From the NCBI GenBank assembly GCA_019637075.1, contig JAHBWI010000001.1, forward strand, positions 62,001 through 126,000: DNA of 64,000 nt. Direction: 5' to 3'. Position 1 is the first letter of the stretch, and each line of letters opens with the position of its first letter. A model generated the notes under the pieces. That model did no database searches, was not told where the DNA came from, and saw only the letters and a list, made by a program, of their open reading frames with translations. The stretch is from Nitrospiraceae bacterium. Its GTDB lineage: Bacteria > Nitrospirota > Nitrospiria > Nitrospirales > Nitrospiraceae. Of the stretch, positions 1 through 64,000 are shown one piece after another. The translations under genes and the position numbers were made by a program.

Positions 1-2
1 AG

Positions 3-884
3 CCCGACTTCTTTCAGCTCCCTTCCACCGAGCGGACCTACGTCACCAGGATTGCCGACGGAGGGAAGGTCACCGTTCAATTCGGCGACGGAAGAACAGG
101 GGCCCGAGTGCCGACCGGGACCGAGAATGTTTCGGCGAGGTATCGCGTCGGCATCGGCATGAGTGGGATGCTTGCCGCCGATCAGATCAATCAATTGATG
201 AGTCGCCCGCTCGGCTTAAGGTCGGTTACTAATCCGCGCGCTCCTACCGGTGCCGAAGACCCCGAGCAACCGGACCAGGCGCGCCAGAACGCCCCGCTTA
301 CTGTCGTAACGTTGGACAGGATCGTGTCGCTTCAGGACTTCGAAGACTTTGCGCGGGCATTTGCAGGAATCGGCAAGGCACAAGCCACGTGGCTGTGGGA
401 CGGTGAAAAGCGCCTCGTGCATGTGACGATCGCCGGCGTCGAAGGAGGCGACGTCCCGCGAACATCTGACCCCTTTAACAATCTCTCATCTGCCATCGAC
501 AACTCACGACACGCCGATCAGCGAGTGAGAATCGATCCCTACACGCCGCTGTTATTTGACGTCGAGGCGAAGCTGCTGATAGCCCCCGACTACCTCTTTG
601 CCGACGTCAAGGGCGCGGTCGAAAAGGCGCTAGTCGAAGCGTTTTCTTTTGACCACCGTTCGTTTGGCCAGGCCATCACCGCCAGCGAGGTCATTGGTGT
701 AGCGCAAGGAGTCGACGGGGTCGTCGCAATCGATCTCGATAGGCTGTACTTCGACGGCAGCAGCGCGACTTCGAACCAGCGGCTTCCTGCGAACATCGCG
801 CACTGGGAAGCGAATCAGCTGAAGCCGGCTGAGCTGCTCACGATCAACGCGAGCGGAATCAAGCTCATGGAGATGACAGAATGA
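3..884 (+). CDS. Putative baseplate assembly protein (C-terminal part, cut by window edge)
   Basis: This is the C-terminal part of a baseplate J-like wedge protein of the kind found in contractile phage tails and extracellular contractile injection systems. The reading frame is open from the first complete codon at position 3, so the gene begins upstream of the window. The stretch FGDGRTGARVPTG followed by ENVSARYRVGIG near the left edge matches the conserved block seen in proteins annotated as putative baseplate assembly protein. The GTG at 108 lies inside this block and is therefore not the true start. The stop overlaps the next start as ATGA, which indicates translational coupling in a tail operon. 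Family placement is recognised by motif only. Confidence 0.8.
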   Translation, partial: PDFFQLPSTERTYVTRIADGGKVTVQFGDGRTGARVPTGTENVSARYRVGIGMSGMLAADQINQLMSRPLGLRSVTNPRAPTGAEDPEQPDQARQNAPLTVVTLDRIVSLQDFEDFARAFAGIGKAQATWLWDGEKRLVHVTIAGVEGGDVPRTSDPFNNLSSAIDNSRHADQRVRIDPYTPLLFDVEAKLLIAPDYLFADVKGAVEKALVEAFSFDHRSFGQAITASEVIGVAQGVDGVVAIDLDRLYFDGSSATSNQRLPANIAHWEANQLKPAELLTINASGIKLMEMTE

Positions 885-3115
885 GCCTCACCGCCGAACA
901 ACTATACGAGCTCTTGCCGGCCATTTACCGGATTCGCGATCTTGAGGAGGGCGAGCCGCTAAAGGCTCTGGTCGCCGTCATCGCCGGTCAGGCGGCGGTG
1001 ATGGAAGCGGACATCGCCCGCCTCTACGAAAACTGGTTTATAGAGACATGCGATGAATGGGTGGTTCCTTACATTGGGGATCTGCTGGAGGTGCGCGGCC
1101 TGCACCCGCTGGGGCCGGATGCCCCGTTCAGCCAGCGGGCGATGGTTGCGAACACCCTCCGATACCGCCGGCGCAAAGGGACGGCGACGGTGCTCGAGCA
1201 GCTTGCGCACGACACCACCGGTTGGAAGGCCCGCGCGGTCGAGTTCTTTGAACTGCTCGAGACGACTCAGCACGACAACCACGTCAGGCTCGACAACGTT
1301 CGAACGCCGGACTTGCGGCTGACGAACCAGCTTGAATTGATCGACACGCCGTTTAACGTTGCGGCGCACACCGCGGATGTGCGTAGCATCAAGCCCGGAC
1401 GCGGCCGATACAACATACCAAACATCGGCCTGTTCATCTGGCGCTTGCAAAGTTATTTCGTGTCGCGATCGTCGCCGCGCGCGGAAGCGTCGCCAGCCGA
1501 CGGCCGTTATACCTTCAGCCCGCTCAGACAGGATCAGCCTTTGTTCAACCGGCCGCAGACGGAAACGGAGATTACTCACCTCGCCGAAGAAATACATGTG
1601 CCCGGGTTACTGAGGCGTCGCCCGCTTTATGATGAGCTCGAAACGCGCCGCCAGGCGCTTGTCGATGGAGTCGCCCCCGTTGCGGGGTACTTCGGTTCAC
1701 AGCCTGTCTTGCAAGTGTTCGTGCGAGACAATGTCGGCGACCCGGTGGTCGAGATAGCGCCGGAAGCAATATTGATCTGCAATTTGAGCGACCCGCCGGT
1801 TCCTGTGCCAGACGTCTGGCTGCGGCCCCCGGCAAGCAAGTTGTATCAACCCTCGGCCGGCGGACCAAAGCAGTCACGCACAATCAAAGTAGCCGCTGAT
1901 CCGGTGCTGGGACGCCTCGCGTTTCCGAAAGGCGTAACACCCGCAGAAGTGCGAGTGAGCTACGCATATGGATTCAGCGGCGACCTGGGCGGGGGCCCTT
2001 ACAACCGACGGCAGTCGGTGACTGAGATTCTGACCCGTAAGGTGACCTGGCAGGTGGGAGTCAGCAAAGAAGTCACGCCGGCTCCCGGAGAAATCTTCGA
2101 CAAAGTCGCCGACGCAGTCGCCGAGTGGAACCTTCAGCCGGCGGGTACGGTCGGCGTGATTGCGATCATGGATAGCGCCACCTATGAAGAGAATCTGACC
2201 GGCGCAAATCGGATCAAGATCCCCGAAGGCAGTCAGTTGTTGATCGTCGCCGCCGGCTGGCCCGAAGTTCCGGTTCCCGGAGGACTGCCGGGACAGAAGG
2301 AGCGAATCCCCGGCCAACTCGAGCCGGATGAACGGCGGCCGCACATTCTCGGCAACGTCGCCGCGAGCGGAACCGCGGCCGCAACAAGTCAGACTCCCGG
2401 CACGCTGGGATTGAACGGTCTGCTGATCGAAGGCATGCTCACAATCGAAGGCGCGCTCAACGGCAATCTCGGATCACTCAACGTGACTCACTGCACGCTT
2501 GTGCCGGACAAGGGAGGGGTGTCGGTCGAGTCCAAGAATAATCAATTGAAGCTCACCGTCACGCGCAGCATCTGCGGACCGATCGTACTCTCCAAGTCGG
2601 TGCCTTTTCTCCGCGTCGAGGACAGCATCGTCGACGGAGCAGGGGCGGAGGCGATTTCGGCGAGCAGTACGCCGGTTGAAATCGAAAAGGTGACCGCCTT
2701 CGGACCGACACACGCGTTAAAGGTCGAAGCCGGCAATTCCATTTTTACCGGTAATCTGACTGTCGTCAGGCGCCAAACAGGCTGCGTTCGTTTTTCATAC
2801 CTACCCGATGGATCAAAGACGCCGCGGCGCTTTCGATGCCAGCCCGACCTTGCACTCGAAGATGCCAAGCCCGCCGACAAGAGCACGATCAAAGCTCGAC
2901 TGGTCCCGTCATTCACTTCGGAACTATATGGCAACTACGTCTACGCCCAACTCAGTCGAACGTGCGCCGTCGAGATAACTGCCGGCGCAGACGACGGATC
3001 GGAAATGGGCGCCTTCAGTTTTCTCAGGCAGCCGCAGCGCGTCAGCAATCTTGAAACGAGTCTGAATGAGTATCTGAGGTTCGGGCTCGAAGCCGGAATC
3101 ATTGTTGTGACATGA
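881..3115 (+). CDS. Phage tail-like protein of a contractile injection system
   Basis: A 744-residue protein whose N-terminus (YELLPAIYRIRD, then an EADIARLYENWFIE-type helix and WVVPYIGDLLEV) is typical of the tail proteins that follow the baseplate J-like gene in phage-tail-like and eCIS clusters. The first 130 or so residues resemble tail protein I. The C-terminal half (about residues 490-640) carries repeated hydrophobic beta-strand segments, which suggests a beta-helix or fibre-like region. It overlaps the upstream baseplate gene by 4 nt, and the DUF6519 gene follows after 39 nt, so all three are probably co-transcribed. Role inferred: baseplate periphery or fibre attachment. Confidence 0.7.
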   Translation: MSLTAEQLYELLPAIYRIRDLEEGEPLKALVAVIAGQAAVMEADIARLYENWFIETCDEWVVPYIGDLLEVRGLHPLGPDAPFSQRAMVANTLRYRRRKGTATVLEQLAHDTTGWKARAVEFFELLETTQHDNHVRLDNVRTPDLRLTNQLELIDTPFNVAAHTADVRSIKPGRGRYNIPNIGLFIWRLQSYFVSRSSPRAEASPADGRYTFSPLRQDQPLFNRPQTETEITHLAEEIHVPGLLRRRPLYDELETRRQALVDGVAPVAGYFGSQPVLQVFVRDNVGDPVVEIAPEAILICNLSDPPVPVPDVWLRPPASKLYQPSAGGPKQSRTIKVAADPVLGRLAFPKGVTPAEVRVSYAYGFSGDLGGGPYNRRQSVTEILTRKVTWQVGVSKEVTPAPGEIFDKVADAVAEWNLQPAGTVGVIAIMDSATYEENLTGANRIKIPEGSQLLIVAAGWPEVPVPGGLPGQKERIPGQLEPDERRPHILGNVAASGTAAATSQTPGTLGLNGLLIEGMLTIEGALNGNLGSLNVTHCTLVPDKGGVSVESKNNQLKLTVTRSICGPIVLSKSVPFLRVEDSIVDGAGAEAISASSTPVEIEKVTAFGPTHALKVEAGNSIFTGNLTVVRRQTGCVRFSYLPDGSKTPRRFRCQPDLALEDAKPADKSTIKARLVPSFTSELYGNYVYAQLSRTCAVEITAGADDGSEMGAFSFLRQPQRVSNLETSLNEYLRFGLEAGIIVVT

Positions 3116-3154
3116 ACCCCGCGCGCGGCAATCGTCCTAACTAGAGGAACTATC

Positions 3155-6100
3155 ATGAAAGCCGACACTACAAGATCAACTTTCAACAAGACCAAACACT
3201 ACAACGGCGTATTGATGCAGCAGGGGCGAGTGCAGCTCGACGCCGATTGGAACGAGCAACTCGACATCACCGGACATCGAATCGAGACCGGGACGATCGA
3301 CGTCATCGGACACTGCGGTGCGCCGGTGCATGATGCCGGCTTTCACATCGTCGCCAGTGCCAACGATCTGACCGCCGGAGAGAAGACGCTGCCTGAGAAT
3401 GAAAACCCCCCAGCGGTGGCGTCCGGCGACCTTTTGATTTCGGGCGGGCGCTATTACGTCGACGGCATTCTTTGCGAGAACGAGCAAATAGTCGCGTACA
3501 CTAAACAACCTGACTTGCCGGATGTGCAGGCTGTCGCCTCCGCGGGCACGTATTTGGCGTATATCGACGTCTGGTCGCGGCACATCACCGCGCTTGAGGA
3601 CGCGTCTATTCGTGAAGTCGCGCTCGGAGGGCCTGACACCGCGACCAGGGCGAAGACCGTCTGGCAAGTGAAACTGTTCCAGGTCGGCGCGCTCGGTCTC
3701 GCCGCGAATTGCTCGACGGCATTCGCGTCGTGGGACGAGGAAATCGCGGCGGGCACCGGCAAGGTGGCGGCCCGCGCGGCGGTAAGTACACCATCCAACG
3801 ACCCATGCATCGTCGCGCCGGGCGCGGGTTACCGCAGGCTGGAGAACCAGCATTATCGTGTCGAAGTCCACGAGAAAGGGAATCTAGGCGCTGCCACCTT
3901 CAAGTGGTCGCGCGACAACGGTTCCGTCGTGACCAAATGGGAATCGCAAAACGTCAATGACCTGACAGTCAGCAGCATCGGGCGCGACAACGTGCTGAGT
4001 TTCGGCAGCGGCCAGTGGGTCGAATTGATCGACGATACGATCGAGCTGTCGGGCAAGCCTGGCACCCTTGTTCAACTAGTCAAGGCCCAGGGAAATGTCC
4101 TTACAATTGACCCAGCTACGGCTACCGGCCCGACGGCTATCGCCGGCTTCCCGCGCAATCCGCGCATTCGGCGTTGGGACATGGCTGCACTGTTGAAACC
4201 CAACAATCAGAATTGGATCGATTTGGAATATGGCGTTCGGGTTCGGTTCACGACCGGAAGTTACCACACAGGCGGCTACTGGTTGATTCCCGCGCGAACC
4301 GCGACGGCCGATGTGGAATGGCCCGTTGATTCGGCAACAAATGAGCCGGCCACTCAATTACCGTTTGGAATCCAGCATCACTATTGCCGACTTGCGGTGG
4401 CCACGTTTGACGGGACGAATTGGACCACCATCAGCGATTGCCGTGACGTGTTTCCACCGCTGACCGAATTGAAGCCGGGCTGTTGCACGGTCGTGGTGCG
4501 ACCGGGCGAGGACATTCAAGCCGCCCTCGATTCCTTACCGGAATCCGGCGGCTGCGTCTGCCTGAAAGTGGGCGATCACCCGATCACTGCGCCGATTCGA
4601 ATCGAACGCTCCAACGTCTCCCTGCATGGTGAATCGCTGGGCGCCAGAGTCGTCCGGGCCGACGCGGCCGACGTTCTGCAGGTTCGGCACCCCAATGGCC
4701 TCGTGCTGGAACAGGTCGCCGTCAGCGGCATCACCTTTAGGGTAGCCACCAGAAAAATCGAGGACGCCGTCCTGCGTCCGATGGTGTGGGTGGACCACTG
4801 CCGCCGAGTGAAGGTCGACGGCTGCGTGCTCCATCCTGAAGCGCAAAGCCGCATCGTCGGATTGCTGGTCTCCGGCAGCGCGGACGTCCGGATCACCTCT
4901 TGCTCGATCGACCACGTCTGGTACGGCCTGTGGGCCATCGAACACACGATGGGGCTCGAGGTGACCGGCAACACCTTCGACGCCCTGAGCGGCAGGACAT
5001 CGGACGCGGGGTTCATCGGCATCTTCTTGCAAGATGTGTCGCTGCCTTCGCGCATCGAACAGAACCGCGTGTTGGGCTTCATGTTCGGCATCGCCGTCAA
5101 CGACGGGTTACTGAGCGGGCTGCCGTTCTCGCTCGCCGCCGGTTCAAGCATCTGCGGCAATTACATCGTCCGGCTTGGTGCTGAGTTGGAGAGCGGCACG
5201 GTGAAGGCGTTCGGGATCGACGTGGCAGCGGATGACTGCATCGTGCGCGACAACATCCTCCTGTATGACTCTTCGGAATACGGCGGCATCTGCATCTCCG
5301 GGGACAACAGCCTCGTGGAGCGCAACCATCTACGGTCGCAGGTGAAGGAAGCGGGCTCGGTGCACCCGTTGGCGATTCTGGTCGCCAACCTCGGCGCCAA
5401 GACCGGGTTGGGATCATCCGGCGGACAGATCTCCGGCAATCATCTGATCGGCGTGCAGGACGGAATCCTGCTCTATGCCAACGATGGCGCTCAAGTCACG
5501 GAGAATCGGATCGAGAGCCAGGCACAGGCAGTTCGGTTCGGCATTCTGACCGTGAACTGCATCCAGACCACCGTGCGCGGCAACCAGGTGACCAACACGG
5601 AATGGCCGATCGCCGCCAGCAACGGCACGAACCAGACCTTCGCGGAGAACCGGCTCCTGCACGGGAGCAGTGGCATCACCTGCTTCGTCCATACGTCGCT
5701 GACCTGTATCGGGAATCGGATCGAAGACATGAGCCAGTGGGGCGTAATCAGCCTCGTCGGCTTCGGTCGCTACGCGTTTGCGCACAACCGCATCCTGTCC
5801 TGCGGCTACCAGGCTACCCCGGCCATCGGTTTCGGCGCATCGCAGCTGATCGGGGAACTGGCGGTGGAATCCTGCGAGATCATGAACACCGGGGTGTCGC
5901 CGGATGACCAGACGGTCAGTACGCTCTGCTTGGGGCTCGTGGCGGACCTGGTGCTGGAAGCGCGGGTGCAGAGCAACCTCATTTCCTATGCCAATGTCGC
6001 CCTGCTCAAGGTGGACAATGAGCATCGAGCCGCTTGGCTGCGCGGATGGCTGGAGCAGGTGATTAATCTGGACGGCGGACAACTGGTGCTCGGCTTCAGC

Positions 6101-6442
6101 GCCCAAGTCCTCGACAACAAGTTCATCGGCCCAGGCCGATCGGCGCTCGTCGAGATCCAACAATTGCCGGTCAGCAATACGATACGCCGCCGCTTCGAGC
6201 GAGTGTTCTTCAACGATAATTTTTGCTGGCATAGGAGCGTCCCGGCGGACGACAAGGCCACGGTCTCGCTCTTCTGCCGTAGCGCCGTCGTGATGGGCAA
6301 TCACATCAAGATGGTCGGGGCGATTCCCTCCGTGGATTTCCACGGCTTGAAGGATGCCGTGTATATGGGCAACATGGCGCAAAGCCGACCGATTAACTTC
6401 GGCGGCATCCCGACCCCGATTTCCGGATTCAACAAACCATAA
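3155..6442 (+). CDS. DUF6519 domain protein with right-handed parallel beta-helix
   Basis: A 1095-residue protein starting MKADTTRSTFNKTKHYNGV and continuing into a QQGRVQLDADWNEQ block, the signature of DUF6519 proteins encoded with phage-tail-like clusters. Residues from about 450 to 1000 are a run of imperfect repeats of the type N-x-I/V...G-I-x-V/L, typical of a right-handed parallel beta-helix as in tail spikes and pectate-lyase-like folds. ATG 3155 has a GAGGAA ribosome binding site just upstream (around 3143-3148). It is probably a spike or fibre component that contacts the target surface or anchors the particle. No catalytic residues were identified, so enzymatic activity is not claimed. 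Confidence 0.75.
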   Translation: MKADTTRSTFNKTKHYNGVLMQQGRVQLDADWNEQLDITGHRIETGTIDVIGHCGAPVHDAGFHIVASANDLTAGEKTLPENENPPAVASGDLLISGGRYYVDGILCENEQIVAYTKQPDLPDVQAVASAGTYLAYIDVWSRHITALEDASIREVALGGPDTATRAKTVWQVKLFQVGALGLAANCSTAFASWDEEIAAGTGKVAARAAVSTPSNDPCIVAPGAGYRRLENQHYRVEVHEKGNLGAATFKWSRDNGSVVTKWESQNVNDLTVSSIGRDNVLSFGSGQWVELIDDTIELSGKPGTLVQLVKAQGNVLTIDPATATGPTAIAGFPRNPRIRRWDMAALLKPNNQNWIDLEYGVRVRFTTGSYHTGGYWLIPARTATADVEWPVDSATNEPATQLPFGIQHHYCRLAVATFDGTNWTTISDCRDVFPPLTELKPGCCTVVVRPGEDIQAALDSLPESGGCVCLKVGDHPITAPIRIERSNVSLHGESLGARVVRADAADVLQVRHPNGLVLEQVAVSGITFRVATRKIEDAVLRPMVWVDHCRRVKVDGCVLHPEAQSRIVGLLVSGSADVRITSCSIDHVWYGLWAIEHTMGLEVTGNTFDALSGRTSDAGFIGIFLQDVSLPSRIEQNRVLGFMFGIAVNDGLLSGLPFSLAAGSSICGNYIVRLGAELESGTVKAFGIDVAADDCIVRDNILLYDSSEYGGICISGDNSLVERNHLRSQVKEAGSVHPLAILVANLGAKTGLGSSGGQISGNHLIGVQDGILLYANDGAQVTENRIESQAQAVRFGILTVNCIQTTVRGNQVTNTEWPIAASNGTNQTFAENRLLHGSSGITCFVHTSLTCIGNRIEDMSQWGVISLVGFGRYAFAHNRILSCGYQATPAIGFGASQLIGELAVESCEIMNTGVSPDDQTVSTLCLGLVADLVLEARVQSNLISYANVALLKVDNEHRAAWLRGWLEQVINLDGGQLVLGFSAQVLDNKFIGPGRSALVEIQQLPVSNTIRRRFERVFFNDNFCWHRSVPADDKATVSLFCRSAVVMGNHIKMVGAIPSVDFHGLKDAVYMGNMAQSRPINFGGIPTPISGFNKP

Positions 6443-6467
6443 ACACGAATGTCGAAGGAGCAGGACC

Positions 6468-6788
6468 ATGCCGACTCTGAATCAGCTGGTGGCGGAACAG
6501 GTAAAGATCATCAGCGGCGCAAAGGCCGCGCTCGAGGCGGCACAGAAGCAGCCGCCGACCACGGCGGCCACCATTGCCACGCGGGAATCGACCATTGTCG
6601 ACCTCAAGACGCGCATGGCCGATCTGGCTGAGGCGAAGGCAACGATCGCGGCAAGACTCGACCGGCAAATCGCGGGATACCAAGCCCAAGTCGCAACCTT
6701 GGAGAAACAAATCGAAGAGGATAAAAAGCGGGCCGGCGAACAACCGACGGCACCTCGCACCGTGAAGCGGAAAGGGAAAGAGAAGTAG
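6468..6788 (+). CDS. Small coiled-coil protein downstream of tail cluster
   Basis: A 106-residue hydrophilic protein, almost entirely helical in appearance: alternating Ala, Glu, Lys and Gln with heptad-like spacing over residues 5-95 and a basic tail ending KRKGKEK. ATG 6468 is chosen because GGAG at 6457-6460 is well placed; an in-frame upstream start at 6354 would overlap the beta-helix gene and lack that site. It follows the beta-helix gene by 25 nt, so it probably belongs to the same operon, perhaps as a chaperone or assembly factor. No family is recognised. Confidence 0.65.
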   Translation: MPTLNQLVAEQVKIISGAKAALEAAQKQPPTTAATIATRESTIVDLKTRMADLAEAKATIAARLDRQIAGYQAQVATLEKQIEEDKKRAGEQPTAPRTVKRKGKEK

Positions 6789-6790
6789 CC

Positions 6791-6946
6791 GATCATGGGT
6801 CGCGATCGCGAACGGCCGACATCATCGAGGGGTTCGGACCACACTCCGGCGCTGAACAGACCGGTCGCTGCACGGGAGGGGGAGAAACGTTCCAGGTGAT
6901 TGCTGCCACGAACGTGGACATCCTCTGGGGAACCGAGGGGAAGTAG
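6791..6946 (+). pseudogene. Possible remnant of a sigma-54 type AAA+ gene
   Basis: The 167 bp between the coiled-coil gene and the minus-strand YciH gene hold a 51-codon open frame without a start that ends FQVIAATNVDI and then a stop at 6944-6946. VIAATN followed by an acidic residue is a hallmark of sigma-54 interaction (AAA+) domains, and GFGPHSGAEQTGR upstream loosely recalls the GHEKGAFTGA loop. The rest of the domain is missing. This could be a gene fragment or a chance resemblance. Confidence 0.2.
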
Positions 6947-6955
6947 CGAGGCGGC

Positions 6956-7351
6956 CTAGCCCCCGGTGAACACCGGCCGGAAGCCCGCCTTCGTGAGGAG
7001 CCGCGCCACCGTCTCACGTTGATCTCCTTGAATTTCGATCCGGCCCTCCTTGACCGTCCCGCCGGCTCCGCAGGCCTTCTGCATCTCCTTCGCCAACCGT
7101 TCCTTTTCATCCTGCCCGATGCCGACGAATCCGCTCACGACCGTGACCGTCTTGCCGCCGCGATGGGCGGTTTGGCGCTGGATCTCGACACGGCCGCGAC
7201 TTTTCGTCCCGCGTTCCTCGGATGAAGGAGGGGAGACCGATTGTGAGGATCCAGGCGCAGGGTCAGCAACGACCACATCTTTCAGCACCGCAAAGGGACT
7301 CTTCCACGGCACGGCCGCTCCGTCCGTCGGGATGCGCTTCTTCTCTTTCAC
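6956..7351 (-). CDS. yciH: SUI1/YciH-family translation initiation factor-like protein
   Basis: A 131-residue protein with an eIF1/SUI1 domain in the C-terminal 80 residues: basic R-x-x-A-H-R-G-G-K-T-V-T-V-V-S-G-F, then KACGAGGTVKEGRIEIQGDQ and the terminal KAGFRPVFTGG. These match bacterial YciH, a homologue of eukaryotic eIF1 that affects start-codon fidelity on the 30S subunit. The N-terminal 50 residues (K/P/S-rich) are a low-complexity extension commonly seen in this family. It is the last gene of a minus-strand run after yaeQ (36 nt gap). Confidence 0.88.
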   Translation of the reverse strand: MKEKKRIPTDGAAVPWKSPFAVLKDVVVADPAPGSSQSVSPPSSEERGTKSRGRVEIQRQTAHRGGKTVTVVSGFVGIGQDEKERLAKEMQKACGAGGTVKEGRIEIQGDQRETVARLLTKAGFRPVFTGG

Positions 7352-7387
7352 ATTGGCTCCTGCATACCGCCGCGCCTTGTGCTCACA

Positions 7388-7948
7388 TCAGCCACGAGTC
7401 ACACCATCCGCTGGTTTGAGAACGGTCATTTCTAGCTGTACGTTGTTCGAACCGTTCGCCAACCAGACCTGTCCTTCCTGCACCGTACATTGCAGCGTTA
7501 TGTTGGGGCTCGCCAACGTCGCCAACGCCCGCGTGCCTTCCCACGGCAGGTTCATCACCGTGAGGTTGGTGAGACGGGACAGCGCAGTCTGGTGTTTGTC
7601 CCACCATTGCGCGGCGCTCCGTCCGCCATAGGCATAGACCAAGACATGGTCCGCCCGCCCGCAGGCCTGTCGTAAAATTTTCTCGTCGGGCAAACCGACC
7701 TCGGTCCACTGCTCGATGCGGCCGGTCAGGTCCTTCTTCCACAGCGCAGGCTCGTCCTCCGCGCCGATGCCACGGCCGAAAGCCAATCCATCATCCGCGT
7801 GGAGCGCGTAGGCGAGAAGACGCACCATGACCCGCTCGTCGGTTTCGGTCGGATGACGCGCGATGGTCACCGCATGGTCCCGGTAATAGGACCGATCCAT
7901 GTCGGCAATCTGAAGTGTTGCTTTATATATGGTGGCAGTCAGGGCCAT
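7388..7948 (-). CDS. yaeQ: YaeQ family protein
   Basis: A 186-residue protein starting MALTATIYKATLQIADMDR and containing HPTETDERVMVRLLAYAL, then W-x-E-V-G-L-P-D-E and the VLVYAYG...WW segment, all characteristic of YaeQ. Members have a PD-(D/E)XK-nuclease-like fold, but cellular function is poorly defined; the E. coli protein was linked to suppression of an rfaH defect. ATG 7948 is preferred over an upstream in-frame start at 7996 because family members begin MALxATIYK and the extension would run into the next gene upstream. Confidence 0.9.
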   Translation of the reverse strand: MALTATIYKATLQIADMDRSYYRDHAVTIARHPTETDERVMVRLLAYALHADDGLAFGRGIGAEDEPALWKKDLTGRIEQWTEVGLPDEKILRQACGRADHVLVYAYGGRSAAQWWDKHQTALSRLTNLTVMNLPWEGTRALATLASPNITLQCTVQEGQVWLANGSNNVQLEMTVLKPADGVTRG

Positions 7949-7958
7949 TGACGGGAGG

Positions 7959-8144
7959 TTACCCCATGGCCGCCCAGATCTTCTGGGCGTTCTCACCGGT
8001 GAAGGTCATGTCGTCTTGCGAGGAGGAGCTCCGTTCGAAGTAGAGATGAAGCAACCCGCCGCCGTAATGGGCCTCCCGCACGAGATCGAGATTGATCGCC
8101 ACTTCACCGGGCCTTTCCTCATCCTTTACTTTCACAAATTTCAT
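7959..8144 (-). CDS. Small conserved hypothetical protein, 61 aa
   Basis: A 61-residue acidic protein beginning MKFVKVKDEERPGEVAINLD, with a beta-strand-rich pattern and the segment LLHLYFERSSSS. ATG 8144 has a strong GGAGGAG ribosome binding site immediately upstream on the minus strand; longer in-frame starts lack one. It lies 10 nt upstream of yaeQ, so the two are probably co-translated. The layout (short antiparallel strands ending in IWAAMG) recalls small single-domain proteins annotated only as hypothetical. No function is assigned. Confidence 0.7.
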   Translation of the reverse strand: MKFVKVKDEERPGEVAINLDLVREAHYGGGLLHLYFERSSSSQDDMTFTGENAQKIWAAMG

Positions 8145-8219
8145 CCTCAGCTCCTCCATTATATATATAGGGACACAGCCGCCGTGACGCCGGCGGCCTT
8201 TGGCCACGCGCGGCCTACC

Positions 8220-8957
8220 CTATGCGGAGGAGGGGGACGAGTCAAGCCCGGGCGTGGACGGTGAAGAAAGAGATGATCCCATGCCCCTCCGGATGCGGAG
8301 CATTTGATTGCCGCCACGCTGCAGTTCATAGCCGGTAGTTACAATTTCGGCTGCGTGGCCGCGGCGGGTCAGGTCACGAACGAGGTCGTCCAGATAGGGC
8401 GACCGCTTGAGGGCCAAAGTGACCAATGGAAAGATCCGCACCTCCGGCGCCAGCCGGAGCAACTCATCGACGGACGCACGATGGAATTCATACGAGAAAT
8501 GATCCGAATACAGAAAAAGAAAGTGGGAACAGAGCGCCAAATCGAATTGATCTCCGTCACCGGCAAGATCCGGCAACTCGCCGATCCGATAACGGCCGGC
8601 TTGACGGCCTTCTTCATAGTCGGAGAGGAACCTGTGCAGCGTGCGAATGCGATGGTCCCGCAGATGTTCGGGCGACCGATGATAGCTCCATACCCAATCC
8701 TCCGGGCTCGCTCTCACCTGGTCGATGATTCCATCGACGACCGCATAAAACCGCTGCTCGATCTCCTCCGCATCGAAACGATAGAGCGGATCGATCGACT
8801 GCACCAGACCGCCGCGGCCCTGCATCTCCGCATTGAAGCTCGCCGGCCCGTCAGCCACCGCCACAATCCGCCGACGTAAGTCGGCCTCGCTCAGCGAGAA
8901 TATATGTCGATACTCGTCCAACGAGCGTCCGAAGGGTACGACCTGGTCAAGCTGCAT
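8220..8957 (-). CDS. Putative class I SAM-dependent methyltransferase-like protein
   Basis: A 245-residue protein. Residues 25-60 read R-I-V-A-V-A-D-G-P-A-S-F-N-A-E-M, resembling the glycine-rich first strand/loop of class I methyltransferases. DLALCSHFLFLYSDHF in the middle resembles the post-motif II region, followed by E-L-L-R-L-A-P-E-V-R-I-F-P-L. This arrangement is typical of proteins annotated as SAM-dependent methyltransferase whose substrate is unknown. It lies 33 nt downstream of the AraC-type regulator on the same strand. The Ser/Pro-rich tail of about 20 residues is probably disordered. Confidence 0.65.
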   Translation of the reverse strand: MQLDQVVPFGRSLDEYRHIFSLSEADLRRRIVAVADGPASFNAEMQGRGGLVQSIDPLYRFDAEEIEQRFYAVVDGIIDQVRASPEDWVWSYHRSPEHLRDHRIRTLHRFLSDYEEGRQAGRYRIGELPDLAGDGDQFDLALCSHFLFLYSDHFSYEFHRASVDELLRLAPEVRIFPLVTLALKRSPYLDDLVRDLTRRGHAAEIVTTGYELQRGGNQMLRIRRGMGSSLSSPSTPGLDSSPSSA

Positions 8958-8990
8958 CGTCGTCTCAATCGATGGGGTAGGTGTGGTTCG

Positions 8991-9992
8991 TCAGGGAGTG
9001 GTCTGCTTGACCTGGGCCCTCGCTCCCTGCCGGTAGCGGGCAGGCGGGAGTCCAAACTCACGCTTGAACGCGCGATTGAACGAGGGCTCCGATTCATATC
9101 CGACGTCGCCCGCGACCTCGGCCACACTCTTCGATGTCGCACTCAAGAGCTGCGCCGCGAGATTGAGCCGCCAACGGGTGAGGTACCCGATCGGCGTCTC
9201 CGACAGGTAATGCCGGAATCGCTCCGCGAGCACGGAACGGGAAAGGCCCACTTCGTCGGCCAGCGTCGCGATCGTCCAAGGCCTGGCCGGATCTCGATGG
9301 AGGCACCCCAAGGCTCGCCCGACGTCCGGATCTCTCACGCCGGCGAGCCAGCCGCTCTGGGTGGCGGGCAACTGCGCCACATAGCGGCGCAAGGCTTCCA
9401 CGAACAACACCTCCGACAGTTTGGCAACCACCGCCTTGCCGCCTGGTCCCGCAGCTTCACCTTGTTCCACCGAATAGCGCAGCGTCTCCTCCAGCCAGCG
9501 GCCTGACGACTCATCCCTGATATGGAGCTTCATCAACGGGGGAAGCCCCGCGAGAAAGACCTGGCTCAGTTGCCGCTCGCAGGTGAGATAGCCGCAGATG
9601 AGCTTGGTCATTTCCCCGCCGCCGCCGTATTGCGACAACATCTTGCCCTCGGCCAGCACCTGCTGAATTTGCTTCGTGCTGTCCACCGGCGTCACCGGCC
9701 GACCATTGCCCATGAGGTGCGCATCGCCATGGGGAAAGATCACGAGATCGCCCGCGATGAGAGAAACGGGCGTGGCGTCCTCCTCGACCCTGGCGTGGCC
9801 GCGCCCTTCCGTCAGGAGGTGGAAGATGATCACATGCTTGCTGTCGGCGGATAAATACGAGGCCATGCTGTCGGAATCCGGTTCGCGCATACACCAGGGC
9901 GCGGAGAATTCACCGTGAAAGAACACAGCGCCGTCGAGTTTGACGGTCTTCAGCACTTCGGACAGGACATCCACGGGAATCTCGCTCGCCAA
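8991..9992 (-). CDS. AraC-family transcriptional regulator with N-terminal cupin domain
   Basis: A 333-residue regulator. The N-terminal half (residues 1-190) is a cupin-type sensor of the family often beginning DVLSEVLKTVKLDGAVFF; the C-terminal 100 residues are two helix-turn-helices of the AraC type, with P-I-G-Y-L-T-R-W-R-L-N-L-A-A and VAGDVGYESEPSFNRAFKR. The longest frame starts at TTG 9992, but GTG 9974 would give the canonical N-terminus and may be the real start. It is divergent from the methyltransferase/AhpD-like pair at 10171 and 11026. The direct repeats in the shared intergenic region are plausible binding sites. Confidence 0.88.
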   Translation of the reverse strand: MASEIPVDVLSEVLKTVKLDGAVFFHGEFSAPWCMREPDSDSMASYLSADSKHVIIFHLLTEGRGHARVEEDATPVSLIAGDLVIFPHGDAHLMGNGRPVTPVDSTKQIQQVLAEGKMLSQYGGGGEMTKLICGYLTCERQLSQVFLAGLPPLMKLHIRDESSGRWLEETLRYSVEQGEAAGPGGKAVVAKLSEVLFVEALRRYVAQLPATQSGWLAGVRDPDVGRALGCLHRDPARPWTIATLADEVGLSRSVLAERFRHYLSETPIGYLTRWRLNLAAQLLSATSKSVAEVAGDVGYESEPSFNRAFKREFGLPPARYRQGARAQVKQTTP

Positions 9993-10007
9993 GATACGAA
10001 GCGCGCC

Positions 10008-10090
10008 GGCTAAGCGAGCCGGACGCCGGGATAAGCGAGTCCACAGCGTATCACGGTACGGCTAAGAGAACCAGACGGCGGGATAAGACG
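10008..10090. promoter_or_regulatory. Four direct-repeat half-sites, probable AraC-type operator
   Basis: Four copies of a motif close to GGNNTAAGCGA lie between the divergent AraC-type gene and the methyltransferase gene. Their TAAG cores are at 10011, 10032, 10063 and 10084, giving spacings of 21, 31 and 21 bp, or about two, three and two helical turns. Tandem half-sites 21 bp apart on one face of the helix are the classical arrangement for AraC dimers (araI1-I2). Binding by the neighbouring regulator is inferred. Confidence 0.55.
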
Positions 10091-10170
10091 CAGGAGATGA
10101 ATCGGACTATGGTGTCCCGTGACGGGGTAGCGAGCCCACACATTTCACCATACACCGAGAGGGGGACATC

Positions 10171-10992
10171 ATGACGACCGGCACTGTGGCGGCAGACTTG
10201 GATGAATTGAAGCAACGCCTTCGGCATATTTGGTCGGCCGGGGATTACGACCGCTTTTCTCGATACCTCGAGGCGGGAGCTCGGGAGTTTTATGAGCGGC
10301 TACCGGTCGCACCGGGCGCACGGTTGCTCGATGTAGGCTGCGGCTCCGGACAGCTGGCGTTGATCGCGGCCAAGGACGGCCTGGACGTCACGGGCGTGGA
10401 TATCGCCGCAAACTGGGTGGAACGGGCGAGAGCGCGGGCGGAGGCCGAGAACCTTCGGGCGACGTTCGACCAAGCGGATGCGGAGGCGCTGCCTTTCGCC
10501 GATAAGTCGTTCGATCTGGTGGTGAGCGTTCTGGGCGCGATGTTCGCACCACGTCCGGACCTGGTCGCACAGGAACTCTTGCGCGTGTGCGTGCCGGGAG
10601 GGACCGTCGCGATGGCGAATTGGACGCCTCAAGGATTCGTCGGGCAGATGTTCAAGACCGTCGCGAAATTCATTGCGCCATCCGGCATGCCGTCGCCGGT
10701 CCTGTGGGGGGATGAAGCGACGGTCCGCGAACGGCTCGGGCAGGGCCTCTCATCGTTGCACCTGAGCAGGAGACTCTACCGGCTCGACTATCCATTTCCT
10801 CCGGCGGAAGTCGTCGACTTCTTCCGCCGCTATTACGGCCCGATCAATCGCGCGTTCGCCTCGTTGGACGAGGCCGGCACGCAGCGGCTCGGTGGAGAGT
10901 TGGAATCGCTCTGGACCCAACACAATCGGGCGCAGGGTGGGGCCACGGTCGTCCAGGCGGAGTATCTGGAGGTCATCGGCACGAGGGCATAA
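10171..10992 (+). CDS. Class I SAM-dependent methyltransferase
   Basis: A 273-residue methyltransferase with clear Rossmann motifs: motif I RLLDVGCGSGQLALIAAK (about residues 51-68), motif II DVTGVDIAANWVERAR, the post-II segment ADAEALPFADKSFDLVVS, and motif III with R-V-C-V-P-G-G-T-V-A-M-A-N-W. This pattern is common in UbiE/COQ5-like small-molecule methyltransferases. GAGAGGGGG upstream of ATG 10171 is a good ribosome binding site. It is followed 33 nt later by the AhpD-like gene, so the two probably form a unit controlled by the divergent AraC-type regulator. The substrate is unknown. Confidence 0.85.
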   Translation: MTTGTVAADLDELKQRLRHIWSAGDYDRFSRYLEAGAREFYERLPVAPGARLLDVGCGSGQLALIAAKDGLDVTGVDIAANWVERARARAEAENLRATFDQADAEALPFADKSFDLVVSVLGAMFAPRPDLVAQELLRVCVPGGTVAMANWTPQGFVGQMFKTVAKFIAPSGMPSPVLWGDEATVRERLGQGLSSLHLSRRLYRLDYPFPPAEVVDFFRRYYGPINRAFASLDEAGTQRLGGELESLWTQHNRAQGGATVVQAEYLEVIGTRA

Positions 10993-11025
10993 CCGCATCG
11001 GCACGCTCAACCAGGGAGGACGATC

Positions 11026-11358
11026 ATGGCACAGGCGCAGACAACAACGTTATATGACATGAACAACCTGACCAAGATGAAAGACTTGGGCACCCATGCT
11101 TCGGAAGCCATGAAGGCGTTCGTCGATTTCGACCGGGCCGCCTTGGCCGAAGGCACGATCCCGAGAAAGTACAAGGAACTGATGGCGCTGGCAGTCGCGT
11201 TCACGACGCAATGCCCCTACTGCATCGAACTGCACGCGAACAAGGCACGGGAGTTCGGCGCGACGAATTCCGAGGTCGCTGAGTCGGTGCTCGTCACGGC
11301 CGCGTTGCGCGCGGGCGGGGCGATCACCCACGGCACACATGCCATCATGGGATCGTGA
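11026..11358 (+). CDS. Carboxymuconolactone decarboxylase / AhpD-like protein
   Basis: A 110-residue protein of the AhpD/CMD superfamily. The signature region is M-A-L-A-V-A-F-T-T-Q-C-P-Y-C-I-E-L-H-A-N-K-A, containing the redox CxxC pair (CPYC) and the conserved His four residues later. CMD proteins with this CxxC-x3-H motif act as alkylhydroperoxidases. A strong GGGAGGA site precedes ATG 11026. The pairing with a methyltransferase under an AraC regulator suggests a detoxification or small-molecule modification role, which is inference. Confidence 0.88.
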   Translation: MAQAQTTTLYDMNNLTKMKDLGTHASEAMKAFVDFDRAALAEGTIPRKYKELMALAVAFTTQCPYCIELHANKAREFGATNSEVAESVLVTAALRAGGAITHGTHAIMGS

Positions 11359-11528
11359 CGGCGGTCGGGAGGCAGGGAGCGATGGCGGCGGTCTTTGAGA
11401 GGGCCATTGGGCGGGTCAATTTCCGTTTGCTTGGGATTGCTCCGGAGCGCGGACTAGACTAGGATCATCTCGTCACGAGGGGCACACCAAGGCCGCATGC
11501 GAGAGCGATCGAGGAGCCGCCTAGCCCT

Positions 11529-12752
11529 ATGAGCGAGACTGCCGCATCCTCCTCGCCGTCCGACGGCGAACGCCAACCGCAGGAAATCAACCGACGCCTT
11601 CGCATCGAATCGGGCGCCCGCCTGGCGGCCGAACGCGACATGGCGCGATTCTTCGAGCTTTCCCTGGACATGCTCTGCATCGCCCACTCAGACGGCTATT
11701 TCAAACAGGTCAGCCCGGCCTTCACGCGCACCCTGGGATGGACGACCGAGGAGCTGCTCTCCACGCCCTACCTCTCACTCATCCATCCCGACGACGTCCC
11801 CCGCACGATCCGTGAATTGGAACGGCAAATCGCCGAGGGCCACCAAGTCCTCCAATTCGAGAATCGCTACCGCCACAAGGACGGATCCTGGCGGCTCCTG
11901 TCTTGGAAATCCGCGCCCCAGCCCGACGGGTTTCTGTACGCGATCGCGCGCGATGTGACGGAACGAGACGAAGCCGAGAAGGCGCTCCGTCGATCGCACG
12001 AAGAGTTGGAACGGCGCGTACGCGAACGAACCGCCGAGTTGGAGGCACGTAACCACGACCTGCAGACCCTGCTGTACGTGACGTCGCATGACCTGCGCGA
12101 ACCCCTGCGGGCGATCGCCAGTTTTTCCGCTCTGTTGCAAGAACGCCATGCCGGTCAGCTCGACCGAGCCGGCCTCGATTTTCTCCATCGCGTCATCCGG
12201 GCCGCGCAACGCATGGAAGCACTCATGAACGACATCCTGGCGCTCTCCCGGGCGCAGCGCATGGAGCCGCCCGCCGAGCTGGTGCCGGGCCGGCAGCTAG
12301 TCGAGGATGCCCTGCGGCAACTGGAAGAGACCATCCGGGCAACCAACGCAAAGGTGCGCATCGGGGACAGGCTGCCGGATGTGATGGTCAACAGGACGTG
12401 GGCCAGACAGGCGCTCTACAATCTGATTGCCAACGCGCTGAAGTTCCACCGGCCGGATGAGGCGCCGGACATCGCCATTGAGGCCATCGAGGAGGCGGAC
12501 AGGCCGCAAGGCGGCGCCGGATTCGTCGTGCGCGATCGCGGCATCGGCATCAAGCCGGAACATGCCGAGCGGATCTTCGAACTCTTCCAACGCGCCGTCG
12601 GGCGGGAGATTCCCGGAACCGGGGCAGGGCTGGCCATCGTGAAACAGGTTGCGCAGCGGCACGGAGGACGAGCCTGGGCCAAGGCACGGGAAGGGGGAGG
12701 GATGGAGTTCTTTTTGCTGTTCGGCCACGCACCAGCTTCACCGTTGGAATAG
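11529..12752 (+). CDS. PAS-domain sensor histidine kinase
   Basis: A 407-residue soluble kinase without transmembrane segments. A PAS domain spans about residues 40-145 (FFELSLDMLCIAHSDGYF ... YAIARDVTERDEAE), followed by a short coiled coil. The HisKA motif is YVTSHDLREPLRAIASF, with phospho-acceptor His187. The ATPase domain shows the N box (NLIANALKFH), G1 (DRGIGIKPEH) and G2 (GTGAGLAIVKQ). This PAS-HisKA-HATPase layout is frequent in phytochrome-like kinases that have lost the chromophore domain. No response regulator is adjacent, so the kinase is an orphan here; the nearest receiver protein is at 46306. Confidence 0.92.
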   Translation: MSETAASSSPSDGERQPQEINRRLRIESGARLAAERDMARFFELSLDMLCIAHSDGYFKQVSPAFTRTLGWTTEELLSTPYLSLIHPDDVPRTIRELERQIAEGHQVLQFENRYRHKDGSWRLLSWKSAPQPDGFLYAIARDVTERDEAEKALRRSHEELERRVRERTAELEARNHDLQTLLYVTSHDLREPLRAIASFSALLQERHAGQLDRAGLDFLHRVIRAAQRMEALMNDILALSRAQRMEPPAELVPGRQLVEDALRQLEETIRATNAKVRIGDRLPDVMVNRTWARQALYNLIANALKFHRPDEAPDIAIEAIEEADRPQGGAGFVVRDRGIGIKPEHAERIFELFQRAVGREIPGTGAGLAIVKQVAQRHGGRAWAKAREGGGMEFFLLFGHAPASPLE

Positions 12753-13083
12753 CACCAGCGTAGCTGCGCAGAATAAGAGCCTATGGCGTATAGCTTATGG
12801 CCTATGGCACGAACGGGCTGCAGCTATCAGCGATCAGCTGTGAGTGCCGCCGCGGGTATCGCATCTTGTCTCACGTCTGACGTTTCCCATCCCCTCTGGC
12901 TATATGCTCTAGGCCATTAGCCCAGCGGCGTATCTCGTCTCTCGTGAAGCGTTTCTCGTCCCGCGTCTTCCGTTTCACGTTTAGCGTCCTGCGGCTCGGA
13001 CACCTTTCTTTTCCCGGTTCCATTTCGGTAAGCTTTCTCCACGTGCCAGGCAGCACATTCTTGATGGGAAAGGGGACATACGC
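12753..13083. repeat. Intergenic region with degenerate repeat words
   Basis: This 331-bp gap has no convincing gene. At 12778-12812 it holds three variants of the word CCTATGGC/GTATAGC, and at 12927-12989 runs such as GCGTATCTCGT, AAGCGTTTCTCGT and CCGTTTCACGTTT. The same words recur at 24051-24150, 25541-25646, 43222-43268, 45837-45902 and 46694-46760. Their origin is unknown. Confidence 0.5.
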
Positions 13084-13476
13084 ATGAAAACGGGATGGGT
13101 GGCGATCGGATTATGTTTCTGCCTCGCCCTGGCCGGGTGTGGAGGCAAGCATGCGGAGATCAAGGAAGATCGGCTGACGGTCGGAAAAGTACAAGGCGAA
13201 ATCAAGCTCGGGATGGCGGCGTCTCAGGTTGCCGAACTGCTCGGCAGCCCCAATATCGTCACGACCGACGAGAAGCGCCGCGAGGTCTGGATTTACGACA
13301 AGGTCTCTACGGATCGGGTCGATACCTCCAGCTCCGCCTTCGGCGGCATCATCATCCTCGGCGCCAATTCGAGCGATCACTCGAGCTCCAGCAGGCAGCG
13401 GACGCTCACGATCATCATCAAGTACGACGAGGAGAAGAAGGTCCGCGACTTTGCCTACAACTCCACCCAGTTCTAA
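13084..13476 (+). CDS. BamE/SmpA-like lipoprotein
   Basis: A 130-residue lipoprotein. The signal peptide ends in the lipobox LAGC (Cys about residue 19), consistent with outer- or inner-membrane anchoring. After it come VGKVQGEIKLGMAASQVAEL and LGSPNIVTTDEKRREVWIY, the typical SmpA/OmlA (BamE-like) pattern G-M-x-x-x-x-V-x-x-x-L-G-x-P, then an internal Ser-rich loop and a final strand ending AYNSTQF. BamE is an accessory of the outer-membrane beta-barrel assembly complex, but many SmpA-fold lipoproteins have other roles, so the gene is not named. GGAAAGGGG precedes ATG 13084. Confidence 0.75.
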   Translation: MKTGWVAIGLCFCLALAGCGGKHAEIKEDRLTVGKVQGEIKLGMAASQVAELLGSPNIVTTDEKRREVWIYDKVSTDRVDTSSSAFGGIIILGANSSDHSSSSRQRTLTIIIKYDEEKKVRDFAYNSTQF

Positions 13477-14068
13477 ACAGGCGCGCGCCGGCCGGCAGGC
13501 CGTCGGATTCCTCGGCCTGTCCCTTGTCTGCCTGTCGGCATTGCACGGCTGCGAGACCCCGACGCTGCAACCGGCGGAGTTTTTTCAACTCACGCCGGAA
13601 AGCCAGCAGAACCGGGCCATGCAGATCCGCCTGTACGAAACGAAGAACGAGTCGGAGTTGCTCTCCGCCTCGGCCGCCGTCCTGCAAGACCTCGGGTTCC
13701 AGGTGGAAGAAAGCGTGAAGGACGTCGGTTTCCTGCGCGCGACGAAGGAACGCAGCGCCAGGGAATACGGACAGGACCTGACGCGGTTCTTCACCTGGCT
13801 CATCTCCCTCGGCCACCTGATCATTCCAGTGGACCTCCACCAGCAGATCGCCGCGACCCTGGTCGCTCGGCCGGTCAATGCCGAGGGCACGAAACATGAG
13901 GTGCGCATCCTGTTTTACCGCGTCGTGTGGAAGGGCGACGGCCACGCGGATCGCAATTACATCCCGCCGGGTGAACAAAAGATGGAGATGATCCGCGACC
14001 CGCTGCTCTACCAACAGTTCTTTGCCAAGTTATCCAAAGCCGTGTTTTTGGAAGGATTCACGATTTAA
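13451..14068 (+). CDS. Lipoprotein, first of three tandem paralogues
   Basis: TTG 13451 gives a 205-residue precursor with a basic N-terminus (KQARAGRQ), a hydrophobic stretch (VGFLGLSLVCLSAL) and a lipobox-like HGC; it overlaps the upstream BamE-like gene by 26 nt in another frame. The mature part contains RAMQIRLYETKNESELLSA, then VLQDLGFQVEES, DVGFLRATKE, and near the end DPLLYQQFFAKLSKAVFLE. The same pattern is found in the genes at 14078 and 14834, so the three are paralogues. No function is known for the family. The unusual start is the main uncertainty; no ATG is available that keeps the signal peptide. Confidence 0.72.
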   Translation: MPTTPPSSKQARAGRQAVGFLGLSLVCLSALHGCETPTLQPAEFFQLTPESQQNRAMQIRLYETKNESELLSASAAVLQDLGFQVEESVKDVGFLRATKERSAREYGQDLTRFFTWLISLGHLIIPVDLHQQIAATLVARPVNAEGTKHEVRILFYRVVWKGDGHADRNYIPPGEQKMEMIRDPLLYQQFFAKLSKAVFLEGFTI

Positions 14069-14077
14069 GAGGTTGCG

Positions 14078-14632
14078 GTGAGATTCATGCTGAAAGCAAT
14101 GTCGCGAGGTATCAATCTTTCCAGGAGACTCAGAAAGGCTGACCGGCGAGGCCGCAGCGAACGAAGGGCCGAGGCGTACCCTCTGGAATACGTTGCGGGT
14201 CTGAGCGCAGCGAGAACGACGCTGGCGATCTTTTTCAGTCTCCTGTTGCTGTACGGATGTGTCGGCCCCCAACCCACCCAAGACTTGCTTGCGCCGACCG
14301 ATGCGCAAATGAAGATCCGCAGCCTCCAGACGCGCACATTCGACATCCCGGATCGCCAGGTAGCCATGCGGGGCGTGATCGCCGCGCTGCAGGACTTAGG
14401 CTTCATCATCGAGCGGGCCAACGAGGGGCTGGGACTCGTCACGGCGGCGCGGTTCGCCGAACCTCACTATTACGATGTCTTGGGCGTGACGGTCACGGTG
14501 CGGCCGGAGCCGGAAGGGCGCATGATGGTGCGGGCCAACGCCATCTACAACAACAAGCCGATCGAGGACCCGAAGGTGTATCAGAATTTCTTTGCGACTC
14601 TAGAACGATCGTTGTTCATCACGAAACCCTAG
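14078..14632 (+). CDS. Lipoprotein, second tandem paralogue with repeat-derived N-terminus
   Basis: A 184-residue frame from GTG 14078 (ATG 14087 is an alternative). The mature part is homologous to the flanking lipoproteins: MKIRSLQTRTFDIPD, VIAALQDLGFIIERANEGLG, and DPKVYQNFFATLERSLF. The signal peptide is odd: a 45-residue, Arg-rich leader precedes the hydrophobic TTLAIFFSLLLLYGC lipobox region. Residues from about 16 to 56 are encoded by an inverted-repeat element at 14122-14244, and the FFSLL core comes from that element's right arm. Translation may start further downstream than annotated. Confidence 0.68.
   Translation: MRFMLKAMSRGINLSRRLRKADRRGRSERRAEAYPLEYVAGLSAARTTLAIFFSLLLLYGCVGPQPTQDLLAPTDAQMKIRSLQTRTFDIPDRQVAMRGVIAALQDLGFIIERANEGLGLVTAARFAEPHYYDVLGVTVTVRPEPEGRMMVRANAIYNNKPIEDPKVYQNFFATLERSLFITKP
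14122..14244. repeat. Inverted-repeat element, copy A (inside lipoprotein gene)
   Basis: A 123-bp element whose ends, CAGGAGACTCAGAAAG at 14122-14137 and CTTTTTCAGTCTCCTG at 14229-14244, are complementary at 14 of 16 positions. The interior carries the family core GGCCGCAGCGA, GAGGCGTAC and CTGAGCG..GCGAGAACG, shared with copies at 21173-21298 and, in the opposite orientation, 14634-14756. Confidence 0.7.
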
Positions 14633-14633
14633 T

Positions 14634-14756
14634 AGGATGTTGAAAATGCCCGCCAGCTTTGTTCTCGGCTTGAAGCCATCCTCAACGTACCCCAGAGGGT
14701 ACGCCTGCGGTGGTTTCTCCGCCTGCGGCCTCGCTGACGGCCATTTTGAACATTCT
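14634..14756. repeat. Inverted-repeat element, copy B (reverse orientation)
   Basis: A 123-bp element directly after the stop codon at 14632. The ends AGGATGTTGAAAATG... and ...CATTTTGAACATTCT are complementary with a few mismatches over about 21 nt. The core appears reverse-complemented relative to copies A and C and contains the perfect hairpin CGTACCC-CAGA-GGGTACG at about 14685-14702. Its left half is nearly identical to the fragment at 19689-19732. Confidence 0.7.
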
Positions 14757-14833
14757 CGGGGTTAGCCTGATTCGTCCGAGATGGTGCATCACCTGATAAA
14801 TCGGAAAGAGCTTTAATCAACCTACCAGGCCAC

Positions 14834-15403
14834 ATGATCAGCATAAAATGGACCGTTCTGGCCGTCGCCGGTCTCGCGCTGCTGCTCCAGGGTTGCCCAG
14901 GGCTGTACGAACTGCGGCATCAAAACCAGTGGGACTCGCGCGACCAGATCTGGCGTGCTGAGGAAAGCCAGGTGAAGCTGCGGGCAGCGCAAAGCCGTCT
15001 CTTCGACACGACCGACCGGCGGCGGGTGCTCGAAGGCATCGTCGCCACCATGCAGGATGTCGGATTCATGGTGGAGGTGGTGGACGAGGAACTCGGGTTG
15101 GTCTCAGGCAAGCGCTTCGAGGGGATCGAACGGTCCGACGCCTTTCCCGATCCTTACTATCACCTCTACGACGGCAAGAGCCTCATCGTCTTTACCAAGG
15201 CCTACCATTCGTGGGGGCCGTTCTGGCACCGCAGCGACCTGGTTCGCTTCACCGCCACCGTGCGCCGGCGCAACGAAGGGCAACTCGTCGTTCGCGCCAG
15301 CGCGCAGTATTATCTCCAGGCCGTCGAAGACCCCGTGCCCTATCAGAAATTCTTCCGCTCCCTCGAACAGGCGCTCTTTCTGGAAAGCCAACAGGGAGAG
15401 TGA
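14834..15403 (+). CDS. Lipoprotein, third tandem paralogue
   Basis: A 189-residue lipoprotein with a short, normal signal peptide: basic SIKWT, hydrophobic VLAVAGLALLLQG and lipobox QGC (Cys about residue 21). The mature domain repeats the paralogue pattern: VKLRAAQSRLFDTTDRR, VLEGIVATMQDVGFMVEV, DEELGLVSGKR, and VPYQKFFRSLEQALFLE at the end. Compared with the other two it has an insertion around residues 105-130 (YHLYDGKSLIVFTKAYHSW). It follows element B, so it may have its own promoter or be read through from upstream. Function unknown. Confidence 0.78.
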   Translation: MISIKWTVLAVAGLALLLQGCPGLYELRHQNQWDSRDQIWRAEESQVKLRAAQSRLFDTTDRRRVLEGIVATMQDVGFMVEVVDEELGLVSGKRFEGIERSDAFPDPYYHLYDGKSLIVFTKAYHSWGPFWHRSDLVRFTATVRRRNEGQLVVRASAQYYLQAVEDPVPYQKFFRSLEQALFLESQQGE

Positions 15404-15485
15404 GCGGGGAGAGGACGCCAGACACTCTTCTCCTGTCCCGCATTTTCCCTCTCATGCCTCACGTCTCCCGTCCCACGCTCCTCAC

Positions 15486-16661
15486 TCACCGGCTTGCGCG
15501 TAACCCTCCCGACTGAAAGTGATTCGGCAACAGCATAATGCAGTTCGGGTTGAAGCCCGCCGCCTTCAACGTGTCGATGCTGCCAATGACCTTGCCTCCC
15601 TCTTGCAGATCGATCACGGTCACCGAGCCGTCGCTCATGCCGTCCAAATTCAACAGGCTGTTCTGTACGAACAGGTAGCGCTCGTCCGGCGAGAGCACCG
15701 TATGGTGGGCGCCTGCGGCGGCAGGGATGGCTTGCAGAAATTTCGGCTTCGCCGGGTCGCTGTTATCGTAAATGTTCACGAAGCCCGGCTTGGCGGTCGT
15801 GACGTAGAGGCGGTCCGCCTTGGCGTTGTACATCATCTCCAGCGGCACGCCCTGTTGCCTGGCCGCATAATCGTCCACCTGTTGAAAGGAAAACGTCTTC
15901 GTCGACGCGTTCCAAACACCGGTCCAGAGACTGGCCTCCATCATGTTCGTCACGTGCACCACCGGCGGCGTCGAGTTGGGCGCGAACATCACTTCTACCG
16001 GCGCAGACTTGGCGGTCCCCGGCTTGGCATTGACCTGATGCGTCGACAGGACGCGGCCGCTGCTGGCCTCGAGCACCGTGATCGAATCGCCGGCTTCGGA
16101 CATGTCCGGCTTCACCGTACTCGTGATCAACACACGATCGATCCCATTGTGGATGGCAATGCCGTGCGGATACAGAACCGAGGCTGCTCCGCCTTCCGGC
16201 GTCCTGATCGTCTTGATCGGTTGGTCCGCCACCGCATCGCCCATAATCACCGAACTCGACCCCATGCAGGTCAGGAACCAGGTGCGATTGTCTTCCGACA
16301 CGACCAGGTCTTCGCCGACCATGCAATCAGGCACATCGATTGCGCGCAGGCGATAGGGGAATCTCGTCAGGTCCACGACATGCAGCAGGCTCTTCCCCAA
16401 AGCCGTGATGTAGGCCTTGGAGCGGTCGCGATTGAAGAAGATATGGTGCGCGACCAAGTCGGAAGGCAACGGAATCTCCATCAGGATCTTGCCGAAATCC
16501 GGCGACGCGGGATCGATCTCCATGATCGCAATCCCTTCGCGGCGCTGGGCCTGATTGGGCTTGCTCTCAAAATTGAGCAACGCCAGCAACTCGGCGGATG
16601 CAGGCGCAAGCCACGCGAGCGTCATCATTACGGTCAGGACACACAGGCGGGTAGATTTCAT
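15486..16661 (-). CDS. Secreted YncE-like beta-propeller protein
   Basis: A 391-residue protein with a cleavable Sec signal peptide (VLTVMMTLAWLAPASA, cleavage near residue 23). The mature part consists of repeated strands of the type D-R-S-K-A-Y-I-T-A-L and D-E-R-Y-L-F-V-Q-N-S with conserved His-rich spots (VAHHIFF, YPHGIAIH, GAHHTVLSPD), typical of periplasmic seven-bladed YVTN/YncE beta-propellers. AAGGAGG just upstream of ATG 16661 is a strong ribosome binding site. It is a single gene, convergent with the lipoprotein array. The ligand is unknown; similar proteins are often annotated only as YncE family. Confidence 0.78.
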   Translation of the reverse strand: MKSTRLCVLTVMMTLAWLAPASAELLALLNFESKPNQAQRREGIAIMEIDPASPDFGKILMEIPLPSDLVAHHIFFNRDRSKAYITALGKSLLHVVDLTRFPYRLRAIDVPDCMVGEDLVVSEDNRTWFLTCMGSSSVIMGDAVADQPIKTIRTPEGGAASVLYPHGIAIHNGIDRVLITSTVKPDMSEAGDSITVLEASSGRVLSTHQVNAKPGTAKSAPVEVMFAPNSTPPVVHVTNMMEASLWTGVWNASTKTFSFQQVDDYAARQQGVPLEMMYNAKADRLYVTTAKPGFVNIYDNSDPAKPKFLQAIPAAAGAHHTVLSPDERYLFVQNSLLNLDGMSDGSVTVIDLQEGGKVIGSIDTLKAAGFNPNCIMLLPNHFQSGGLRASR

Positions 16662-16911
16662 GGCGGCCTCCTTGGCAAGAAAACGACCGGGTGAGCAACA
16701 AGCAGGGTACTCCTCTAATGGCAGCTACGCAATATGGAGAGTTCTCAAATGCTGGTATTCCGGCGCGCGCTGAGATCAATGCGCTCTTCCTTCCGACCTC
16801 ACCCGCGCACGAGCCGTTCTCTCCGTGAGTGACTGAACCAAGTCGTTCGTCTGACAGAGCAAGGGGTTTTCTGGACATCTCCTCAAGGCGCGGGTAGATT
16901 GGGCTGACGCC

Positions 16912-17529
16912 ATGCCGACGAAGCATTTCTCCATGATCCGCGAGTTCCACCTGGCCGATGTGCTCACCTTAGGCAACGCGGCCTGCGGCGTCGGCGCCGT
17001 GCTCTGCGCCATGCTCTATATGGAGAGCGGTCAGCCGAGCCATTTCCTCTTGGCAGCGGCCTTCACGCCCGGCGCGCTCTTCTTCGATTGGTTCGACGGG
17101 CGGGTTGCGCGTTGGCGGCACGAACATTCGGCGCTGGGGCGTGAGCTGGATTCGCTGGCGGACGTCATCTCGTTCGGCGTCGCTCCGGCCGTCCTCGGGT
17201 TTGCGGCGGGCCTGCGAGGCTGGTGGGATGGGCTTGCGCTGATCTATTTCGTCTGCTGCGGCGTGAGCCGGCTGGCCCGCTACAACGTCACGGCTGAATC
17301 GCTCTCAGCGGGCGGCGAAAAGGTCGCCTATTTCGAAGGGACGCCGATCCCGACGACGTTTCTGCTCACAGGGCTTCTGGCGCTCGCGGCCTGGCAAGGC
17401 CGGGTGGGGCAGGACATCTGGTGGGGGACATGGCACATCGGACCAGGCACCCTCCATCCGCTCTCGCTGCTATTCATTCTCTCCGGCAGTTTGATGATCA
17501 GTAAGACGCTCCGCATCCCGAAACTCTAA
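16912..17529 (+). CDS. pssA: CDP-diacylglycerol--serine O-phosphatidyltransferase
   Basis: A 205-residue integral membrane enzyme that makes phosphatidylserine, the precursor of phosphatidylethanolamine. The CDP-alcohol phosphotransferase signature D-x2-D-G-x2-A-R-x8-G-x3-D-x3-D is complete (DWFDGRVARW, then GRELDSLAD at about residues 60-85). ADVLTLGNAACG near the N-terminus and SRLARYNV followed by FEGTPIPTT are typical of the type II (Bacillus-like) PssA subclass. Five or six hydrophobic segments are visible. It is convergent with lplA, overlapping it by 4 nt at the 3' ends. ATG 16933 is an alternative start. Confidence 0.9.
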   Translation: MPTKHFSMIREFHLADVLTLGNAACGVGAVLCAMLYMESGQPSHFLLAAAFTPGALFFDWFDGRVARWRHEHSALGRELDSLADVISFGVAPAVLGFAAGLRGWWDGLALIYFVCCGVSRLARYNVTAESLSAGGEKVAYFEGTPIPTTFLLTGLLALAAWQGRVGQDIWWGTWHIGPGTLHPLSLLFILSGSLMISKTLRIPKL

Positions 17530-18242
17530 TCCTTGCTGCTTCGTTCCCGCAACGCCTTCATGCAATCCTGCAGTCGAGACTCGGGCCAATGCTCCAGCCT
17601 GCGGTCCGCTTCCCATGCCTTGGCCATCGCGTCCTTGATGTCCTTCGGCGAGACCGCGATCATCCGCACAAATCCCTCATGCGGGCGCTGCGCCCGATAG
17701 TCCGGTTGGCGAACAGGCACTTTCAGATAGCGCGCGATGAGGTCCGCGGTCATGCCATGGAGGATCGTGCCGTGAAAGAGCATCGCCCGACGCTTGCGAT
17801 GTTGCGCGTTGCCAGAGATCTTCCTGCCGCCGATGGCCAAGTCGCTGATGCCCTGGAACGTCACGCCCGGTTCCCAACGCCTGAGCACCTCAGCCATCTT
17901 CTCGAGAATGAACGCATTGGTGCGGCGAATGTCCGCCAGATCCGGATGCCAGTCGAGCGGCAGCAGCAACGCATAGGACAGGCAGCCCGGCCCCTGCAAC
18001 ACCGTTCCGCCGCCGCTTGCCCGCCGCAACAACGGCACGCCGTCATCCGCACAGGCTTTGACATGGACATCGTCGTGGATGCGGCAACTCGCGCCGAGCA
18101 CGACGAACGGCCGCTCGCTTTCCCAGAACCGTAAGATGGGCTCGCCGCCCTGTTCGTCCAGTTCCTCGAGCAGCGCTTCGTCGAGTGCGAGATTCTCGAT
18201 CGGGGTGGGGAGCGTGAGGTCGAGCAGCCGCAAGACCGGCAC
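17526..18242 (-). CDS. lplA: Lipoate--protein ligase A family protein
   Basis: A 238-residue protein of the biotin/lipoate A/B ligase family. It shows the substrate-binding RRASGGGTVLQGPG motif (about residues 72-85) and the catalytic-lysine motif GGRKISGNAQ (about residue 137), followed by HGTILHGM. It probably attaches lipoate to the E2 subunit encoded in the same operon, aceF. The GTG start at 18242 immediately follows the lpdA stop, so the two are translationally coupled. The length fits LplA forms lacking the C-terminal accessory domain; an octanoyltransferase (LipM-like) role cannot be excluded. Confidence 0.85.
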   Translation of the reverse strand: MPVLRLLDLTLPTPIENLALDEALLEELDEQGGEPILRFWESERPFVVLGASCRIHDDVHVKACADDGVPLLRRASGGGTVLQGPGCLSYALLLPLDWHPDLADIRRTNAFILEKMAEVLRRWEPGVTFQGISDLAIGGRKISGNAQHRKRRAMLFHGTILHGMTADLIARYLKVPVRQPDYRAQRPHEGFVRMIAVSPKDIKDAMAKAWEADRRLEHWPESRLQDCMKALRERSSKD

Positions 18243-19682
18243 CTATGCAGAAGGAGAGGCCGGTCGTTTCTGCTGGTAGACGTGGGTGGCCTGGCCCAGG
18301 AACTGTTCCGCCGACTCCATCACCGTCTCGCTCAGGGTCGGGTGGGGATGGATCGAGGCGGCGAGGTCTTCCGCGACCGCGCCCATTTCGATCGCCAGCA
18401 CGCCTTCCGCAATCAGCTCGCCCGCGCCGACGCCGCAGACGCCCATGCTCAACACGCGGCCAGACTCCTTGTCGAGGATCAGCTTCGTGAGGCCGTCGTT
18501 GCGTCCCACCGTCGTGGCCCGGCCGGAGGCGGCCCAAGGAAAGCGCATGACCGTGACCTCCTGCGTCGAAGCCTTCGCCGCCTCCTCGGTCAATCCGCAC
18601 CAGGCGATCTCAGGATCGGTGAAAATCACGGCGGGGATCACCGCATCAAACTCAGCCTGGCGACCGGCAATGACGCGGGCCGCCACGATCCCTTCGTGCG
18701 AGGCCTTGTGGGCCAGCATCGGTTCGCCGACCACGTCGCCGATGGCGAAGATCGTCGGTTCGGCCGTCCGCAGCTGCCGGTCCACTTGGATGAACCCCTT
18801 GTCGGACAGGGCGACTTTGGTCTGATCGAGTCCCAACTGCTCGCTGTTCGGCTTGCGACCGACGGCGACCAACACCCGATCGAACAGTTCGGTCTGGCTA
18901 CCCTCTGCCCCTTTGATCGTCGCGGCGACAGCATCCTTGCGCGCCTCGAGCTTCTCAACGGTCGTCTCAAGCCGGATCGCCGAGAACTTCTTCTGCAGGC
19001 GAAGCTGCAGAGGCCGCACGAGATCCTGATCCGCTCCGTTCAGGATTCGAGGCAGCGCTTCAACCAGCGTCACATCCGATCCCAAGGCCTGATAGACGGT
19101 CCCGAGTTCGAGCCCGATGTAACCGCCGCCCACCACGAGCAGGCGACGAGGCACCTCCGGCAAGTCGAGGGCGCCGGTCGAATCCATCACGCGGGAATCA
19201 TCCAGCCTGAGAGAGGTAGGGGAGGCGGGCCTGGAACCGGTCGCCACGATCACATGGCCGAAGGTCAGCTCGCGGGTGGAGTCGGCGGCCCCGGAAGCCT
19301 CCGTCAGGATCAATGTCGTGGCATTCTTGAACCGAGCCGTGGCCTGGATCACCTCGACCTTGCGAGCCCCGGCCAGCGTCCGCACGCCCTTGGTCAGCTT
19401 GTCGATGATCGTCTGCTTGCGGCGTCGCAGAACCTCAAGATCCAGGCGAGGTTTGTCGAACGTCAGGCCCCAGCTCGCACCCTCTTGTGCGTCGGTAATC
19501 AATCGCGCCGCATGCAGCAACGCCTTCGACGGGATGCAGCCGCGCAGCAGACAGACCCCGCCCAGTTGCGGCTCCCGATCGATCAAGCAGGTGCGCAGGC
19601 CGAGATCCGCCGCTTCGAACGCAGCCGCATAGCCACCAGGCCCCGCACCGATCACCGCCACGTCGAAGTGTGAGTTGGACAT
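18243..19682 (-). CDS. lpdA: Dihydrolipoyl dehydrogenase (E3)
   Basis: A 479-residue flavoprotein that reoxidises dihydrolipoamide using NAD+, component E3 of the pyruvate dehydrogenase complex. The FAD site is VIGAGPGGYAAA at residues 10-21; the redox disulfide is CLLRGC (Cys44 and Cys49, then PSK); the NAD site is VVGGGYIGLELG; and the C-terminal active-site base is in HPHPTLSE. The disulfide spacing is canonical, although CLLRGC differs from the common CLNVGC. It is third in aceE-aceF-lpdA-lplA on the minus strand, 51 nt downstream of aceF; that gap contains a repeat fragment. Confidence 0.96.
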   Translation of the reverse strand: MSNSHFDVAVIGAGPGGYAAAFEAADLGLRTCLIDREPQLGGVCLLRGCIPSKALLHAARLITDAQEGASWGLTFDKPRLDLEVLRRRKQTIIDKLTKGVRTLAGARKVEVIQATARFKNATTLILTEASGAADSTRELTFGHVIVATGSRPASPTSLRLDDSRVMDSTGALDLPEVPRRLLVVGGGYIGLELGTVYQALGSDVTLVEALPRILNGADQDLVRPLQLRLQKKFSAIRLETTVEKLEARKDAVAATIKGAEGSQTELFDRVLVAVGRKPNSEQLGLDQTKVALSDKGFIQVDRQLRTAEPTIFAIGDVVGEPMLAHKASHEGIVAARVIAGRQAEFDAVIPAVIFTDPEIAWCGLTEEAAKASTQEVTVMRFPWAASGRATTVGRNDGLTKLILDKESGRVLSMGVCGVGAGELIAEGVLAIEMGAVAEDLAASIHPHPTLSETVMESAEQFLGQATHVYQQKRPASPSA

Positions 19683-19688
19683 TGTGAT

Positions 19689-19732
19689 GGCTTCAAGCCG
19701 AGAACAAAGCTGACGGGCATTTTCAATATTCT
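19689..19732. repeat. Fragment of the inverted-repeat element (copy D)
   Basis: A 44-bp fragment filling the gap between aceF and lpdA. It begins GGCTTCAAGCCGAGAACAAA and ends CATTTTCAATATTCT, matching the reverse complement of the left half of copy B (14634-14677) with only a few differences. The other half of the element is absent, so this is a truncated copy. Confidence 0.65.
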
Positions 19733-19733
19733 G

Positions 19734-21131
19734 CTACAAGCCCAGAAACATCCCTTCAAAGTCTTCCAATACCTTCACGATTTCGTTGGTGAAACGCGCG
19801 CCGTCGGCGCCGTCGATCAGCCGGTGGTCGTAGGCCACGCAGAGCGGCAGCATCAGGCGGGGAACGAACTGACCGTCGCGATAGACCGGCATCCGGCGGC
19901 CCTTGCCGACGCCCAAGATACCCACTTGCGGCGGCAGGATGATCGGGGTGAAGGGCCCGGCCCCGAGCCCGCCCATGTTGCTCACGGTGAAGGTCGCGCC
20001 GCGCAGCTCTTCGATTTTGATCTCGCGTTTGCGCGTCCGCTCCGCGAGGTCGGCCAGCTCCAACGAAATCTGCACGAGGTCTTTGCGATCCACGTCATGG
20101 ACCACCGGAACGATGAGCCCCGCCGGCGTCTCCACCGCCACCCCGATGTTGTAGTACTCCTTGAAGATGATCTCGCCGCTCGCCAGGTCGATCGTGGCGT
20201 TGAACTGCGGATAGAGCTTCAGCGCGTGGGTGACCGCCTTGAGGAACAGGCTCGTGAGCGTCAGCGTCGCGCCTTTCTCCTTGAACTTGGGCGCATAACG
20301 CTTGTGCAACCCCTGCAGGTCGGTGATGTCTGCGTCCTGAAACTGATGTACGTGCGGGATCGTGGTCCAGGCCTGCGTGACGGTCGCGGCGATCTTGCGC
20401 CGTAGCGACGGGATCGGCTCGCGCCGCTCGTTGCCGTACATCGTCGCGTAGACGTTCGCCCCCTTGGCCTGACCGTCCTGGCCCGAAGGCACGCTGCGTC
20501 TCGTCCGCTCGCGCACGAAAGTCTTCACGTCCTCGGCCGTGATCCTGCCTCCCGCCTCCGAGCCCTTCACCTGCCGCAGGTCTACACCAAGCTCACGCGC
20601 CAACCGACGCACGGAAGGAGGGGCGGCGATACCGGAGCCGGCCGACGCAGTCTCATCTTTCTGTTCCGCCTGAGGCGGATCCTCATCCTGTGCTGCCGCA
20701 TCCGCTTTCGAGTCTGGGTCAGCCACCTTCTGCTGCGTTGGTTTGGCGGGCGATTGTGCCTTCTGCCTGTCCGCCTTCGATTGCACCACTTCGACTTCAG
20801 GCGATGGTTGAGCTTCCGGCGCGGGAGCCCTTTCAGTTCGCGGGGCCTGCTGTTTCGGAGCTTCCTGCTTTGGAGCCGATTGTTTCTGAGCCGCCTGGCC
20901 GTCGCCTTCCAAATCGACGAGTGCCTGGCCTACCTTCAAATGGTCGCCCTGTTTCACCAACACCTTCGCCACCTTCCCGGCCGAAGGGGAGGGAACCGCC
21001 ACCGTCGCCTTGTCGGTCTCGATTTCGATCAAGGCCTGGCCGGACGTGACCTGGTCACCTTCCTTGACCAGGACCTGCACCACGTCGCCGCCTTCAACTC
21101 CCTCGGCCAGAAATGGAAGCTCGACCTTCAT
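19734..21131 (-). CDS. aceF: Pyruvate dehydrogenase E2, dihydrolipoamide acetyltransferase
   Basis: A 465-residue E2 subunit. One lipoyl domain occupies residues 1-75, with the lipoylated lysine in EIETDKATVAVPS (Lys41). An Ala/Pro/Gln/Glu-rich linker covers about 78-175. A peripheral subunit-binding domain follows (SVRRLARELGVDLRQV ... GRITAEDVKTFV), and the C-terminal catalytic domain carries the active-site motif DHRLIDGADG. It transfers acetyl from lipoate to CoA and forms the complex core. The gap to the upstream aceE is 165 bp and holds a full inverted-repeat element. ATG 21131 is clear. Confidence 0.95.
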   Translation of the reverse strand: MKVELPFLAEGVEGGDVVQVLVKEGDQVTSGQALIEIETDKATVAVPSPSAGKVAKVLVKQGDHLKVGQALVDLEGDGQAAQKQSAPKQEAPKQQAPRTERAPAPEAQPSPEVEVVQSKADRQKAQSPAKPTQQKVADPDSKADAAAQDEDPPQAEQKDETASAGSGIAAPPSVRRLARELGVDLRQVKGSEAGGRITAEDVKTFVRERTRRSVPSGQDGQAKGANVYATMYGNERREPIPSLRRKIAATVTQAWTTIPHVHQFQDADITDLQGLHKRYAPKFKEKGATLTLTSLFLKAVTHALKLYPQFNATIDLASGEIIFKEYYNIGVAVETPAGLIVPVVHDVDRKDLVQISLELADLAERTRKREIKIEELRGATFTVSNMGGLGAGPFTPIILPPQVGILGVGKGRRMPVYRDGQFVPRLMLPLCVAYDHRLIDGADGARFTNEIVKVLEDFEGMFLGL

Positions 21132-21172
21132 TACTTATCGTTCCCCGATTTCACTGAACCTCTCCTGATCCT

Positions 21173-21296
21173 AGCAGGCTGTTCAGGCTGGTATGTAGCA
21201 AGGCCGCAGCGAGCGAGGCGGCGAGGCGTACTTTTCTCGTACGTTGAGCCTCTGAGCGACGCGAGAACGCAGCTAGAGACCAGGCTGGACAGCCTG

Positions 21297-21298
<2 letters not shown>
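21173..21298. repeat. Inverted-repeat element, copy C (between aceE and aceF)
   Basis: A 126-bp element. The left arm AGCAGGCTGTTCAGGCTGG (21173-21191) and right arm CCAGGCTGGACAGCCTGCT (21280-21298) are complementary at 17 of 19 positions. The core contains GGCCGCAGCGAGCGAGG, the hairpin CGTAC-TTTTCTC-GTACG and CTGAGCGACGCGAGAACG. Its right end overlaps the aceE stop codon by 2 bp. In the aceE-aceF transcript it could fold into a long hairpin that affects the ratio of the two products. Confidence 0.75.
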
Positions 21299-23984
<2,686 letters not shown>

Positions 23985-24050
23985 CGAGTCCTCGCCCCTC
24001 GTGGTTTTGAGCTCATCTTACAGAGGGTGGAAAGCTAGAGCAAATCGGAA

Positions 24051-24150
24051 GCGTATTTCGTATTTCGCGAAGCGTATCGCGAGGGAGGAATTCGCGAACG
24101 ACGCGTCACGCTTCACGAACGACGGCCTTTCGTGCCATAAGCCATCGGCC
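24051..24150. repeat. Degenerate intergenic repeats upstream of aceE and the TA modules
   Basis: The 285-bp gap between the divergent aceE and mntA genes contains words such as GCGTATTTCGTATTTCGCG, AAGCGTATCGCGAGG, GCGAACGACGCGTCACGCTT, CACGAACGACG and GTGCCATAAGCCATCGGCC. They belong to the same degenerate families seen at 12927 and 45837. The promoters for both genes must lie in this gap, but no clear -35/-10 pair could be chosen. Confidence 0.5.
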
Positions 24151-24269
24151 AAGCTGCGTATTTCGTCGCTCCCGCCATCAGCTCGGCCGCAGTTCCCGCT
24201 CCGTACCTTCTTGTCAGATCGCAGGAGAACCAGTATGCTTCAGGTATCAAAGTTCGAGGTCGCCACGTT

Positions 24270-24560
24270 ATGGATAGCATGGAAATCTTAAAATCAAGAC
24301 GAGCCGATATCCTGCGATTGGCGCAGGAGCATGGGGCGCGCAACGTTCGCGTTGTTGGCTCTGTGGCCAGGGGAGAAGCTCGCGCGGAAAGCGACGTGGA
24401 TTTCCTCGTTGAGATGGATAACGGTCGGAGCCTGCTTGACCTCATTAAGCTGAATCAGGACCTCGAAACTCTGTTGGATCGCAAGGTCGATGTCCTGACG
24501 GATGGGGGGTTGAGTCGCTACCTCGAGCAGCGCATTCGTGCAGAAGCCGTTCCGCTATGA
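24270..24560 (+). CDS. mntA: MntA-type nucleotidyltransferase antitoxin
   Basis: A 96-residue minimal nucleotidyltransferase. The catalytic pattern is complete: VVGSVARGEARAESDVDFLVE gives G-S-x10-D-x-D at about residues 30-45. In the HepT/MntA modules this protein transfers AMP groups onto the HepT toxin to neutralise it. The stop overlaps the start of hepT as ATGA, which is the usual coupled arrangement. It may sit at the left boundary of the accessory island, since the gene directly to its left is the core metabolic gene aceE. Confidence 0.88.
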   Translation: MDSMEILKSRRADILRLAQEHGARNVRVVGSVARGEARAESDVDFLVEMDNGRSLLDLIKLNQDLETLLDRKVDVLTDGGLSRYLEQRIRAEAVPL

Positions 24561-24907
24561 AGGAAGACCGCATCTACCTCCTCCATATCCGCGATGCCAT
24601 TCACAACATCATCGACTACACGGCTCCCGGGAAGGCCGCTTTCCTTGAGGACCGCAAAACGCAAGACGCTGTGGTGCGAAACCTCGAAATCATTGGGGAA
24701 GCAACGAAGCGGGTGTCGAGTACGCTCAAGCAGGCCCATGCTGATATCGCATGGAAAGCCATTGCCGGGATGAGGGACAAACTGATCCATGACTATTTCG
24801 GAATCAATATCAAGCTTGTGTGGGACGCCGTTGAACGCGATCTACCGGTCTTGCATGAGAAAGTGAAAGCACTGCTCGCTTCTTTACCCCCATCGACGGA
24901 CCAATAA
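24557..24907 (+). CDS. hepT: HepT-type HEPN ribonuclease toxin (DUF86)
   Basis: A 116-residue all-helical protein of the DUF86/HepT family. The catalytic RNase motif R-x4-H-x-Y is present as RDKLIHDYFGI (about residues 74-84). The preceding helix has GEATKRVSSTLK, typical of the family. HepT cleaves RNA and is inhibited by AMPylation of the tyrosine in this motif by MntA. It overlaps mntA by 4 nt. The module precedes a large putative defence operon and may act as an abortive back-up, which is inference. Confidence 0.9.
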   Translation: MKEDRIYLLHIRDAIHNIIDYTAPGKAAFLEDRKTQDAVVRNLEIIGEATKRVSSTLKQAHADIAWKAIAGMRDKLIHDYFGINIKLVWDAVERDLPVLHEKVKALLASLPPSTDQ

Positions 24908-24970
24908 TCAGTCATCGCTCCGCCGCATCTTTCGTCTCTCCCGCCCCTCCGGCCATAAGCCGTCCCTTGT

Positions 24971-25288
24971 GTGATTCAGGGTGAATCATGTATATACACA
25001 AAGGTGTTTACCTGGGATATCACGAAGGCTATCGCGAATTTCGAGAAGCACGGCGTTCCATTTGAGGAAGCAGCGACGACGTTCGACGATCCCAACGGCT
25101 TAGAGTGGGAAGACCTGGCACATTCCCATGTCGAGCCCCGATTTAAAAGACTCGGTCTTTCGATAGGCGATCGGTTGTTGCTGGTCGTATACACTGTGAG
25201 GAAGGTGCAGCATGAAAAAGAAACCATCCGCATCATCAGCGCAAGGCAGGCGAGTCGCAAGGAGCGTCAGGCATATGCCGGACGCTAA
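24971..25288 (+). CDS. brnT: BrnT-family toxin
   Basis: A 105-residue (or shorter) ribonuclease toxin of the BrnT family. The typical N-terminus F-T-W-D-x-x-K-A-x-x-N-x-x-K-H-G-V-x-F-E-E-A-x-x-x-F is present as VFTWDITKAIANFEKHG and VPFEEAATTFDDP, and the end reads IRIISARQASRKERQAY, the conserved R-I-I-S-A-R-x-A motif. The start is uncertain: GTG 24971 gives 11 extra residues, while GTG 25004 would give a standard N-terminus. It overlaps brnA by 77 nt. BrnT inhibits translation and is neutralised by BrnA. Confidence 0.88.
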   Translation: MIQGESCIYTKVFTWDITKAIANFEKHGVPFEEAATTFDDPNGLEWEDLAHSHVEPRFKRLGLSIGDRLLLVVYTVRKVQHEKETIRIISARQASRKERQAYAGR

Positions 25289-25505
25289 CATTGATTTCTC
25301 GGATATTCCCGAATCAACCGACGAAGAGCTTCGGCGCGCTCGCAGGGTCGGCAGGCCGGTAAGCGGTACGGCGAAGCAGCTCATCGCCATCAGGCTCTCG
25401 CCAAAACTGCTGAGCCAGCTGCGTAAGATGGCAGCCAAACAAAAGAAGCCCTATCAAACATTGATCCACGAGCTGCTGGAGAAGGCGGCATCGAGAGCGG
25501 CGTAA
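25212..25505 (+). CDS. brnA: BrnA-family antitoxin
   Basis: A 97-residue antitoxin. The N-terminal 35 residues are basic and then acidic (DFSDIPESTDEELRRARR), followed by GRPVSGTAKQLIAIRLSPKLLSQLR and K-K-P-Y-Q-T-L-I-H-E-L-L-E-K-A, which is the ribbon-helix-helix DNA-binding region of BrnA. ATG 25212 lies inside brnT, which gives the long overlap typical of this module. BrnA represses the operon and binds BrnT. The real start might be ATG 25275 (MPDANIDFSD), which would remove most of the overlap. Confidence 0.88.
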   Translation: MKKKPSASSAQGRRVARSVRHMPDANIDFSDIPESTDEELRRARRVGRPVSGTAKQLIAIRLSPKLLSQLRKMAAKQKKPYQTLIHELLEKAASRAA

Positions 25506-25540
25506 GGCACGAGACCAGAGCATAGCTCTTGTTTCGAGAA

Positions 25541-25646
25541 GCGTATCTCGTGAGGAGAAGAGCCTATAGCGTATGGCAAACAGCCAATGGCACAGGCGGG
25601 ACGGAGACCACATCGCTTCTGCTATACGCCATAGGCCATGTGCCAT
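25541..25646. repeat. Degenerate inverted repeats between brnA and the helicase gene
   Basis: Within the 309-bp gap between brnA and the helicase gene, GCCTATAGCGTATGGC (25562-25577) and GCTATACGCCATAGGC (25621-25636) form an imperfect inverted repeat about 43 bp apart, preceded by GAAGCGTATCTCGTGAGG. The remaining part up to 25814 is AT-richer and presumably holds the promoter of the defence operon; no clear promoter boxes were chosen. Confidence 0.45.
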
Positions 25647-25814
25647 CTTTCCTCTAGACCCGCCCTTCCGACTTCCGTAAAATCCGCAAGATTGTCGTGC
25701 GAAACGTTACTATAAGGACCGTAGAAAGAAGTCTTAATGCCTAGGGTCTATTAAAGTGGAGTGCGCAAAGAGACTAGTTTTGGCTATGCGGAATGAAGGC
25801 CAAGAGGGGAACCC

Positions 25815-28800
25815 TTGAGCAAACTCGAAGACCTCAGATCCAACGCCGCTATACGTGGCATCCTACCTGACTCTCTCGCTACTGTTGTGAGTACCAAGTG
25901 GTTCGGTTCGGAGGCCATAGAGCTAACTTACAAAGACCCAGCTGGTCGAGTCGCGAACCAGTTGCTCTACCGTCATGACGAACCCCGAATAGAAGTTGTC
26001 GAGGTAGGGCGTCCCTGGAGCTTTGATGGCGATGGTGCGCTCTTCCGCTTAGTTTCTGAGGCCCATCGCATACGACTTGCGCATCTTTTTGATCCTGTCC
26101 TCGCCGTCCACACATCAGTAGTGGATCCACTGCCGCATCAGATTACGGCGGTCTATGAGGCCATGTTGCCGCGTCAGCCACTCCGTTTCTTGCTGGCCGA
26201 CGATCCAGGTGCCGGCAAGACTATTATGGCGGGACTCTTGATGAAGGAGATGATCGCGCGAGGCGATCTCCAACGATGTCTGGTCGTCTGTCCGGGCAGT
26301 CTAGCCGAGCAATGGCAGGATGAACTTTTCCGCCGCTTCCAGCTCCCGTTCGAAATTTTGACCAACGATAAGCTTGAGGCGGCTCGAACTGGCAACTGGT
26401 TCCTTGAGACGAATCTCGTCATCGCTCGCCTCGATAAGCTCTCGCGCAACGAAGACGTACAACAGAAGCTTCAAGCGCCTGATTGTCGGTGGGACCTCAT
26501 CGTGTGCGACGAAGCTCATAAGCTCTCCGCAACCTATTTCGGTGGAGAGATAAAATACACTAAGCGGTATAGACTCGCCCAACTCCTCTCAACCCTGACA
26601 CGGCATTTCCTCTTGATGACCGCCACTCCGCACAACGGGAAAGAGGAAGATTTTCAGCTCTTCATGGCGCTATTGGATGGCGATCGCTTTGAGGGGCGCT
26701 TTCGCGATGGAGTTCACCAAGCGGATGTGTCCGACCTCATACGGCGTATGGTGAAAGAGAGTCTGCTGAAATTCGATGCGACACCGCTTTTCCCGGAGCG
26801 AATCGCCTACACCATGCCCTACAAGCTGTCGCCGGCGGAAGCCCAGCTCTACAAAGCCGTCACCGACTATGTGCGCGAGGAGTTCAATCGAGCAGAAGCA
26901 CTGCAGAACGACAAACGTGCGGGGACAGTGGGCTTTGCCCTGACCATTCTGCAGCGCCGCTTGGCCTCCTCACCGGAAGCCATCTACCAATCGCTCAGGC
27001 GTCGCCGCGAACGGCTTGAGAGCCGCCTCCGAGAATTGGAATTGCTGCAGCGTGGGGCGCAACTCACTACGGCGATTGCTCCTGTCGGGCCTGTGCTGGA
27101 CGAGGAAGATGTGCAAGATCTGGAAGATGCGCCGGATAACGAGGTGGAAGATGCTGAAGAGCAAATTCTCGATCAGGCGACTGCCGCTCGAACGATCGCA
27201 GAACTCAAAGCTGAGATCGGTACGCTCACGAAGTTAGAAGAGCTTGCATTGGCGGTTCGCAAGAGTGGCGCCGATACGAAATGGCGAGAGCTCGCAAGCT
27301 TATTCGGCGAAATATTTACCCCTGCGGCCCTGGCCGAGCACATCGCGGAAACCACACCGCCTTATGGAAAGGGTGGGATTGCCAAGCCCAGCGCCTCTGC
27401 CCGTCAGAAGTTGGTCGTCTTTACCGAACACAGGGATACCCTCAACTATCTCGCAAATCGTATCGGAACACTCCTCGGTCGAAAAGAAGCCCTCGTCATC
27501 ATTCATGGAGGAATGGGGCGAGAAGAGCGGATGAAAGCGCAGGAGTCATTCAAGCACGATCCGGAAGTCCAAGTGCTCCTGGCCACGGATGCAGCGGGAG
27601 AGGGCATCAACCTCCAGCGCGCCCATCTGATGGTGAACTATGACCTGCCGTGGAATCCTAATCGGATCGAGCAACGCTTCGGGCGCATCCACCGCATCGG
27701 CCAGACGGAAGTCTGCCACCTGTGGAATCTGGTGGCAGAAGAAACCCGAGAGGGCGACGTCTACCGAAGGCTCTTGGAGAAACTGGAAGAAGCCAGAAAC
27801 GCCCTGGGGGGACAAGTCTTTGACGTGCTCGGGAAGTTGCAGTTTGATGGGAAGCCGCTCCGTGAACTCTTGATCGAAGCGATTCGGTACGGCGAACGGC
27901 CCGATGTTCAGGCGCGCCTCACTCGCGTGGTAGCCGATGCCTTCGATCGGTCGAAGCTGCAAGATCTACTGGAAGAACGCGCGTTGGCGCACGACGCGAT
28001 GGATGCGAGCCGGGTCTACCGCATTCGGGAAGAAATGGAGCGCGCGGAGGCACGTCGGCTTCAACCCCACTACATCGAGTCCTTCTTCCTCGAAGCCTTT
28101 CAGCGACTCGGAGGGTCACCCAAGCAGCGAGAGGCGCGTCGGTACGAAATTACCCATGTGCCTGCCCCTATCCGAAATCGGGATCGGCTCATTGGAATCG
28201 GCGAACCGGTCCTTCCTCGTTACGAGCGGATCGCGTTTGAAAAAACGCTCGTCGCTCCGGCCAGCCAGCCCTTAGCGGCGTTCGTGTGCCCAGGGCATCC
28301 GTTGTTGGATGCGACCATCGACCTCACGTTGGAGCGCAATCGAGACCTCCTCAAACGCGGCACGATTCTCGTGGACGAACGAGATACAGCAACCAAACCA
28401 CGCATGCTGTTCTATTTGGAGCATGCCATTCAGGATGCCAGCCTGACGCGCTCTGGTGAACGGCGAGTGGTTTCGAAGCGCTTGCTGTACGTCGAGCTTG
28501 ACGAGAGCGGCCAGGCCCGTCACCTGCACTATGCTCCGTACCTCGACTATCGCGCGATTACGTCCGATGAACCATCTGTAGATGCTATCCTGGCGAGACC
28601 GGAATGTGCATGGCTCACGCGGGAGCTGGAGCACATGGCTCAAGGCTATGCAGTGGCCAACGTGGTCCCTGAGCACCTCCAAGAGGTTCGTGAGCGGAAG
28701 CTGGATCTCATTGCGAAGACTGAAGCCGCAGTCAAAGAGCGACTGACAAAAGAGATTACCTACTGGGATCATCGCGCTGAGCAGCTGAAACTCCAGGAGC

Positions 28801-29396
28801 AGGCGGGCAAAGCAAATGCCAGACTCAATTCATCTGAGGCTCGCAAACGAGCGGATGGTCTTCAGGCTCGATTGGAAAAACGCCTTGAGGAGCTGAAACA
28901 AGAGCGGCAGCTCTCACCCTTACCCCCTGTGATCATCGGGGGAATGCTAGTGGTCCCCATGGGGCTTCTCGCAGCGATGGCCGGGCAATCCAAGCCGACA
29001 ACGGCGGAGTCGACCGATACGCAAGCCGCTGCCGCGCGGGCACGTGCGGTGATTATGGAGATTGAACGCAGACTTGGTTTTGAGCCGGTGGATCGAGAAC
29101 AGGACAAGTTGGGGTACGACATCGAGAGCCGGATACCTGGCACCGGCAAGCTGCGGTTTCTCGAGGTGAAAGGTCGAGTGACAGGGGCGGACACTATTAC
29201 GGTCACCAAGAACGAGATTCTGTACTCACTCAATAAACCTGACGACTTCATTTTGGCCATTGTCGAATTTCTCGATCATAACTCGCACCAAGTGCATTAC
29301 CTTCGCCAGCCGTTTCAGCGCGAGCCTGACTTTGGAGTGACGAGCGTGAATTATGAAATGGCCGAGCTGATTAAAAGAAGCGAGAAGCCGCGCTGA
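25815..29396 (+). CDS. SNF2/Swi2-type helicase with C-terminal DUF3883 domain
   Basis: A 1193-residue superfamily 2 helicase that probably translocates on DNA as the motor of the defence system. Helicase motifs: Walker A LADDPGAGKTIMAG (DDPGAGKT at residues 129-136), Walker B/DEAH in IVCDEAHKLS (232-235), motif III LLMTATPHNG, and motifs V-VI in TDAAGEGINLQ and EQRFGRIHRIGQ. The C-terminal 110 residues are a DUF3883 domain (GYDIES ... LRFLEVKGR), which has a restriction-endonuclease-like D...ExK arrangement. The start is TTG 25815. It is the first of nine genes on one strand; codon use looks less GC-rich than in the flanking genes (by eye). Confidence 0.9.
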   Translation: MSKLEDLRSNAAIRGILPDSLATVVSTKWFGSEAIELTYKDPAGRVANQLLYRHDEPRIEVVEVGRPWSFDGDGALFRLVSEAHRIRLAHLFDPVLAVHTSVVDPLPHQITAVYEAMLPRQPLRFLLADDPGAGKTIMAGLLMKEMIARGDLQRCLVVCPGSLAEQWQDELFRRFQLPFEILTNDKLEAARTGNWFLETNLVIARLDKLSRNEDVQQKLQAPDCRWDLIVCDEAHKLSATYFGGEIKYTKRYRLAQLLSTLTRHFLLMTATPHNGKEEDFQLFMALLDGDRFEGRFRDGVHQADVSDLIRRMVKESLLKFDATPLFPERIAYTMPYKLSPAEAQLYKAVTDYVREEFNRAEALQNDKRAGTVGFALTILQRRLASSPEAIYQSLRRRRERLESRLRELELLQRGAQLTTAIAPVGPVLDEEDVQDLEDAPDNEVEDAEEQILDQATAARTIAELKAEIGTLTKLEELALAVRKSGADTKWRELASLFGEIFTPAALAEHIAETTPPYGKGGIAKPSASARQKLVVFTEHRDTLNYLANRIGTLLGRKEALVIIHGGMGREERMKAQESFKHDPEVQVLLATDAAGEGINLQRAHLMVNYDLPWNPNRIEQRFGRIHRIGQTEVCHLWNLVAEETREGDVYRRLLEKLEEARNALGGQVFDVLGKLQFDGKPLRELLIEAIRYGERPDVQARLTRVVADAFDRSKLQDLLEERALAHDAMDASRVYRIREEMERAEARRLQPHYIESFFLEAFQRLGGSPKQREARRYEITHVPAPIRNRDRLIGIGEPVLPRYERIAFEKTLVAPASQPLAAFVCPGHPLLDATIDLTLERNRDLLKRGTILVDERDTATKPRMLFYLEHAIQDASLTRSGERRVVSKRLLYVELDESGQARHLHYAPYLDYRAITSDEPSVDAILARPECAWLTRELEHMAQGYAVANVVPEHLQEVRERKLDLIAKTEAAVKERLTKEITYWDHRAEQLKLQEQAGKANARLNSSEARKRADGLQARLEKRLEELKQERQLSPLPPVIIGGMLVVPMGLLAAMAGQSKPTTAESTDTQAAAARARAVIMEIERRLGFEPVDREQDKLGYDIESRIPGTGKLRFLEVKGRVTGADTITVTKNEILYSLNKPDDFILAIVEFLDHNSHQVHYLRQPFQREPDFGVTSVNYEMAELIKRSEKPR

Positions 29397-29408
29397 ACAC
29401 CACATAGC

Positions 29409-30368
29409 ATGGAACAAATGGATTTAGAGGCAGCATTTGAAGGGAGTGCATCTCCCGCAATCTCCTGGAACGAAGAATCGGCACGCCGGGGGCTGGACGA
29501 GCTGTTCAGTCTTACTCGCCAATATAAATCCAGCAAGACATATCGAGGACTGCTGGACTTCATCGCTCGGTTCCGTTTCTATTCTCCGTTCAATGCGATG
29601 TTGATTCATGTCCAGATGGACGGCGCGAGATTCGTCGCGCCGCCACACCGTTGGTTGCAGCAGTATCGAAGGAGCATAAAGCCAGGCGGGCACCCACTAG
29701 TCATCCTGCAGCCGATGGGTCCAGTCCTGTTCGTGTTCGACGTGTCAGACACCATCCCTGAGGAGAATGCTCCACTGCTGCCACGGGAAGTCACAAACCC
29801 GTTCGAAGTCAGGGAAGGCAAGGTAAAGGTAGTAAATGAGCTTGAACTGACCATCAAGAATGCTTGCCGTGATGGAGTGGAAGTGAGCGAGAGAGTTGCA
29901 GGGTCTCAGAGTGCGGGCTTGATCAAGCCCGCCAACATGGGACGAAGCTTAGACTTCCAGATCAAAGAAAGGCCAGAGCCGGAGTTTGTGCAAATTCCAC
30001 TGCGGTACGAACTCTTGTTGAACGCCAGTCACTCGGACGCAGCGAAGTACGCCACGCTCGTTCACGAACTAGGTCACCTTTATTGCGGCCATCTCGGAAC
30101 GCCGGACGAAAGATGGTGGCCTGACCGGCGAGGGTTGCCCTATGACGTGGCGGAGTTTGAAGCTGAATCCATCTGCTATCTGGTTTGCACTCGGCTCGGT
30201 ATCGACAATCCCTCGGATGAATACTTGGCCTGCTTTATGAAGGCCAATAAGGAGACGCTACCAATCAGTCTCGAGTGTGTAATGAAAGCCGCAGGTCTGA
30301 TTGAGCAGATGGGCCGACAACGGCTCAAGCCGAGAAAAGAAAAGCAAAAGGTTGAGGCTGGTAGATAG
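29409..30368 (+). CDS. ArdC/ImmA-like zinc metalloprotease
   Basis: A 319-residue protein. The C-terminal part has the zinc-metalloprotease motif LVHELGHLYCGH (HELGH at 219-223) with a downstream glutamate in EFEAES (about 252), typical of ImmA/IrrE (DUF955) peptidases. The N-terminal part (YRGLLDFIARFRFYSPFNAM, FVAPPHRWLQQYRRSIKPGG) resembles the ssDNA-binding domain of ArdC antirestriction proteins. It starts 12 nt after the helicase stop. In a defence operon it could cleave a repressor on infection or act on phage proteins; both are inference. Confidence 0.8.
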   Translation: MEQMDLEAAFEGSASPAISWNEESARRGLDELFSLTRQYKSSKTYRGLLDFIARFRFYSPFNAMLIHVQMDGARFVAPPHRWLQQYRRSIKPGGHPLVILQPMGPVLFVFDVSDTIPEENAPLLPREVTNPFEVREGKVKVVNELELTIKNACRDGVEVSERVAGSQSAGLIKPANMGRSLDFQIKERPEPEFVQIPLRYELLLNASHSDAAKYATLVHELGHLYCGHLGTPDERWWPDRRGLPYDVAEFEAESICYLVCTRLGIDNPSDEYLACFMKANKETLPISLECVMKAAGLIEQMGRQRLKPRKEKQKVEAGR

Positions 30369-30419
30369 ACAGTGAGTTATCTGGAACTGGACCTCGGCTA
30401 TCGCGCTGGCGGTTGAACT

Positions 30420-31051
30420 GTGATTAAGAGTCTTCATGTTATTAGAGCGTCGGCGAAGCGGATCGAAAAGGCTGCTCAGAGGGTAGTGAGGTCTTATCAG
30501 GCCGGCGTCATCGAACATGAGCCTACATTTACCGATCGTCTCTTAGGCGGGATCGAAGAAGCGATGGATGAGTTTTCCGTCAAGGGTGTGAGATGGAGAT
30601 CCAAAACATTGACGTATCAAGGACCGCATGCTCAAGAGACGAGATACGGTGCGGACTTTATCGGCGTGCTGGACGTCAATCTTCCAGAGTATTCTGTTGT
30701 GAAAGGATTTCTTGCGCAAGCCAAGCGAGTGGAGCGAGACCAGTTTATGAATCGCCGCGACTGGGAAGACCTGAAAGAGCAGTGCGAGAAAATGCTGGCG
30801 TTATCTCCGGACTCGTTCATCTTTGTGTATTCGAAGGAAGCTATCTCGGTGGTTCCAGCTGTATCTGTCGTGGGTGCCCATACAAGGAATCTACACGACC
30901 TGTCTGCTCGAAGCATAACCCGATTTTATGAAGAGCATTTCCAATGTTTCATTGGCGACCGACGAATCTCGGCTCCAAGTATTGAAACGTTGTATAAGCT
31001 TCAGGCGCAGTTCGAAAGTCGCAAGCTACTCTATTTAGAGGCACGAGGGGA

Positions 31052-31055
<4 letters not shown>
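30420..31055 (+). CDS. Mrr-like restriction endonuclease candidate
   Basis: A 211-residue protein starting at GTG 30420. The central region reads [14 protein letters not shown], then [13 protein letters not shown]: a G-A-D-F (residues 77-80) followed about 20 residues later by Q-A-K-R (100-103), the D...QxK variant of the PD-(D/E)XK nuclease core found in Mrr-like enzymes. A helical N-terminus (1-55) and a C-terminal helical region follow the usual layout. The stop overlaps the start of the DUF1156 methylase gene by 4 nt, as expected for a nuclease paired with a protective methylase. No database match was possible. Confidence 0.65.
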
Positions 31056-33943
<2,888 letters not shown>

Positions 33944-33946
33944 CCC

Positions 33947-34639
33947 ATGGCGATAATCAAGCGCATTGTCTGTCTCGCGAACTCTCGGAAACTGCATGGA
34001 CGCTGTATAGCTGGGCGAGAACTTGTTGGTGGAAAACCAGTGGGTTGGATTCGTCCGGTCAGTGACCGGGAACGTGAAGAGGTATCGGAGTATGAACGGC
34101 AATACGAAGACGGGAGCGATCCCATCCTCCTGGACGTGATTGAGGTTCCTTTGGCTGAACCTCGGCCGAAAGGCTATCAACAGGAAAACTGGCTGCTCGA
34201 TCCGGCTCAGTATTGGGTCAAGATGGGAAGATTTGCCTGGAATGACCTAACCCATCTGGCCGATACGAGAGGACCGCTCTGGCTGAATGTCCATCACACC
34301 TATAATGGATTGAACGATGAGATCCCGCTTGAGCAAGCACAAGCCATTCGGAGTTCTCTCAAGCTCATACATGTTGACGGTGTGGAGTTACATGTCTTTA
34401 GGACGGGTGGCGTGTTCGGGAATCCAAAGCGTCGGGTCCAGGCTCGATTTCAGTTTGCCGGGGATGACTACAGGCTTTGGGTCACAGACCCAGTCATCGA
34501 GCGAGACTACCTTGCGCAGGGAGATGGAGTGTATACCTTGAAGTACTGCTATCTGACTATTAGCCTTGGAGAACCCTATAATGGCAACTGCTACAAACTG
34601 GTCGCTGCGGTGATACAGAAAGGCTTCGGCACATCGTGA
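33947..34639 (+). CDS. Dual OB-fold domain protein
   Basis: A 230-residue protein starting MAIIKRIVCLANSRKLHGRC, followed by IAGRELVGGKPVGWIRPVSDRE and near the end YCYLTISLGEP. This is recognised as the dual-OB (DuOB) family, small proteins with two OB-like beta-barrels that occur next to DUF488 genes in defence and stress loci. OB folds bind single-stranded nucleic acid, so it may present DNA or RNA to the complex. It starts 3 nt after the methylase stop, and its stop overlaps the next start as GTGA. Confidence 0.7.
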   Translation: MAIIKRIVCLANSRKLHGRCIAGRELVGGKPVGWIRPVSDREREEVSEYERQYEDGSDPILLDVIEVPLAEPRPKGYQQENWLLDPAQYWVKMGRFAWNDLTHLADTRGPLWLNVHHTYNGLNDEIPLEQAQAIRSSLKLIHVDGVELHVFRTGGVFGNPKRRVQARFQFAGDDYRLWVTDPVIERDYLAQGDGVYTLKYCYLTISLGEPYNGNCYKLVAAVIQKGFGTS

Positions 34640-35250
34640 TACCTCCAGTCTTCACCATCGGCCACTCAACGCATGATATCGACAGATTCATTGCGCTCTT
34701 GCATCGACACGAGATTGCCCTTGTGGCGGATGTGCGATCTGTGCCCTATAGCCGGATGCAGCCACAGTTCAATCGAGAGTCACTCATCAAGGCGTTGAAG
34801 AACTGGGGAATCGAGTATGTGTTTTTAGGCGCTGAGTTGGGGGCTCGAAGCAGTGACAAGGCATGTTACGAGAAGGGACAGGTGCAATATCATCGTCTTG
34901 CCCAGACCTCAGCGTTTCATCGGGGTATCGAACGGCTACAGACCGAAAGTGGAAGGCGGAGGGTTGCTCTGATGTGTGCTGAACGCGAACCGCTCGAGTG
35001 CCATCGAACGGTGCTGGTCAGCCGTGAGTTACAGGCGGCGGGCCTCCCCGTCATGCATATCCATGCCGATGGGCATCTTGAATCTCATGAGGAAGTCATC
35101 CACCGCCTCATGCGTCTCTTGAATATGCCCGAAGGAGATTTATTCCGAACGCAAGATGACTTGATGGAAGAGGCCTACAGGAAACAGGAGGCCCGAATTG
35201 CGTATGTGGACGAGTTTCTGGCACGGGAATCTGAGAAGGCCTCTCCATGA
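34636..35250 (+). CDS. DUF488 family protein (first copy)
   Basis: A 204-residue DUF488 protein. Signature elements are IGHSTHDIDRFIALLHRHEI, VADVRSVPYSRMQPQFN, YVFLGAELGAR, and the C-terminal LMCAERAEP-like segment seen here as LMCAEREPLECHRTVL, whose C...CHR arrangement is conserved. DUF488 proteins have no established biochemical role, though the C...CHR residues suggest an active site or metal site. It starts with GTG 34636, overlapping the dual-OB gene by 4 nt, and ends overlapping the next DUF488 gene by 4 nt. Confidence 0.88.
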   Translation: MIPPVFTIGHSTHDIDRFIALLHRHEIALVADVRSVPYSRMQPQFNRESLIKALKNWGIEYVFLGAELGARSSDKACYEKGQVQYHRLAQTSAFHRGIERLQTESGRRRVALMCAEREPLECHRTVLVSRELQAAGLPVMHIHADGHLESHEEVIHRLMRLLNMPEGDLFRTQDDLMEEAYRKQEARIAYVDEFLARESEKASP

Positions 35251-35684
35251 ATCTCTTTACGATCGGTTTCACTAAGAAGAGCGCGGAGACGTTCTTTGAA
35301 ACGTTGCGAAGAAGCGGGGCGAAGCGCGTCGTCGACGTGCGGCTCAATAACGTGTCGCAGTTGGCGGGATTTGCCAAGAAGCAGGATCTCATCTACTTCC
35401 TCAAGCATATTTGCGGAATGGAGTATGTCCACCTCCCGGATCTTGCTCCGACACAAGAGATGCTGGATGACTACAAGAAAAGTCACGGGACGTGGGACGC
35501 ATATGCGCAGAGATTTCTCGCTCTCATGCAGCAGCGACGCATCGAGGAAAAGGTCTCCAAAGACACGCTGGTAGACGGTTGCCTTCTCTGCAGCGAAGAA
35601 AAGCCACATCATTGCCACCGCCGTCTTGTTGCCGAATATCTTCGGCAGCATTGGGGCGACATCGACATCAAGCATCTAGGATAA
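35247..35684 (+). CDS. DUF488 family protein (second, shorter copy)
   Basis: A 145-residue DUF488 protein, about 60 residues shorter than its neighbour. It has FTIGFTKKSAETFFETLRR, RVVDVRLNN, and the C-terminal LLCSEEKPHHCHRRLVAEYL, which keeps the C...CHR motif. Sequence similarity to the upstream copy is low apart from these motifs, so the two are probably old paralogues or separate subfamilies that work together, not a recent duplication. It overlaps the first copy by 4 nt. Function unknown. Confidence 0.88.
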   Translation: MNLFTIGFTKKSAETFFETLRRSGAKRVVDVRLNNVSQLAGFAKKQDLIYFLKHICGMEYVHLPDLAPTQEMLDDYKKSHGTWDAYAQRFLALMQQRRIEEKVSKDTLVDGCLLCSEEKPHHCHRRLVAEYLRQHWGDIDIKHLG

Positions 35685-35695
35685 GTGAACAAGTT

Positions 35696-38600
35696 ATGGC
35701 CATTACGAACCACGAACGTGTCGGTAAAGCGCTGGATCTGCTCAAAGATGGGCTGCAACCCTTCGTTGAGCGTGAGATGAAGGCACAGCATGCTCAACTG
35801 TGGTTTGAGCAGGTCAAGGCCTCGGTGCGAGAGACGCAACCGAATCTATTTGGGACGGAAGACAAACCCCGTTGGGACGTCGCTGCACTTCTGGCGGTGA
35901 TGTGGAACCAATGGCAACTCGTCTTTCGCAACACGCTCGGGCAGGCTGAACGATCGATCGTGAGCGAGTTGCGTGAAGTACGCAACAAGTGGGCTCATCA
36001 GAACCCATTTTCAGGCGACGATGCCTACCGCGCACTTGATTCTGTGTCTCGATTGTTGACCGCCGTCACTGCACCTCAGGCCGATGACGTCGAGAAGATG
36101 AAAATGGAACTCTTACGAGTTCGGTTCGATGAGCAGGTGCGGACCGAAAAACGTAAGAGTGTTGGGACTGCCATCGAAAGCCAGGCCACAGGTGGGCTGA
36201 CGCCGTGGCGTGAGGTCGTCAATCCGCACAAGGATGTCGCGAGCGGACGCTATCAACAGGCGGAATTCGCGGCCGATCTCTGGCAGGTGCATATCGGCGA
36301 AGGGTCAGATGAGTACCGGAAGCCCGTGGAGTTTTTCCGCCGGACTTATCTCACCGAGAGTTTGAAGAAACTGCTCGTCGGCGCGGCGCAACGACTGGCC
36401 GGTACCGGTGGCGACCCGGTGGTGCAGCTCCAGACGAATTTCGGCGGCGGGAAGACGCACTCGATGCTGGCGCTCTACCATCTGGTCTCGGGGACTCCGC
36501 CCAGCGAATTGTTGGGTGTCGATGCAGTCATTCAAGCGGCCGGTGTCGCGAAGTTGCCGGCCGTGAAGCGCGTCGTGTTGGTGGGGAATCGCATCTCGCC
36601 GGGTAATCCGGTCGTGAAATCCGATGGCACAGTGGTTCGAACGTTGTGGGGGGAACTTGCCTGGCAACTGGGGTTTGCAGCGGGCGGAGTGAAGGAAGCC
36701 AAGAAGGCGTACAAGCGGGTGCAGGCCGACGATGAGAAGGCAACTAGCCCTGGCGACGTGTTGCGAGAGCTGTTCAAAGACTACGGTCCCTGTCTGATTC
36801 TGATCGACGAGTGGGTGGCCTATGCTCGACAGCTTCACGACCAAAGCGATCTACCAGCGGGCGGCTTCGAGACACAATTCACGTTCGCTCAGGTCCTCAC
36901 CGAATCCGCGAAGCTCGCGAAGAATTGCTTGCTGGTGATCAGTTTGCCTGCTTCCGATACCACGGCATCTCCACATACCCAGGTGGATGATGTGGAGGTG
37001 GGTGGGCAGCGTGGGCGCGAGGCGTTGAATCGGCTGCAAAATGTAGTTGGCCGAGTCGAGTCTTCCTGGCGGCCGGCAAGTGCGGAGGAGGGATTCGAAA
37101 TTGTTCGCCGACGCCTCTTCGAACCGCTCGTCGAAAAGAGTCAGTATGTGACGCGTGATACGGTCGCGAAGGCCTTCTTCGATTTGTATGCCACCCAGGC
37201 AGCGGAGTTTCCGCCCGAGTGCCGAGAGTCGGATTACGAAAAGCGCCTCAAGGCCGCGTATCCCATCCATCCAGAGATCTTCGACCGGCTCTATACGGAT
37301 TGGTCCACGTTGGTGAAGTTCCAGCGGACGCGCGGCGTGCTGCGTCTGATGGCTTCGGTGATCCATAGTCTCTGGGAAAAGGGGGACCGGAATCCCCTGA
37401 TTCTGCCTTCCAATATTCCGATTGACGATCCGCGCGTTCAGTTCGAATTGACGCGCTATCTGTCCGACAACTGGGTGCCGGTGATCGAGAAGGATGTGGA
37501 CGGCCCGAGTGCCTTGCCGCTTCGCCTGGATAGTGACGTGCCCAACCTGGGGAAGTATGCGGCTGGCCGCCGTGTGGCGCGGACGATTTATCTGGGGTCT
37601 GCCCCGACTGCCGCGGCGGCGAATCGCGGCATTGAAGATCGTCGCGTGAAGCTGGGTTGTGTGATGCCGGGCGAGTCACCCAACATCTTTGGCGATGCGT
37701 TGCGACGGTTGAGCAGCGCGGCGACCTATCTGTACCAGGATGGCGCCCGCTACTGGTATTCGACGCAGCCGACAGTCACGAAACTGGCCGAGGATCGGGC
37801 CGAGCAGCTCAAGCGCAATTCTGACAAGGTGACGCAGGAACTGGACCGGCGGCTTCGTGACGATCTTCGCAAGACCGGAGACTTCGGCCGTGTGCATCCC
37901 ATGCCTGAGTCTGGCCAGGATGTGTCCGATGATCTCGACGCCAGGCTCGTGGTTTTGAGCGTCGATCATCCCTACAGCAAGCAGTCGGGAAACCCAGCCG
38001 AGGTGGCTGCCAAAGCCATCCTCGATTCGCGGGGGAATACTCCACGGCTCTTCCGCAACACCCTTGTTTTTCTTGCGGCTGACCAGGTTCGGCTTCAAGA
38101 CTTGAATGAAGCCGTGCGGCGCTATCTCGCCTGGGACGCCATTCTCACAGAGAAAGTGTCGCTGAATCTTGACCCTCATCAGGTCAAACAGGCTGAAACT
38201 CAATTAGCCGCAGCCGATGGTGTCGTGTCGGCACGTATCCCAGAAACCTATCAATGGTTGCTGGTACCAGGGCAAGCCAACCCGCAAGCGCCTGTCGAAT
38301 GGCAGATGATTCGCCTTGCCGGTTCCGACCCACTTGCCGTCCGAGCCAGCAAGAAGTTGGGGAAGGATGGGCTTCTGAATATCTATGGTCCGACCGTGCT
38401 GCGTCTTGAAATGGATCGAGTTCCTCTCTGGCGCGGGAAGAACCATGTTCCTGTCAGACAGTTGGTCGAAGATTTCGCCCGGTATCTCTACTTGCCTAGA
38501 TTGCGAGGCCCTGAGGTGTTGCTGGAAGCGATTCGCAGTGGGCTCGGCCTTCTCTTGTGGCATCAAGAGTCATTTGCCTATGCCGATAGCTTCGATGATG

Positions 38601-39061
38601 CTGCCTCTCGCTATCGCGGTTTACGTTGCGGGCAACCAGTTCTGATCACGAGCACCGATCCGGGCCTGCTCGTTCGTCCCGAGGTGGCGGTACAGCAGCA
38701 GGAGGCTGAGGCTAAGACGGCTCCTGTCAAGACAGGACAGTCTGAAGCAGAAACCGGCGGTGGACCGAACACGGGAGAGACAGGAACCGTCAAAGGCGCT
38801 ACTCCGACGCCCAAAGGTTCACGCGCGCCAAAACGCTTTCACGGGAGCGTTGGCCTTGATCAGACTCGTGTGGGGCGCGATGCTGGACGGATTGCCGACG
38901 AAGTGATCTCGCATCTGGTCGGCCTGATGGGCTCCAATGTGAAAGTGACATTAGACATTGAGGCTGAGATTCCGAACGGCGCGCCGGACAATGTCGTGCG
39001 TACGGTCACCGAGAACAGCCGAACGTTGAAGTTCACCAGCCAGGGATTTGAAGAAGAATAG
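35696..39061 (+). CDS. DUF499 ATPase with N-terminal HEPN-like domain
   Basis: A 1121-residue P-loop ATPase. The N-terminal 130 residues are helical and carry the Swt1-type HEPN motif EVRNKWAHQNPF (Arg96, His101), possibly an RNase site. The DUF499 ATPase has Walker A QTNFGGGKTHSML (Gly250-Lys253-Thr254) and Walker B LILIDEWVAYARQL (Asp371-Glu372). A Pro/Thr/Gly-rich linker covers roughly 1000-1040, and the C-terminus reads ADEVISHLVGLMGSNVKVTL, a conserved end of the family. ATG 35696 is chosen over a longer frame that would overlap the DUF488 gene. It probably assembles on DNA with the helicase. Confidence 0.9.
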   Translation: MAITNHERVGKALDLLKDGLQPFVEREMKAQHAQLWFEQVKASVRETQPNLFGTEDKPRWDVAALLAVMWNQWQLVFRNTLGQAERSIVSELREVRNKWAHQNPFSGDDAYRALDSVSRLLTAVTAPQADDVEKMKMELLRVRFDEQVRTEKRKSVGTAIESQATGGLTPWREVVNPHKDVASGRYQQAEFAADLWQVHIGEGSDEYRKPVEFFRRTYLTESLKKLLVGAAQRLAGTGGDPVVQLQTNFGGGKTHSMLALYHLVSGTPPSELLGVDAVIQAAGVAKLPAVKRVVLVGNRISPGNPVVKSDGTVVRTLWGELAWQLGFAAGGVKEAKKAYKRVQADDEKATSPGDVLRELFKDYGPCLILIDEWVAYARQLHDQSDLPAGGFETQFTFAQVLTESAKLAKNCLLVISLPASDTTASPHTQVDDVEVGGQRGREALNRLQNVVGRVESSWRPASAEEGFEIVRRRLFEPLVEKSQYVTRDTVAKAFFDLYATQAAEFPPECRESDYEKRLKAAYPIHPEIFDRLYTDWSTLVKFQRTRGVLRLMASVIHSLWEKGDRNPLILPSNIPIDDPRVQFELTRYLSDNWVPVIEKDVDGPSALPLRLDSDVPNLGKYAAGRRVARTIYLGSAPTAAAANRGIEDRRVKLGCVMPGESPNIFGDALRRLSSAATYLYQDGARYWYSTQPTVTKLAEDRAEQLKRNSDKVTQELDRRLRDDLRKTGDFGRVHPMPESGQDVSDDLDARLVVLSVDHPYSKQSGNPAEVAAKAILDSRGNTPRLFRNTLVFLAADQVRLQDLNEAVRRYLAWDAILTEKVSLNLDPHQVKQAETQLAAADGVVSARIPETYQWLLVPGQANPQAPVEWQMIRLAGSDPLAVRASKKLGKDGLLNIYGPTVLRLEMDRVPLWRGKNHVPVRQLVEDFARYLYLPRLRGPEVLLEAIRSGLGLLLWHQESFAYADSFDDAASRYRGLRCGQPVLITSTDPGLLVRPEVAVQQQEAEAKTAPVKTGQSEAETGGGPNTGETGTVKGATPTPKGSRAPKRFHGSVGLDQTRVGRDAGRIADEVISHLVGLMGSNVKVTLDIEAEIPNGAPDNVVRTVTENSRTLKFTSQGFEEE

Positions 39062-39096
39062 CTGATAGGCTGCTCGAGTCGAAACTGCCCCCAATC

Positions 39097-40260
39097 ATGA
39101 AGAACATCTTCTTGATCTATATTCCACCGGGCAATACTGAAGCCATTGTTCATTATGAAGAGACCATCCGGCAAAAAGTCATGGCGGAAAGTATCTATCG
39201 ACATGTGGACGCAGGATTACGATCCCGGCTCTCACGTATTTTCGGACCACGCCCAATCGCCGTGTGGGGTTCACGAGATAGCAGTGCGAATCGAGCCAAG
39301 TTCGAACGGATGGTCCCGGGTGATGACATTCTGATCATCGAGGGAGCAACGATCAAACTTTTGGGCAAGGTTGCTGCGGTCACGGTGAATCCAGAGTTGT
39401 CTAAGGAACTGTGGAAAAACCTTCGCCCTGGGGAAAGCGACAGCTGGAGCCTTATCTACTTCATCGCTAATCCGCAGGAGATCGACATTCCCTTTGTCGA
39501 GTTTTGCCGGCTTATTGGCTATGCCAGTGAGTACCAGCTCCGCGGCCTGACGTTGGTCAGTCAGGAGAAGCTGGCAGAATTTTATGACCGGTATGATGAT
39601 TTGTATTCTGTGCTTATGTTGCGGAAACGGCAGGAGCCGATCTACGAACTGTCCAAAGGTGAATCACTGGATCGCCAAGCGATCGGGGAGGGAAGTCGGC
39701 CGCCTCTATTTCCTCGCCATGAAGACATCGATGCGGATATGCCGCCGGAGGCGGTATCTGACCATGTGAGAATGCAGTGGAAACTTGCCAACCTCGGTGT
39801 AAAAGCTAGCAGTCGCGTGTGGGTGCCTCCATCTGACCAGGCAAAAATCAGACGGGCTTATGAATTCAATGAGTTTGAGCCAGATTTTGCCGCAGGGCTG
39901 GATACACAGGTCAAGTATGTCGAGAATATCGATGTCGTATGGAAGGAAGAGTTCCGGATCGACGCGGCATTCGAAATCGAGAACACGACTTCAATTTACT
40001 CCGGACTCTTACGCTTCGCCGATTTGACCCTGGTTGCTCCCAACACCACGTACCCGCTCTTCATTGTCGCTCCGCAAGATAAGAAAGCTCGGCTCATTGA
40101 GCAATTACGACGACCGGCGTTCAGGAAATTTCAATTGGAGCGAAAAGTGCGCTACCTCTCGTATGAAGCAGTGGACGAAGTTGATCGGTTTTTTGAACGC
40201 AGCACGAAAGGTCTGAGCGTCGACGTGATTACGGGGCGATCAGAGTCGATTCCGCTCTAG
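39097..40260 (+). CDS. Putative nuclease-like protein with FEIE motif, end of defence operon
   Basis: A 387-residue protein. Residues about 85-165 (GDDILIIEGATIKLLGKV ... WSLIYFIANP) form a beta-rich domain reminiscent of EVE/ASCH-like nucleotide-binding folds. The C-terminal part reads VENIDVVWKEEF, IDAAFEIENTTSIYSG and LLRFADL; a conserved FE(I/V)E-x-T-x-S-I-Y-S-G-L-L-R pattern is known to me from proteins annotated as restriction endonuclease-like. It ends the operon, 35 nt after the DUF499 gene. Catalysis is not certain because the lysine expected in an ExK motif is replaced (E-I-E). Confidence 0.55.
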   Translation: MKNIFLIYIPPGNTEAIVHYEETIRQKVMAESIYRHVDAGLRSRLSRIFGPRPIAVWGSRDSSANRAKFERMVPGDDILIIEGATIKLLGKVAAVTVNPELSKELWKNLRPGESDSWSLIYFIANPQEIDIPFVEFCRLIGYASEYQLRGLTLVSQEKLAEFYDRYDDLYSVLMLRKRQEPIYELSKGESLDRQAIGEGSRPPLFPRHEDIDADMPPEAVSDHVRMQWKLANLGVKASSRVWVPPSDQAKIRRAYEFNEFEPDFAAGLDTQVKYVENIDVVWKEEFRIDAAFEIENTTSIYSGLLRFADLTLVAPNTTYPLFIVAPQDKKARLIEQLRRPAFRKFQLERKVRYLSYEAVDEVDRFFERSTKGLSVDVITGRSESIPL

Positions 40261-40335
40261 GAACAAATGACGCCAGGAATCATTTCATAGAACGGAGAAC
40301 TAACTGTCAGCAACCCTTTGCCTCTAAGGCCCCCC

Positions 40336-40505
40336 ATGAACCGCCACGAGCTTGAACAGAAGTTGCCGACGATGACGCGGGCATAGCTCATCGGCGCCCT
40401 GAAGACCTGCCTCGACATGATCGAGGGCTGGAAACCGACCTGACGGCCGGGGCGCGGAAGCTGGAAGAGATGTCGGCGCTGGTCAGAAAACTCTCCAAAG
40501 ATTAA
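40336..40505 (+). pseudogene. Degraded small coiled-coil gene
   Basis: Between the defence operon and hflX, ATG 40336 opens MNRHELEQKLPTMTRA, then an internal TAG; the frame continues LIGALKTCLDMIEGWKP, and after a one-base shift DLTAGARKLEEMSALVRKL reaches a TAA at 40503. One stop and one frameshift in an otherwise coherent amphipathic sequence suggest a decayed gene. The rest of the 481-bp gap, to 40741, shows no convincing gene. Confidence 0.35.
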
Positions 40506-40741
40506 CCGGATTCTCGGGACCATTCTGTTATCCGATCAGCAACGCCTCCGGCCCACGAAGAAGCTGACCCGCCCGCAACGGCCTCTGCCTGACCTGTTCT
40601 CTCTCCGAAGCATCCATCCAGGGTTGTCCCGGTGATGATGGCCGGAGTCTTCGAGAAGTCCTGCGACCGGAGTAGGCCTTCAACCAACATTCCCTGTTAC
40701 AATGGCACCCTCACAAAGATGTGATTCAGGAAAGGCCTGCG

Positions 40742-42130
40742 ATGTCGAAGCCCTCACAACCGAATGCCGTGCTTGTGGCGATCCGCACCCCCCGCGTGAC
40801 GGTGGAAGAGCTGGACAGTTCACTGCAGGAGCTCACCCGTCTGGTGAAGACCCTCGGGTACCACGTCGTGGGCCGTGTGACGCAAAAGCGTGGTTCCGAT
40901 CGATATGCATCGATCCTAGGCCAGGGCAAACTCACCGAATTGGCGCAATGGACCGGGGGATCCGGGAAAATCGAGTCGGTATTTGGCCGGCAGAAGGACC
41001 AAGCGGCTTCGAAGCAGGAGGCGGCGGATTCGGACGTCCCGGAAGAGTCTGGCGACGACGAATCGGATGACGGCATCGAGGCTGCCCCTGGCCCTCGCGA
41101 AGAGGCGCAGATCGTCATCGTGGACTGTGACCTGTCGCCGTCCCAATTGAAAAATCTTGAACGGGCCGCCGGTGTGCCGGTGCTCGATCGTACCGGGGTC
41201 ATCATTGAGATATTCAGCCGGCACGCGCGAACCAGAGCGGCCCGGCTGCAGGTGGAGATTGCGCGGCTCAATTATCTCGCGCCACGGTTGCGGGAAACCG
41301 GCGGTGGCAGCGAGCGGCAAGGCGGGGGAGTCGGCGGCAAGGGGGCCGGGGAGACGAGTCTGGAGCTGGATAAGCGCAGGATTCGCGATCGCCTGAAAGA
41401 ACTCCGGACGGAATTGGCGGCGATCGGGGACGAGCATCAGACGCGCCGCGCCAGACGGGAACACGAACTGACGGTCGCGCTCGTGGGGTACACCAATGCC
41501 GGGAAATCCTCGCTCATGCGGGCGATGACAGGCAGCGAGGTACTGGTGGCCGACAAGCTGTTCGCCACGCTCGATACCACGATCCGGCCCTTGTATCCTG
41601 AAACGCGTCCCAAAGTGCTCATGTCCGATACGGTGGGATTCATCAACAAGCTCCCGCATGACCTGGTGGCGTCGTTCAAGTCGACCCTTGATGAAGCGGC
41701 CGCTGCCTCGCTCTTGCTGTTCGTCGTGGATGCCTCGGATCCGTCCTTTCGATCCCAACTCGAGGTCACGAGGACGGTGTTGGCCGAAGTCGGCGCCACG
41801 GATGTGCCCAGCCTGTTGGTGTTGAACAAACGGGATCGTCTCGGGCCGGAGGAGCTGGCGGCACTGAAGGCGGAGTATCCCGACGCCATTGTGCTGTCCA
41901 CGAGAAGCAAGGACGGTCTGCAGGCGCTCCGTGAGCGCATCATGGGGTACTTTGAGAGCGATATGCTCGACGAGGAATTACGGATTCCGTTTACGGCTCA
42001 GGGGGTCGTTGCGGAGATCCGCGCCCGAATGCGCATCCTGTCGGAAGCGTATGATGCCGAGGGGCTCACGGTACGGGTGCGATCGACCCCTGAGAATCTG
42101 ACGGCTATCAAAAGAAGGCTCGCGCGATGA
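40742..42130 (+). CDS. hflX: GTPase HflX
   Basis: A 462-residue ribosome-associated GTPase implicated in ribosome splitting and rescue under stress. The HflX N-terminal domain shows T-R-L-V-K-T-L-G-Y-H-V-V-G and ASILGQGKLTELAQ; G1 is ALVGYTNAGKSSLMRAM, G3 DTVGFINKLPH and G4 LNKRDR. An acidic insertion (EESGDDESDDGIEAAPGP, about residues 96-115) is unusual but sits in a variable loop. ATG 40742 is chosen over GTG 40721 because AGGAAAGG lies at a good distance upstream. A strong terminator follows. Confidence 0.94.
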   Translation: MSKPSQPNAVLVAIRTPRVTVEELDSSLQELTRLVKTLGYHVVGRVTQKRGSDRYASILGQGKLTELAQWTGGSGKIESVFGRQKDQAASKQEAADSDVPEESGDDESDDGIEAAPGPREEAQIVIVDCDLSPSQLKNLERAAGVPVLDRTGVIIEIFSRHARTRAARLQVEIARLNYLAPRLRETGGGSERQGGGVGGKGAGETSLELDKRRIRDRLKELRTELAAIGDEHQTRRARREHELTVALVGYTNAGKSSLMRAMTGSEVLVADKLFATLDTTIRPLYPETRPKVLMSDTVGFINKLPHDLVASFKSTLDEAAAASLLLFVVDASDPSFRSQLEVTRTVLAEVGATDVPSLLVLNKRDRLGPEELAALKAEYPDAIVLSTRSKDGLQALRERIMGYFESDMLDEELRIPFTAQGVVAEIRARMRILSEAYDAEGLTVRVRSTPENLTAIKRRLAR

Positions 42131-42342
42131 GGCCAGGCTCTCAGGGAGCCCGGCGGTGGGGGTAGGAAACGGGTGGGTTGGGGAAGGGAATTTACGGTCG
42201 GTAAAAGCGCCGAAGGCGGAGATGATCGTATAAGATATTGAATATACAGGAAATATCTTTTCTGATTTCTCAAAACGATCGTGGTAAGATCCGTCCGCTG
42301 CTTTCTTCTAGCCAAGGCGCTCCGCCTGGCCTAGGGGAGATC

Positions 42343-42380
42343 GGGGAGGTGATGTGGCCGTCACCTCCCCGTTTTTTTTT
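42343..42380 (+). terminator. Rho-independent terminator after hflX
   Basis: Stem GGGGAGGTGA (42343-42352) pairs perfectly with TCACCTCCCC (42361-42370), with an 8-nt loop, then G and a run of nine T (42372-42380). A second smaller hairpin, GCCaGGCG/CGCCtGGC-like, lies just upstream at about 42311-42330. The 212 bp between the hflX stop and this terminator show no gene. Confidence 0.9.
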
Positions 42381-42657
42381 GCCCAGAACCCCCTTACCTC
42401 CGCACCCAGTTCTCCGGTCTCCATGACCAACGCGCTTGAGACCTCCACCCTCGGCTCTTGACCCGAGACCATCCGTACTGAACCGGAGGGACCGGTGGAC
42501 CGGACCCCGGTCGGGTTGTCGGGAGCGAACTCGGTACCGAGAGGCGCCCAATTATGTGTCGTGAATGAACCGAGAAACGATCGCAAGGGGGAAAGACAGG
42601 GGAGGGGAACGAATGGGGAGGGAGCGGGTGGCCTACACACCCCCTCCCCTAATTCGC

Positions 42658-42723
42658 TTACTTCTTCTTCTTCGCTGCGGTCTTCTTCGCCGGCTTCTTC
42701 GCGGCTGCTTTCTTCGTTGCCAT
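42658..42723 (-). CDS. 21-residue Lys/Ala-rich histone H1-like peptide
   Basis: A tiny frame encoding MATKKAAAKKPAKKTAAKKK plus one Lys, made almost only of Lys and Ala with one Pro, like the C-terminal tails of histone H1 and the AlgP/Hc1 family. It is preceded on the minus strand by a near-perfect ribosome binding site (AAAGGAGGTG, about 42729-42738), which makes translation likely. A GGGGAGGG/CCCTCCCC inverted repeat lies just downstream as a possible terminator. The 317-bp gap to 43040 on the other side shows no other gene. Predicted role: nucleic-acid binding. Confidence 0.6.
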   Translation of the reverse strand: MATKKAAAKKPAKKTAAKKKK

Positions 42724-43040
42724 GGTCACCCCACCTCCTTTCTTGGGAATGTTCTCCGGAGCAAACGTATACCAGAGTTTGCGTCTGTTGGATAGCTCTT
42801 CTCGCGAGAATTTGATGGTGCGGCCATGCGCAGCACCTTCGCGACGAGTGTCCCCGTGGGTCGTTCGGTGTCGCTTCCATCATGCGGCATCTGCCCGAGG
42901 GCCATTGCCCGGGCGGGAGGGATCGCGTAGAGTGCCTTTTACCCAGTTGCGCTGCGGCGCTGATCGTCGCGCCGGGAATCGTTTCGAATGACGCCGGCTC
43001 TCATCGCCGACTGGTTCTACAACCCACGAAAGGCTTTTAT

Positions 43041-43217
43041 ATGAAAAACGTCGAAATGACCGTTGACGGCACGCAGCTCACGATCAAGGTGGATCTGTCG
43101 AAAGAGTTCGGCCCCTCGGCCTCGGGAAAGACGATCATCATCGCTTCCACCGAAGGCAACGTGACCATCCCTGGCCGGGACGAGAAGATCGGGCTGAATA
43201 TTTATAAGAAGAAATGA
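43041..43217 (+). CDS. Small conserved hypothetical protein, 58 aa
   Basis: A 58-residue protein: MKNVEMTVDGTQLTIKVDLS, then EFGPSASGKTIIIASTEGNVTI and the end IGLNIYKKK. The pattern of short strands separated by Gly/Asp turns suggests a compact all-beta fold. AAAGG lies about 8 nt before ATG 43041. It is a single gene between the Lys-rich peptide and a secreted protein on the opposite strand. I recognise it only as a type of small conserved hypothetical; no function is proposed. Confidence 0.7.
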   Translation: MKNVEMTVDGTQLTIKVDLSKEFGPSASGKTIIIASTEGNVTIPGRDEKIGLNIYKKK

Positions 43218-43221
43218 GGGG

Positions 43222-43268
43222 AACGTATCTCGTGGGGAGCATCCTGCAAACAACGCTTCACGAACGGC
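43222..43268. repeat. Degenerate repeat: CGTATCTCGT ... TTCACGAACG
   Basis: The intergenic stretch after the small gene at 43041 reads AACGTATCTCGTGGGGAGC, ATCCTGCAAACAACGCTTC and ACGAACGGCG. It matches 45837-45902 (CGTATCTCGTGGGAAGAATC, CCGCAAACGACGCTTCACG) closely, so these are two copies of one unit of about 45 bp. Confidence 0.6.
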
Positions 43269-43292
43269 GTCTCTGCCGATCATTAGCGCTCC

Positions 43293-43841
43293 TCATTTTC
43301 CCGGAAGAAACTCCACCGTCTCCCTGATTTTCACCCACTTGTCCCAGCCGTAGCTTCTGGCTTGGTTGCGGATGGCTTCTCTGGCTGCTTCGATGGGTTT
43401 GCTGAGGCCGTCGCGGGTGAGGGGCGCGCGGTAGTGCACGACGATCTGGAGCGTGTCGGGACCGGAGAGGACGATGTCGAGCGAGTAGGGTTGGTCCGCC
43501 GTGGGCTCGCGCCTGAGCCCGGCCCGCATGACGAGGGCGAGCCACTCGGCTTCGGTCGGGCTATAGATCGCCTGGCCCGGCCGGCTCACCGCCTGTGACT
43601 GCTCGGTGGCTGCCGCGGATTCCTCCCGCTCCACCTTACATTCGTTCCTCGTGCAGGCGCTCATCTGCGCTTGCTGCTGGTCCAAACAGGCGACGCGCTC
43701 GTTGGGGCCGATGGCGTTGTTGAGGCATTGCCGCATCCCTTGGTCGGCGGCAGAGAGACAGTCGGAACAGGGACTCTGCGCATAGAGCGATCCGCCCATG
43801 AGGCCCAGGAACAGCAGAGTGCACAAGAGCTTGACGATCAT
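43293..43841 (-). CDS. Secreted Cys-rich protein of unknown function
   Basis: A 182-residue exported protein. The signal peptide (MIVKLLCTLLFLGLMGGSLYAQ) is cleaved near residue 21. The mature N-terminus has four to six cysteines (SPCSDCLSAADQGMRQC, VACLDQQQAQMSACTRNEC), then a Ser/Gln/Ala linker and a C-terminal domain of about 85 residues (TEAEWLALVMRAGL ... LQIVVHYRAPLTRDG). ATG 43841 is preferred over 43856 because GGGAGGG lies about 6-12 nt upstream. Function unknown; the Cys-rich part is probably disulfide-bonded in the periplasm. Confidence 0.7.
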   Translation of the reverse strand: MIVKLLCTLLFLGLMGGSLYAQSPCSDCLSAADQGMRQCLNNAIGPNERVACLDQQQAQMSACTRNECKVEREESAAATEQSQAVSRPGQAIYSPTEAEWLALVMRAGLRREPTADQPYSLDIVLSGPDTLQIVVHYRAPLTRDGLSKPIEAAREAIRNQARSYGWDKWVKIRETVEFLPGK

Positions 43842-44012
43842 GATCCGCCCTCCCATATCCTTTCCTCTACGCCTCTCTTCCTTCTATTTGCAAATCCGGC
43901 GGTGACGCCGGGACCTGGTGGCCTGGGCGGGCGTTGCGCGCCATCCGGCGACAGGTCCGAAGCTCTGCCTGTTCCCCACACCTGCAGCATTCCTCCCACA
44001 CTAGGGGGCAAC

Positions 44013-44035
44013 AAGCCGGCTCTTGGAGCCGGTTT
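44013..44035. terminator. Hairpin in the gap upstream of mlaC-like gene
   Basis: AAGCCGGCTC-TTG-GAGCCGGTTT is a 10-bp stem (one G-T pair) with a 3-nt loop, followed by only three T residues on the plus strand. It may act as a weak bidirectional terminator between the divergent genes at 43293 and 44218. The remaining 376-bp gap shows no gene. Confidence 0.4.
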
Positions 44036-44217
44036 CCCGGGATCGGTCTCGGTCACGCCCCCGCGACAATTTTCGCCCAGCCCTGCGAAGTCAGTGGGTT
44101 AGGCCCGAGACTGCACCGCGCGCCTGCCCAGCCCACATGGCGAGGCATCCAGCACGAGTCTTGCTCATTACCCCTATAGCTAGTCTGCCGTGAGTGATGG
44201 ATCAGGAGGATCGCACC

Positions 44218-44901
44218 ATGATCCCTGTTGCTGGTTCGCTCTCCGTCTGGGACCGATCCCGTGCCTTTGCGCGCGCACTCCTGTTCGTCGGCCTGGCCGT
44301 CACGTTCTCGACCGTCGCCGTCACGCAGGAGGCTTTTGCGCTGACGGACCCGACCCCGACGGACTCCGTCAAACACACGATCACGGACGTGCTGCGGATT
44401 CTGCAGCAGGACGAACTGAAGCAGCCGGACCGGATCGCGGAACGGCGGCTGCAGGTCGAGCAGGTGATTCGGCAGGGGGTGAGTTATGAGGAAATGGCCC
44501 AGCGGGCGCTCGGCGCCACGTGGCTCTCCCTCAGCGAGACGGAACAGAAGGAGTTCGTCGACCTGTTCGTGCAACTGCTGCGGGAAGCGTTTGCAGGCAA
44601 GATCGACCGCTATGCGGACGAACAGGTGCAGTACCTGTCGGAAGATCGGCAGCTCCACGCGGCGGAGGTGCACACGAAACTCGTGGGGCAGAAGCTCGAT
44701 ACGCTGCTGGATTTCCGGCTGGCGGACCGCAGCGGCGAGTGGTTGGTCTATGACGTGGTGATCGATGGGGCGAGCATCGTCGGCAACTACCGCGCGCAGT
44801 TCACGAACATCATGCGCGACCATGCCTACAGCGGATTGGTCGAACGGATGAAGCAACACATGCTGATCGTGAAGACCTTCGAGCAGACCGCCGCTCCATA
44901 G
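44218..44901 (+). CDS. MlaC/Ttg2D-family phospholipid-binding periplasmic protein
   Basis: A 227-residue protein with an N-terminal signal sequence (ALLFVGLAVTFSTVAV, cleavage around EAFA-LTD). The MlaC pattern is clear: D-S-V-K-H-T-I-T-D-V-L-R-I-L, then SYEEMAQRALGATWLSLSETEQKEFV, and W-L-V-Y-D-V-V-I-D-G-A-S-I-V-G-N-Y-R-A-Q-F-T. MlaC shuttles phospholipids across the periplasm between outer-membrane MlaA and the inner-membrane MlaFEDB. No other mla gene is nearby, so it is an orphan or a diverged copy. ATG 44218 has CAGGAGGATCG upstream and is preferred over the earlier GTG/ATG. Confidence 0.88.
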   Translation: MIPVAGSLSVWDRSRAFARALLFVGLAVTFSTVAVTQEAFALTDPTPTDSVKHTITDVLRILQQDELKQPDRIAERRLQVEQVIRQGVSYEEMAQRALGATWLSLSETEQKEFVDLFVQLLREAFAGKIDRYADEQVQYLSEDRQLHAAEVHTKLVGQKLDTLLDFRLADRSGEWLVYDVVIDGASIVGNYRAQFTNIMRDHAYSGLVERMKQHMLIVKTFEQTAAP

Positions 44902-45047
44902 CGTTCGCCGCGTCCGGAGGCCCATGTCTTGAGCGAGTGAGCAGCCGCGACGCACGTCCCGCCCTTGACGAACCGGGCAGAGGCGCGTAGGCTTCCTTCG
45001 TCCGTTCCCATCTTTTTTCCTGAACTCGGACGAAAGGGGGCACGACG

Positions 45048-45275
45048 ATGCAACCGTCCCACCTGACTTTTTCAGTTTCGCTTCACGCCGATATCCGGCA
45101 AGCCTTCTACGAGCATCACCAGGCCATCACGCGGGTCATGCAGATCACCCTGATCCTCATTCCGCTCGTCGGCCTGTGGGTCCACGCGATGCTCGGCGTC
45201 GTGCTGGGGCTCACGGTCTTTCTGCTGAGCTACTACCTGACGCCGTACCTGTGGTCGGTCACCCATGGCGAGTGA
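45048..45275 (+). CDS. Small membrane protein with two TM segments
   Basis: A 75-residue protein with a soluble N-terminus of about 30 residues (HADIRQAFYEHHQAITRVM), then two hydrophobic segments, ITLILIPLVGLWVHA and MLGVVLGLTVFLLSYYLTPY, and a short tail. GGGGG lies upstream of ATG 45048. It ends 14 nt before the PII-like gene, so the pair is probably co-translated. This resembles arrangements in which a small PII-like protein is encoded beside a membrane partner, but the partnership is inferred. Confidence 0.7.
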   Translation: MQPSHLTFSVSLHADIRQAFYEHHQAITRVMQITLILIPLVGLWVHAMLGVVLGLTVFLLSYYLTPYLWSVTHGE

Positions 45276-45289
45276 GTGGAGGGGAACGC

Positions 45290-45595
45290 ATGCAAATGCT
45301 GACGATCATCTGTCGCGAACAATATGAAGATGAGGTGCTTGCCGTGTTCGACGCCTTGAAGATCACCGGCTACACGGTGATTCACGGCGTCGGGGGAAGC
45401 GGGGAGACGGGAGCCGTGTCGATTACCCATCCCCAGCACCACCGAAATAAGCTGCTGCTCGTGGCCCTGGAGCCGGACCGCATGGCCGGGTTGATCAAGG
45501 CCATCAAGGAACTGCAGGCGCAGCTCGTCCGTGAACAATCGGGTTACCCCGTGCCGTTCAAGGCATTCCTCCAGCCCTGCGAGATGGTCTTGTGA
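45290..45595 (+). CDS. PII-like small regulatory protein
   Basis: A 101-residue protein. MQMLTIICREQYEDEVLAVF, then GYTVIHGVGGSGETGAVSIT and NKLLLVALEPDRMAGLIKAI give the beta-alpha-beta-beta-alpha-beta order of ferredoxin-like PII-related proteins; GVGGSGETG is where a PII T-loop would lie. It lacks the PII uridylylation motif. ATG 45290 follows GGAGGGGAACGC and is the natural start; a longer frame would overlap the TM gene. It probably binds a nucleotide or other small ligand and regulates the adjacent membrane protein (inference). Confidence 0.62.
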   Translation: MQMLTIICREQYEDEVLAVFDALKITGYTVIHGVGGSGETGAVSITHPQHHRNKLLLVALEPDRMAGLIKAIKELQAQLVREQSGYPVPFKAFLQPCEMVL

Positions 45596-45721
45596 TCGCC
45601 ACCCGGATCGGTCGCTGCTGTCTGCGATGAGACAGTCACACTGCTAGGCGTTTTCCCAGGCCGGCGCAGAAACATTCCGTGGTCTACTCACCCCAGCGGT
45701 AACTCGATGACGAGGTGACCT

Positions 45722-45814
45722 ATGAATGCGGCTGGTAAAGGCATCATCCTCTGGCTACTCGGCGTGCCGGGCTTCTTGATCTTCCTGCTCTGGATGTTTG
45801 GGGTTCTGCACTGA
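45722..45814 (+). CDS. 30-residue single-TM peptide
   Basis: A short frame reading MNAAGKGIILWLLGVPGF, then LIFLLWMFGVLH: one strongly hydrophobic segment of about 22 residues with a short polar N-terminus. It is preceded by GAGGTGACCT, a good ribosome binding site. Peptides of this kind (I-I-L-W-L-L-G-V-P ... L-F-G-V-L) are common as unannotated small membrane proteins in Gram-negative bacteria. Function unknown. Confidence 0.55.
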   Translation: MNAAGKGIILWLLGVPGFLIFLLWMFGVLH

Positions 45815-45836
45815 CGCCGCAGACGGCGGCGGCGCT

Positions 45837-45902
45837 CGTATCTCGTCGTTCGTATCTCGTGGGAAGAATCCCGCAAACGACGCTTCACGCTTCACGAACG
45901 AG
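45837..45902. repeat. Degenerate repeat unit, second copy of the 43222 type
   Basis: CGTATCTCGTCGTTCGTAT, CTCGTGGGAAGAATCCCGC and AAACGACGCTTCACGCTTCA, then CGAACGAGGG: the same unit as at 43222-43268 with an extra TATCTCGTCGT at its left. It is followed by CGTCTTCCGTCTCATG and GTTTGACGTCTCGCGTC words related to those at 12960-12990. Confidence 0.55.
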
Positions 45903-45975
45903 GGCCCATGCTCCCTTCCGGCATCCGAACCCCACGTCTTCCGTCTCATGTTTGACGTCTCGCGTCTTTCCCTGT

Positions 45976-46173
45976 CGTCTCAATGACGAATCGGTCAATC
46001 TTCTGACGAAGATTGTTGAGACGAATAATCCGCGATAACGACAAAATCCCATTTCGAATAATCGAGAAGGCCTGTAGGGAGAAACGGCTCTGGACGCTGG
46101 TTTTCTCGGTTGCCGTCTCAATCGAGAAGGGTACCGAGCGTCGTCCAATCTCGACCACTTACTGTAGTGGTAA
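45976..46173. ncRNA. Structured intergenic region, possible RNA or regulatory element
   Basis: This stretch upstream of the response regulator holds a nested structure: CGTCTCAA (45976-45983) pairs with TTGAGACG (46016-46023), and inside it CAATCTTC (45996-46003) pairs perfectly with GAAGATTG (46008-46015) across a 4-nt loop. Further on, AATCGAGAAGG occurs twice (about 46060 and 46118), CGTCTCAAT recurs at about 46112, and ACCACT/AGTGGT forms a hairpin near 46156-46173. No coding frame explains it. An untranslated RNA or a 5' leader is possible. Confidence 0.35.
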
Positions 46174-46305
46174 TCAGGACGGAGCGTCAGGGCACATCTG
46201 TTGCCTTCTTATTCGTTGACTGGTAGATGATTTTGACGGTCCGCCGTTTCGCAACGTAGTCGATTCCATCCGCGGCCACACCTCGGTAAGCCAGGAGGTA
46301 GTACC

Positions 46306-46689
46306 ATGGTCAGCGTCCTCATCGTCGAAGACAATCAGACCCTGCGCGATCGCGTTCGGCAAGAAATTGAAGAGCAGCAGGACCTCTCGGTGATCGGGGA
46401 AGCGGAGGACGGACTCACTGCCTTGCACCTCGCGATGGAGCTGCGGCCCGACGTGGTCGTGATGGACATCGGGTTAGCGCGGCTCGATGGCGTAGAAGCG
46501 ACAAGACGCCTCAAGGCCGTGGCGCCGGACATCACGGTCGTGGGCCTGTCGCTCTACGACGACGAGCATACCAAAAAGACCATGATGAACGCGGGCGCTT
46601 CGGCCTTCGTCTGCAAAACGCGGATGAGGGAACAACTGGTCGCCGCGATCATGGGCTGCGAAGCGAACAAAGCCAAGCAGGCGCAATGA
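46306..46689 (+). CDS. Single-domain response regulator (receiver only)
   Basis: A 127-residue CheY-like receiver without an output domain. Acidic pocket VEDNQ (Glu8, Asp9), phospho-acceptor in VVVMDIGLARLDG (Asp54), conserved Lys in FVCKTRMREQL (about 105). The sequence LARLDGVEATRRLKAVAPDI is NarL-type, suggesting a NarL-family regulator that lost its helix-turn-helix; the frame ends naturally after CEANKAKQAQ. AGGAGGT precedes ATG 46306. No kinase is adjacent; the PAS kinase at 11529 is a possible partner elsewhere in the window. Confidence 0.9.
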   Translation: MVSVLIVEDNQTLRDRVRQEIEEQQDLSVIGEAEDGLTALHLAMELRPDVVVMDIGLARLDGVEATRRLKAVAPDITVVGLSLYDDEHTKKTMMNAGASAFVCKTRMREQLVAAIMGCEANKAKQAQ

Positions 46690-46693
46690 CTGA

Positions 46694-46760
46694 AGAGCTT
46701 ATGGCTTATAGCGAATGGCGTAGGGCCCGGACAGACGTGAGACGTTAGACGAGAGACAGC
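46694..46760. repeat. Degenerate repeat words after the response regulator
   Basis: GAGCTTATGGCTTATAGCG and AATGGCGTAGGG, then GACGTGAGACGTTAGACGAG: the CCTATGGCGTATAGC and CGTCTCACGTTT word families together. The 217-bp gap shows no gene. Confidence 0.45.
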
Positions 46761-46906
46761 AGATGCGAGGCGCACGCGCGCTTCGCGCTCCTGCCTGTGC
46801 CATGAGCCAGACATGATCGGCTCTCATGCTCTTCCAGATGGCTCCCCGCGGCCCACTTGGGCTGTGCAGACCGCGGGGTAGGGCGGGAGTCGGCGGCTGG
46901 TGCGGA

Positions 46907-47356
46907 TCAGGCCGTGACGACCTGAATGACCAGGTTGGTGAGGTGCTCCATCCCGATGCAGTCCAGGATGCAGTAGGCGCGGTACTGAAGTTGGCCCTTG
47001 TCGCCCGCGCGGAAGGAAATGCTCGACTGTTTGTTCATCACCCAAAGCTTCTCCGTTTCGCCGACCTGGCCGGCATCGGAGCGAAGCGCGATCTGGTGCG
47101 TGTCACCCACGGCCAAGCTGGACACATTCTCACTGAACACGAAGACGAGGGTCACAGGCGTACCCTGTTGGATCTTCAGCGGACGATTGGGGCCGTAGGG
47201 GCGTCCCTGTTCATCCGCGAAGCCCTTCTCACTCACACGGACTTTGATTTCCATCGGTGCCGGCGAGGCGGCGTAGGTAAACACCGGCGCAGCGAGCATG
47301 CCGATGAAACTGAGCACGGTGGCCAGACTGGCGAATTTCAATGCGATGCGGGTCAT
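46907..47356 (-). CDS. Secreted cupredoxin-like protein
   Basis: A 149-residue exported protein. The signal peptide ends near ASPAPM (residue 30). The mature domain has the cupredoxin pattern: I-K-V-R-V-S-E-K-G-F, then LKIQQGTPVTLVFVFSENV, SLAVGDTHQIALR with a candidate ligand His, and the C-terminal ligand loop YCILDCIGMEHLTNL, with Cys, His and Met in the usual order for a type I copper site, although the C-x3-C pair is unusual and could indicate a different metal or disulfide. It is downstream of the small Cys/His-rich gene at 47471 on the same strand. Confidence 0.72.
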   Translation of the reverse strand: MTRIALKFASLATVLSFIGMLAAPVFTYAASPAPMEIKVRVSEKGFADEQGRPYGPNRPLKIQQGTPVTLVFVFSENVSSLAVGDTHQIALRSDAGQVGETEKLWVMNKQSSISFRAGDKGQLQYRAYCILDCIGMEHLTNLVIQVVTA

Positions 47357-47470
47357 GGTGCGTTCCCTTCTTCCCAGTCACATGCGCGTTCAAGCGCAGT
47401 TCCCTCTGGTTATGGTTCAGGCTGTACGTGTCGGGACGGCGATGCCGGCTACGACAGGTACGTGCCGGTT

Positions 47471-47740
47471 TCAGCCGATGACGTTCTGACCGATCATGGT
47501 CAGTTCTTCCTGGTGACGCTTGGCTTCCGCCTCATGGATATGGTGGGCCGTGTCGGTATGTTTGCAGTGCTGATCGCAGGTGACCTGACCGTCCTTGCTG
47601 TGGAATTGGGAGCAGGCTTCCACTTCCAATCCATGATGGTCGGCATCCCGGAAAACGTTGACGGCAAATTCAACCTTCCTATTGTCCATATGAATCGGAC
47701 ATTCGAGGTTGGTGGTGACATGGGGCGTTTGCTTGCTCAT
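47471..47740 (-). CDS. Cys/His-rich small protein, 89 aa
   Basis: An 89-residue protein with no signal peptide. It has 10 His and 4 Cys: TNLECPIHMDNRKVEF, DADHHGLEVEACSQF and VTCDQHCKHTDTAHHIHEAE. The C-P-x-H and C-x3-C-x-H patterns suggest metal binding (zinc or copper). ATG 47740 has GAAAGGAG upstream; a longer frame to 47932 lacks a site. It is 114 nt upstream of the cupredoxin gene on the same strand, and the two may function together in metal handling (inference). Confidence 0.65.
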   Translation of the reverse strand: MSKQTPHVTTNLECPIHMDNRKVEFAVNVFRDADHHGLEVEACSQFHSKDGQVTCDQHCKHTDTAHHIHEAEAKRHQEELTMIGQNVIG

Positions 47741-47931
47741 CGCTGTGCTCCTTTCTATATGCGGCGACTCTGTCCGTTGCGACACGTTGATGGTTGAGAG
47801 GATCGTACCGATGAGTGATGCAGAAATCGTTCCGTTGGCTGCCGAATGATTGATTGCTAACCGTCTGATACTCAAAGACAAAACTTGTAGGAATGGAGGA
47901 GGTTGCGGTGTAGGCCGCGCCCAGGACCGCA

Positions 47932-47954
47932 AATTGTCACGTTGGGCGACAATT
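47932..47954. promoter_or_regulatory. Inverted repeat, possible operator
   Basis: AATTGTC (47932-47938) and GACAATT (47948-47954) form a perfect 7-bp dyad with a 9-nt centre. It lies in the 403-bp gap between the divergent genes at 47740 and 48144, about 190 bp from each, where a regulator could act on either. No gene was seen in this gap. Confidence 0.3.
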
Positions 47955-48143
47955 CTTTCCTCGGTTGGCGGCGGTGTGGTCTCTGCAGCACATCCGCGAG
48001 CAAGCGCGGTATCGGCCTGCTAAGGTTGAAACACCGAGTTCCCCGGAGAGACTTGTCTCTAGCCGGAGGGAATGGGTGGAACAAGACAGCGAAGTCGGGT
48101 AGAGTGGGACTCCTCATTCGCGTTCATTCTATTCGGAGGACCC

Positions 48144-48440
48144 ATGACACGATCCCGACGACCCGAACTGGAAAAGGATAACCCCATCGCGCCCCAGCCA
48201 CGCAGCCGCCGTCCCGGCCGACGGTCGTTCCAACTCGAAACCGATGAACCGGTCACGGAAGGGCAGGCGTTGGAAGCGTTGACGATAGCGGCGGAACGCT
48301 TCATCGACGGTGTCCCGCACCTCCCGAACCTGGACGCGGAACGGCAGGCGCTCATCGATGCGATCAGCGGCGCCCAGGTCGTGTTGTCCACGAGCCGGGG
48401 CCACGACATCCAACCCGAAGAACCCTCATTGGCCACATAA
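48144..48440 (+). CDS. Small hypothetical protein, 98 aa
   Basis: A 98-residue hydrophilic protein with a basic, Pro-rich N-terminus (PQPRSRRPGRRSFQLE) and a helical C-terminal half (ALEALTIAAERFIDGVPH, ERQALIDAISGAQVVL). ATG 48144 follows CGGAGGACCC and is preferred over the upstream in-frame start at 48072. No transmembrane segment or known motif was found. It lies 110 bp before the nucleotide-sugar dehydrogenase gene. Function unknown. Confidence 0.6.
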   Translation: MTRSRRPELEKDNPIAPQPRSRRPGRRSFQLETDEPVTEGQALEALTIAAERFIDGVPHLPNLDAERQALIDAISGAQVVLSTSRGHDIQPEEPSLAT

Positions 48441-48468
48441 GGGCGCAGCTTGCCCTCTTGCGATTTCG

Positions 48469-48497
48469 TTGACGAATTCGGTGCTTTCTGCCATTCT
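48469..48497 (+). promoter_or_regulatory. Weak candidate promoter for the sugar dehydrogenase gene
   Basis: TTGACG at 48469-48474 and CATTCT at 48492-48497 are 17 bp apart. The -35 matches the sigma-70 consensus at five of six positions, but the -10 at only three of six. It is the best pair in the 110-bp gap before ATG 48551. Confidence 0.25.
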
Positions 48498-48550
48498 TTT
48501 TTTCGACGGCATGAGCAGGTAGGCGCGCATTTTCTGACGAGGAGACTCTA

Positions 48551-49849
48551 ATGGCCAAAAAGCAGGCGCAGCGGCAGATCGCAGTGGTCGGGTTGGGGTA
48601 CGTTGGGTTGCCCATCGCGGTGGCGTTCGGCAAGTACGCCCAGGTGATCGGATTCGACATCAACAAAGCCAAAGTCGAGGAACTGCGAAAGGGCGTCGAT
48701 CGCACCGGCGAGGTCTCTGCTCAAGACTTGAAGGCGACCCGCGTGCGGTATACCTCCGAGCCGAGCGATCTCAAGACCGCCGACTTCATCATCGTGGCGG
48801 TGCCCACGCCCATCAACCAAGCGCTGCAGCCGGACCTCACGGCCCTCAAGAAAGCTTCCGAGCTGATCGGCTCGAATCTCAGGCCGGGCGCGATCGTGGT
48901 GTACGAATCTACCGTCTATCCCGGCGCGACTGAAGAGGACTGCCTGCCGATTCTCGAACAGGCGTCCGGCATGAAGAGCGGGATCGATTTCAAGATCGGC
49001 TATTCACCGGAGCGGATCAATCCGGGCGACAAAGAACATACCCTCGAAAAGATCATCAAGGTCGTCTCGGCGCAAGACGAGGAATCGCTCGAGATCGTGG
49101 CGGAAACGTACGGCATGGTCGTGAAGGCGGGCATCCACCGGGCCGCCAGCATCAAGGTGGCCGAAGCCGCCAAGGTGATCGAGAACACGCAACGCGACCT
49201 CAACATCGCCCTGATGAACGAGTTGGCGCTGATCTTCCATCGGTTGGGAGTGGACACCCGATCGGTTCTCGAAGCGGCCGGCACGAAGTGGAATTTCCTC
49301 AAATTCAGCCCGGGTCTCGTCGGCGGCCACTGTATCGGCGTCGATCCTTACTATCTGACGACGAAAGCCGAATCGGTCGGGTATCACCCCGAGGTCATTC
49401 TGGCGGGCCGACGCATCAACAATAGCATGGGCAAGTATGTCGCCGAGCAGACGATCAAGTTGCTGAGCCAGGTGGAGCGCCCGGTCAGCGATCTGAAGAT
49501 CGGCGTGCTGGGGCTGACGTTCAAAGAGAACGTGCCCGACCTTCGCAACAGCCGCGTGCCGGACATCGTCCACGAGTTGAAGGAGTACGGCGTTCAGGTG
49601 CTGGTGCACGATCCGTTGGCCGAACCCGAGGAAGCCGTCGCGGAATACGGGCTCCGCCTGTCCACGTGGGACCAGCTCAAACAGCTGGACGGCATCGTGC
49701 TCGCCGTGGCTCACCGTGAATACATGCAGATGAGCATCGATGAACTCTTGAAGCCGTTGCGCAAGCAGCGCAACAACGTGGTGGTCGACGTGAAGAGCGT
49801 GCTGCCCCCCGGCGCCTTGCCCGGTTCGGTTAAGTACTGGCGACTCTGA
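48551..49849 (+). CDS. UDP-sugar 6-dehydrogenase of the TviB/WbpA type
   Basis: A 432-residue nucleotide-sugar dehydrogenase. The NAD-binding loop is VVGLGYVGLPIAVAFG (residues 10-25); the catalytic cysteine lies in VGGHCIGVDPYYLT; and the C-terminal UDP-binding domain shows LGLTFKENVPDLRNSR. Sequence layout and the GVDPYYLT ending fit the TviB/WbpA branch, which oxidises UDP-GlcNAc or UDP-GalNAc at C6 for polysaccharide synthesis, more than UDP-glucose dehydrogenase. GAGGAGA lies just upstream. The gene stands alone, without glycosyltransferases nearby, and is followed by a large palindrome. Confidence 0.9.
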   Translation: MAKKQAQRQIAVVGLGYVGLPIAVAFGKYAQVIGFDINKAKVEELRKGVDRTGEVSAQDLKATRVRYTSEPSDLKTADFIIVAVPTPINQALQPDLTALKKASELIGSNLRPGAIVVYESTVYPGATEEDCLPILEQASGMKSGIDFKIGYSPERINPGDKEHTLEKIIKVVSAQDEESLEIVAETYGMVVKAGIHRAASIKVAEAAKVIENTQRDLNIALMNELALIFHRLGVDTRSVLEAAGTKWNFLKFSPGLVGGHCIGVDPYYLTTKAESVGYHPEVILAGRRINNSMGKYVAEQTIKLLSQVERPVSDLKIGVLGLTFKENVPDLRNSRVPDIVHELKEYGVQVLVHDPLAEPEEAVAEYGLRLSTWDQLKQLDGIVLAVAHREYMQMSIDELLKPLRKQRNNVVVDVKSVLPPGALPGSVKYWRL

Positions 49850-49855
49850 GAATAC

Positions 49856-49887
49856 GCGCTCCGGTCCGCCGCGGCGGACCGGAGCGC
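49856..49887. terminator. Perfect 32-nt palindrome after the sugar dehydrogenase gene
   Basis: GCGCTCCGGTCCGCCG is followed directly by its reverse complement CGGCGGACCGGAGCGC, giving a stem of about 14 bp with a 4-nt loop in RNA. It starts 7 bp after the stop codon. No T run follows, so termination would be atypical. The 270 bp from here to the secretin start show no gene. Confidence 0.6.
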
Positions 49888-50071
49888 CTCACGCAGCTCC
49901 CTCCGCCTCGTCTTCCGATTCAGCCCCTCCACAATTCTCCTTACGGCCCCGAGTTCCACCTCGACGCGTACGACGCATCTCGCCCGATCGCGAAGCGAGA
50001 TCGACGAACGCGCGGATATCACACGCGTTCACGCGCGGACGAAAACGAGAAACTGATTGTCCCTCCTTGTT

Positions 50072-50091
50072 GAGTTTGATATACCAAACTC
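50072..50091. promoter_or_regulatory. Inverted repeat upstream of the secretin operon
   Basis: GAGTTTG (50072-50078) and CAAACTC (50085-50091) are perfectly complementary around ATATAC. The dyad ends 66 bp before the GTG start of the secretin gene and overlaps the AT-rich GATATACC segment, the best -10-like sequence there. It may be an operator for the pilus operon. Confidence 0.35.
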
Positions 50092-50157
50092 GTTGAGGCG
50101 CGTGTCGTTCAACAGACGAAGGCCACACTTCATCCACTTCTCATCAGGCAGGTTACG

Positions 50158-52515
50158 GTGCTTATTTATCGTCGATTCCGCTCGCAAGCGCGAGTATTCG
50201 GAACGTGTCTGATCTCCGCCGGCGCAATCCTGTTGGCCTCCTGCGGGACGCTGTCCTCCCCCGATGTGAAACGAGGCGATCAGCATCTCGCCGCGGGAAG
50301 TTGGGAAGAAGCCATTCTGGCTTACAAACAGGCCCTCAAGGACGACCCCTTCGACCCATCGCTGCAGAACAAGTACGCCATCGCGCGCGAGCGCGCCGCG
50401 GCCATGCACCAGGAACGCGGCCGGCAGCTTTTGAAAGATCATCAACTCGATGCGGCCGCCGAGGAATTCAAGCGCGCCCTCACGATCGAACCTACTTCCA
50501 AGGATCATGAAACCGGCTTGACGGAATCGCTGCGGTTGAAAGACGCGCGCGACCGCTCGCGCGAAGCCGACCGGCTGGCGCAACTCGGCCGCGTGAGCGA
50601 AGCGATGGAATCCTATGCGCGGGCGATCGAATTGGATCCGTCGTCGAAAGAAGCCCTCGAGGGCGTCGCGCGGATTTCCGAAGAGCAGCAGGCTCAGGGG
50701 CGGGACGACCGGCAGAAGCAGCCGATCACACTCCAGTTCAGAAACGCGGGCCTTAAGGAAGTGCTCGAGGCGATCGGCAAGGCGGCCCGCGTGAATTTCG
50801 TCTTCGACAAGGACGTGCGCAACGATCCGGTCACGGTGTCGCTCGAGGAGAAGCCGTTCGACGAAGCGCTCACGTTGGTGCTGAACAGCAACAGCCTGTT
50901 TGCCCAAAAGGCGGGGCCGTCGCTCTTCATCATCAGCCCCAACACCAAACAGAAGCAGGAGCAGTATCAGGATTTGATGATCCGCACCTTCTATCTCTCG
51001 AGCGCGAAGGCCAAGGACATGGTCGCCTTGCTCAAGACGATGCTGGACATCAAACACATCCATGCGAACGAACCGCTGAACACGATCGTCGTTCGTGACC
51101 AACCGGAGAAGGTCGAATTGGCCGAGAAGATCATCCAGGCCAACGATCGCGAAGACTCGGAAGTGCTGTTCGATGTCGAGGTGCTGGAAGTGGACCGCAC
51201 GGTCGACCAGACCTACGGCCTGTCCTATCCGAAACAGGTGGCGGCCGCGCTGGTTCCCCCCGGCTTCAACAGCACGATCGCCGGTGACCTGGCACAACAG
51301 TTCACCTATCGGCAGCTGACCAGCCTGGGCAAAGACAGCTATATGTTCAAGCTGCCGACCAACGTCCAACTGGACTTCTTCAAGCAAGTCACGGATGCCA
51401 AGACCCTGGCCGCACCGAAGGTGCGCGTCGTCAACAATAAGAAGGCCGAGGTCAATATCGGCGACAAGCAGCCGATTCTCCTCTCGACGACCAACGTGCT
51501 GCCGGGTCAGGCGGCGACGGGTGCCGTGCCGACCACCTCGACCGTGACCTCGATCGAATTCCGCGATACCGGCGTCAAGCTGACGGTGGAACCGGCGATC
51601 CACCTGGGAAGCGAGTTGTCCCTCAAGATGAAGATCGAAGTGATCCGGCTCGGCGACACGGTGTTGTTGCAGGCGTCGCCTCCGATCACCCAGTTCAAAT
51701 TCGGCAACCGCTCCGCGGAAACCATGTTGAACGTGCGAGACGGCGAGACGATCGTGCTGGGCGGCCTCCTCCAGGAAGAAGACCGCCGGACGAGGGTCAC
51801 GATTCCGTGGATCGGGGATCTCCCGTTCATCGGGAACCTGCTCAGCTCGTTCAAGACGCAGCGGGTCACCACGGAAGTGATCCTGACCATCACGCCCCAC
51901 ATCGTGACGCCGTTGCAGCCGCCCAGTCTCCAAGCGCAGGCCTTCTGGTCCGGCACGGAGTCGGTCTACTCGACGACCCCGCTGTTCGCGCCGCAACCCA
52001 AAAAGGTGTCGGCGCGGGTCTCGTCCGCGGCCAAGTTGTCGTCCGCAACGCCGAAGACGTTGGGGAAGAGCCCGGCCGGTGAGGCTACGCTTCCGGAAGC
52101 GAAGGCGCCGAGGCCGGAACTCATGATCCGCCCGGCCGATGCGGTCGTCCCGGTCGGAAAGGAGTTTCAGATCGAAGTGAACGCAAAACGCATCCAAGAT
52201 CTCGATCTGGAATTGATGAAGCTCGAGTTCGATCCCAAGGTCTTGGAGTTCCGCGACGCATCTGAAGGGGAGTTGCTGGGCGCTGAAACCGGCAAGGCTC
52301 CCGTGGCGGTGCCCTCGCAGTCGATCGACGGCGGAGTCGAACTCCGGCTCCATCGAACGGGCAAAGGCGCCAAGGAAGAAGGCCGACTGTTACGGCTGAC
52401 GTTCGCCGCCAAGGCACCCGGCGTCTCGACCTTGCGGTTGCATCCGATTCGGACGGAAGACGCCAAACCCGGCGAGCAGCCGGTGGAGGCCAAGGGAGTC
52501 GTGAGGGTGCGGTGA
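50158..52515 (+). CDS. Outer-membrane secretin with TPR repeats and C-terminal cohesin domain
   Basis: A 785-residue GspD/MshL-type secretin and lipoprotein (lipobox ILLASC, Cys about residue 29), starting at GTG 50158. Three TPR-like repeats cover about 35-175; an STN-like domain (ITLQFRNAGLKEVLEAIGK) covers about 190-260; the secretin core contains VEVLEVDRTVDQTYGL and, near the end, DGETIVLGGLLQEEDR...VTIPWIGDLPFIGNLLSS. The last 130 residues (ELMIRPADAVVPVGKEFQIE ... GVSTLRLHPIRTED) form a cohesin-like beta-sandwich. It is the first gene of a ten-gene secretion/pilus operon. The stop overlaps the next start. Confidence 0.9.
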   Translation: MLIYRRFRSQARVFGTCLISAGAILLASCGTLSSPDVKRGDQHLAAGSWEEAILAYKQALKDDPFDPSLQNKYAIARERAAAMHQERGRQLLKDHQLDAAAEEFKRALTIEPTSKDHETGLTESLRLKDARDRSREADRLAQLGRVSEAMESYARAIELDPSSKEALEGVARISEEQQAQGRDDRQKQPITLQFRNAGLKEVLEAIGKAARVNFVFDKDVRNDPVTVSLEEKPFDEALTLVLNSNSLFAQKAGPSLFIISPNTKQKQEQYQDLMIRTFYLSSAKAKDMVALLKTMLDIKHIHANEPLNTIVVRDQPEKVELAEKIIQANDREDSEVLFDVEVLEVDRTVDQTYGLSYPKQVAAALVPPGFNSTIAGDLAQQFTYRQLTSLGKDSYMFKLPTNVQLDFFKQVTDAKTLAAPKVRVVNNKKAEVNIGDKQPILLSTTNVLPGQAATGAVPTTSTVTSIEFRDTGVKLTVEPAIHLGSELSLKMKIEVIRLGDTVLLQASPPITQFKFGNRSAETMLNVRDGETIVLGGLLQEEDRRTRVTIPWIGDLPFIGNLLSSFKTQRVTTEVILTITPHIVTPLQPPSLQAQAFWSGTESVYSTTPLFAPQPKKVSARVSSAAKLSSATPKTLGKSPAGEATLPEAKAPRPELMIRPADAVVPVGKEFQIEVNAKRIQDLDLELMKLEFDPKVLEFRDASEGELLGAETGKAPVAVPSQSIDGGVELRLHRTGKGAKEEGRLLRLTFAAKAPGVSTLRLHPIRTEDAKPGEQPVEAKGVVRVR

Positions 52516-53018
52516 AGCAGTCCGGCGTCACACTGTTGGAGCTGCTGATCACGCTGACCATTCTCACCATTCTTGCGTCCGTAGCGCTGCCGTTCACCCG
52601 TGTCTCGGCCAAGCGAACGAAGGAAATCGAACTGCGACAAAGCCTGCGCGTGATGCGGACGGCGATCGACACCTTCCACCTCGAATGGGCGAGGGAAGGG
52701 GATACGCTGACCGGTCCCGCGTGCGTAAAGAATCGGCTGAGTTGCAAAGACGTGACGGGCCCCTACGGCTACCCGAAGACCTTGGACGTGCTGCTCGGCG
52801 TCAAACTGACCGGCGAACAGGCGACGGTGAAGGGCATCACGACCAAACGGTACTTGCGCCAGCTCCCGATCGACCCGATGACCGGTCGGACCGATTGGCA
52901 TATGCGCTGCTACCGGGACCCGGCCAGCGTGAAGGACTGGTGCGGGGAAGACGTCTACGATGTATCGACCCAGAGTCAGGATCTCGCACTCGATGGCACC
53001 AAATACCGAGACTGGTAG
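52512..53018 (+). CDS. Type IV pilin/pseudopilin-like protein
   Basis: A 168-residue prepilin starting at GTG 52512, overlapping the secretin stop. A very short leader MKQSG precedes the prepilin-peptidase cleavage and the N-methylated helix VTLLELLITLTILTILASVA, with Glu at +5. The rest resembles GspG-like pseudopilins (L-R-V-M-R-T-A-I-D-T-F-H, then CVKNRLSCKDVTGPYGYP, and a conserved DPMTGRTDWH). Two Cys in the loop may form a disulfide. The gene overlaps the second pilin gene by 26 nt. Confidence 0.85.
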   Translation: MKQSGVTLLELLITLTILTILASVALPFTRVSAKRTKEIELRQSLRVMRTAIDTFHLEWAREGDTLTGPACVKNRLSCKDVTGPYGYPKTLDVLLGVKLTGEQATVKGITTKRYLRQLPIDPMTGRTDWHMRCYRDPASVKDWCGEDVYDVSTQSQDLALDGTKYRDW

Positions 53019-53400
53019 ACGCTCCCGTCGTGCGACCGGAGCCCGCGGCTTTACGATCATCGAGCTGATGATCGTCGTGACGATCATCGGCATTCTCGCC
53101 ACCCTGGCCATTCCGTCGTATCAGGCGGCGGTGGTGAAGGCCAAGGAGGGCGCGCTCAGACAAAACCTGTTCTCGCTCCGGGATGTGATCGACCAGCATC
53201 GCGCCGATAAGGGCAAGTACCCGGAAACGATTCAGTCCCTGGTGGCAGCCGGGTATCTGCGGCGGGTCCCGACCGATCCGATCACGGGCAACACCACCTC
53301 GTGGCAAGAACTGGTCGATCAGACGGACGGCGGCGTCATCGACGTCTTCTCCGGGTCCGACCTTGTAGGAACAAACGGAATTCCCTATAACCAATGGTGA
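52993..53400 (+). CDS. GspG-like major pseudopilin
   Basis: A 135-residue prepilin (from ATG 52993; an earlier in-frame start at 52960 lies inside the upstream gene). Leader MAPNTETGRRSRRATGARG, then FTIIELMIVVTIIGILATLA with Glu at +5. The globular part, D-x-I-D-Q-H-R-A-D-K-G-K-Y-P-E-T-I-Q-S-L-V and LRRVPTDPITGN, matches GspG family proteins. It is probably the main pilus subunit of this operon. No prepilin peptidase gene is present in the window, so processing depends on one elsewhere. Confidence 0.88.
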   Translation: MAPNTETGRRSRRATGARGFTIIELMIVVTIIGILATLAIPSYQAAVVKAKEGALRQNLFSLRDVIDQHRADKGKYPETIQSLVAAGYLRRVPTDPITGNTTSWQELVDQTDGGVIDVFSGSDLVGTNGIPYNQW

Positions 53401-53413
53401 GCGGGGGACCCCG

Positions 53414-54205
53414 ATGTCTGACATGATGAATTTTGGGAGACGGTATCGGCCCTACCTCGCTGCCGTCGGCATATACAGCCTCCTCTTGTCGTTCGGATGC
53501 GCCAGGATGGAACCGAATGTCCGTCCGGAAGTCTCCGATCTCCAGGTCACCATCGACACGCTCAAGACGGCCGTCCGCGACGCGCAACGTACCTCCGATG
53601 AACTGCGGCTCGAGCTCGAGGACCAGCGGCGGGAGTTCGCCGAAGTCCAGATGGCGCGGGCCCAGCTTCAGGGCATGCTCAGGGAAACCGAGCGGCGCTT
53701 AGCCGATGCCAAGCAGATCATTGATTTGCAGCGCGAGGAGCTGGCCTCTGCGCGCGTCGAACGCGAACGGGCCGCGCAGAATAATCGGCATCTGCCGACC
53801 CGTCTGCGCCCCATGCCGCGCGCGACCCCCTTTCAAGGCACCCTGCCGGCAACGGCCCCCGAGGGCATGATTTCAGAGACGAGCACCGGCCACCCGGCAG
53901 CCGAGGTGGTGCCGATTCCTGCGGACAGCGACGGTCCCATTCCCGTTCCTGGCCCGGCGGCGGAGCTTGAACCGTCCGGCGAGGTGCTCCCCGAGAACCA
54001 GCCCGAACCGGAGCAGACCGTCCAGGCGAGCGCTCGCACCATCATCGTGAACCCCGGCGACACGCTCTGGCGGCTGTCGCGACGGCATAAAGTGGATATG
54101 GAACTGTTGCGGACGCTGAACGGTTTGAAGGACTACCGCATCATCGCCGGCCATACGCTGCGATTGCCCGAATCCCGCGGTGGCGCCCAGACCGCTCAGC
54201 ACTGA
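53414..54205 (+). CDS. LysM-domain lipoprotein with coiled coil
   Basis: A 263-residue lipoprotein: hydrophobic AAVGIYSLLLSFGC with Cys about residue 29. Residues 40-118 form a long coiled coil (LQVTIDTLKTAVRDAQRTSD ... DLQREELASARVERER). A Pro-rich linker (120-205) leads to a C-terminal LysM domain (IIVNPGDTLWRLSRRHKVD and GHTLRLPE), which binds peptidoglycan. It sits between the pilins and the F-type platform gene, so it may anchor the secretion machine to the cell wall. GGGGGA precedes ATG 53414. Confidence 0.85.
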   Translation: MSDMMNFGRRYRPYLAAVGIYSLLLSFGCARMEPNVRPEVSDLQVTIDTLKTAVRDAQRTSDELRLELEDQRREFAEVQMARAQLQGMLRETERRLADAKQIIDLQREELASARVERERAAQNNRHLPTRLRPMPRATPFQGTLPATAPEGMISETSTGHPAAEVVPIPADSDGPIPVPGPAAELEPSGEVLPENQPEPEQTVQASARTIIVNPGDTLWRLSRRHKVDMELLRTLNGLKDYRIIAGHTLRLPESRGGAQTAQH

Positions 54206-54246
54206 CGGCCCCGTTCCTATGGGCCGCGCCGCATCCGATTGAACCC

Positions 54247-55461
54247 ATGGCTGTGTTTGCGTACAGGGCTGCCCGCGCCGACGGCACCACCTTCGACGGA
54301 GAAGTCGAGGGGGATGACGAACAACTTGTTCGCGCGAAACTGGAAGCCGAAGGACTGCTGATCTTCCGGCTCGCCCGCCGCGGCGCGCGTTTGGGTGTCC
54401 CCGGTCTTTCGGTCGGCCGTTGGGGCAAGATTCCGTTGCAGGAATTCCTGGTCTTCAACCAGGAGCTCTTGGCCTTGATCAGGGCCGGCCTCCCGGTGCT
54501 TCGCATCTGGGACCTGTTGATCGAGCGAACCCAGCGGGCCGCTTTCCGGGAAGCGCTGCAAGCGATCAGGCAGGACATTCGCGGCGGCGCCTCGGTGTCC
54601 GAATCCCTGACGAAGCATCCCGGGTATTTTTCGGAACTGTATCTCGCGACGATCCGGGCGGGCGAACAGTCGGGCAACTTGCCCGAAGTGCTGCAGCGGT
54701 ACATCGCGTACCTGAAGCTCATGATCGAGTTGCGCCAGAAGGTCGTGAAGGCGCTGGCCTATCCCGGCTTCTTGGTCGTCGTCGGCTTTGCGGTGGTCGG
54801 CTTCCTGCTGAGCTATGTGATGCCGACCTTCGTGTCGGTGTACGGCGAATCCTCGGCCAACTTGCCGTCCGCGACGAGGTTGCTCATCACGGTCATTCAG
54901 ATGCTGGAATCCCAGTTCATTCCGACGCTCCTGGTGTTGGGCGTCGGCGTGATCGCGGGACGGACCTGGTACCACACGCCGGCCGGACGACTGACGGTGG
55001 ACCGCCAGTTGTTGCGTCTACCGGTGATCGGCACGATCCTCGTGCAGCACCACACGATTCAGCTGGCGCGCACGCTGGCGACGGTGCTGGCGGGCGGTAC
55101 ACCGCTGGTCGAGGCGTTGGAAGTAGCGCGTGGCGCCGTCTCCAACCGGTTCGTCTCACGCGGCCTGGCCTCGGCCGTGGCGGAAATTCGCGAGGGCAAC
55201 ACCCTGGCCGCCGCCATTGAGCGGCCGCAAATTTTGCCGAAACTCGCCATCGAAATGCTGTCGGTGGGCGAAGAAACCGGGTCCTTGGAACCGATGCTGC
55301 GGGATGTGGCGGAATTTTACGAGGGCGACCTCGACGTGCGCTTGAGCCAGTTGACGACCTGGATCGAACCGGTCCTTCTGCTGGTCATGGGCGTGCTGGT
55401 CGGAGGGATCGTCATCATCATGTACCTGCCGATTTTCCAAATGGCGGGAACGATTCAGTAG
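54247..55461 (+). CDS. Type II secretion / type IV pilus inner-membrane platform protein (GspF/PilC family)
   Basis: A 404-residue polytopic platform protein. It starts MAVFAYRAARADGTTFDGEV, then EGLLIFRLARR, and contains two GspF repeats, each ending in a hydrophobic segment: VVKALAYPGFLVVVGFAV (about 171-188) and the C-terminal VLLLVMGVLVGGIVIIMYLPIFQM. The motif E-x-x-G-x-L...M-L-x-x-x-A is present as EETGSLEPMLRDVAEFYE. It recruits the ATPase and the pilins. It lies 41 nt after the LysM gene and 20 nt before the ATPase. Confidence 0.93.
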   Translation: MAVFAYRAARADGTTFDGEVEGDDEQLVRAKLEAEGLLIFRLARRGARLGVPGLSVGRWGKIPLQEFLVFNQELLALIRAGLPVLRIWDLLIERTQRAAFREALQAIRQDIRGGASVSESLTKHPGYFSELYLATIRAGEQSGNLPEVLQRYIAYLKLMIELRQKVVKALAYPGFLVVVGFAVVGFLLSYVMPTFVSVYGESSANLPSATRLLITVIQMLESQFIPTLLVLGVGVIAGRTWYHTPAGRLTVDRQLLRLPVIGTILVQHHTIQLARTLATVLAGGTPLVEALEVARGAVSNRFVSRGLASAVAEIREGNTLAAAIERPQILPKLAIEMLSVGEETGSLEPMLRDVAEFYEGDLDVRLSQLTTWIEPVLLLVMGVLVGGIVIIMYLPIFQMAGTIQ

Positions 55462-55481
55462 GCGCACGAACACAGGACGTC

Positions 55482-57212
55482 ATGATGCAACGCCATCTCA
55501 CCAGACCTTCATTAGCGGACGTGATGGTCCGCGAGGGCATTCTGCCCAAGCGCACGGTCGATCAGGTCATTGCCAGGCTGGGCGGCGGCGGCGTGGCATT
55601 GGGACAGACGCTTCTCGACGAGGGCGTGATTTCGGAAGCGCAACTCGCGCAGGCGCTGGCCTCGCAGTTTGGATTGCCCTACGATCCGCTCACCGGCTAC
55701 CGCGTCGACTCCGAGTTCTACCACACGATCTCCGTCAAACTGATGCGGCGCCACCCCTTCGTGCCGCTGAAGGACGACGAGGGCATTCTCACGTTGGCGA
55801 TTCCGGATCCCAGCAACTTGTTGGCGCTGGACGAATTGGAGATCTTGCTCGTTCGCCCGCTCCGGTACGTGGTCAGTCCGCGGACGGCGATCGAAGCCGC
55901 TCTGGAGCGCAGCGAGGGCTCGAGCCAGGCGTTGCGGGAACTCGAGGCGGAATACCGCTCGGTGCTCGTCAAAGAAGACGAGCGCGGCGAAGAAGTCCTG
56001 ACGGTCGACCAGTTCGGAGAGGATCAAAGCCCGGCCGTCAAACTGCTCGACACGATCTTGCTCAGCGCCATGCAGCGGCGGGCCAGCGACATCCATATCG
56101 AAGCCACGGACCGCGCCACCACGGTGAAGTTCCGCGTCGACGGCATTTTGGTCTCCGCGATGGACCCTCTGGACCTCAAGCTGCATCCGCCGCTGGTCTC
56201 CCGTCTCAAGGTCATGTCGGACCTGGACATCGCCGAACGGCGCGTCCCGCAGGACGGAAGTTTCCGGATGCGCTTGGACCGAAAGACCGTCGACTTCCGC
56301 GTCTCAATCCTGCCGAGCGTCTTCGGGGAATCGGTCGTGATTCGTATTCTCGACCGAGAGGCCATCACGACCGGGGTGTCGAGCCTGCGCCTGGATCGGC
56401 TCGGGTTCAACGCCGAGGACCTCAAGCGATTCCGCCGCGCGATCACGAGGCCCTACGGCATGGTGCTCGTCACCGGCCCCACGGGAAGCGGCAAGACCAC
56501 GACGCTCTATGCCGCGATCAGCGAAATGAATATTCAGGAAGACAAGCTGATCACCATCGAAGATCCGGTCGAATATCAGCTGCCCGGCGTCGTGCAGATT
56601 CCCGTCAACGAGAAGAAAGGCCTGACGTTTGCGCGAGGCTTGCGGTCCATCTTGCGTCACGACCCGGACAAGATCATGGTCGGCGAAATCCGCGACGCGG
56701 AAACGGCGCAGATCGCGATCCAATCTGCCTTGACCGGCCACTTGGTGTTGACCACCGTACACGCAAACAACGTGTTCGACGTGATCGGCCGGTTTGCCTC
56801 GATGGGCATCGATTCCTACAACTTCTTGGCTGCGCTGAACTGCGTGCTGGCCCAGCGGCTGATTCGTATCCTCTGTCCCGACTGCCGCCATGCCGTCCCA
56901 TTGGACAAGGCCCTGGCGGAGGAGTCCGGTTTGGATTATGAGCAGTACAAGAGCGGCACGTTTTACGAAGGCAAAGGCTGCCCGGAGTGCCACGAGACCG
57001 GGTACCGCGGCCGCAAGTGCATCACCGAGTTTCTGGACCTGACCGACGAAATCAAAGAAATGATCCTCGCCGACCGCGCCCTGTCAGAAATCCGCTATCG
57101 CGCCGTCACGGACGGCATGATCACATTGCGTCAGTCGGCCGTGAAGAAAGTGCTCGCCGGGGAAACGTCTTTGCGCGAGATCAACCGCGTCACCTTCAGT
57201 GAAGAGCGCTGA
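55482..57212 (+). CDS. Type II secretion / pilus assembly ATPase (GspE/PulE family)
   Basis: A 576-residue hexameric ATPase. The N-terminal MshEN-like region (LADVMVREGILPKRTVDQV, then DEGVISEAQLAQALASQFGL) precedes the catalytic core with Walker A VTGPTGSGKTTTLYA, an Asp box (IEDPVEYQL), Walker B (DKIMVGEIRDAETAQIA) and the His box (GHLVLTTVHAN). The zinc tetracysteine is present as CPDCRHAV ... GCPECHETGY. The presence of an MshEN domain and tetracysteine fits GspE or PilB/MshE. It powers assembly of the pilins encoded upstream. Confidence 0.95.
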   Translation: MMQRHLTRPSLADVMVREGILPKRTVDQVIARLGGGGVALGQTLLDEGVISEAQLAQALASQFGLPYDPLTGYRVDSEFYHTISVKLMRRHPFVPLKDDEGILTLAIPDPSNLLALDELEILLVRPLRYVVSPRTAIEAALERSEGSSQALRELEAEYRSVLVKEDERGEEVLTVDQFGEDQSPAVKLLDTILLSAMQRRASDIHIEATDRATTVKFRVDGILVSAMDPLDLKLHPPLVSRLKVMSDLDIAERRVPQDGSFRMRLDRKTVDFRVSILPSVFGESVVIRILDREAITTGVSSLRLDRLGFNAEDLKRFRRAITRPYGMVLVTGPTGSGKTTTLYAAISEMNIQEDKLITIEDPVEYQLPGVVQIPVNEKKGLTFARGLRSILRHDPDKIMVGEIRDAETAQIAIQSALTGHLVLTTVHANNVFDVIGRFASMGIDSYNFLAALNCVLAQRLIRILCPDCRHAVPLDKALAEESGLDYEQYKSGTFYEGKGCPECHETGYRGRKCITEFLDLTDEIKEMILADRALSEIRYRAVTDGMITLRQSAVKKVLAGETSLREINRVTFSEER

Positions 57213-57215
57213 GCC

Positions 57216-58220
57216 ATGTGGAATTGGATCGCCAGTCGCCCGCGATATTGCCTGAAAATCGGCCTGCGCGATCTGGCTTGGGCGGAAGTGAGCCGAGATT
57301 GGCGGGGCCGCCCCCGTTACCGTTGTGCGGTATCGCCGCTCCCGGAGGGTCTGCTCCGGTTGTCGCCGCTCGAGCAGAACATTCTGCAACCCAACGACAT
57401 GGAAATGCAGATCCGTGCGCTCACCGGGACCGGGCCGTCTCAGTCATCCGGCGTGGAGACGGGGAGCCGTCCGGTACCACGAGCAGCCACCGTGGTCCTT
57501 CCCGATCTGGCCGTACGGCTGGCGGTGCTGACCCTGCAGGACCTCCCATGGAGTTCGGAGGAACGCGATGCCGTCGTGCGCTGGCGCTTGGGGCAGGAAC
57601 AACTGCTGTCGCTCGCCGGAGCCAAGGTTTTTTCGCAGGTGATGAGCGACCCCTCCTCGTCGGGGGAGGGGCCCTATACCGTCTTCGCCGTGATCGTCCA
57701 GGAAACGGTGCTCGCGCAGTACGAGTCGGTCTGCGAGGCGGCAGGGCTCATTCCACAAGAAGTCGACGTCGCCAGCCTGCGCCTGCTGAACCTGTGGGCA
57801 AAAGGCGAGGAGGGGACGCAGCGCCTGACATCCGATTATCTCTGGCTCAATGCCACGGACGGGGGCTTCACCGCCTTCGTGTTTCATCGAGGCAACCTTG
57901 TCTATGTGCGATCCAAACTCCAAGTCGGGGCCGCGCAGGCCGCCGGGCTCGCGCAGGATCGTACGGGCGTCGATCGGATCGTGCAGGAGTGCGCCGACTC
58001 GATCTATGCCTGCCAGCAGCACACGGATGAATTGAATATTTCCCAAGTAGTGCTCGTCGCCGATGAAACGCTGGCGCCAGATCTGCAAAAGCGCTTCGAA
58101 AAGGGCCTCGGGGTGAACGTCAACCTCATCGATTGGGACCACCTGAAGAAACACAGCAAGGGCGTCGTGCTCGGATCGCCCGGTATCTCGGCGCTCCCGG
58201 CCGTGGCAGGGGTGATGTAA
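57216..58220 (+). CDS. PilM/GspL-like pilus assembly protein
   Basis: A 334-residue cytoplasmic protein in the position of PilM/MshI. The start at ATG 57216 is 3 nt after the ATPase stop. An actin-like (ASKHA) fold is suggested by VVRWRLGQEQLLSL, then QEVDVASLRLLNLW and DYLWLNATDGGFTAFVFHRG, a glycine-rich D-G-G turn typical of PilM-type folds; QVVLVADETLAPDLQ follows. No TM segment is present, which favours PilM over full-length GspL. It links the ATPase to the PilN-like membrane protein encoded next. Confidence 0.75.
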   Translation: MWNWIASRPRYCLKIGLRDLAWAEVSRDWRGRPRYRCAVSPLPEGLLRLSPLEQNILQPNDMEMQIRALTGTGPSQSSGVETGSRPVPRAATVVLPDLAVRLAVLTLQDLPWSSEERDAVVRWRLGQEQLLSLAGAKVFSQVMSDPSSSGEGPYTVFAVIVQETVLAQYESVCEAAGLIPQEVDVASLRLLNLWAKGEEGTQRLTSDYLWLNATDGGFTAFVFHRGNLVYVRSKLQVGAAQAAGLAQDRTGVDRIVQECADSIYACQQHTDELNISQVVLVADETLAPDLQKRFEKGLGVNVNLIDWDHLKKHSKGVVLGSPGISALPAVAGVM

Positions 58221-58850
58221 ATGTTTTCGCTGGACGGCATCACGGCGGCCATTCGCGATTTCCTGATGCAACTCGGGCAACCCGCCGGCCGCAACGGACT
58301 GTTCACGATCAATCTGAGCAGCCGGTATCGGTGGTACCTGGCCCCCGCGCGGTTAGGGATCATGATCGTCGCCGGTATGGTGGGCGTCGGCATCGCCTGG
58401 GACATTTCGCGCACCGTGCTGATGTGGCAGGAACTGCAATCGGTGGAAGAAGCGCTTGAACAGGTGCAGGAACGCGATCGCGCGGTCATGGCCGAGGCGA
58501 AACAGCAGGGGATCGAGCTGTCCGAAGCGGCCCTGCAGGTGTTGCCCAAGGAAATCGAATTCGCCAATCAACTGATTGAAAAGCGCGCGTTCTCCTGGAC
58601 CCGCTTTCTCACGGAACTCGAGCAGGCGATCCCACCCCGCATCGCCGTCAACAGTATCCGGTTGGAGCCGACGAACGCGACGATTCTGCTGAACGGAGCG
58701 GCACGGTCCCTCGAAGACGTCACGACCTTGACCGTGGCCTTCCAAGACCACCCGCGCTTCAAGGACCCGGTGCTGGGCCAGCACCACGACGCGGGGAACG
58801 GCCTCGTGGAATTCGACCTATCCATCCATTATCGGAGCCGCAATCCATGA
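58221..58850 (+). CDS. PilN-like pilus assembly protein
   Basis: A 209-residue bitopic protein. About 35 N-terminal residues with TINLSSR, similar to the PilM-binding N-terminal INLLP-type motif of PilN, precede one TM segment (LGIMIVAGMVGVGIAW), a coiled coil (VEEALEQVQERDRAVMAEAK) and a small globular domain (VNSIRLEPTNATILLNGAA). ATG 58221 directly follows the PilM-like stop codon. It overlaps the next gene by 4 nt. The PilN/PilO heterodimer is expected to align the periplasmic part of the machine. Confidence 0.8.
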   Translation: MFSLDGITAAIRDFLMQLGQPAGRNGLFTINLSSRYRWYLAPARLGIMIVAGMVGVGIAWDISRTVLMWQELQSVEEALEQVQERDRAVMAEAKQQGIELSEAALQVLPKEIEFANQLIEKRAFSWTRFLTELEQAIPPRIAVNSIRLEPTNATILLNGAARSLEDVTTLTVAFQDHPRFKDPVLGQHHDAGNGLVEFDLSIHYRSRNP

Positions 58851-59419
58851 ACATTCCGGGAGTCGAACGCCTTCAGGACTCGCTCCGCCAGCCCTACGCG
58901 CCGTTGCTGCCGTGGCTGGGTTTCCTCGTGGGATTGTTCGTGGTGTGGTACGGCATCCAGACCTTCGTGCTTGGGGCGGCCCAGGAAGAACGGCAACGTG
59001 CCGAGGCCGAATGGATCAAAGCGCGGCAACAGCTTGCGCGCCACAAGGAAGCGAGACAGGCGAAGGAAGATTTGCAACGAGTCTGGAAAGCCCTGCCGTT
59101 GCTGCGGGATTTTGCCCCCCTGGCATTGGGCGTGACGGAAGAGGCGAAGCGCGATCAGGTGACGCTGCCGGCGCTGTCCTACCGGACGGAAAAGACTGCG
59201 GTGCCGGATGCGACGAAGGCCGTGCTTCAAGGCACGGTGACCGGCCGTTACGAGGACTTGCGGCGGTTCCTCTATAACTTGGAGTCCGCCGACGAATTGC
59301 TGTTCATCGAAGACTTGAATTTGATCCGCAGCGGCAACGTGCAGGACCAGAACTTGACCTTCAATATCCGCATCTCCACCTTCCTGCGGGGCCAGCAGTT
59401 GGAGACGACCACACCGTGA
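58847..59419 (+). CDS. PilO/GspM-like pilus assembly protein
   Basis: A 190-residue bitopic protein: one N-terminal TM segment (LLPWLGFLVGLFVVWYGIQ, about 20-40), a helical coiled coil (QLARHKEARQAKEDLQRV), then a ferredoxin-like domain (VTGRYEDLRRFLYNLESADE, LLFIEDLNLI), which is the hallmark of PilO. It overlaps the PilN-like gene by 4 nt and the following gene by 4 nt. It should pair with the PilN-like protein in the inner-membrane assembly complex. Confidence 0.8.
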   Translation: MNIPGVERLQDSLRQPYAPLLPWLGFLVGLFVVWYGIQTFVLGAAQEERQRAEAEWIKARQQLARHKEARQAKEDLQRVWKALPLLRDFAPLALGVTEEAKRDQVTLPALSYRTEKTAVPDATKAVLQGTVTGRYEDLRRFLYNLESADELLFIEDLNLIRSGNVQDQNLTFNIRISTFLRGQQLETTTP

Positions 59420-60135
59420 GCAGCATGAACCGCTCCAGCAAGCAGCAAGCCGGGCTGCTCCTTGCCTTGATCGCCCTGTGGGTCGGCCTCCTGGTCTGGC
59501 AGGTCGGGCACTCCTCCGAGCCTGAGCACGTGACCTTGAAAAACGTCACCGGTGTGAGCGCGGCCCCTCGTGGAGCGTCGCCCGCCGCGGCTGCTTCCTC
59601 GATGCACGTGAACTTGGAACGACTGGCCGAGATCACCGGTCAGCGGCAGGCCAACTTTTCCGTTCCCAGAAATATCTTCGCCTCACTGAATCCCCCGGCG
59701 CCCGTCGTCGCGGCGGCGCCACCGGCCAAGGCCCGCCGACCCGGAAAGCGACGCACTCAGGAAGCGCCTCTCCCGACCGACATCCCGATGCCCGAGTCGA
59801 CGGTCGAAGAGACACCGGAAGAAGAGCCCGCACCGCCGGCAGAGCCCCCGAAACCCAGCCCGGAAGAATTGGAACGATTGCGAATCGCCACGGAGCTCAA
59901 CCAATTTCGATATCTGGGCTATATGAAGGTGGGTGGGAGCGATGAGAAGAACGGCCCGACGGCGGTCCTGGTGAAGGACGAGCAAATGCATCTAGTACAG
60001 GCCGGAGAGACCATCGCCAAGGAAATACTGGTCAAGGCCATCACCCCCACCGGTGTGACGCTGCAGGATTTGCACTCCAAGGTGGTACAGGTGATTCCGG
60101 TCAGCGACCAGCCGGGATCGACGGCCGCCAATTAG
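59416..60135 (+). CDS. PilP/GspC-like pilus assembly protein
   Basis: A 239-residue bitopic protein starting at GTG 59416. One TM segment (AGLLLALIALWVGLLVWQ), then a long Pro/Ala/Glu linker, and from about 150 a small beta domain: FRYLGYMKVGGSDEKNGPTA, VLVKDEQMHLVQAGETI and VKAITPTGVTLQDL. This matches the homology-region domain shared by PilP and GspC, which contacts the secretin. The linker is long enough to span the periplasm. It is coupled to the PilO-like gene by a 4-nt overlap. Confidence 0.8.
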   Translation: MSSMNRSSKQQAGLLLALIALWVGLLVWQVGHSSEPEHVTLKNVTGVSAAPRGASPAAAASSMHVNLERLAEITGQRQANFSVPRNIFASLNPPAPVVAAAPPAKARRPGKRRTQEAPLPTDIPMPESTVEETPEEEPAPPAEPPKPSPEELERLRIATELNQFRYLGYMKVGGSDEKNGPTAVLVKDEQMHLVQAGETIAKEILVKAITPTGVTLQDLHSKVVQVIPVSDQPGSTAAN

Positions 60136-60145
60136 GGGACGCCCC

Positions 60146-60736
60146 GTGTTCTGTCGCCACATCCGCAATGTCCGCGGAGTCACCTACCTCGCGTTGATGT
60201 TCTCCATCGTGTTGATCGGCATTTCGGTGTCCGCCGCGACCCGCCAGTGGAAAACGCTCGTGCAGCGCGAGAAAGAGGCCGATCTCCTGGCCAAAGGCAT
60301 CGAAATTCAAAATGCATTGGCCCTCTACTCGGCCACCATGAAGATCGGGCGGGTGACCCTCGCGGACATCTATCCGCAAACGCTCTTCGAGCTGACCCGC
60401 ACGCCCAAACCGTTCCTGCGCAAGGCCTACCTCGATCCGCTCACGGGCGGGGATTGGGAATACATGCGGGCCCCGACCGGCGGCATCATGGGCGTCCGCA
60501 GCAAAAGCAAAGGGAAACCGATCAAGGAGCGCGACTTTCCGCTTTCCGTGCGCCACTTCGAAGGGCGGAAGACCTACCATGACTGGATCTTCCAACATCC
60601 GAATCCCTCGTCGATGTCGCTGTTGACGCCGCCGATGGGCGTGATGCCCCAGGGCGGCACGCCCATGATCCCCGGTGCGCAGCCGGCTCCGGGCGCCGCC
60701 GCCCCGACGGTCCCCGGGTCGACTCGAGTCCCTTGA
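60146..60736 (+). CDS. Atypical pseudopilin, end of the pilus operon
   Basis: A 196-residue protein with a pilin-like N-terminus: short leader FCRHIRNVRG, then VTYLALMFSIVLIGISVSAA. Unlike the two upstream pilins it has Ala, not Glu, at +5 of the mature helix, as in tip pseudopilins of the GspK type. The globular region keeps LRKAYLDPLTGGDWEYM, the conserved D-P-x-T-G motif of GspG-like folds. The C-terminal 40 residues are Pro/Gly/Ala-rich and probably disordered. Likely a minor tip subunit. Confidence 0.75.
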   Translation: MFCRHIRNVRGVTYLALMFSIVLIGISVSAATRQWKTLVQREKEADLLAKGIEIQNALALYSATMKIGRVTLADIYPQTLFELTRTPKPFLRKAYLDPLTGGDWEYMRAPTGGIMGVRSKSKGKPIKERDFPLSVRHFEGRKTYHDWIFQHPNPSSMSLLTPPMGVMPQGGTPMIPGAQPAPGAAAPTVPGSTRVP

Positions 60737-60843
60737 CCGCACTTCAGGCCTCACAGTATCCTTACCCGTTTTCACACAGCTCGCGGTAGCACCTCCACCG
60801 CTCCACTGAACCCGCGGGCTTTCCACGGAAAAGGATCATCCCT

Positions 60844-62175
60844 ATGTCGAACGAACTGCATGATGCCCCGGCTGAGGACGCGGTCGTTTCCGAAACACCG
60901 GAGGCTACCGAGCCTCCCGTTGCACCGGATGTCTATGTGCGTAATCTCGTCACAGCCGCCCGGCAAGCGGCAGGCCGCGTCGCCGCCCTCACCACAGCCG
61001 TCAAGAATGAGGCGCTGACGGCGATGGCCGATGCCGTGGAGGCGCGTGAAGCGGATATTTTGGCCAAGAACGAATTGGACCTCGAGGCCTTCGACGCGAC
61101 CCCGGAACGGAAGGCGGCGGCGGACCGCCTTCGGCTGACCCCGGAACGCATCCGTGCGATGGCGGACGGGATCAGGGAAATCGCGCGCCTGCCGGACCCC
61201 CTGGGCGCCATGCCCAAGATGTGGACCAGACCGAATGGGATGCAGGTCGGGCGAGTTCGGGTCCCGATCGGTGTCATCGGCATTGTCTATGAAGCACGGC
61301 CGAACGTGACCGCAGACTCGGCGGCACTCTGCCTCAAATCCGGGAACGTCTGCGTCCTGCGCGGCGGTTCGGAAGCCATCCACTCGAACACCATCATTGC
61401 CGACATCCTGCGCGAGGCCGGCGAGAAGGCGGGCATGCCTTCAGGGGCCATCGTCTTCGTGGACCGGCCCGAGCGCGATATCGTCCCGCTCTTGTTGAAG
61501 CAGGACCGGTACATCGACGTCATCATCCCGCGGGGCGGCGATTCATTGATGAAGACGATCGCGGAGCACAGCACGATCCCGGTGCTCAAACATGATAAGG
61601 GCGTCTGCCACATCTTCGTGGACATCGACGCAGACCCGGAAATGGCGCAGCGCATTTGTCTGAACGCCAAGGTGCAACGTCCCTCGACTTGCAATGCCAT
61701 GGAAACGCTGTTGGTCCACCAGAGTATGGCCAGGACCTGGCTGCCCGAATTCGTGAGCAAGTCGGCGGCGGCCGGAGTCGAAGTCCGGGGCTGCGCCAGA
61801 ACCTGCCAGCTGTGCCCGGAAGCCAAGCCGGCGGCGGACGAAGATTACGGCAAGGAGTTTCTGGACCTGACGCTCGCCGTGAAGGTCGTGAAGGACATCG
61901 ACGAGGCTATGGAACACATCGCCGCGCATGGGTCCCAACATACTGAAGCGATCATCACCAGCCACTACGCGCGCGCCATGCGCTTCGTCCGCGAAGTGGA
62001 CGCGAGCGCCGTCCTCGTGAACGCTTCAACGCGCTTGAACGACGGTTACCAGTTCGGCCTCGGAGCAGAGATCGGAATCAGCACGTCCCGTCTCCACGCG
62101 CGAGGCCCAATGGGCTTGGAAGAACTAACCTGTTCCAAATTCGTCGTCCTCGGCACCGGCCAGATCCGCGAATAA
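60844..62175 (+). CDS. proA: Glutamate-5-semialdehyde dehydrogenase (gamma-glutamyl phosphate reductase)
   Basis: A 443-residue enzyme that reduces gamma-glutamyl phosphate with NADPH in proline synthesis. The catalytic cysteine is in RPSTCNAMETLLVH; other ProA blocks are VPIGVIGIVYEARPNVT, CLKSGNVCVLRGGSEA and the C-terminal LGAEIGISTSRLHARGPMGL. The N-terminal 25 acidic residues (ELHDAPAEDAVVSETPEAT) extend beyond the usual family start. AAAAGGAT precedes ATG 60844. proB is not in this window. The stop is followed at once by the ATG of the next gene. Confidence 0.95.
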   Translation: MSNELHDAPAEDAVVSETPEATEPPVAPDVYVRNLVTAARQAAGRVAALTTAVKNEALTAMADAVEAREADILAKNELDLEAFDATPERKAAADRLRLTPERIRAMADGIREIARLPDPLGAMPKMWTRPNGMQVGRVRVPIGVIGIVYEARPNVTADSAALCLKSGNVCVLRGGSEAIHSNTIIADILREAGEKAGMPSGAIVFVDRPERDIVPLLLKQDRYIDVIIPRGGDSLMKTIAEHSTIPVLKHDKGVCHIFVDIDADPEMAQRICLNAKVQRPSTCNAMETLLVHQSMARTWLPEFVSKSAAAGVEVRGCARTCQLCPEAKPAADEDYGKEFLDLTLAVKVVKDIDEAMEHIAAHGSQHTEAIITSHYARAMRFVREVDASAVLVNASTRLNDGYQFGLGAEIGISTSRLHARGPMGLEELTCSKFVVLGTGQIRE

Positions 62176-63951
62176 ATGTCCTCCGAGACCCAGCCAGAGG
62201 TTGTGCTCCAGCGGCCGGGAGCGCTCGCGTTCCCTTCCAATCAAGCCATCGTGCGCGAACAGGGCCTGCGGCCGGGCGGGGTGGTCCGCTCACCGCAGGG
62301 CGACGTTATTTACTACGGCCCGCACGGCCGTCGTATTGCCGCGACCGATCCCTCGGGGCACCCGCTCCATGAATGCGAGTGGGACACTGTCGAAGGCACC
62401 CTTCGTCTGAGACGGGCACGCGTCCGCCTCGATTGGGGCCAATGGGTCGGCCTGGTGCCCGGAGGATTGGCCAATGCGACGACCCTCGACCTATCCCGCA
62501 AACCTGGTTGGCAGCGCATCAGACCGGACGATCTCCGAACCATGGCGGCCCAGGCGATGCAGGTCCCGCTGGATGAAGTGCGATTCTTCTATACGGATCG
62601 AGACCTGACCATTGCGCCGACCGGTATCGCCACCATTCGCCACCGCAAGGATGCGCTCTACGTCCTGCCGGACGGCACGTTCGATCGGCCGGCCTTCATG
62701 GCCTGCATGGGGGCGATGAATTGGGAAGCGATCGATTTTCTTCCGGTGGTGGAACTGTTCCTGTCCCTGTTGCCGGGTACGGGCTCGGCCGTCTTGGAAC
62801 TGATCCGCGCGCTCTATGACGACCAGCAACGGAGCGCGCCGTCGCCACGGCCGCTGCGGTATCGAGGCATTCCCACCTATCCTTCGGCCGCTGCCTATCG
62901 GCTCTTCAGTGCCTTCTTCACCCCACACGTAGCGGGAGCCGGGGACCCGTTTCCCATTTTTATGGATCCGCCCCAATCCCATCGAGTGAGTTGGCTGCCG
63001 GCCCCGGATCCGTTGGTACGCCGATGGAACCACGACGCTCGATTGTGCGTCACCGTCCAAGGGAAGAAGATCGTCAAGGCGACAATGGCCGACGATTCGG
63101 CAGGGCTCTCGTACCATGCCCCTGATCCGAAGGGGCAGGCCCCCTGCGACCGATCCGTCGGAATCATCGACCAAGCGGTCGTGCTGCAGGACGGCGCGCA
63201 TCGCGTCACGTTCCCTCTCGATCCGGCGTGGGGCAGTTTGACTGAAACCGGCATTCCGACCACTTCCGCGACACCAGCCTGGTCTTCCGTATTCGACCGG
63301 CCCCTCGTGGTCTCCCCGCAAGAAGCCTTCTCAGCCGTGCTCTTGTATCCGCAGGATGAGCAGGAGATCGGGGAATTGGAAACGCAGCCCTTCGTCGCGG
63401 ACTACCTCCAAGATCTCTTGGAACAGAACCAGCGTTTGGGGGCGTTGGTCGCAAAGGCCGCGCACGTCGAGATCTGCCGCTTCGACGCCGCGATCACGAC
63501 ACTGATCGGTCAAGATCGTCGCCGTTCCTACCACATCCAATTCGAACAGGACGCCTTCGTGCAACGGCAAGCACAGGCGATCTGGAACCAGTGGGCTCGT
63601 GCGGGGCGCTTGGCCTGGCTTTCCGACCTTCGGATGCGTCACGCAACCCAAGAACCGAGCCAACCCGACGCCCCCTTCGACTTGCTCTACGACTGGGTGC
63701 CATACAGGATTCATCCGCAGCGGGACGCGATGTGGGCACACATCAAGGAACTGGCTCGCCGAATGACCCGCGGCGCCATCGGCTTCCTCGTGGGACCGCC
63801 TGCCATGCCTGAACTGTGCGGAGCGGCCGGACTGCAAGTGGAGGCAATGGTGGCCATCGAACAGTTGCCGACGTTTCGCATGCATCGCACGATCATCCCA
63901 AAGGCGATGCTTCGCCGCGGTGTCACCCTGTACCAAGTCATGCGCCGATGA
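62176..63951 (+). CDS. Large protein of unknown function downstream of proA
   Basis: A 591-residue protein that starts directly after the proA stop and is presumably co-transcribed. I do not recognise the family. No signal peptide or TM segment is evident apart from a moderately hydrophobic stretch (FLPVVELFLSLLPGTGSAV, about 193-211). Residues 46-70 (YYGPHGRRIAATDPSGHPLHE) weakly resemble an RHS/YD repeat, and WLSDLRMRHATQE to the end holds many charged residues and FLVGPPAMPELCGAAG. The length and lack of stops argue for a real gene. The last 49 nt of the window show nothing further. Confidence 0.7.
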   Translation: MSSETQPEVVLQRPGALAFPSNQAIVREQGLRPGGVVRSPQGDVIYYGPHGRRIAATDPSGHPLHECEWDTVEGTLRLRRARVRLDWGQWVGLVPGGLANATTLDLSRKPGWQRIRPDDLRTMAAQAMQVPLDEVRFFYTDRDLTIAPTGIATIRHRKDALYVLPDGTFDRPAFMACMGAMNWEAIDFLPVVELFLSLLPGTGSAVLELIRALYDDQQRSAPSPRPLRYRGIPTYPSAAAYRLFSAFFTPHVAGAGDPFPIFMDPPQSHRVSWLPAPDPLVRRWNHDARLCVTVQGKKIVKATMADDSAGLSYHAPDPKGQAPCDRSVGIIDQAVVLQDGAHRVTFPLDPAWGSLTETGIPTTSATPAWSSVFDRPLVVSPQEAFSAVLLYPQDEQEIGELETQPFVADYLQDLLEQNQRLGALVAKAAHVEICRFDAAITTLIGQDRRRSYHIQFEQDAFVQRQAQAIWNQWARAGRLAWLSDLRMRHATQEPSQPDAPFDLLYDWVPYRIHPQRDAMWAHIKELARRMTRGAIGFLVGPPAMPELCGAAGLQVEAMVAIEQLPTFRMHRTIIPKAMLRRGVTLYQVMRR

Positions 63952-64000
63952 CAGTTGCGTGAGTAGGCCGTTTCAAGTATGGTCGCGGAGCACATAGGGA

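Follow-up and report, generated by a model that had tools for sequence, protein, structure and literature searches.

The question raised by this locus is whether a hairpin repeat that entered the signal-peptide part of a lipoprotein gene has been taken over as coding sequence. The gene concerned is the middle one of a tandem trio in a Nitrospiraceae genome of 4.06 Mb in 22 contigs, and it lies in the window (the whole stretch of 64,000 nt that was analysed). The sequence-only reading of this window had proposed that a repeat element inserted into the 5' end of the gene and was recruited as coding sequence, creating the signal peptide. The features on which the discussion is based are given in Table 1.

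The middle lipoprotein had been regarded as the second of three paralogues, and BLASTP was in agreement with this (E 2e-8 and 1e-29). Its closest protein matches were found in Nitrospira genomes. The two other paralogues had been credited with ordinary short signal peptides, which holds for paralogue 3 (ordinary, 20 residues) and for the hydrophobic core and lipobox of paralogue 1, both of ordinary type, but not for the start of paralogue 1, where the nearest in-frame start is TTG 13451. No ATG was present ahead of the lipobox of this paralogue (13451-13480), and TTG 13451, the sole plausible in-frame start, overlaps the 3' end of the preceding gene. Pfam and NCBIfam scans gave no family match for the lipoproteins, and the only signal was a weak resemblance to BamE, under the Pfam cut-off, in the gene that precedes the trio (13084-13476). 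The fold predicted for the mature part of paralogue 2 is confident, with most blocks at about 87-95 pLDDT, and its best PDB matches by Foldseek were BamC (E 3e-6, 14% identity, with a single domain in our protein). From this model the trio may be BamC-like accessory lipoproteins, with a resemblance in fold only. The region 13084-15403, in which a BamE-like gene precedes three lipoprotein genes of a single family, may hold a Nitrospira-type set of accessory lipoproteins for outer-membrane assembly.

Table 1. Features of the lipoprotein trio and of the repeat copies, in window positions.
Feature	Position	Strand	Basis or remark
Paralogue 1, lipoprotein, lipobox LHGC	13451-14068	+	Sequence, BLASTP
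GAGG, Shine-Dalgarno-like, 5 nt before GTG 14078	14069-14072	+	
Paralogue 2, lipoprotein gene with repeat-derived leader, 184 aa, GTG start	14078-14632	+	
Repeat copy A, full-length model match, open in frame (SRRLRKADRRGRSERRAEAYPLEYVAGLSAARTTLAIFFSLLL)	14118-14248 (start and end approximate)	+	
Left terminal arm of copy A	14122-14137	+	
Right terminal arm of copy A	14230-14245	+	FFSLL of the hydrophobic core encoded from 14231
Lipobox L-Y-G-C of paralogue 2, ancestral, retained	14249-14260	+	Same as in orthologues
Mature domain of paralogue 2, strongly conserved, predicted helix-grip fold	14261-14632	+	Closest solved structures are BamC domains
Repeat copy B, flush with the TAG stop (14630-14632) of paralogue 2	14630-14761	-	
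Paralogue 3, lipoprotein, ordinary signal peptide MISIKWTVLAVAGLALLLQGC	14834-15403	+	
Repeat copy C, inner sequence similar to copy A, right end flush with the stop of a minus-strand gene	21170-21299	+	

The reading frame of paralogue 2 opens with the N-terminal sequence MRFMLKAMSRGINLSRRLRKADRRGRSERRAEAYPLEYVAGLSAARTTLAIFFSLLLLYGC, and 60 residues precede the lipobox Cys. This leader contains 13 Arg and Lys residues versus 4 Asp and Glu, with a net charge of +9, and SERRAEAYPLEYV is a stretch of it as predicted. Its positive n-region and the lipobox Cys that follows a hydrophobic core are features of lipoprotein signal peptides processed by signal peptidase II, while bacterial signal peptides seldom have an n-region as long as its 46 residues. 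Export by the Tat pathway, considered from the motif SRRLRK, was rejected, given that the hydrophobic core does not come after the RR pair.

Most of this leader is covered by repeat copy A. The covariance model R1 matched it over its full length (model positions 1-132, 114.8 bits, E 8.9e-26; G000:C1:76118-76248, that is, window 14118-14248). It must be noted that copy A was among the 15 copies from which R1 was built, and that the blastn matches of copy A at 18 other places of its own genome are independent of the model. The two terminal arms form an inverted repeat, 88% complementary, so that the terminal inverted repeats expected of a MITE are present. The codons of FFSLL (14231-14245) fall within the right arm. 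Both claims made from the letters alone, namely that copy A encodes the Arg-rich leader and that FFSLL belongs to the right arm of the element, were thus borne out. The boundaries of copy A are decayed, and arms and flanks are too decayed to call a target duplication. A small indel must presumably have accompanied the insertion, since a plain insertion of 124 or 128 nt would break the frame.

The closest copy found (L232) is 82% identical to copy A. The arms of copy A share the changes GGAGACT and AGTCTCC, as two compensating pair changes present in no other sampled copy, and no closer source copy with a GGAGACT terminus was found among the sampled copies. This looks like arm-to-arm correction of the palindrome or like an unsampled subfamily. 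Elsewhere in the genome, a repeat-like patch that lacks the rest of the element contains 31 nt matching the middle part of copy A exactly (L195, G000:C9:67842-67872).

The repeat is a structured and widespread family. Compensatory changes were seen in 22 of the 34 stem pairs of R1, which matched about 50 copies in the source genome and had copies in every one of 41 sampled Nitrospiraceae genomes; outside this family, but within the phylum, matches were mostly few and weak. An Rfam scan of positions 13000-22000 gave no family, no description of this repeat in Nitrospira was found in the literature searched, and the family is apparently undescribed so far. Its position relative to genes was analyzed in 94 copies from the source and other Nitrospiraceae genomes (loci L137-L166, L177-L194, L167-L176 and L196-L233). 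In 53 of them, a long ORF (at least 120 aa) had its stop codon exactly at the right end of the element, versus 0.5% at shifted positions; for the left end this was so in only one, versus 0.9% at shifted positions, the orientation being fixed. All three kinds of stop codon occurred at these flush ends, with TAG the most often. Stop-flush copies may serve as an RNA hairpin at the 3' end or at the termination site, or they may reflect insertion at stop codons. Copy A is flush with no stop codon, this feature being common to about half of the copies and not a defining one.

With respect to genes, the copies other than A look intergenic, and A alone was found within a conserved coding frame. A Pfam scan of the ORFs that span other copies, in the source genome and its relatives, revealed no conserved domain across the element. 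Other candidates for copies inside conserved genes were rejected, as the ThiI and TPR domains lie wholly on one side and those copies are therefore upstream of the real start. In the thiI genes of two Nitrospiraceae genomes (L145 and L197), a copy is located directly upstream of the start codon, and this position of the repeat may be conserved.

The state of the locus before the insertion can be read in its relatives. The distance from the stop codon of the upstream paralogue to the lipobox Cys was 62-104 nt (median 75) in 91 related loci, in which some genomes are counted twice, and it is 189 nt here. One homologue set alone comprises 80 separate loci, and the search with the repeat model found no copy in the stop-to-Cys gap of these 80. 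Since the related loci have a short gap and no element, the short leader is ancestral and the long one derived; on the basis of these gaps, the long leader of paralogue 2 is a derived insertion, and it was found in one genome only. The sequence-only reading had suggested looking in related genomes for this paralogue without the insertion and had taken distant orthologues with the same leader but no repeat similarity as evidence to the contrary. The former were found in these loci, and the latter did not appear, all measured leaders being short.

The old signal peptide is recognizable on both sides of copy A. Orthologues have GAGG-N5-ATG (for instance GAGGTTATAATG in L064), the same spacing is kept in the window, and GTG 14078 is the positional homologue of their ATG. 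Across the leader region L064 reads GAGGTTATAATGAAACGACGAGTCGCATGG...GTGTACGGGTGC and the window reads GAGGTTGCGGTGAGATTC...CTGTACGGATGT. This comparison indicates that GAGG-N5-start and the L-Y-G-C lipobox are old, and that the element lies between them. In addition, one conserved gene cluster is common to both flanks.

Between these two old parts there is hardly any other place at which translation could begin. In the in-frame codons from after ATG 14099 to the Cys there is neither ATG nor GTG, and the sole TTG (14246) lies so near the Cys, at four codons' distance, that no signal peptide would be left. Given that no usable standard start exists past the element, export of paralogue 2 as a lipoprotein would require that copy A be translated, presumably from GTG 14078. 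A start downstream of the element, which would have spoken against recruitment of the repeat, is limited to this TTG as far as can be judged from the sequence. Together with the polarity of the change and the open frame, this supports the proposal that an element inserted at the 5' end was recruited as coding sequence.

What the repeat contributes can be seen in the hydropathy of the leader. Its best 10-residue window (LAIFFSLLLL) has a Kyte-Doolittle value of 3.01, and only 0.78 is reached without the element-derived residues; therefore, the repeat provides most of the hydrophobic core. The idea that the signal peptide was created from the repeat must be modified in this regard: the charged segment and most of the core do come from it, but an existing peptide was split, and its start region and lipobox were retained. 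In the same register, the right arm of other copies very often has a hydrophobic end (for example RTKLAAFFSILI, RTTLADFFSILL and RTKLAGFFSILI). Over the last 9 codons copy A has a mean of 2.92, among the highest of 88 copies, versus 1.23 (s.d. 1.05) for the others. Judging from these translations, the right arm of the repeat carries a latent segment that resembles a hydrophobic core.

Two acidic residues that stand just before the core in other copies are missing in copy A. In the 61 other copies with the motif, E occupies the first site in 60 and D or E the second in 54, and none of the 61 lacks both. The loss of both acidic residues together with the higher hydrophobicity fits selection for a better signal peptide, in what is one case with no close sister. 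Compared with L232, 15 of the 17 codon differences in the leader are nonsynonymous, and no purifying selection was seen on the leader. We consider it possible, although doubtful, that selection acting after the insertion shaped the leader into a functional signal peptide of unusual length, and that the family, with a latent signal-peptide-like segment (Arg-Thr and then LAxFFSILL) in the right arm, makes such captures easier than chance.

An insertion of this kind could also have disabled export, leaving a recent decaying pseudogene or a cytoplasmic protein with a frame that is open by luck. An open frame alone is weak evidence against this, since 53 of the 88 copies have no stop codon in the register of copy A, and the insertion is present in no relative, so that it may be of recent date. 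The mature domain, nevertheless, keeps all of the 53 columns in which conservation among 82 orthologues reaches 95% or more, and its dN/dS versus the twelve nearest orthologues is about 0.04-0.085, at synonymous distances above 1 and with two pairs saturated. By these measures it is under strong purifying selection, in the sense of a long-term constraint; a very recent insertion, even in a protein that is now unexported, would look the same. Besides, the start signal and the lipobox are intact, the core is strong, and both of its conserved acidic neighbours are gone. In attention to all these points, we regard the loss of export as unlikely.

More improbable is a start inside the element at CTG 14203, from which an ordinary signal peptide of about 19 residues (MSAARTTLAIFFSLLLLYGC) would be made while the Arg-rich part stayed untranslated. 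The sequence from this codon onward is that of a textbook lipoprotein signal peptide, and REPs that annotation places at an N-terminus often lie beyond the limits of the real gene (PMC3733652). Nonetheless, CTG starts are rare, a good Shine-Dalgarno sequence is absent before this one, and the ancestral GAGG-N5-GTG remains upstream in the same frame; even from CTG 14203, the hydrophobic core would still be derived from the element. An assembly or polishing artefact at the repeat might be suspected in a genome of 22 contigs and with a multicopy element, and it is the least credible of these alternatives: the repeat is short, no copy found exceeds about 82% identity to copy A, a level at which reads would be told apart, and both flanks belong to the same conserved cluster.

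The explanation that we consider probable is that the repeat inserted in the signal-peptide part of the middle lipoprotein gene, that it is read through, and that the product is exported with the mature lipoprotein unchanged. On the lineage of the source organism, a hairpin repeat of ~130 bp, present throughout the Nitrospiraceae, entered this part of the gene. The ancestral ribosome-binding site, the start position and the first ~14 codons still precede the element, which is followed by the ancestral lipobox and the mature domain. Ribosomes would read through the element, which is open in this register. The long n-region rich in Arg would come from its left part, and most of the lost hydrophobic core would be replaced by its right arm (LAIFFSLL), which runs on into the old LLYGC. 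After export, for which Sec is the probable route, and lipidation, signal peptidase II would cleave the protein ahead of the Cys; the 60-residue leader would be discarded and the mature lipoprotein would be as before. The insertion and its polarity, the open frame, the kept start and lipobox, the hydrophobic core and the constraint on the mature domain can be read from the sequence itself; initiation at GTG 14078, export, lipidation and cleavage, as well as fitness and any tuning of the leader, are what we infer from these features.

This is a clean and polarised case in which a repeat would have become coding sequence at the most tolerant place of a protein, a leader that is discarded. Given that about 80 related loci present the prior state, the event is directly testable, by comparing the short leader and the repeat-bearing one in front of one and the same mature protein. 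The case also suggests that a family-wide repeat of nitrite-oxidising and comammox bacteria can shape proteins.

Several known systems must be considered in this context. The closest is the RU-2 repeat of Yersinia, which contributes to the signal peptide predicted for YPO1552 (Delihas, 2007; PMC2759123). In both cases a small mobile palindromic repeat lies in frame at the N-terminus and makes part of a signal peptide, and homologues elsewhere have unrelated signal sequences. The repeat and the phylum are different here, the signal is that of a lipoprotein, as handled by signal peptidase II, about 80 orthologues fix the ancestral state, and the old start and lipobox are recognizable on both sides.

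Rickettsia palindromic elements (RPE) are palindromic repeats of small size that lie within genes (Ogata et al., 2000, via PMC10969869). Our case is similar in that a hairpin repeat of 100-150 bp is in frame in a conserved gene and is kept open, with orthologues here that have no insertion. It differs in that RPE are often in genes, while only one copy of our repeat, copy A, is in a conserved frame, and in that what is affected here is a discarded N-terminal leader.

The GTAG/CGTC REP elements are mostly downstream of genes, their ends often supply TAG stop codons, and some are within ORFs (Di Nocera et al., 2013; PMC3733652). Our family shares with them the palindromic structure, the location mostly downstream of genes and the ends at stop codons. 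REPs, in contrast, are of 20-40 bp and linked to RAYT/Y1_Tnp, while the element here is of ~130 bp and the source genome has no match to the Y1_Tnp transposase (PF01797), for which 5 of the 14 control genomes were positive. The caution of the same work, that N-terminal REPs may be outside the real gene, is answered here by the lipobox downstream of the element and by the lack of a downstream start. In Escherichia coli, ribosome stalling can be caused by REPs situated shortly after a stop codon (PMC12306157), which by analogy is a lead for what the stop-flush copies might do. Repeat-derived signal peptides and in-frame palindromic elements have therefore been proposed before, and what is new in this locus is the unusually clear ancestry of the leader.
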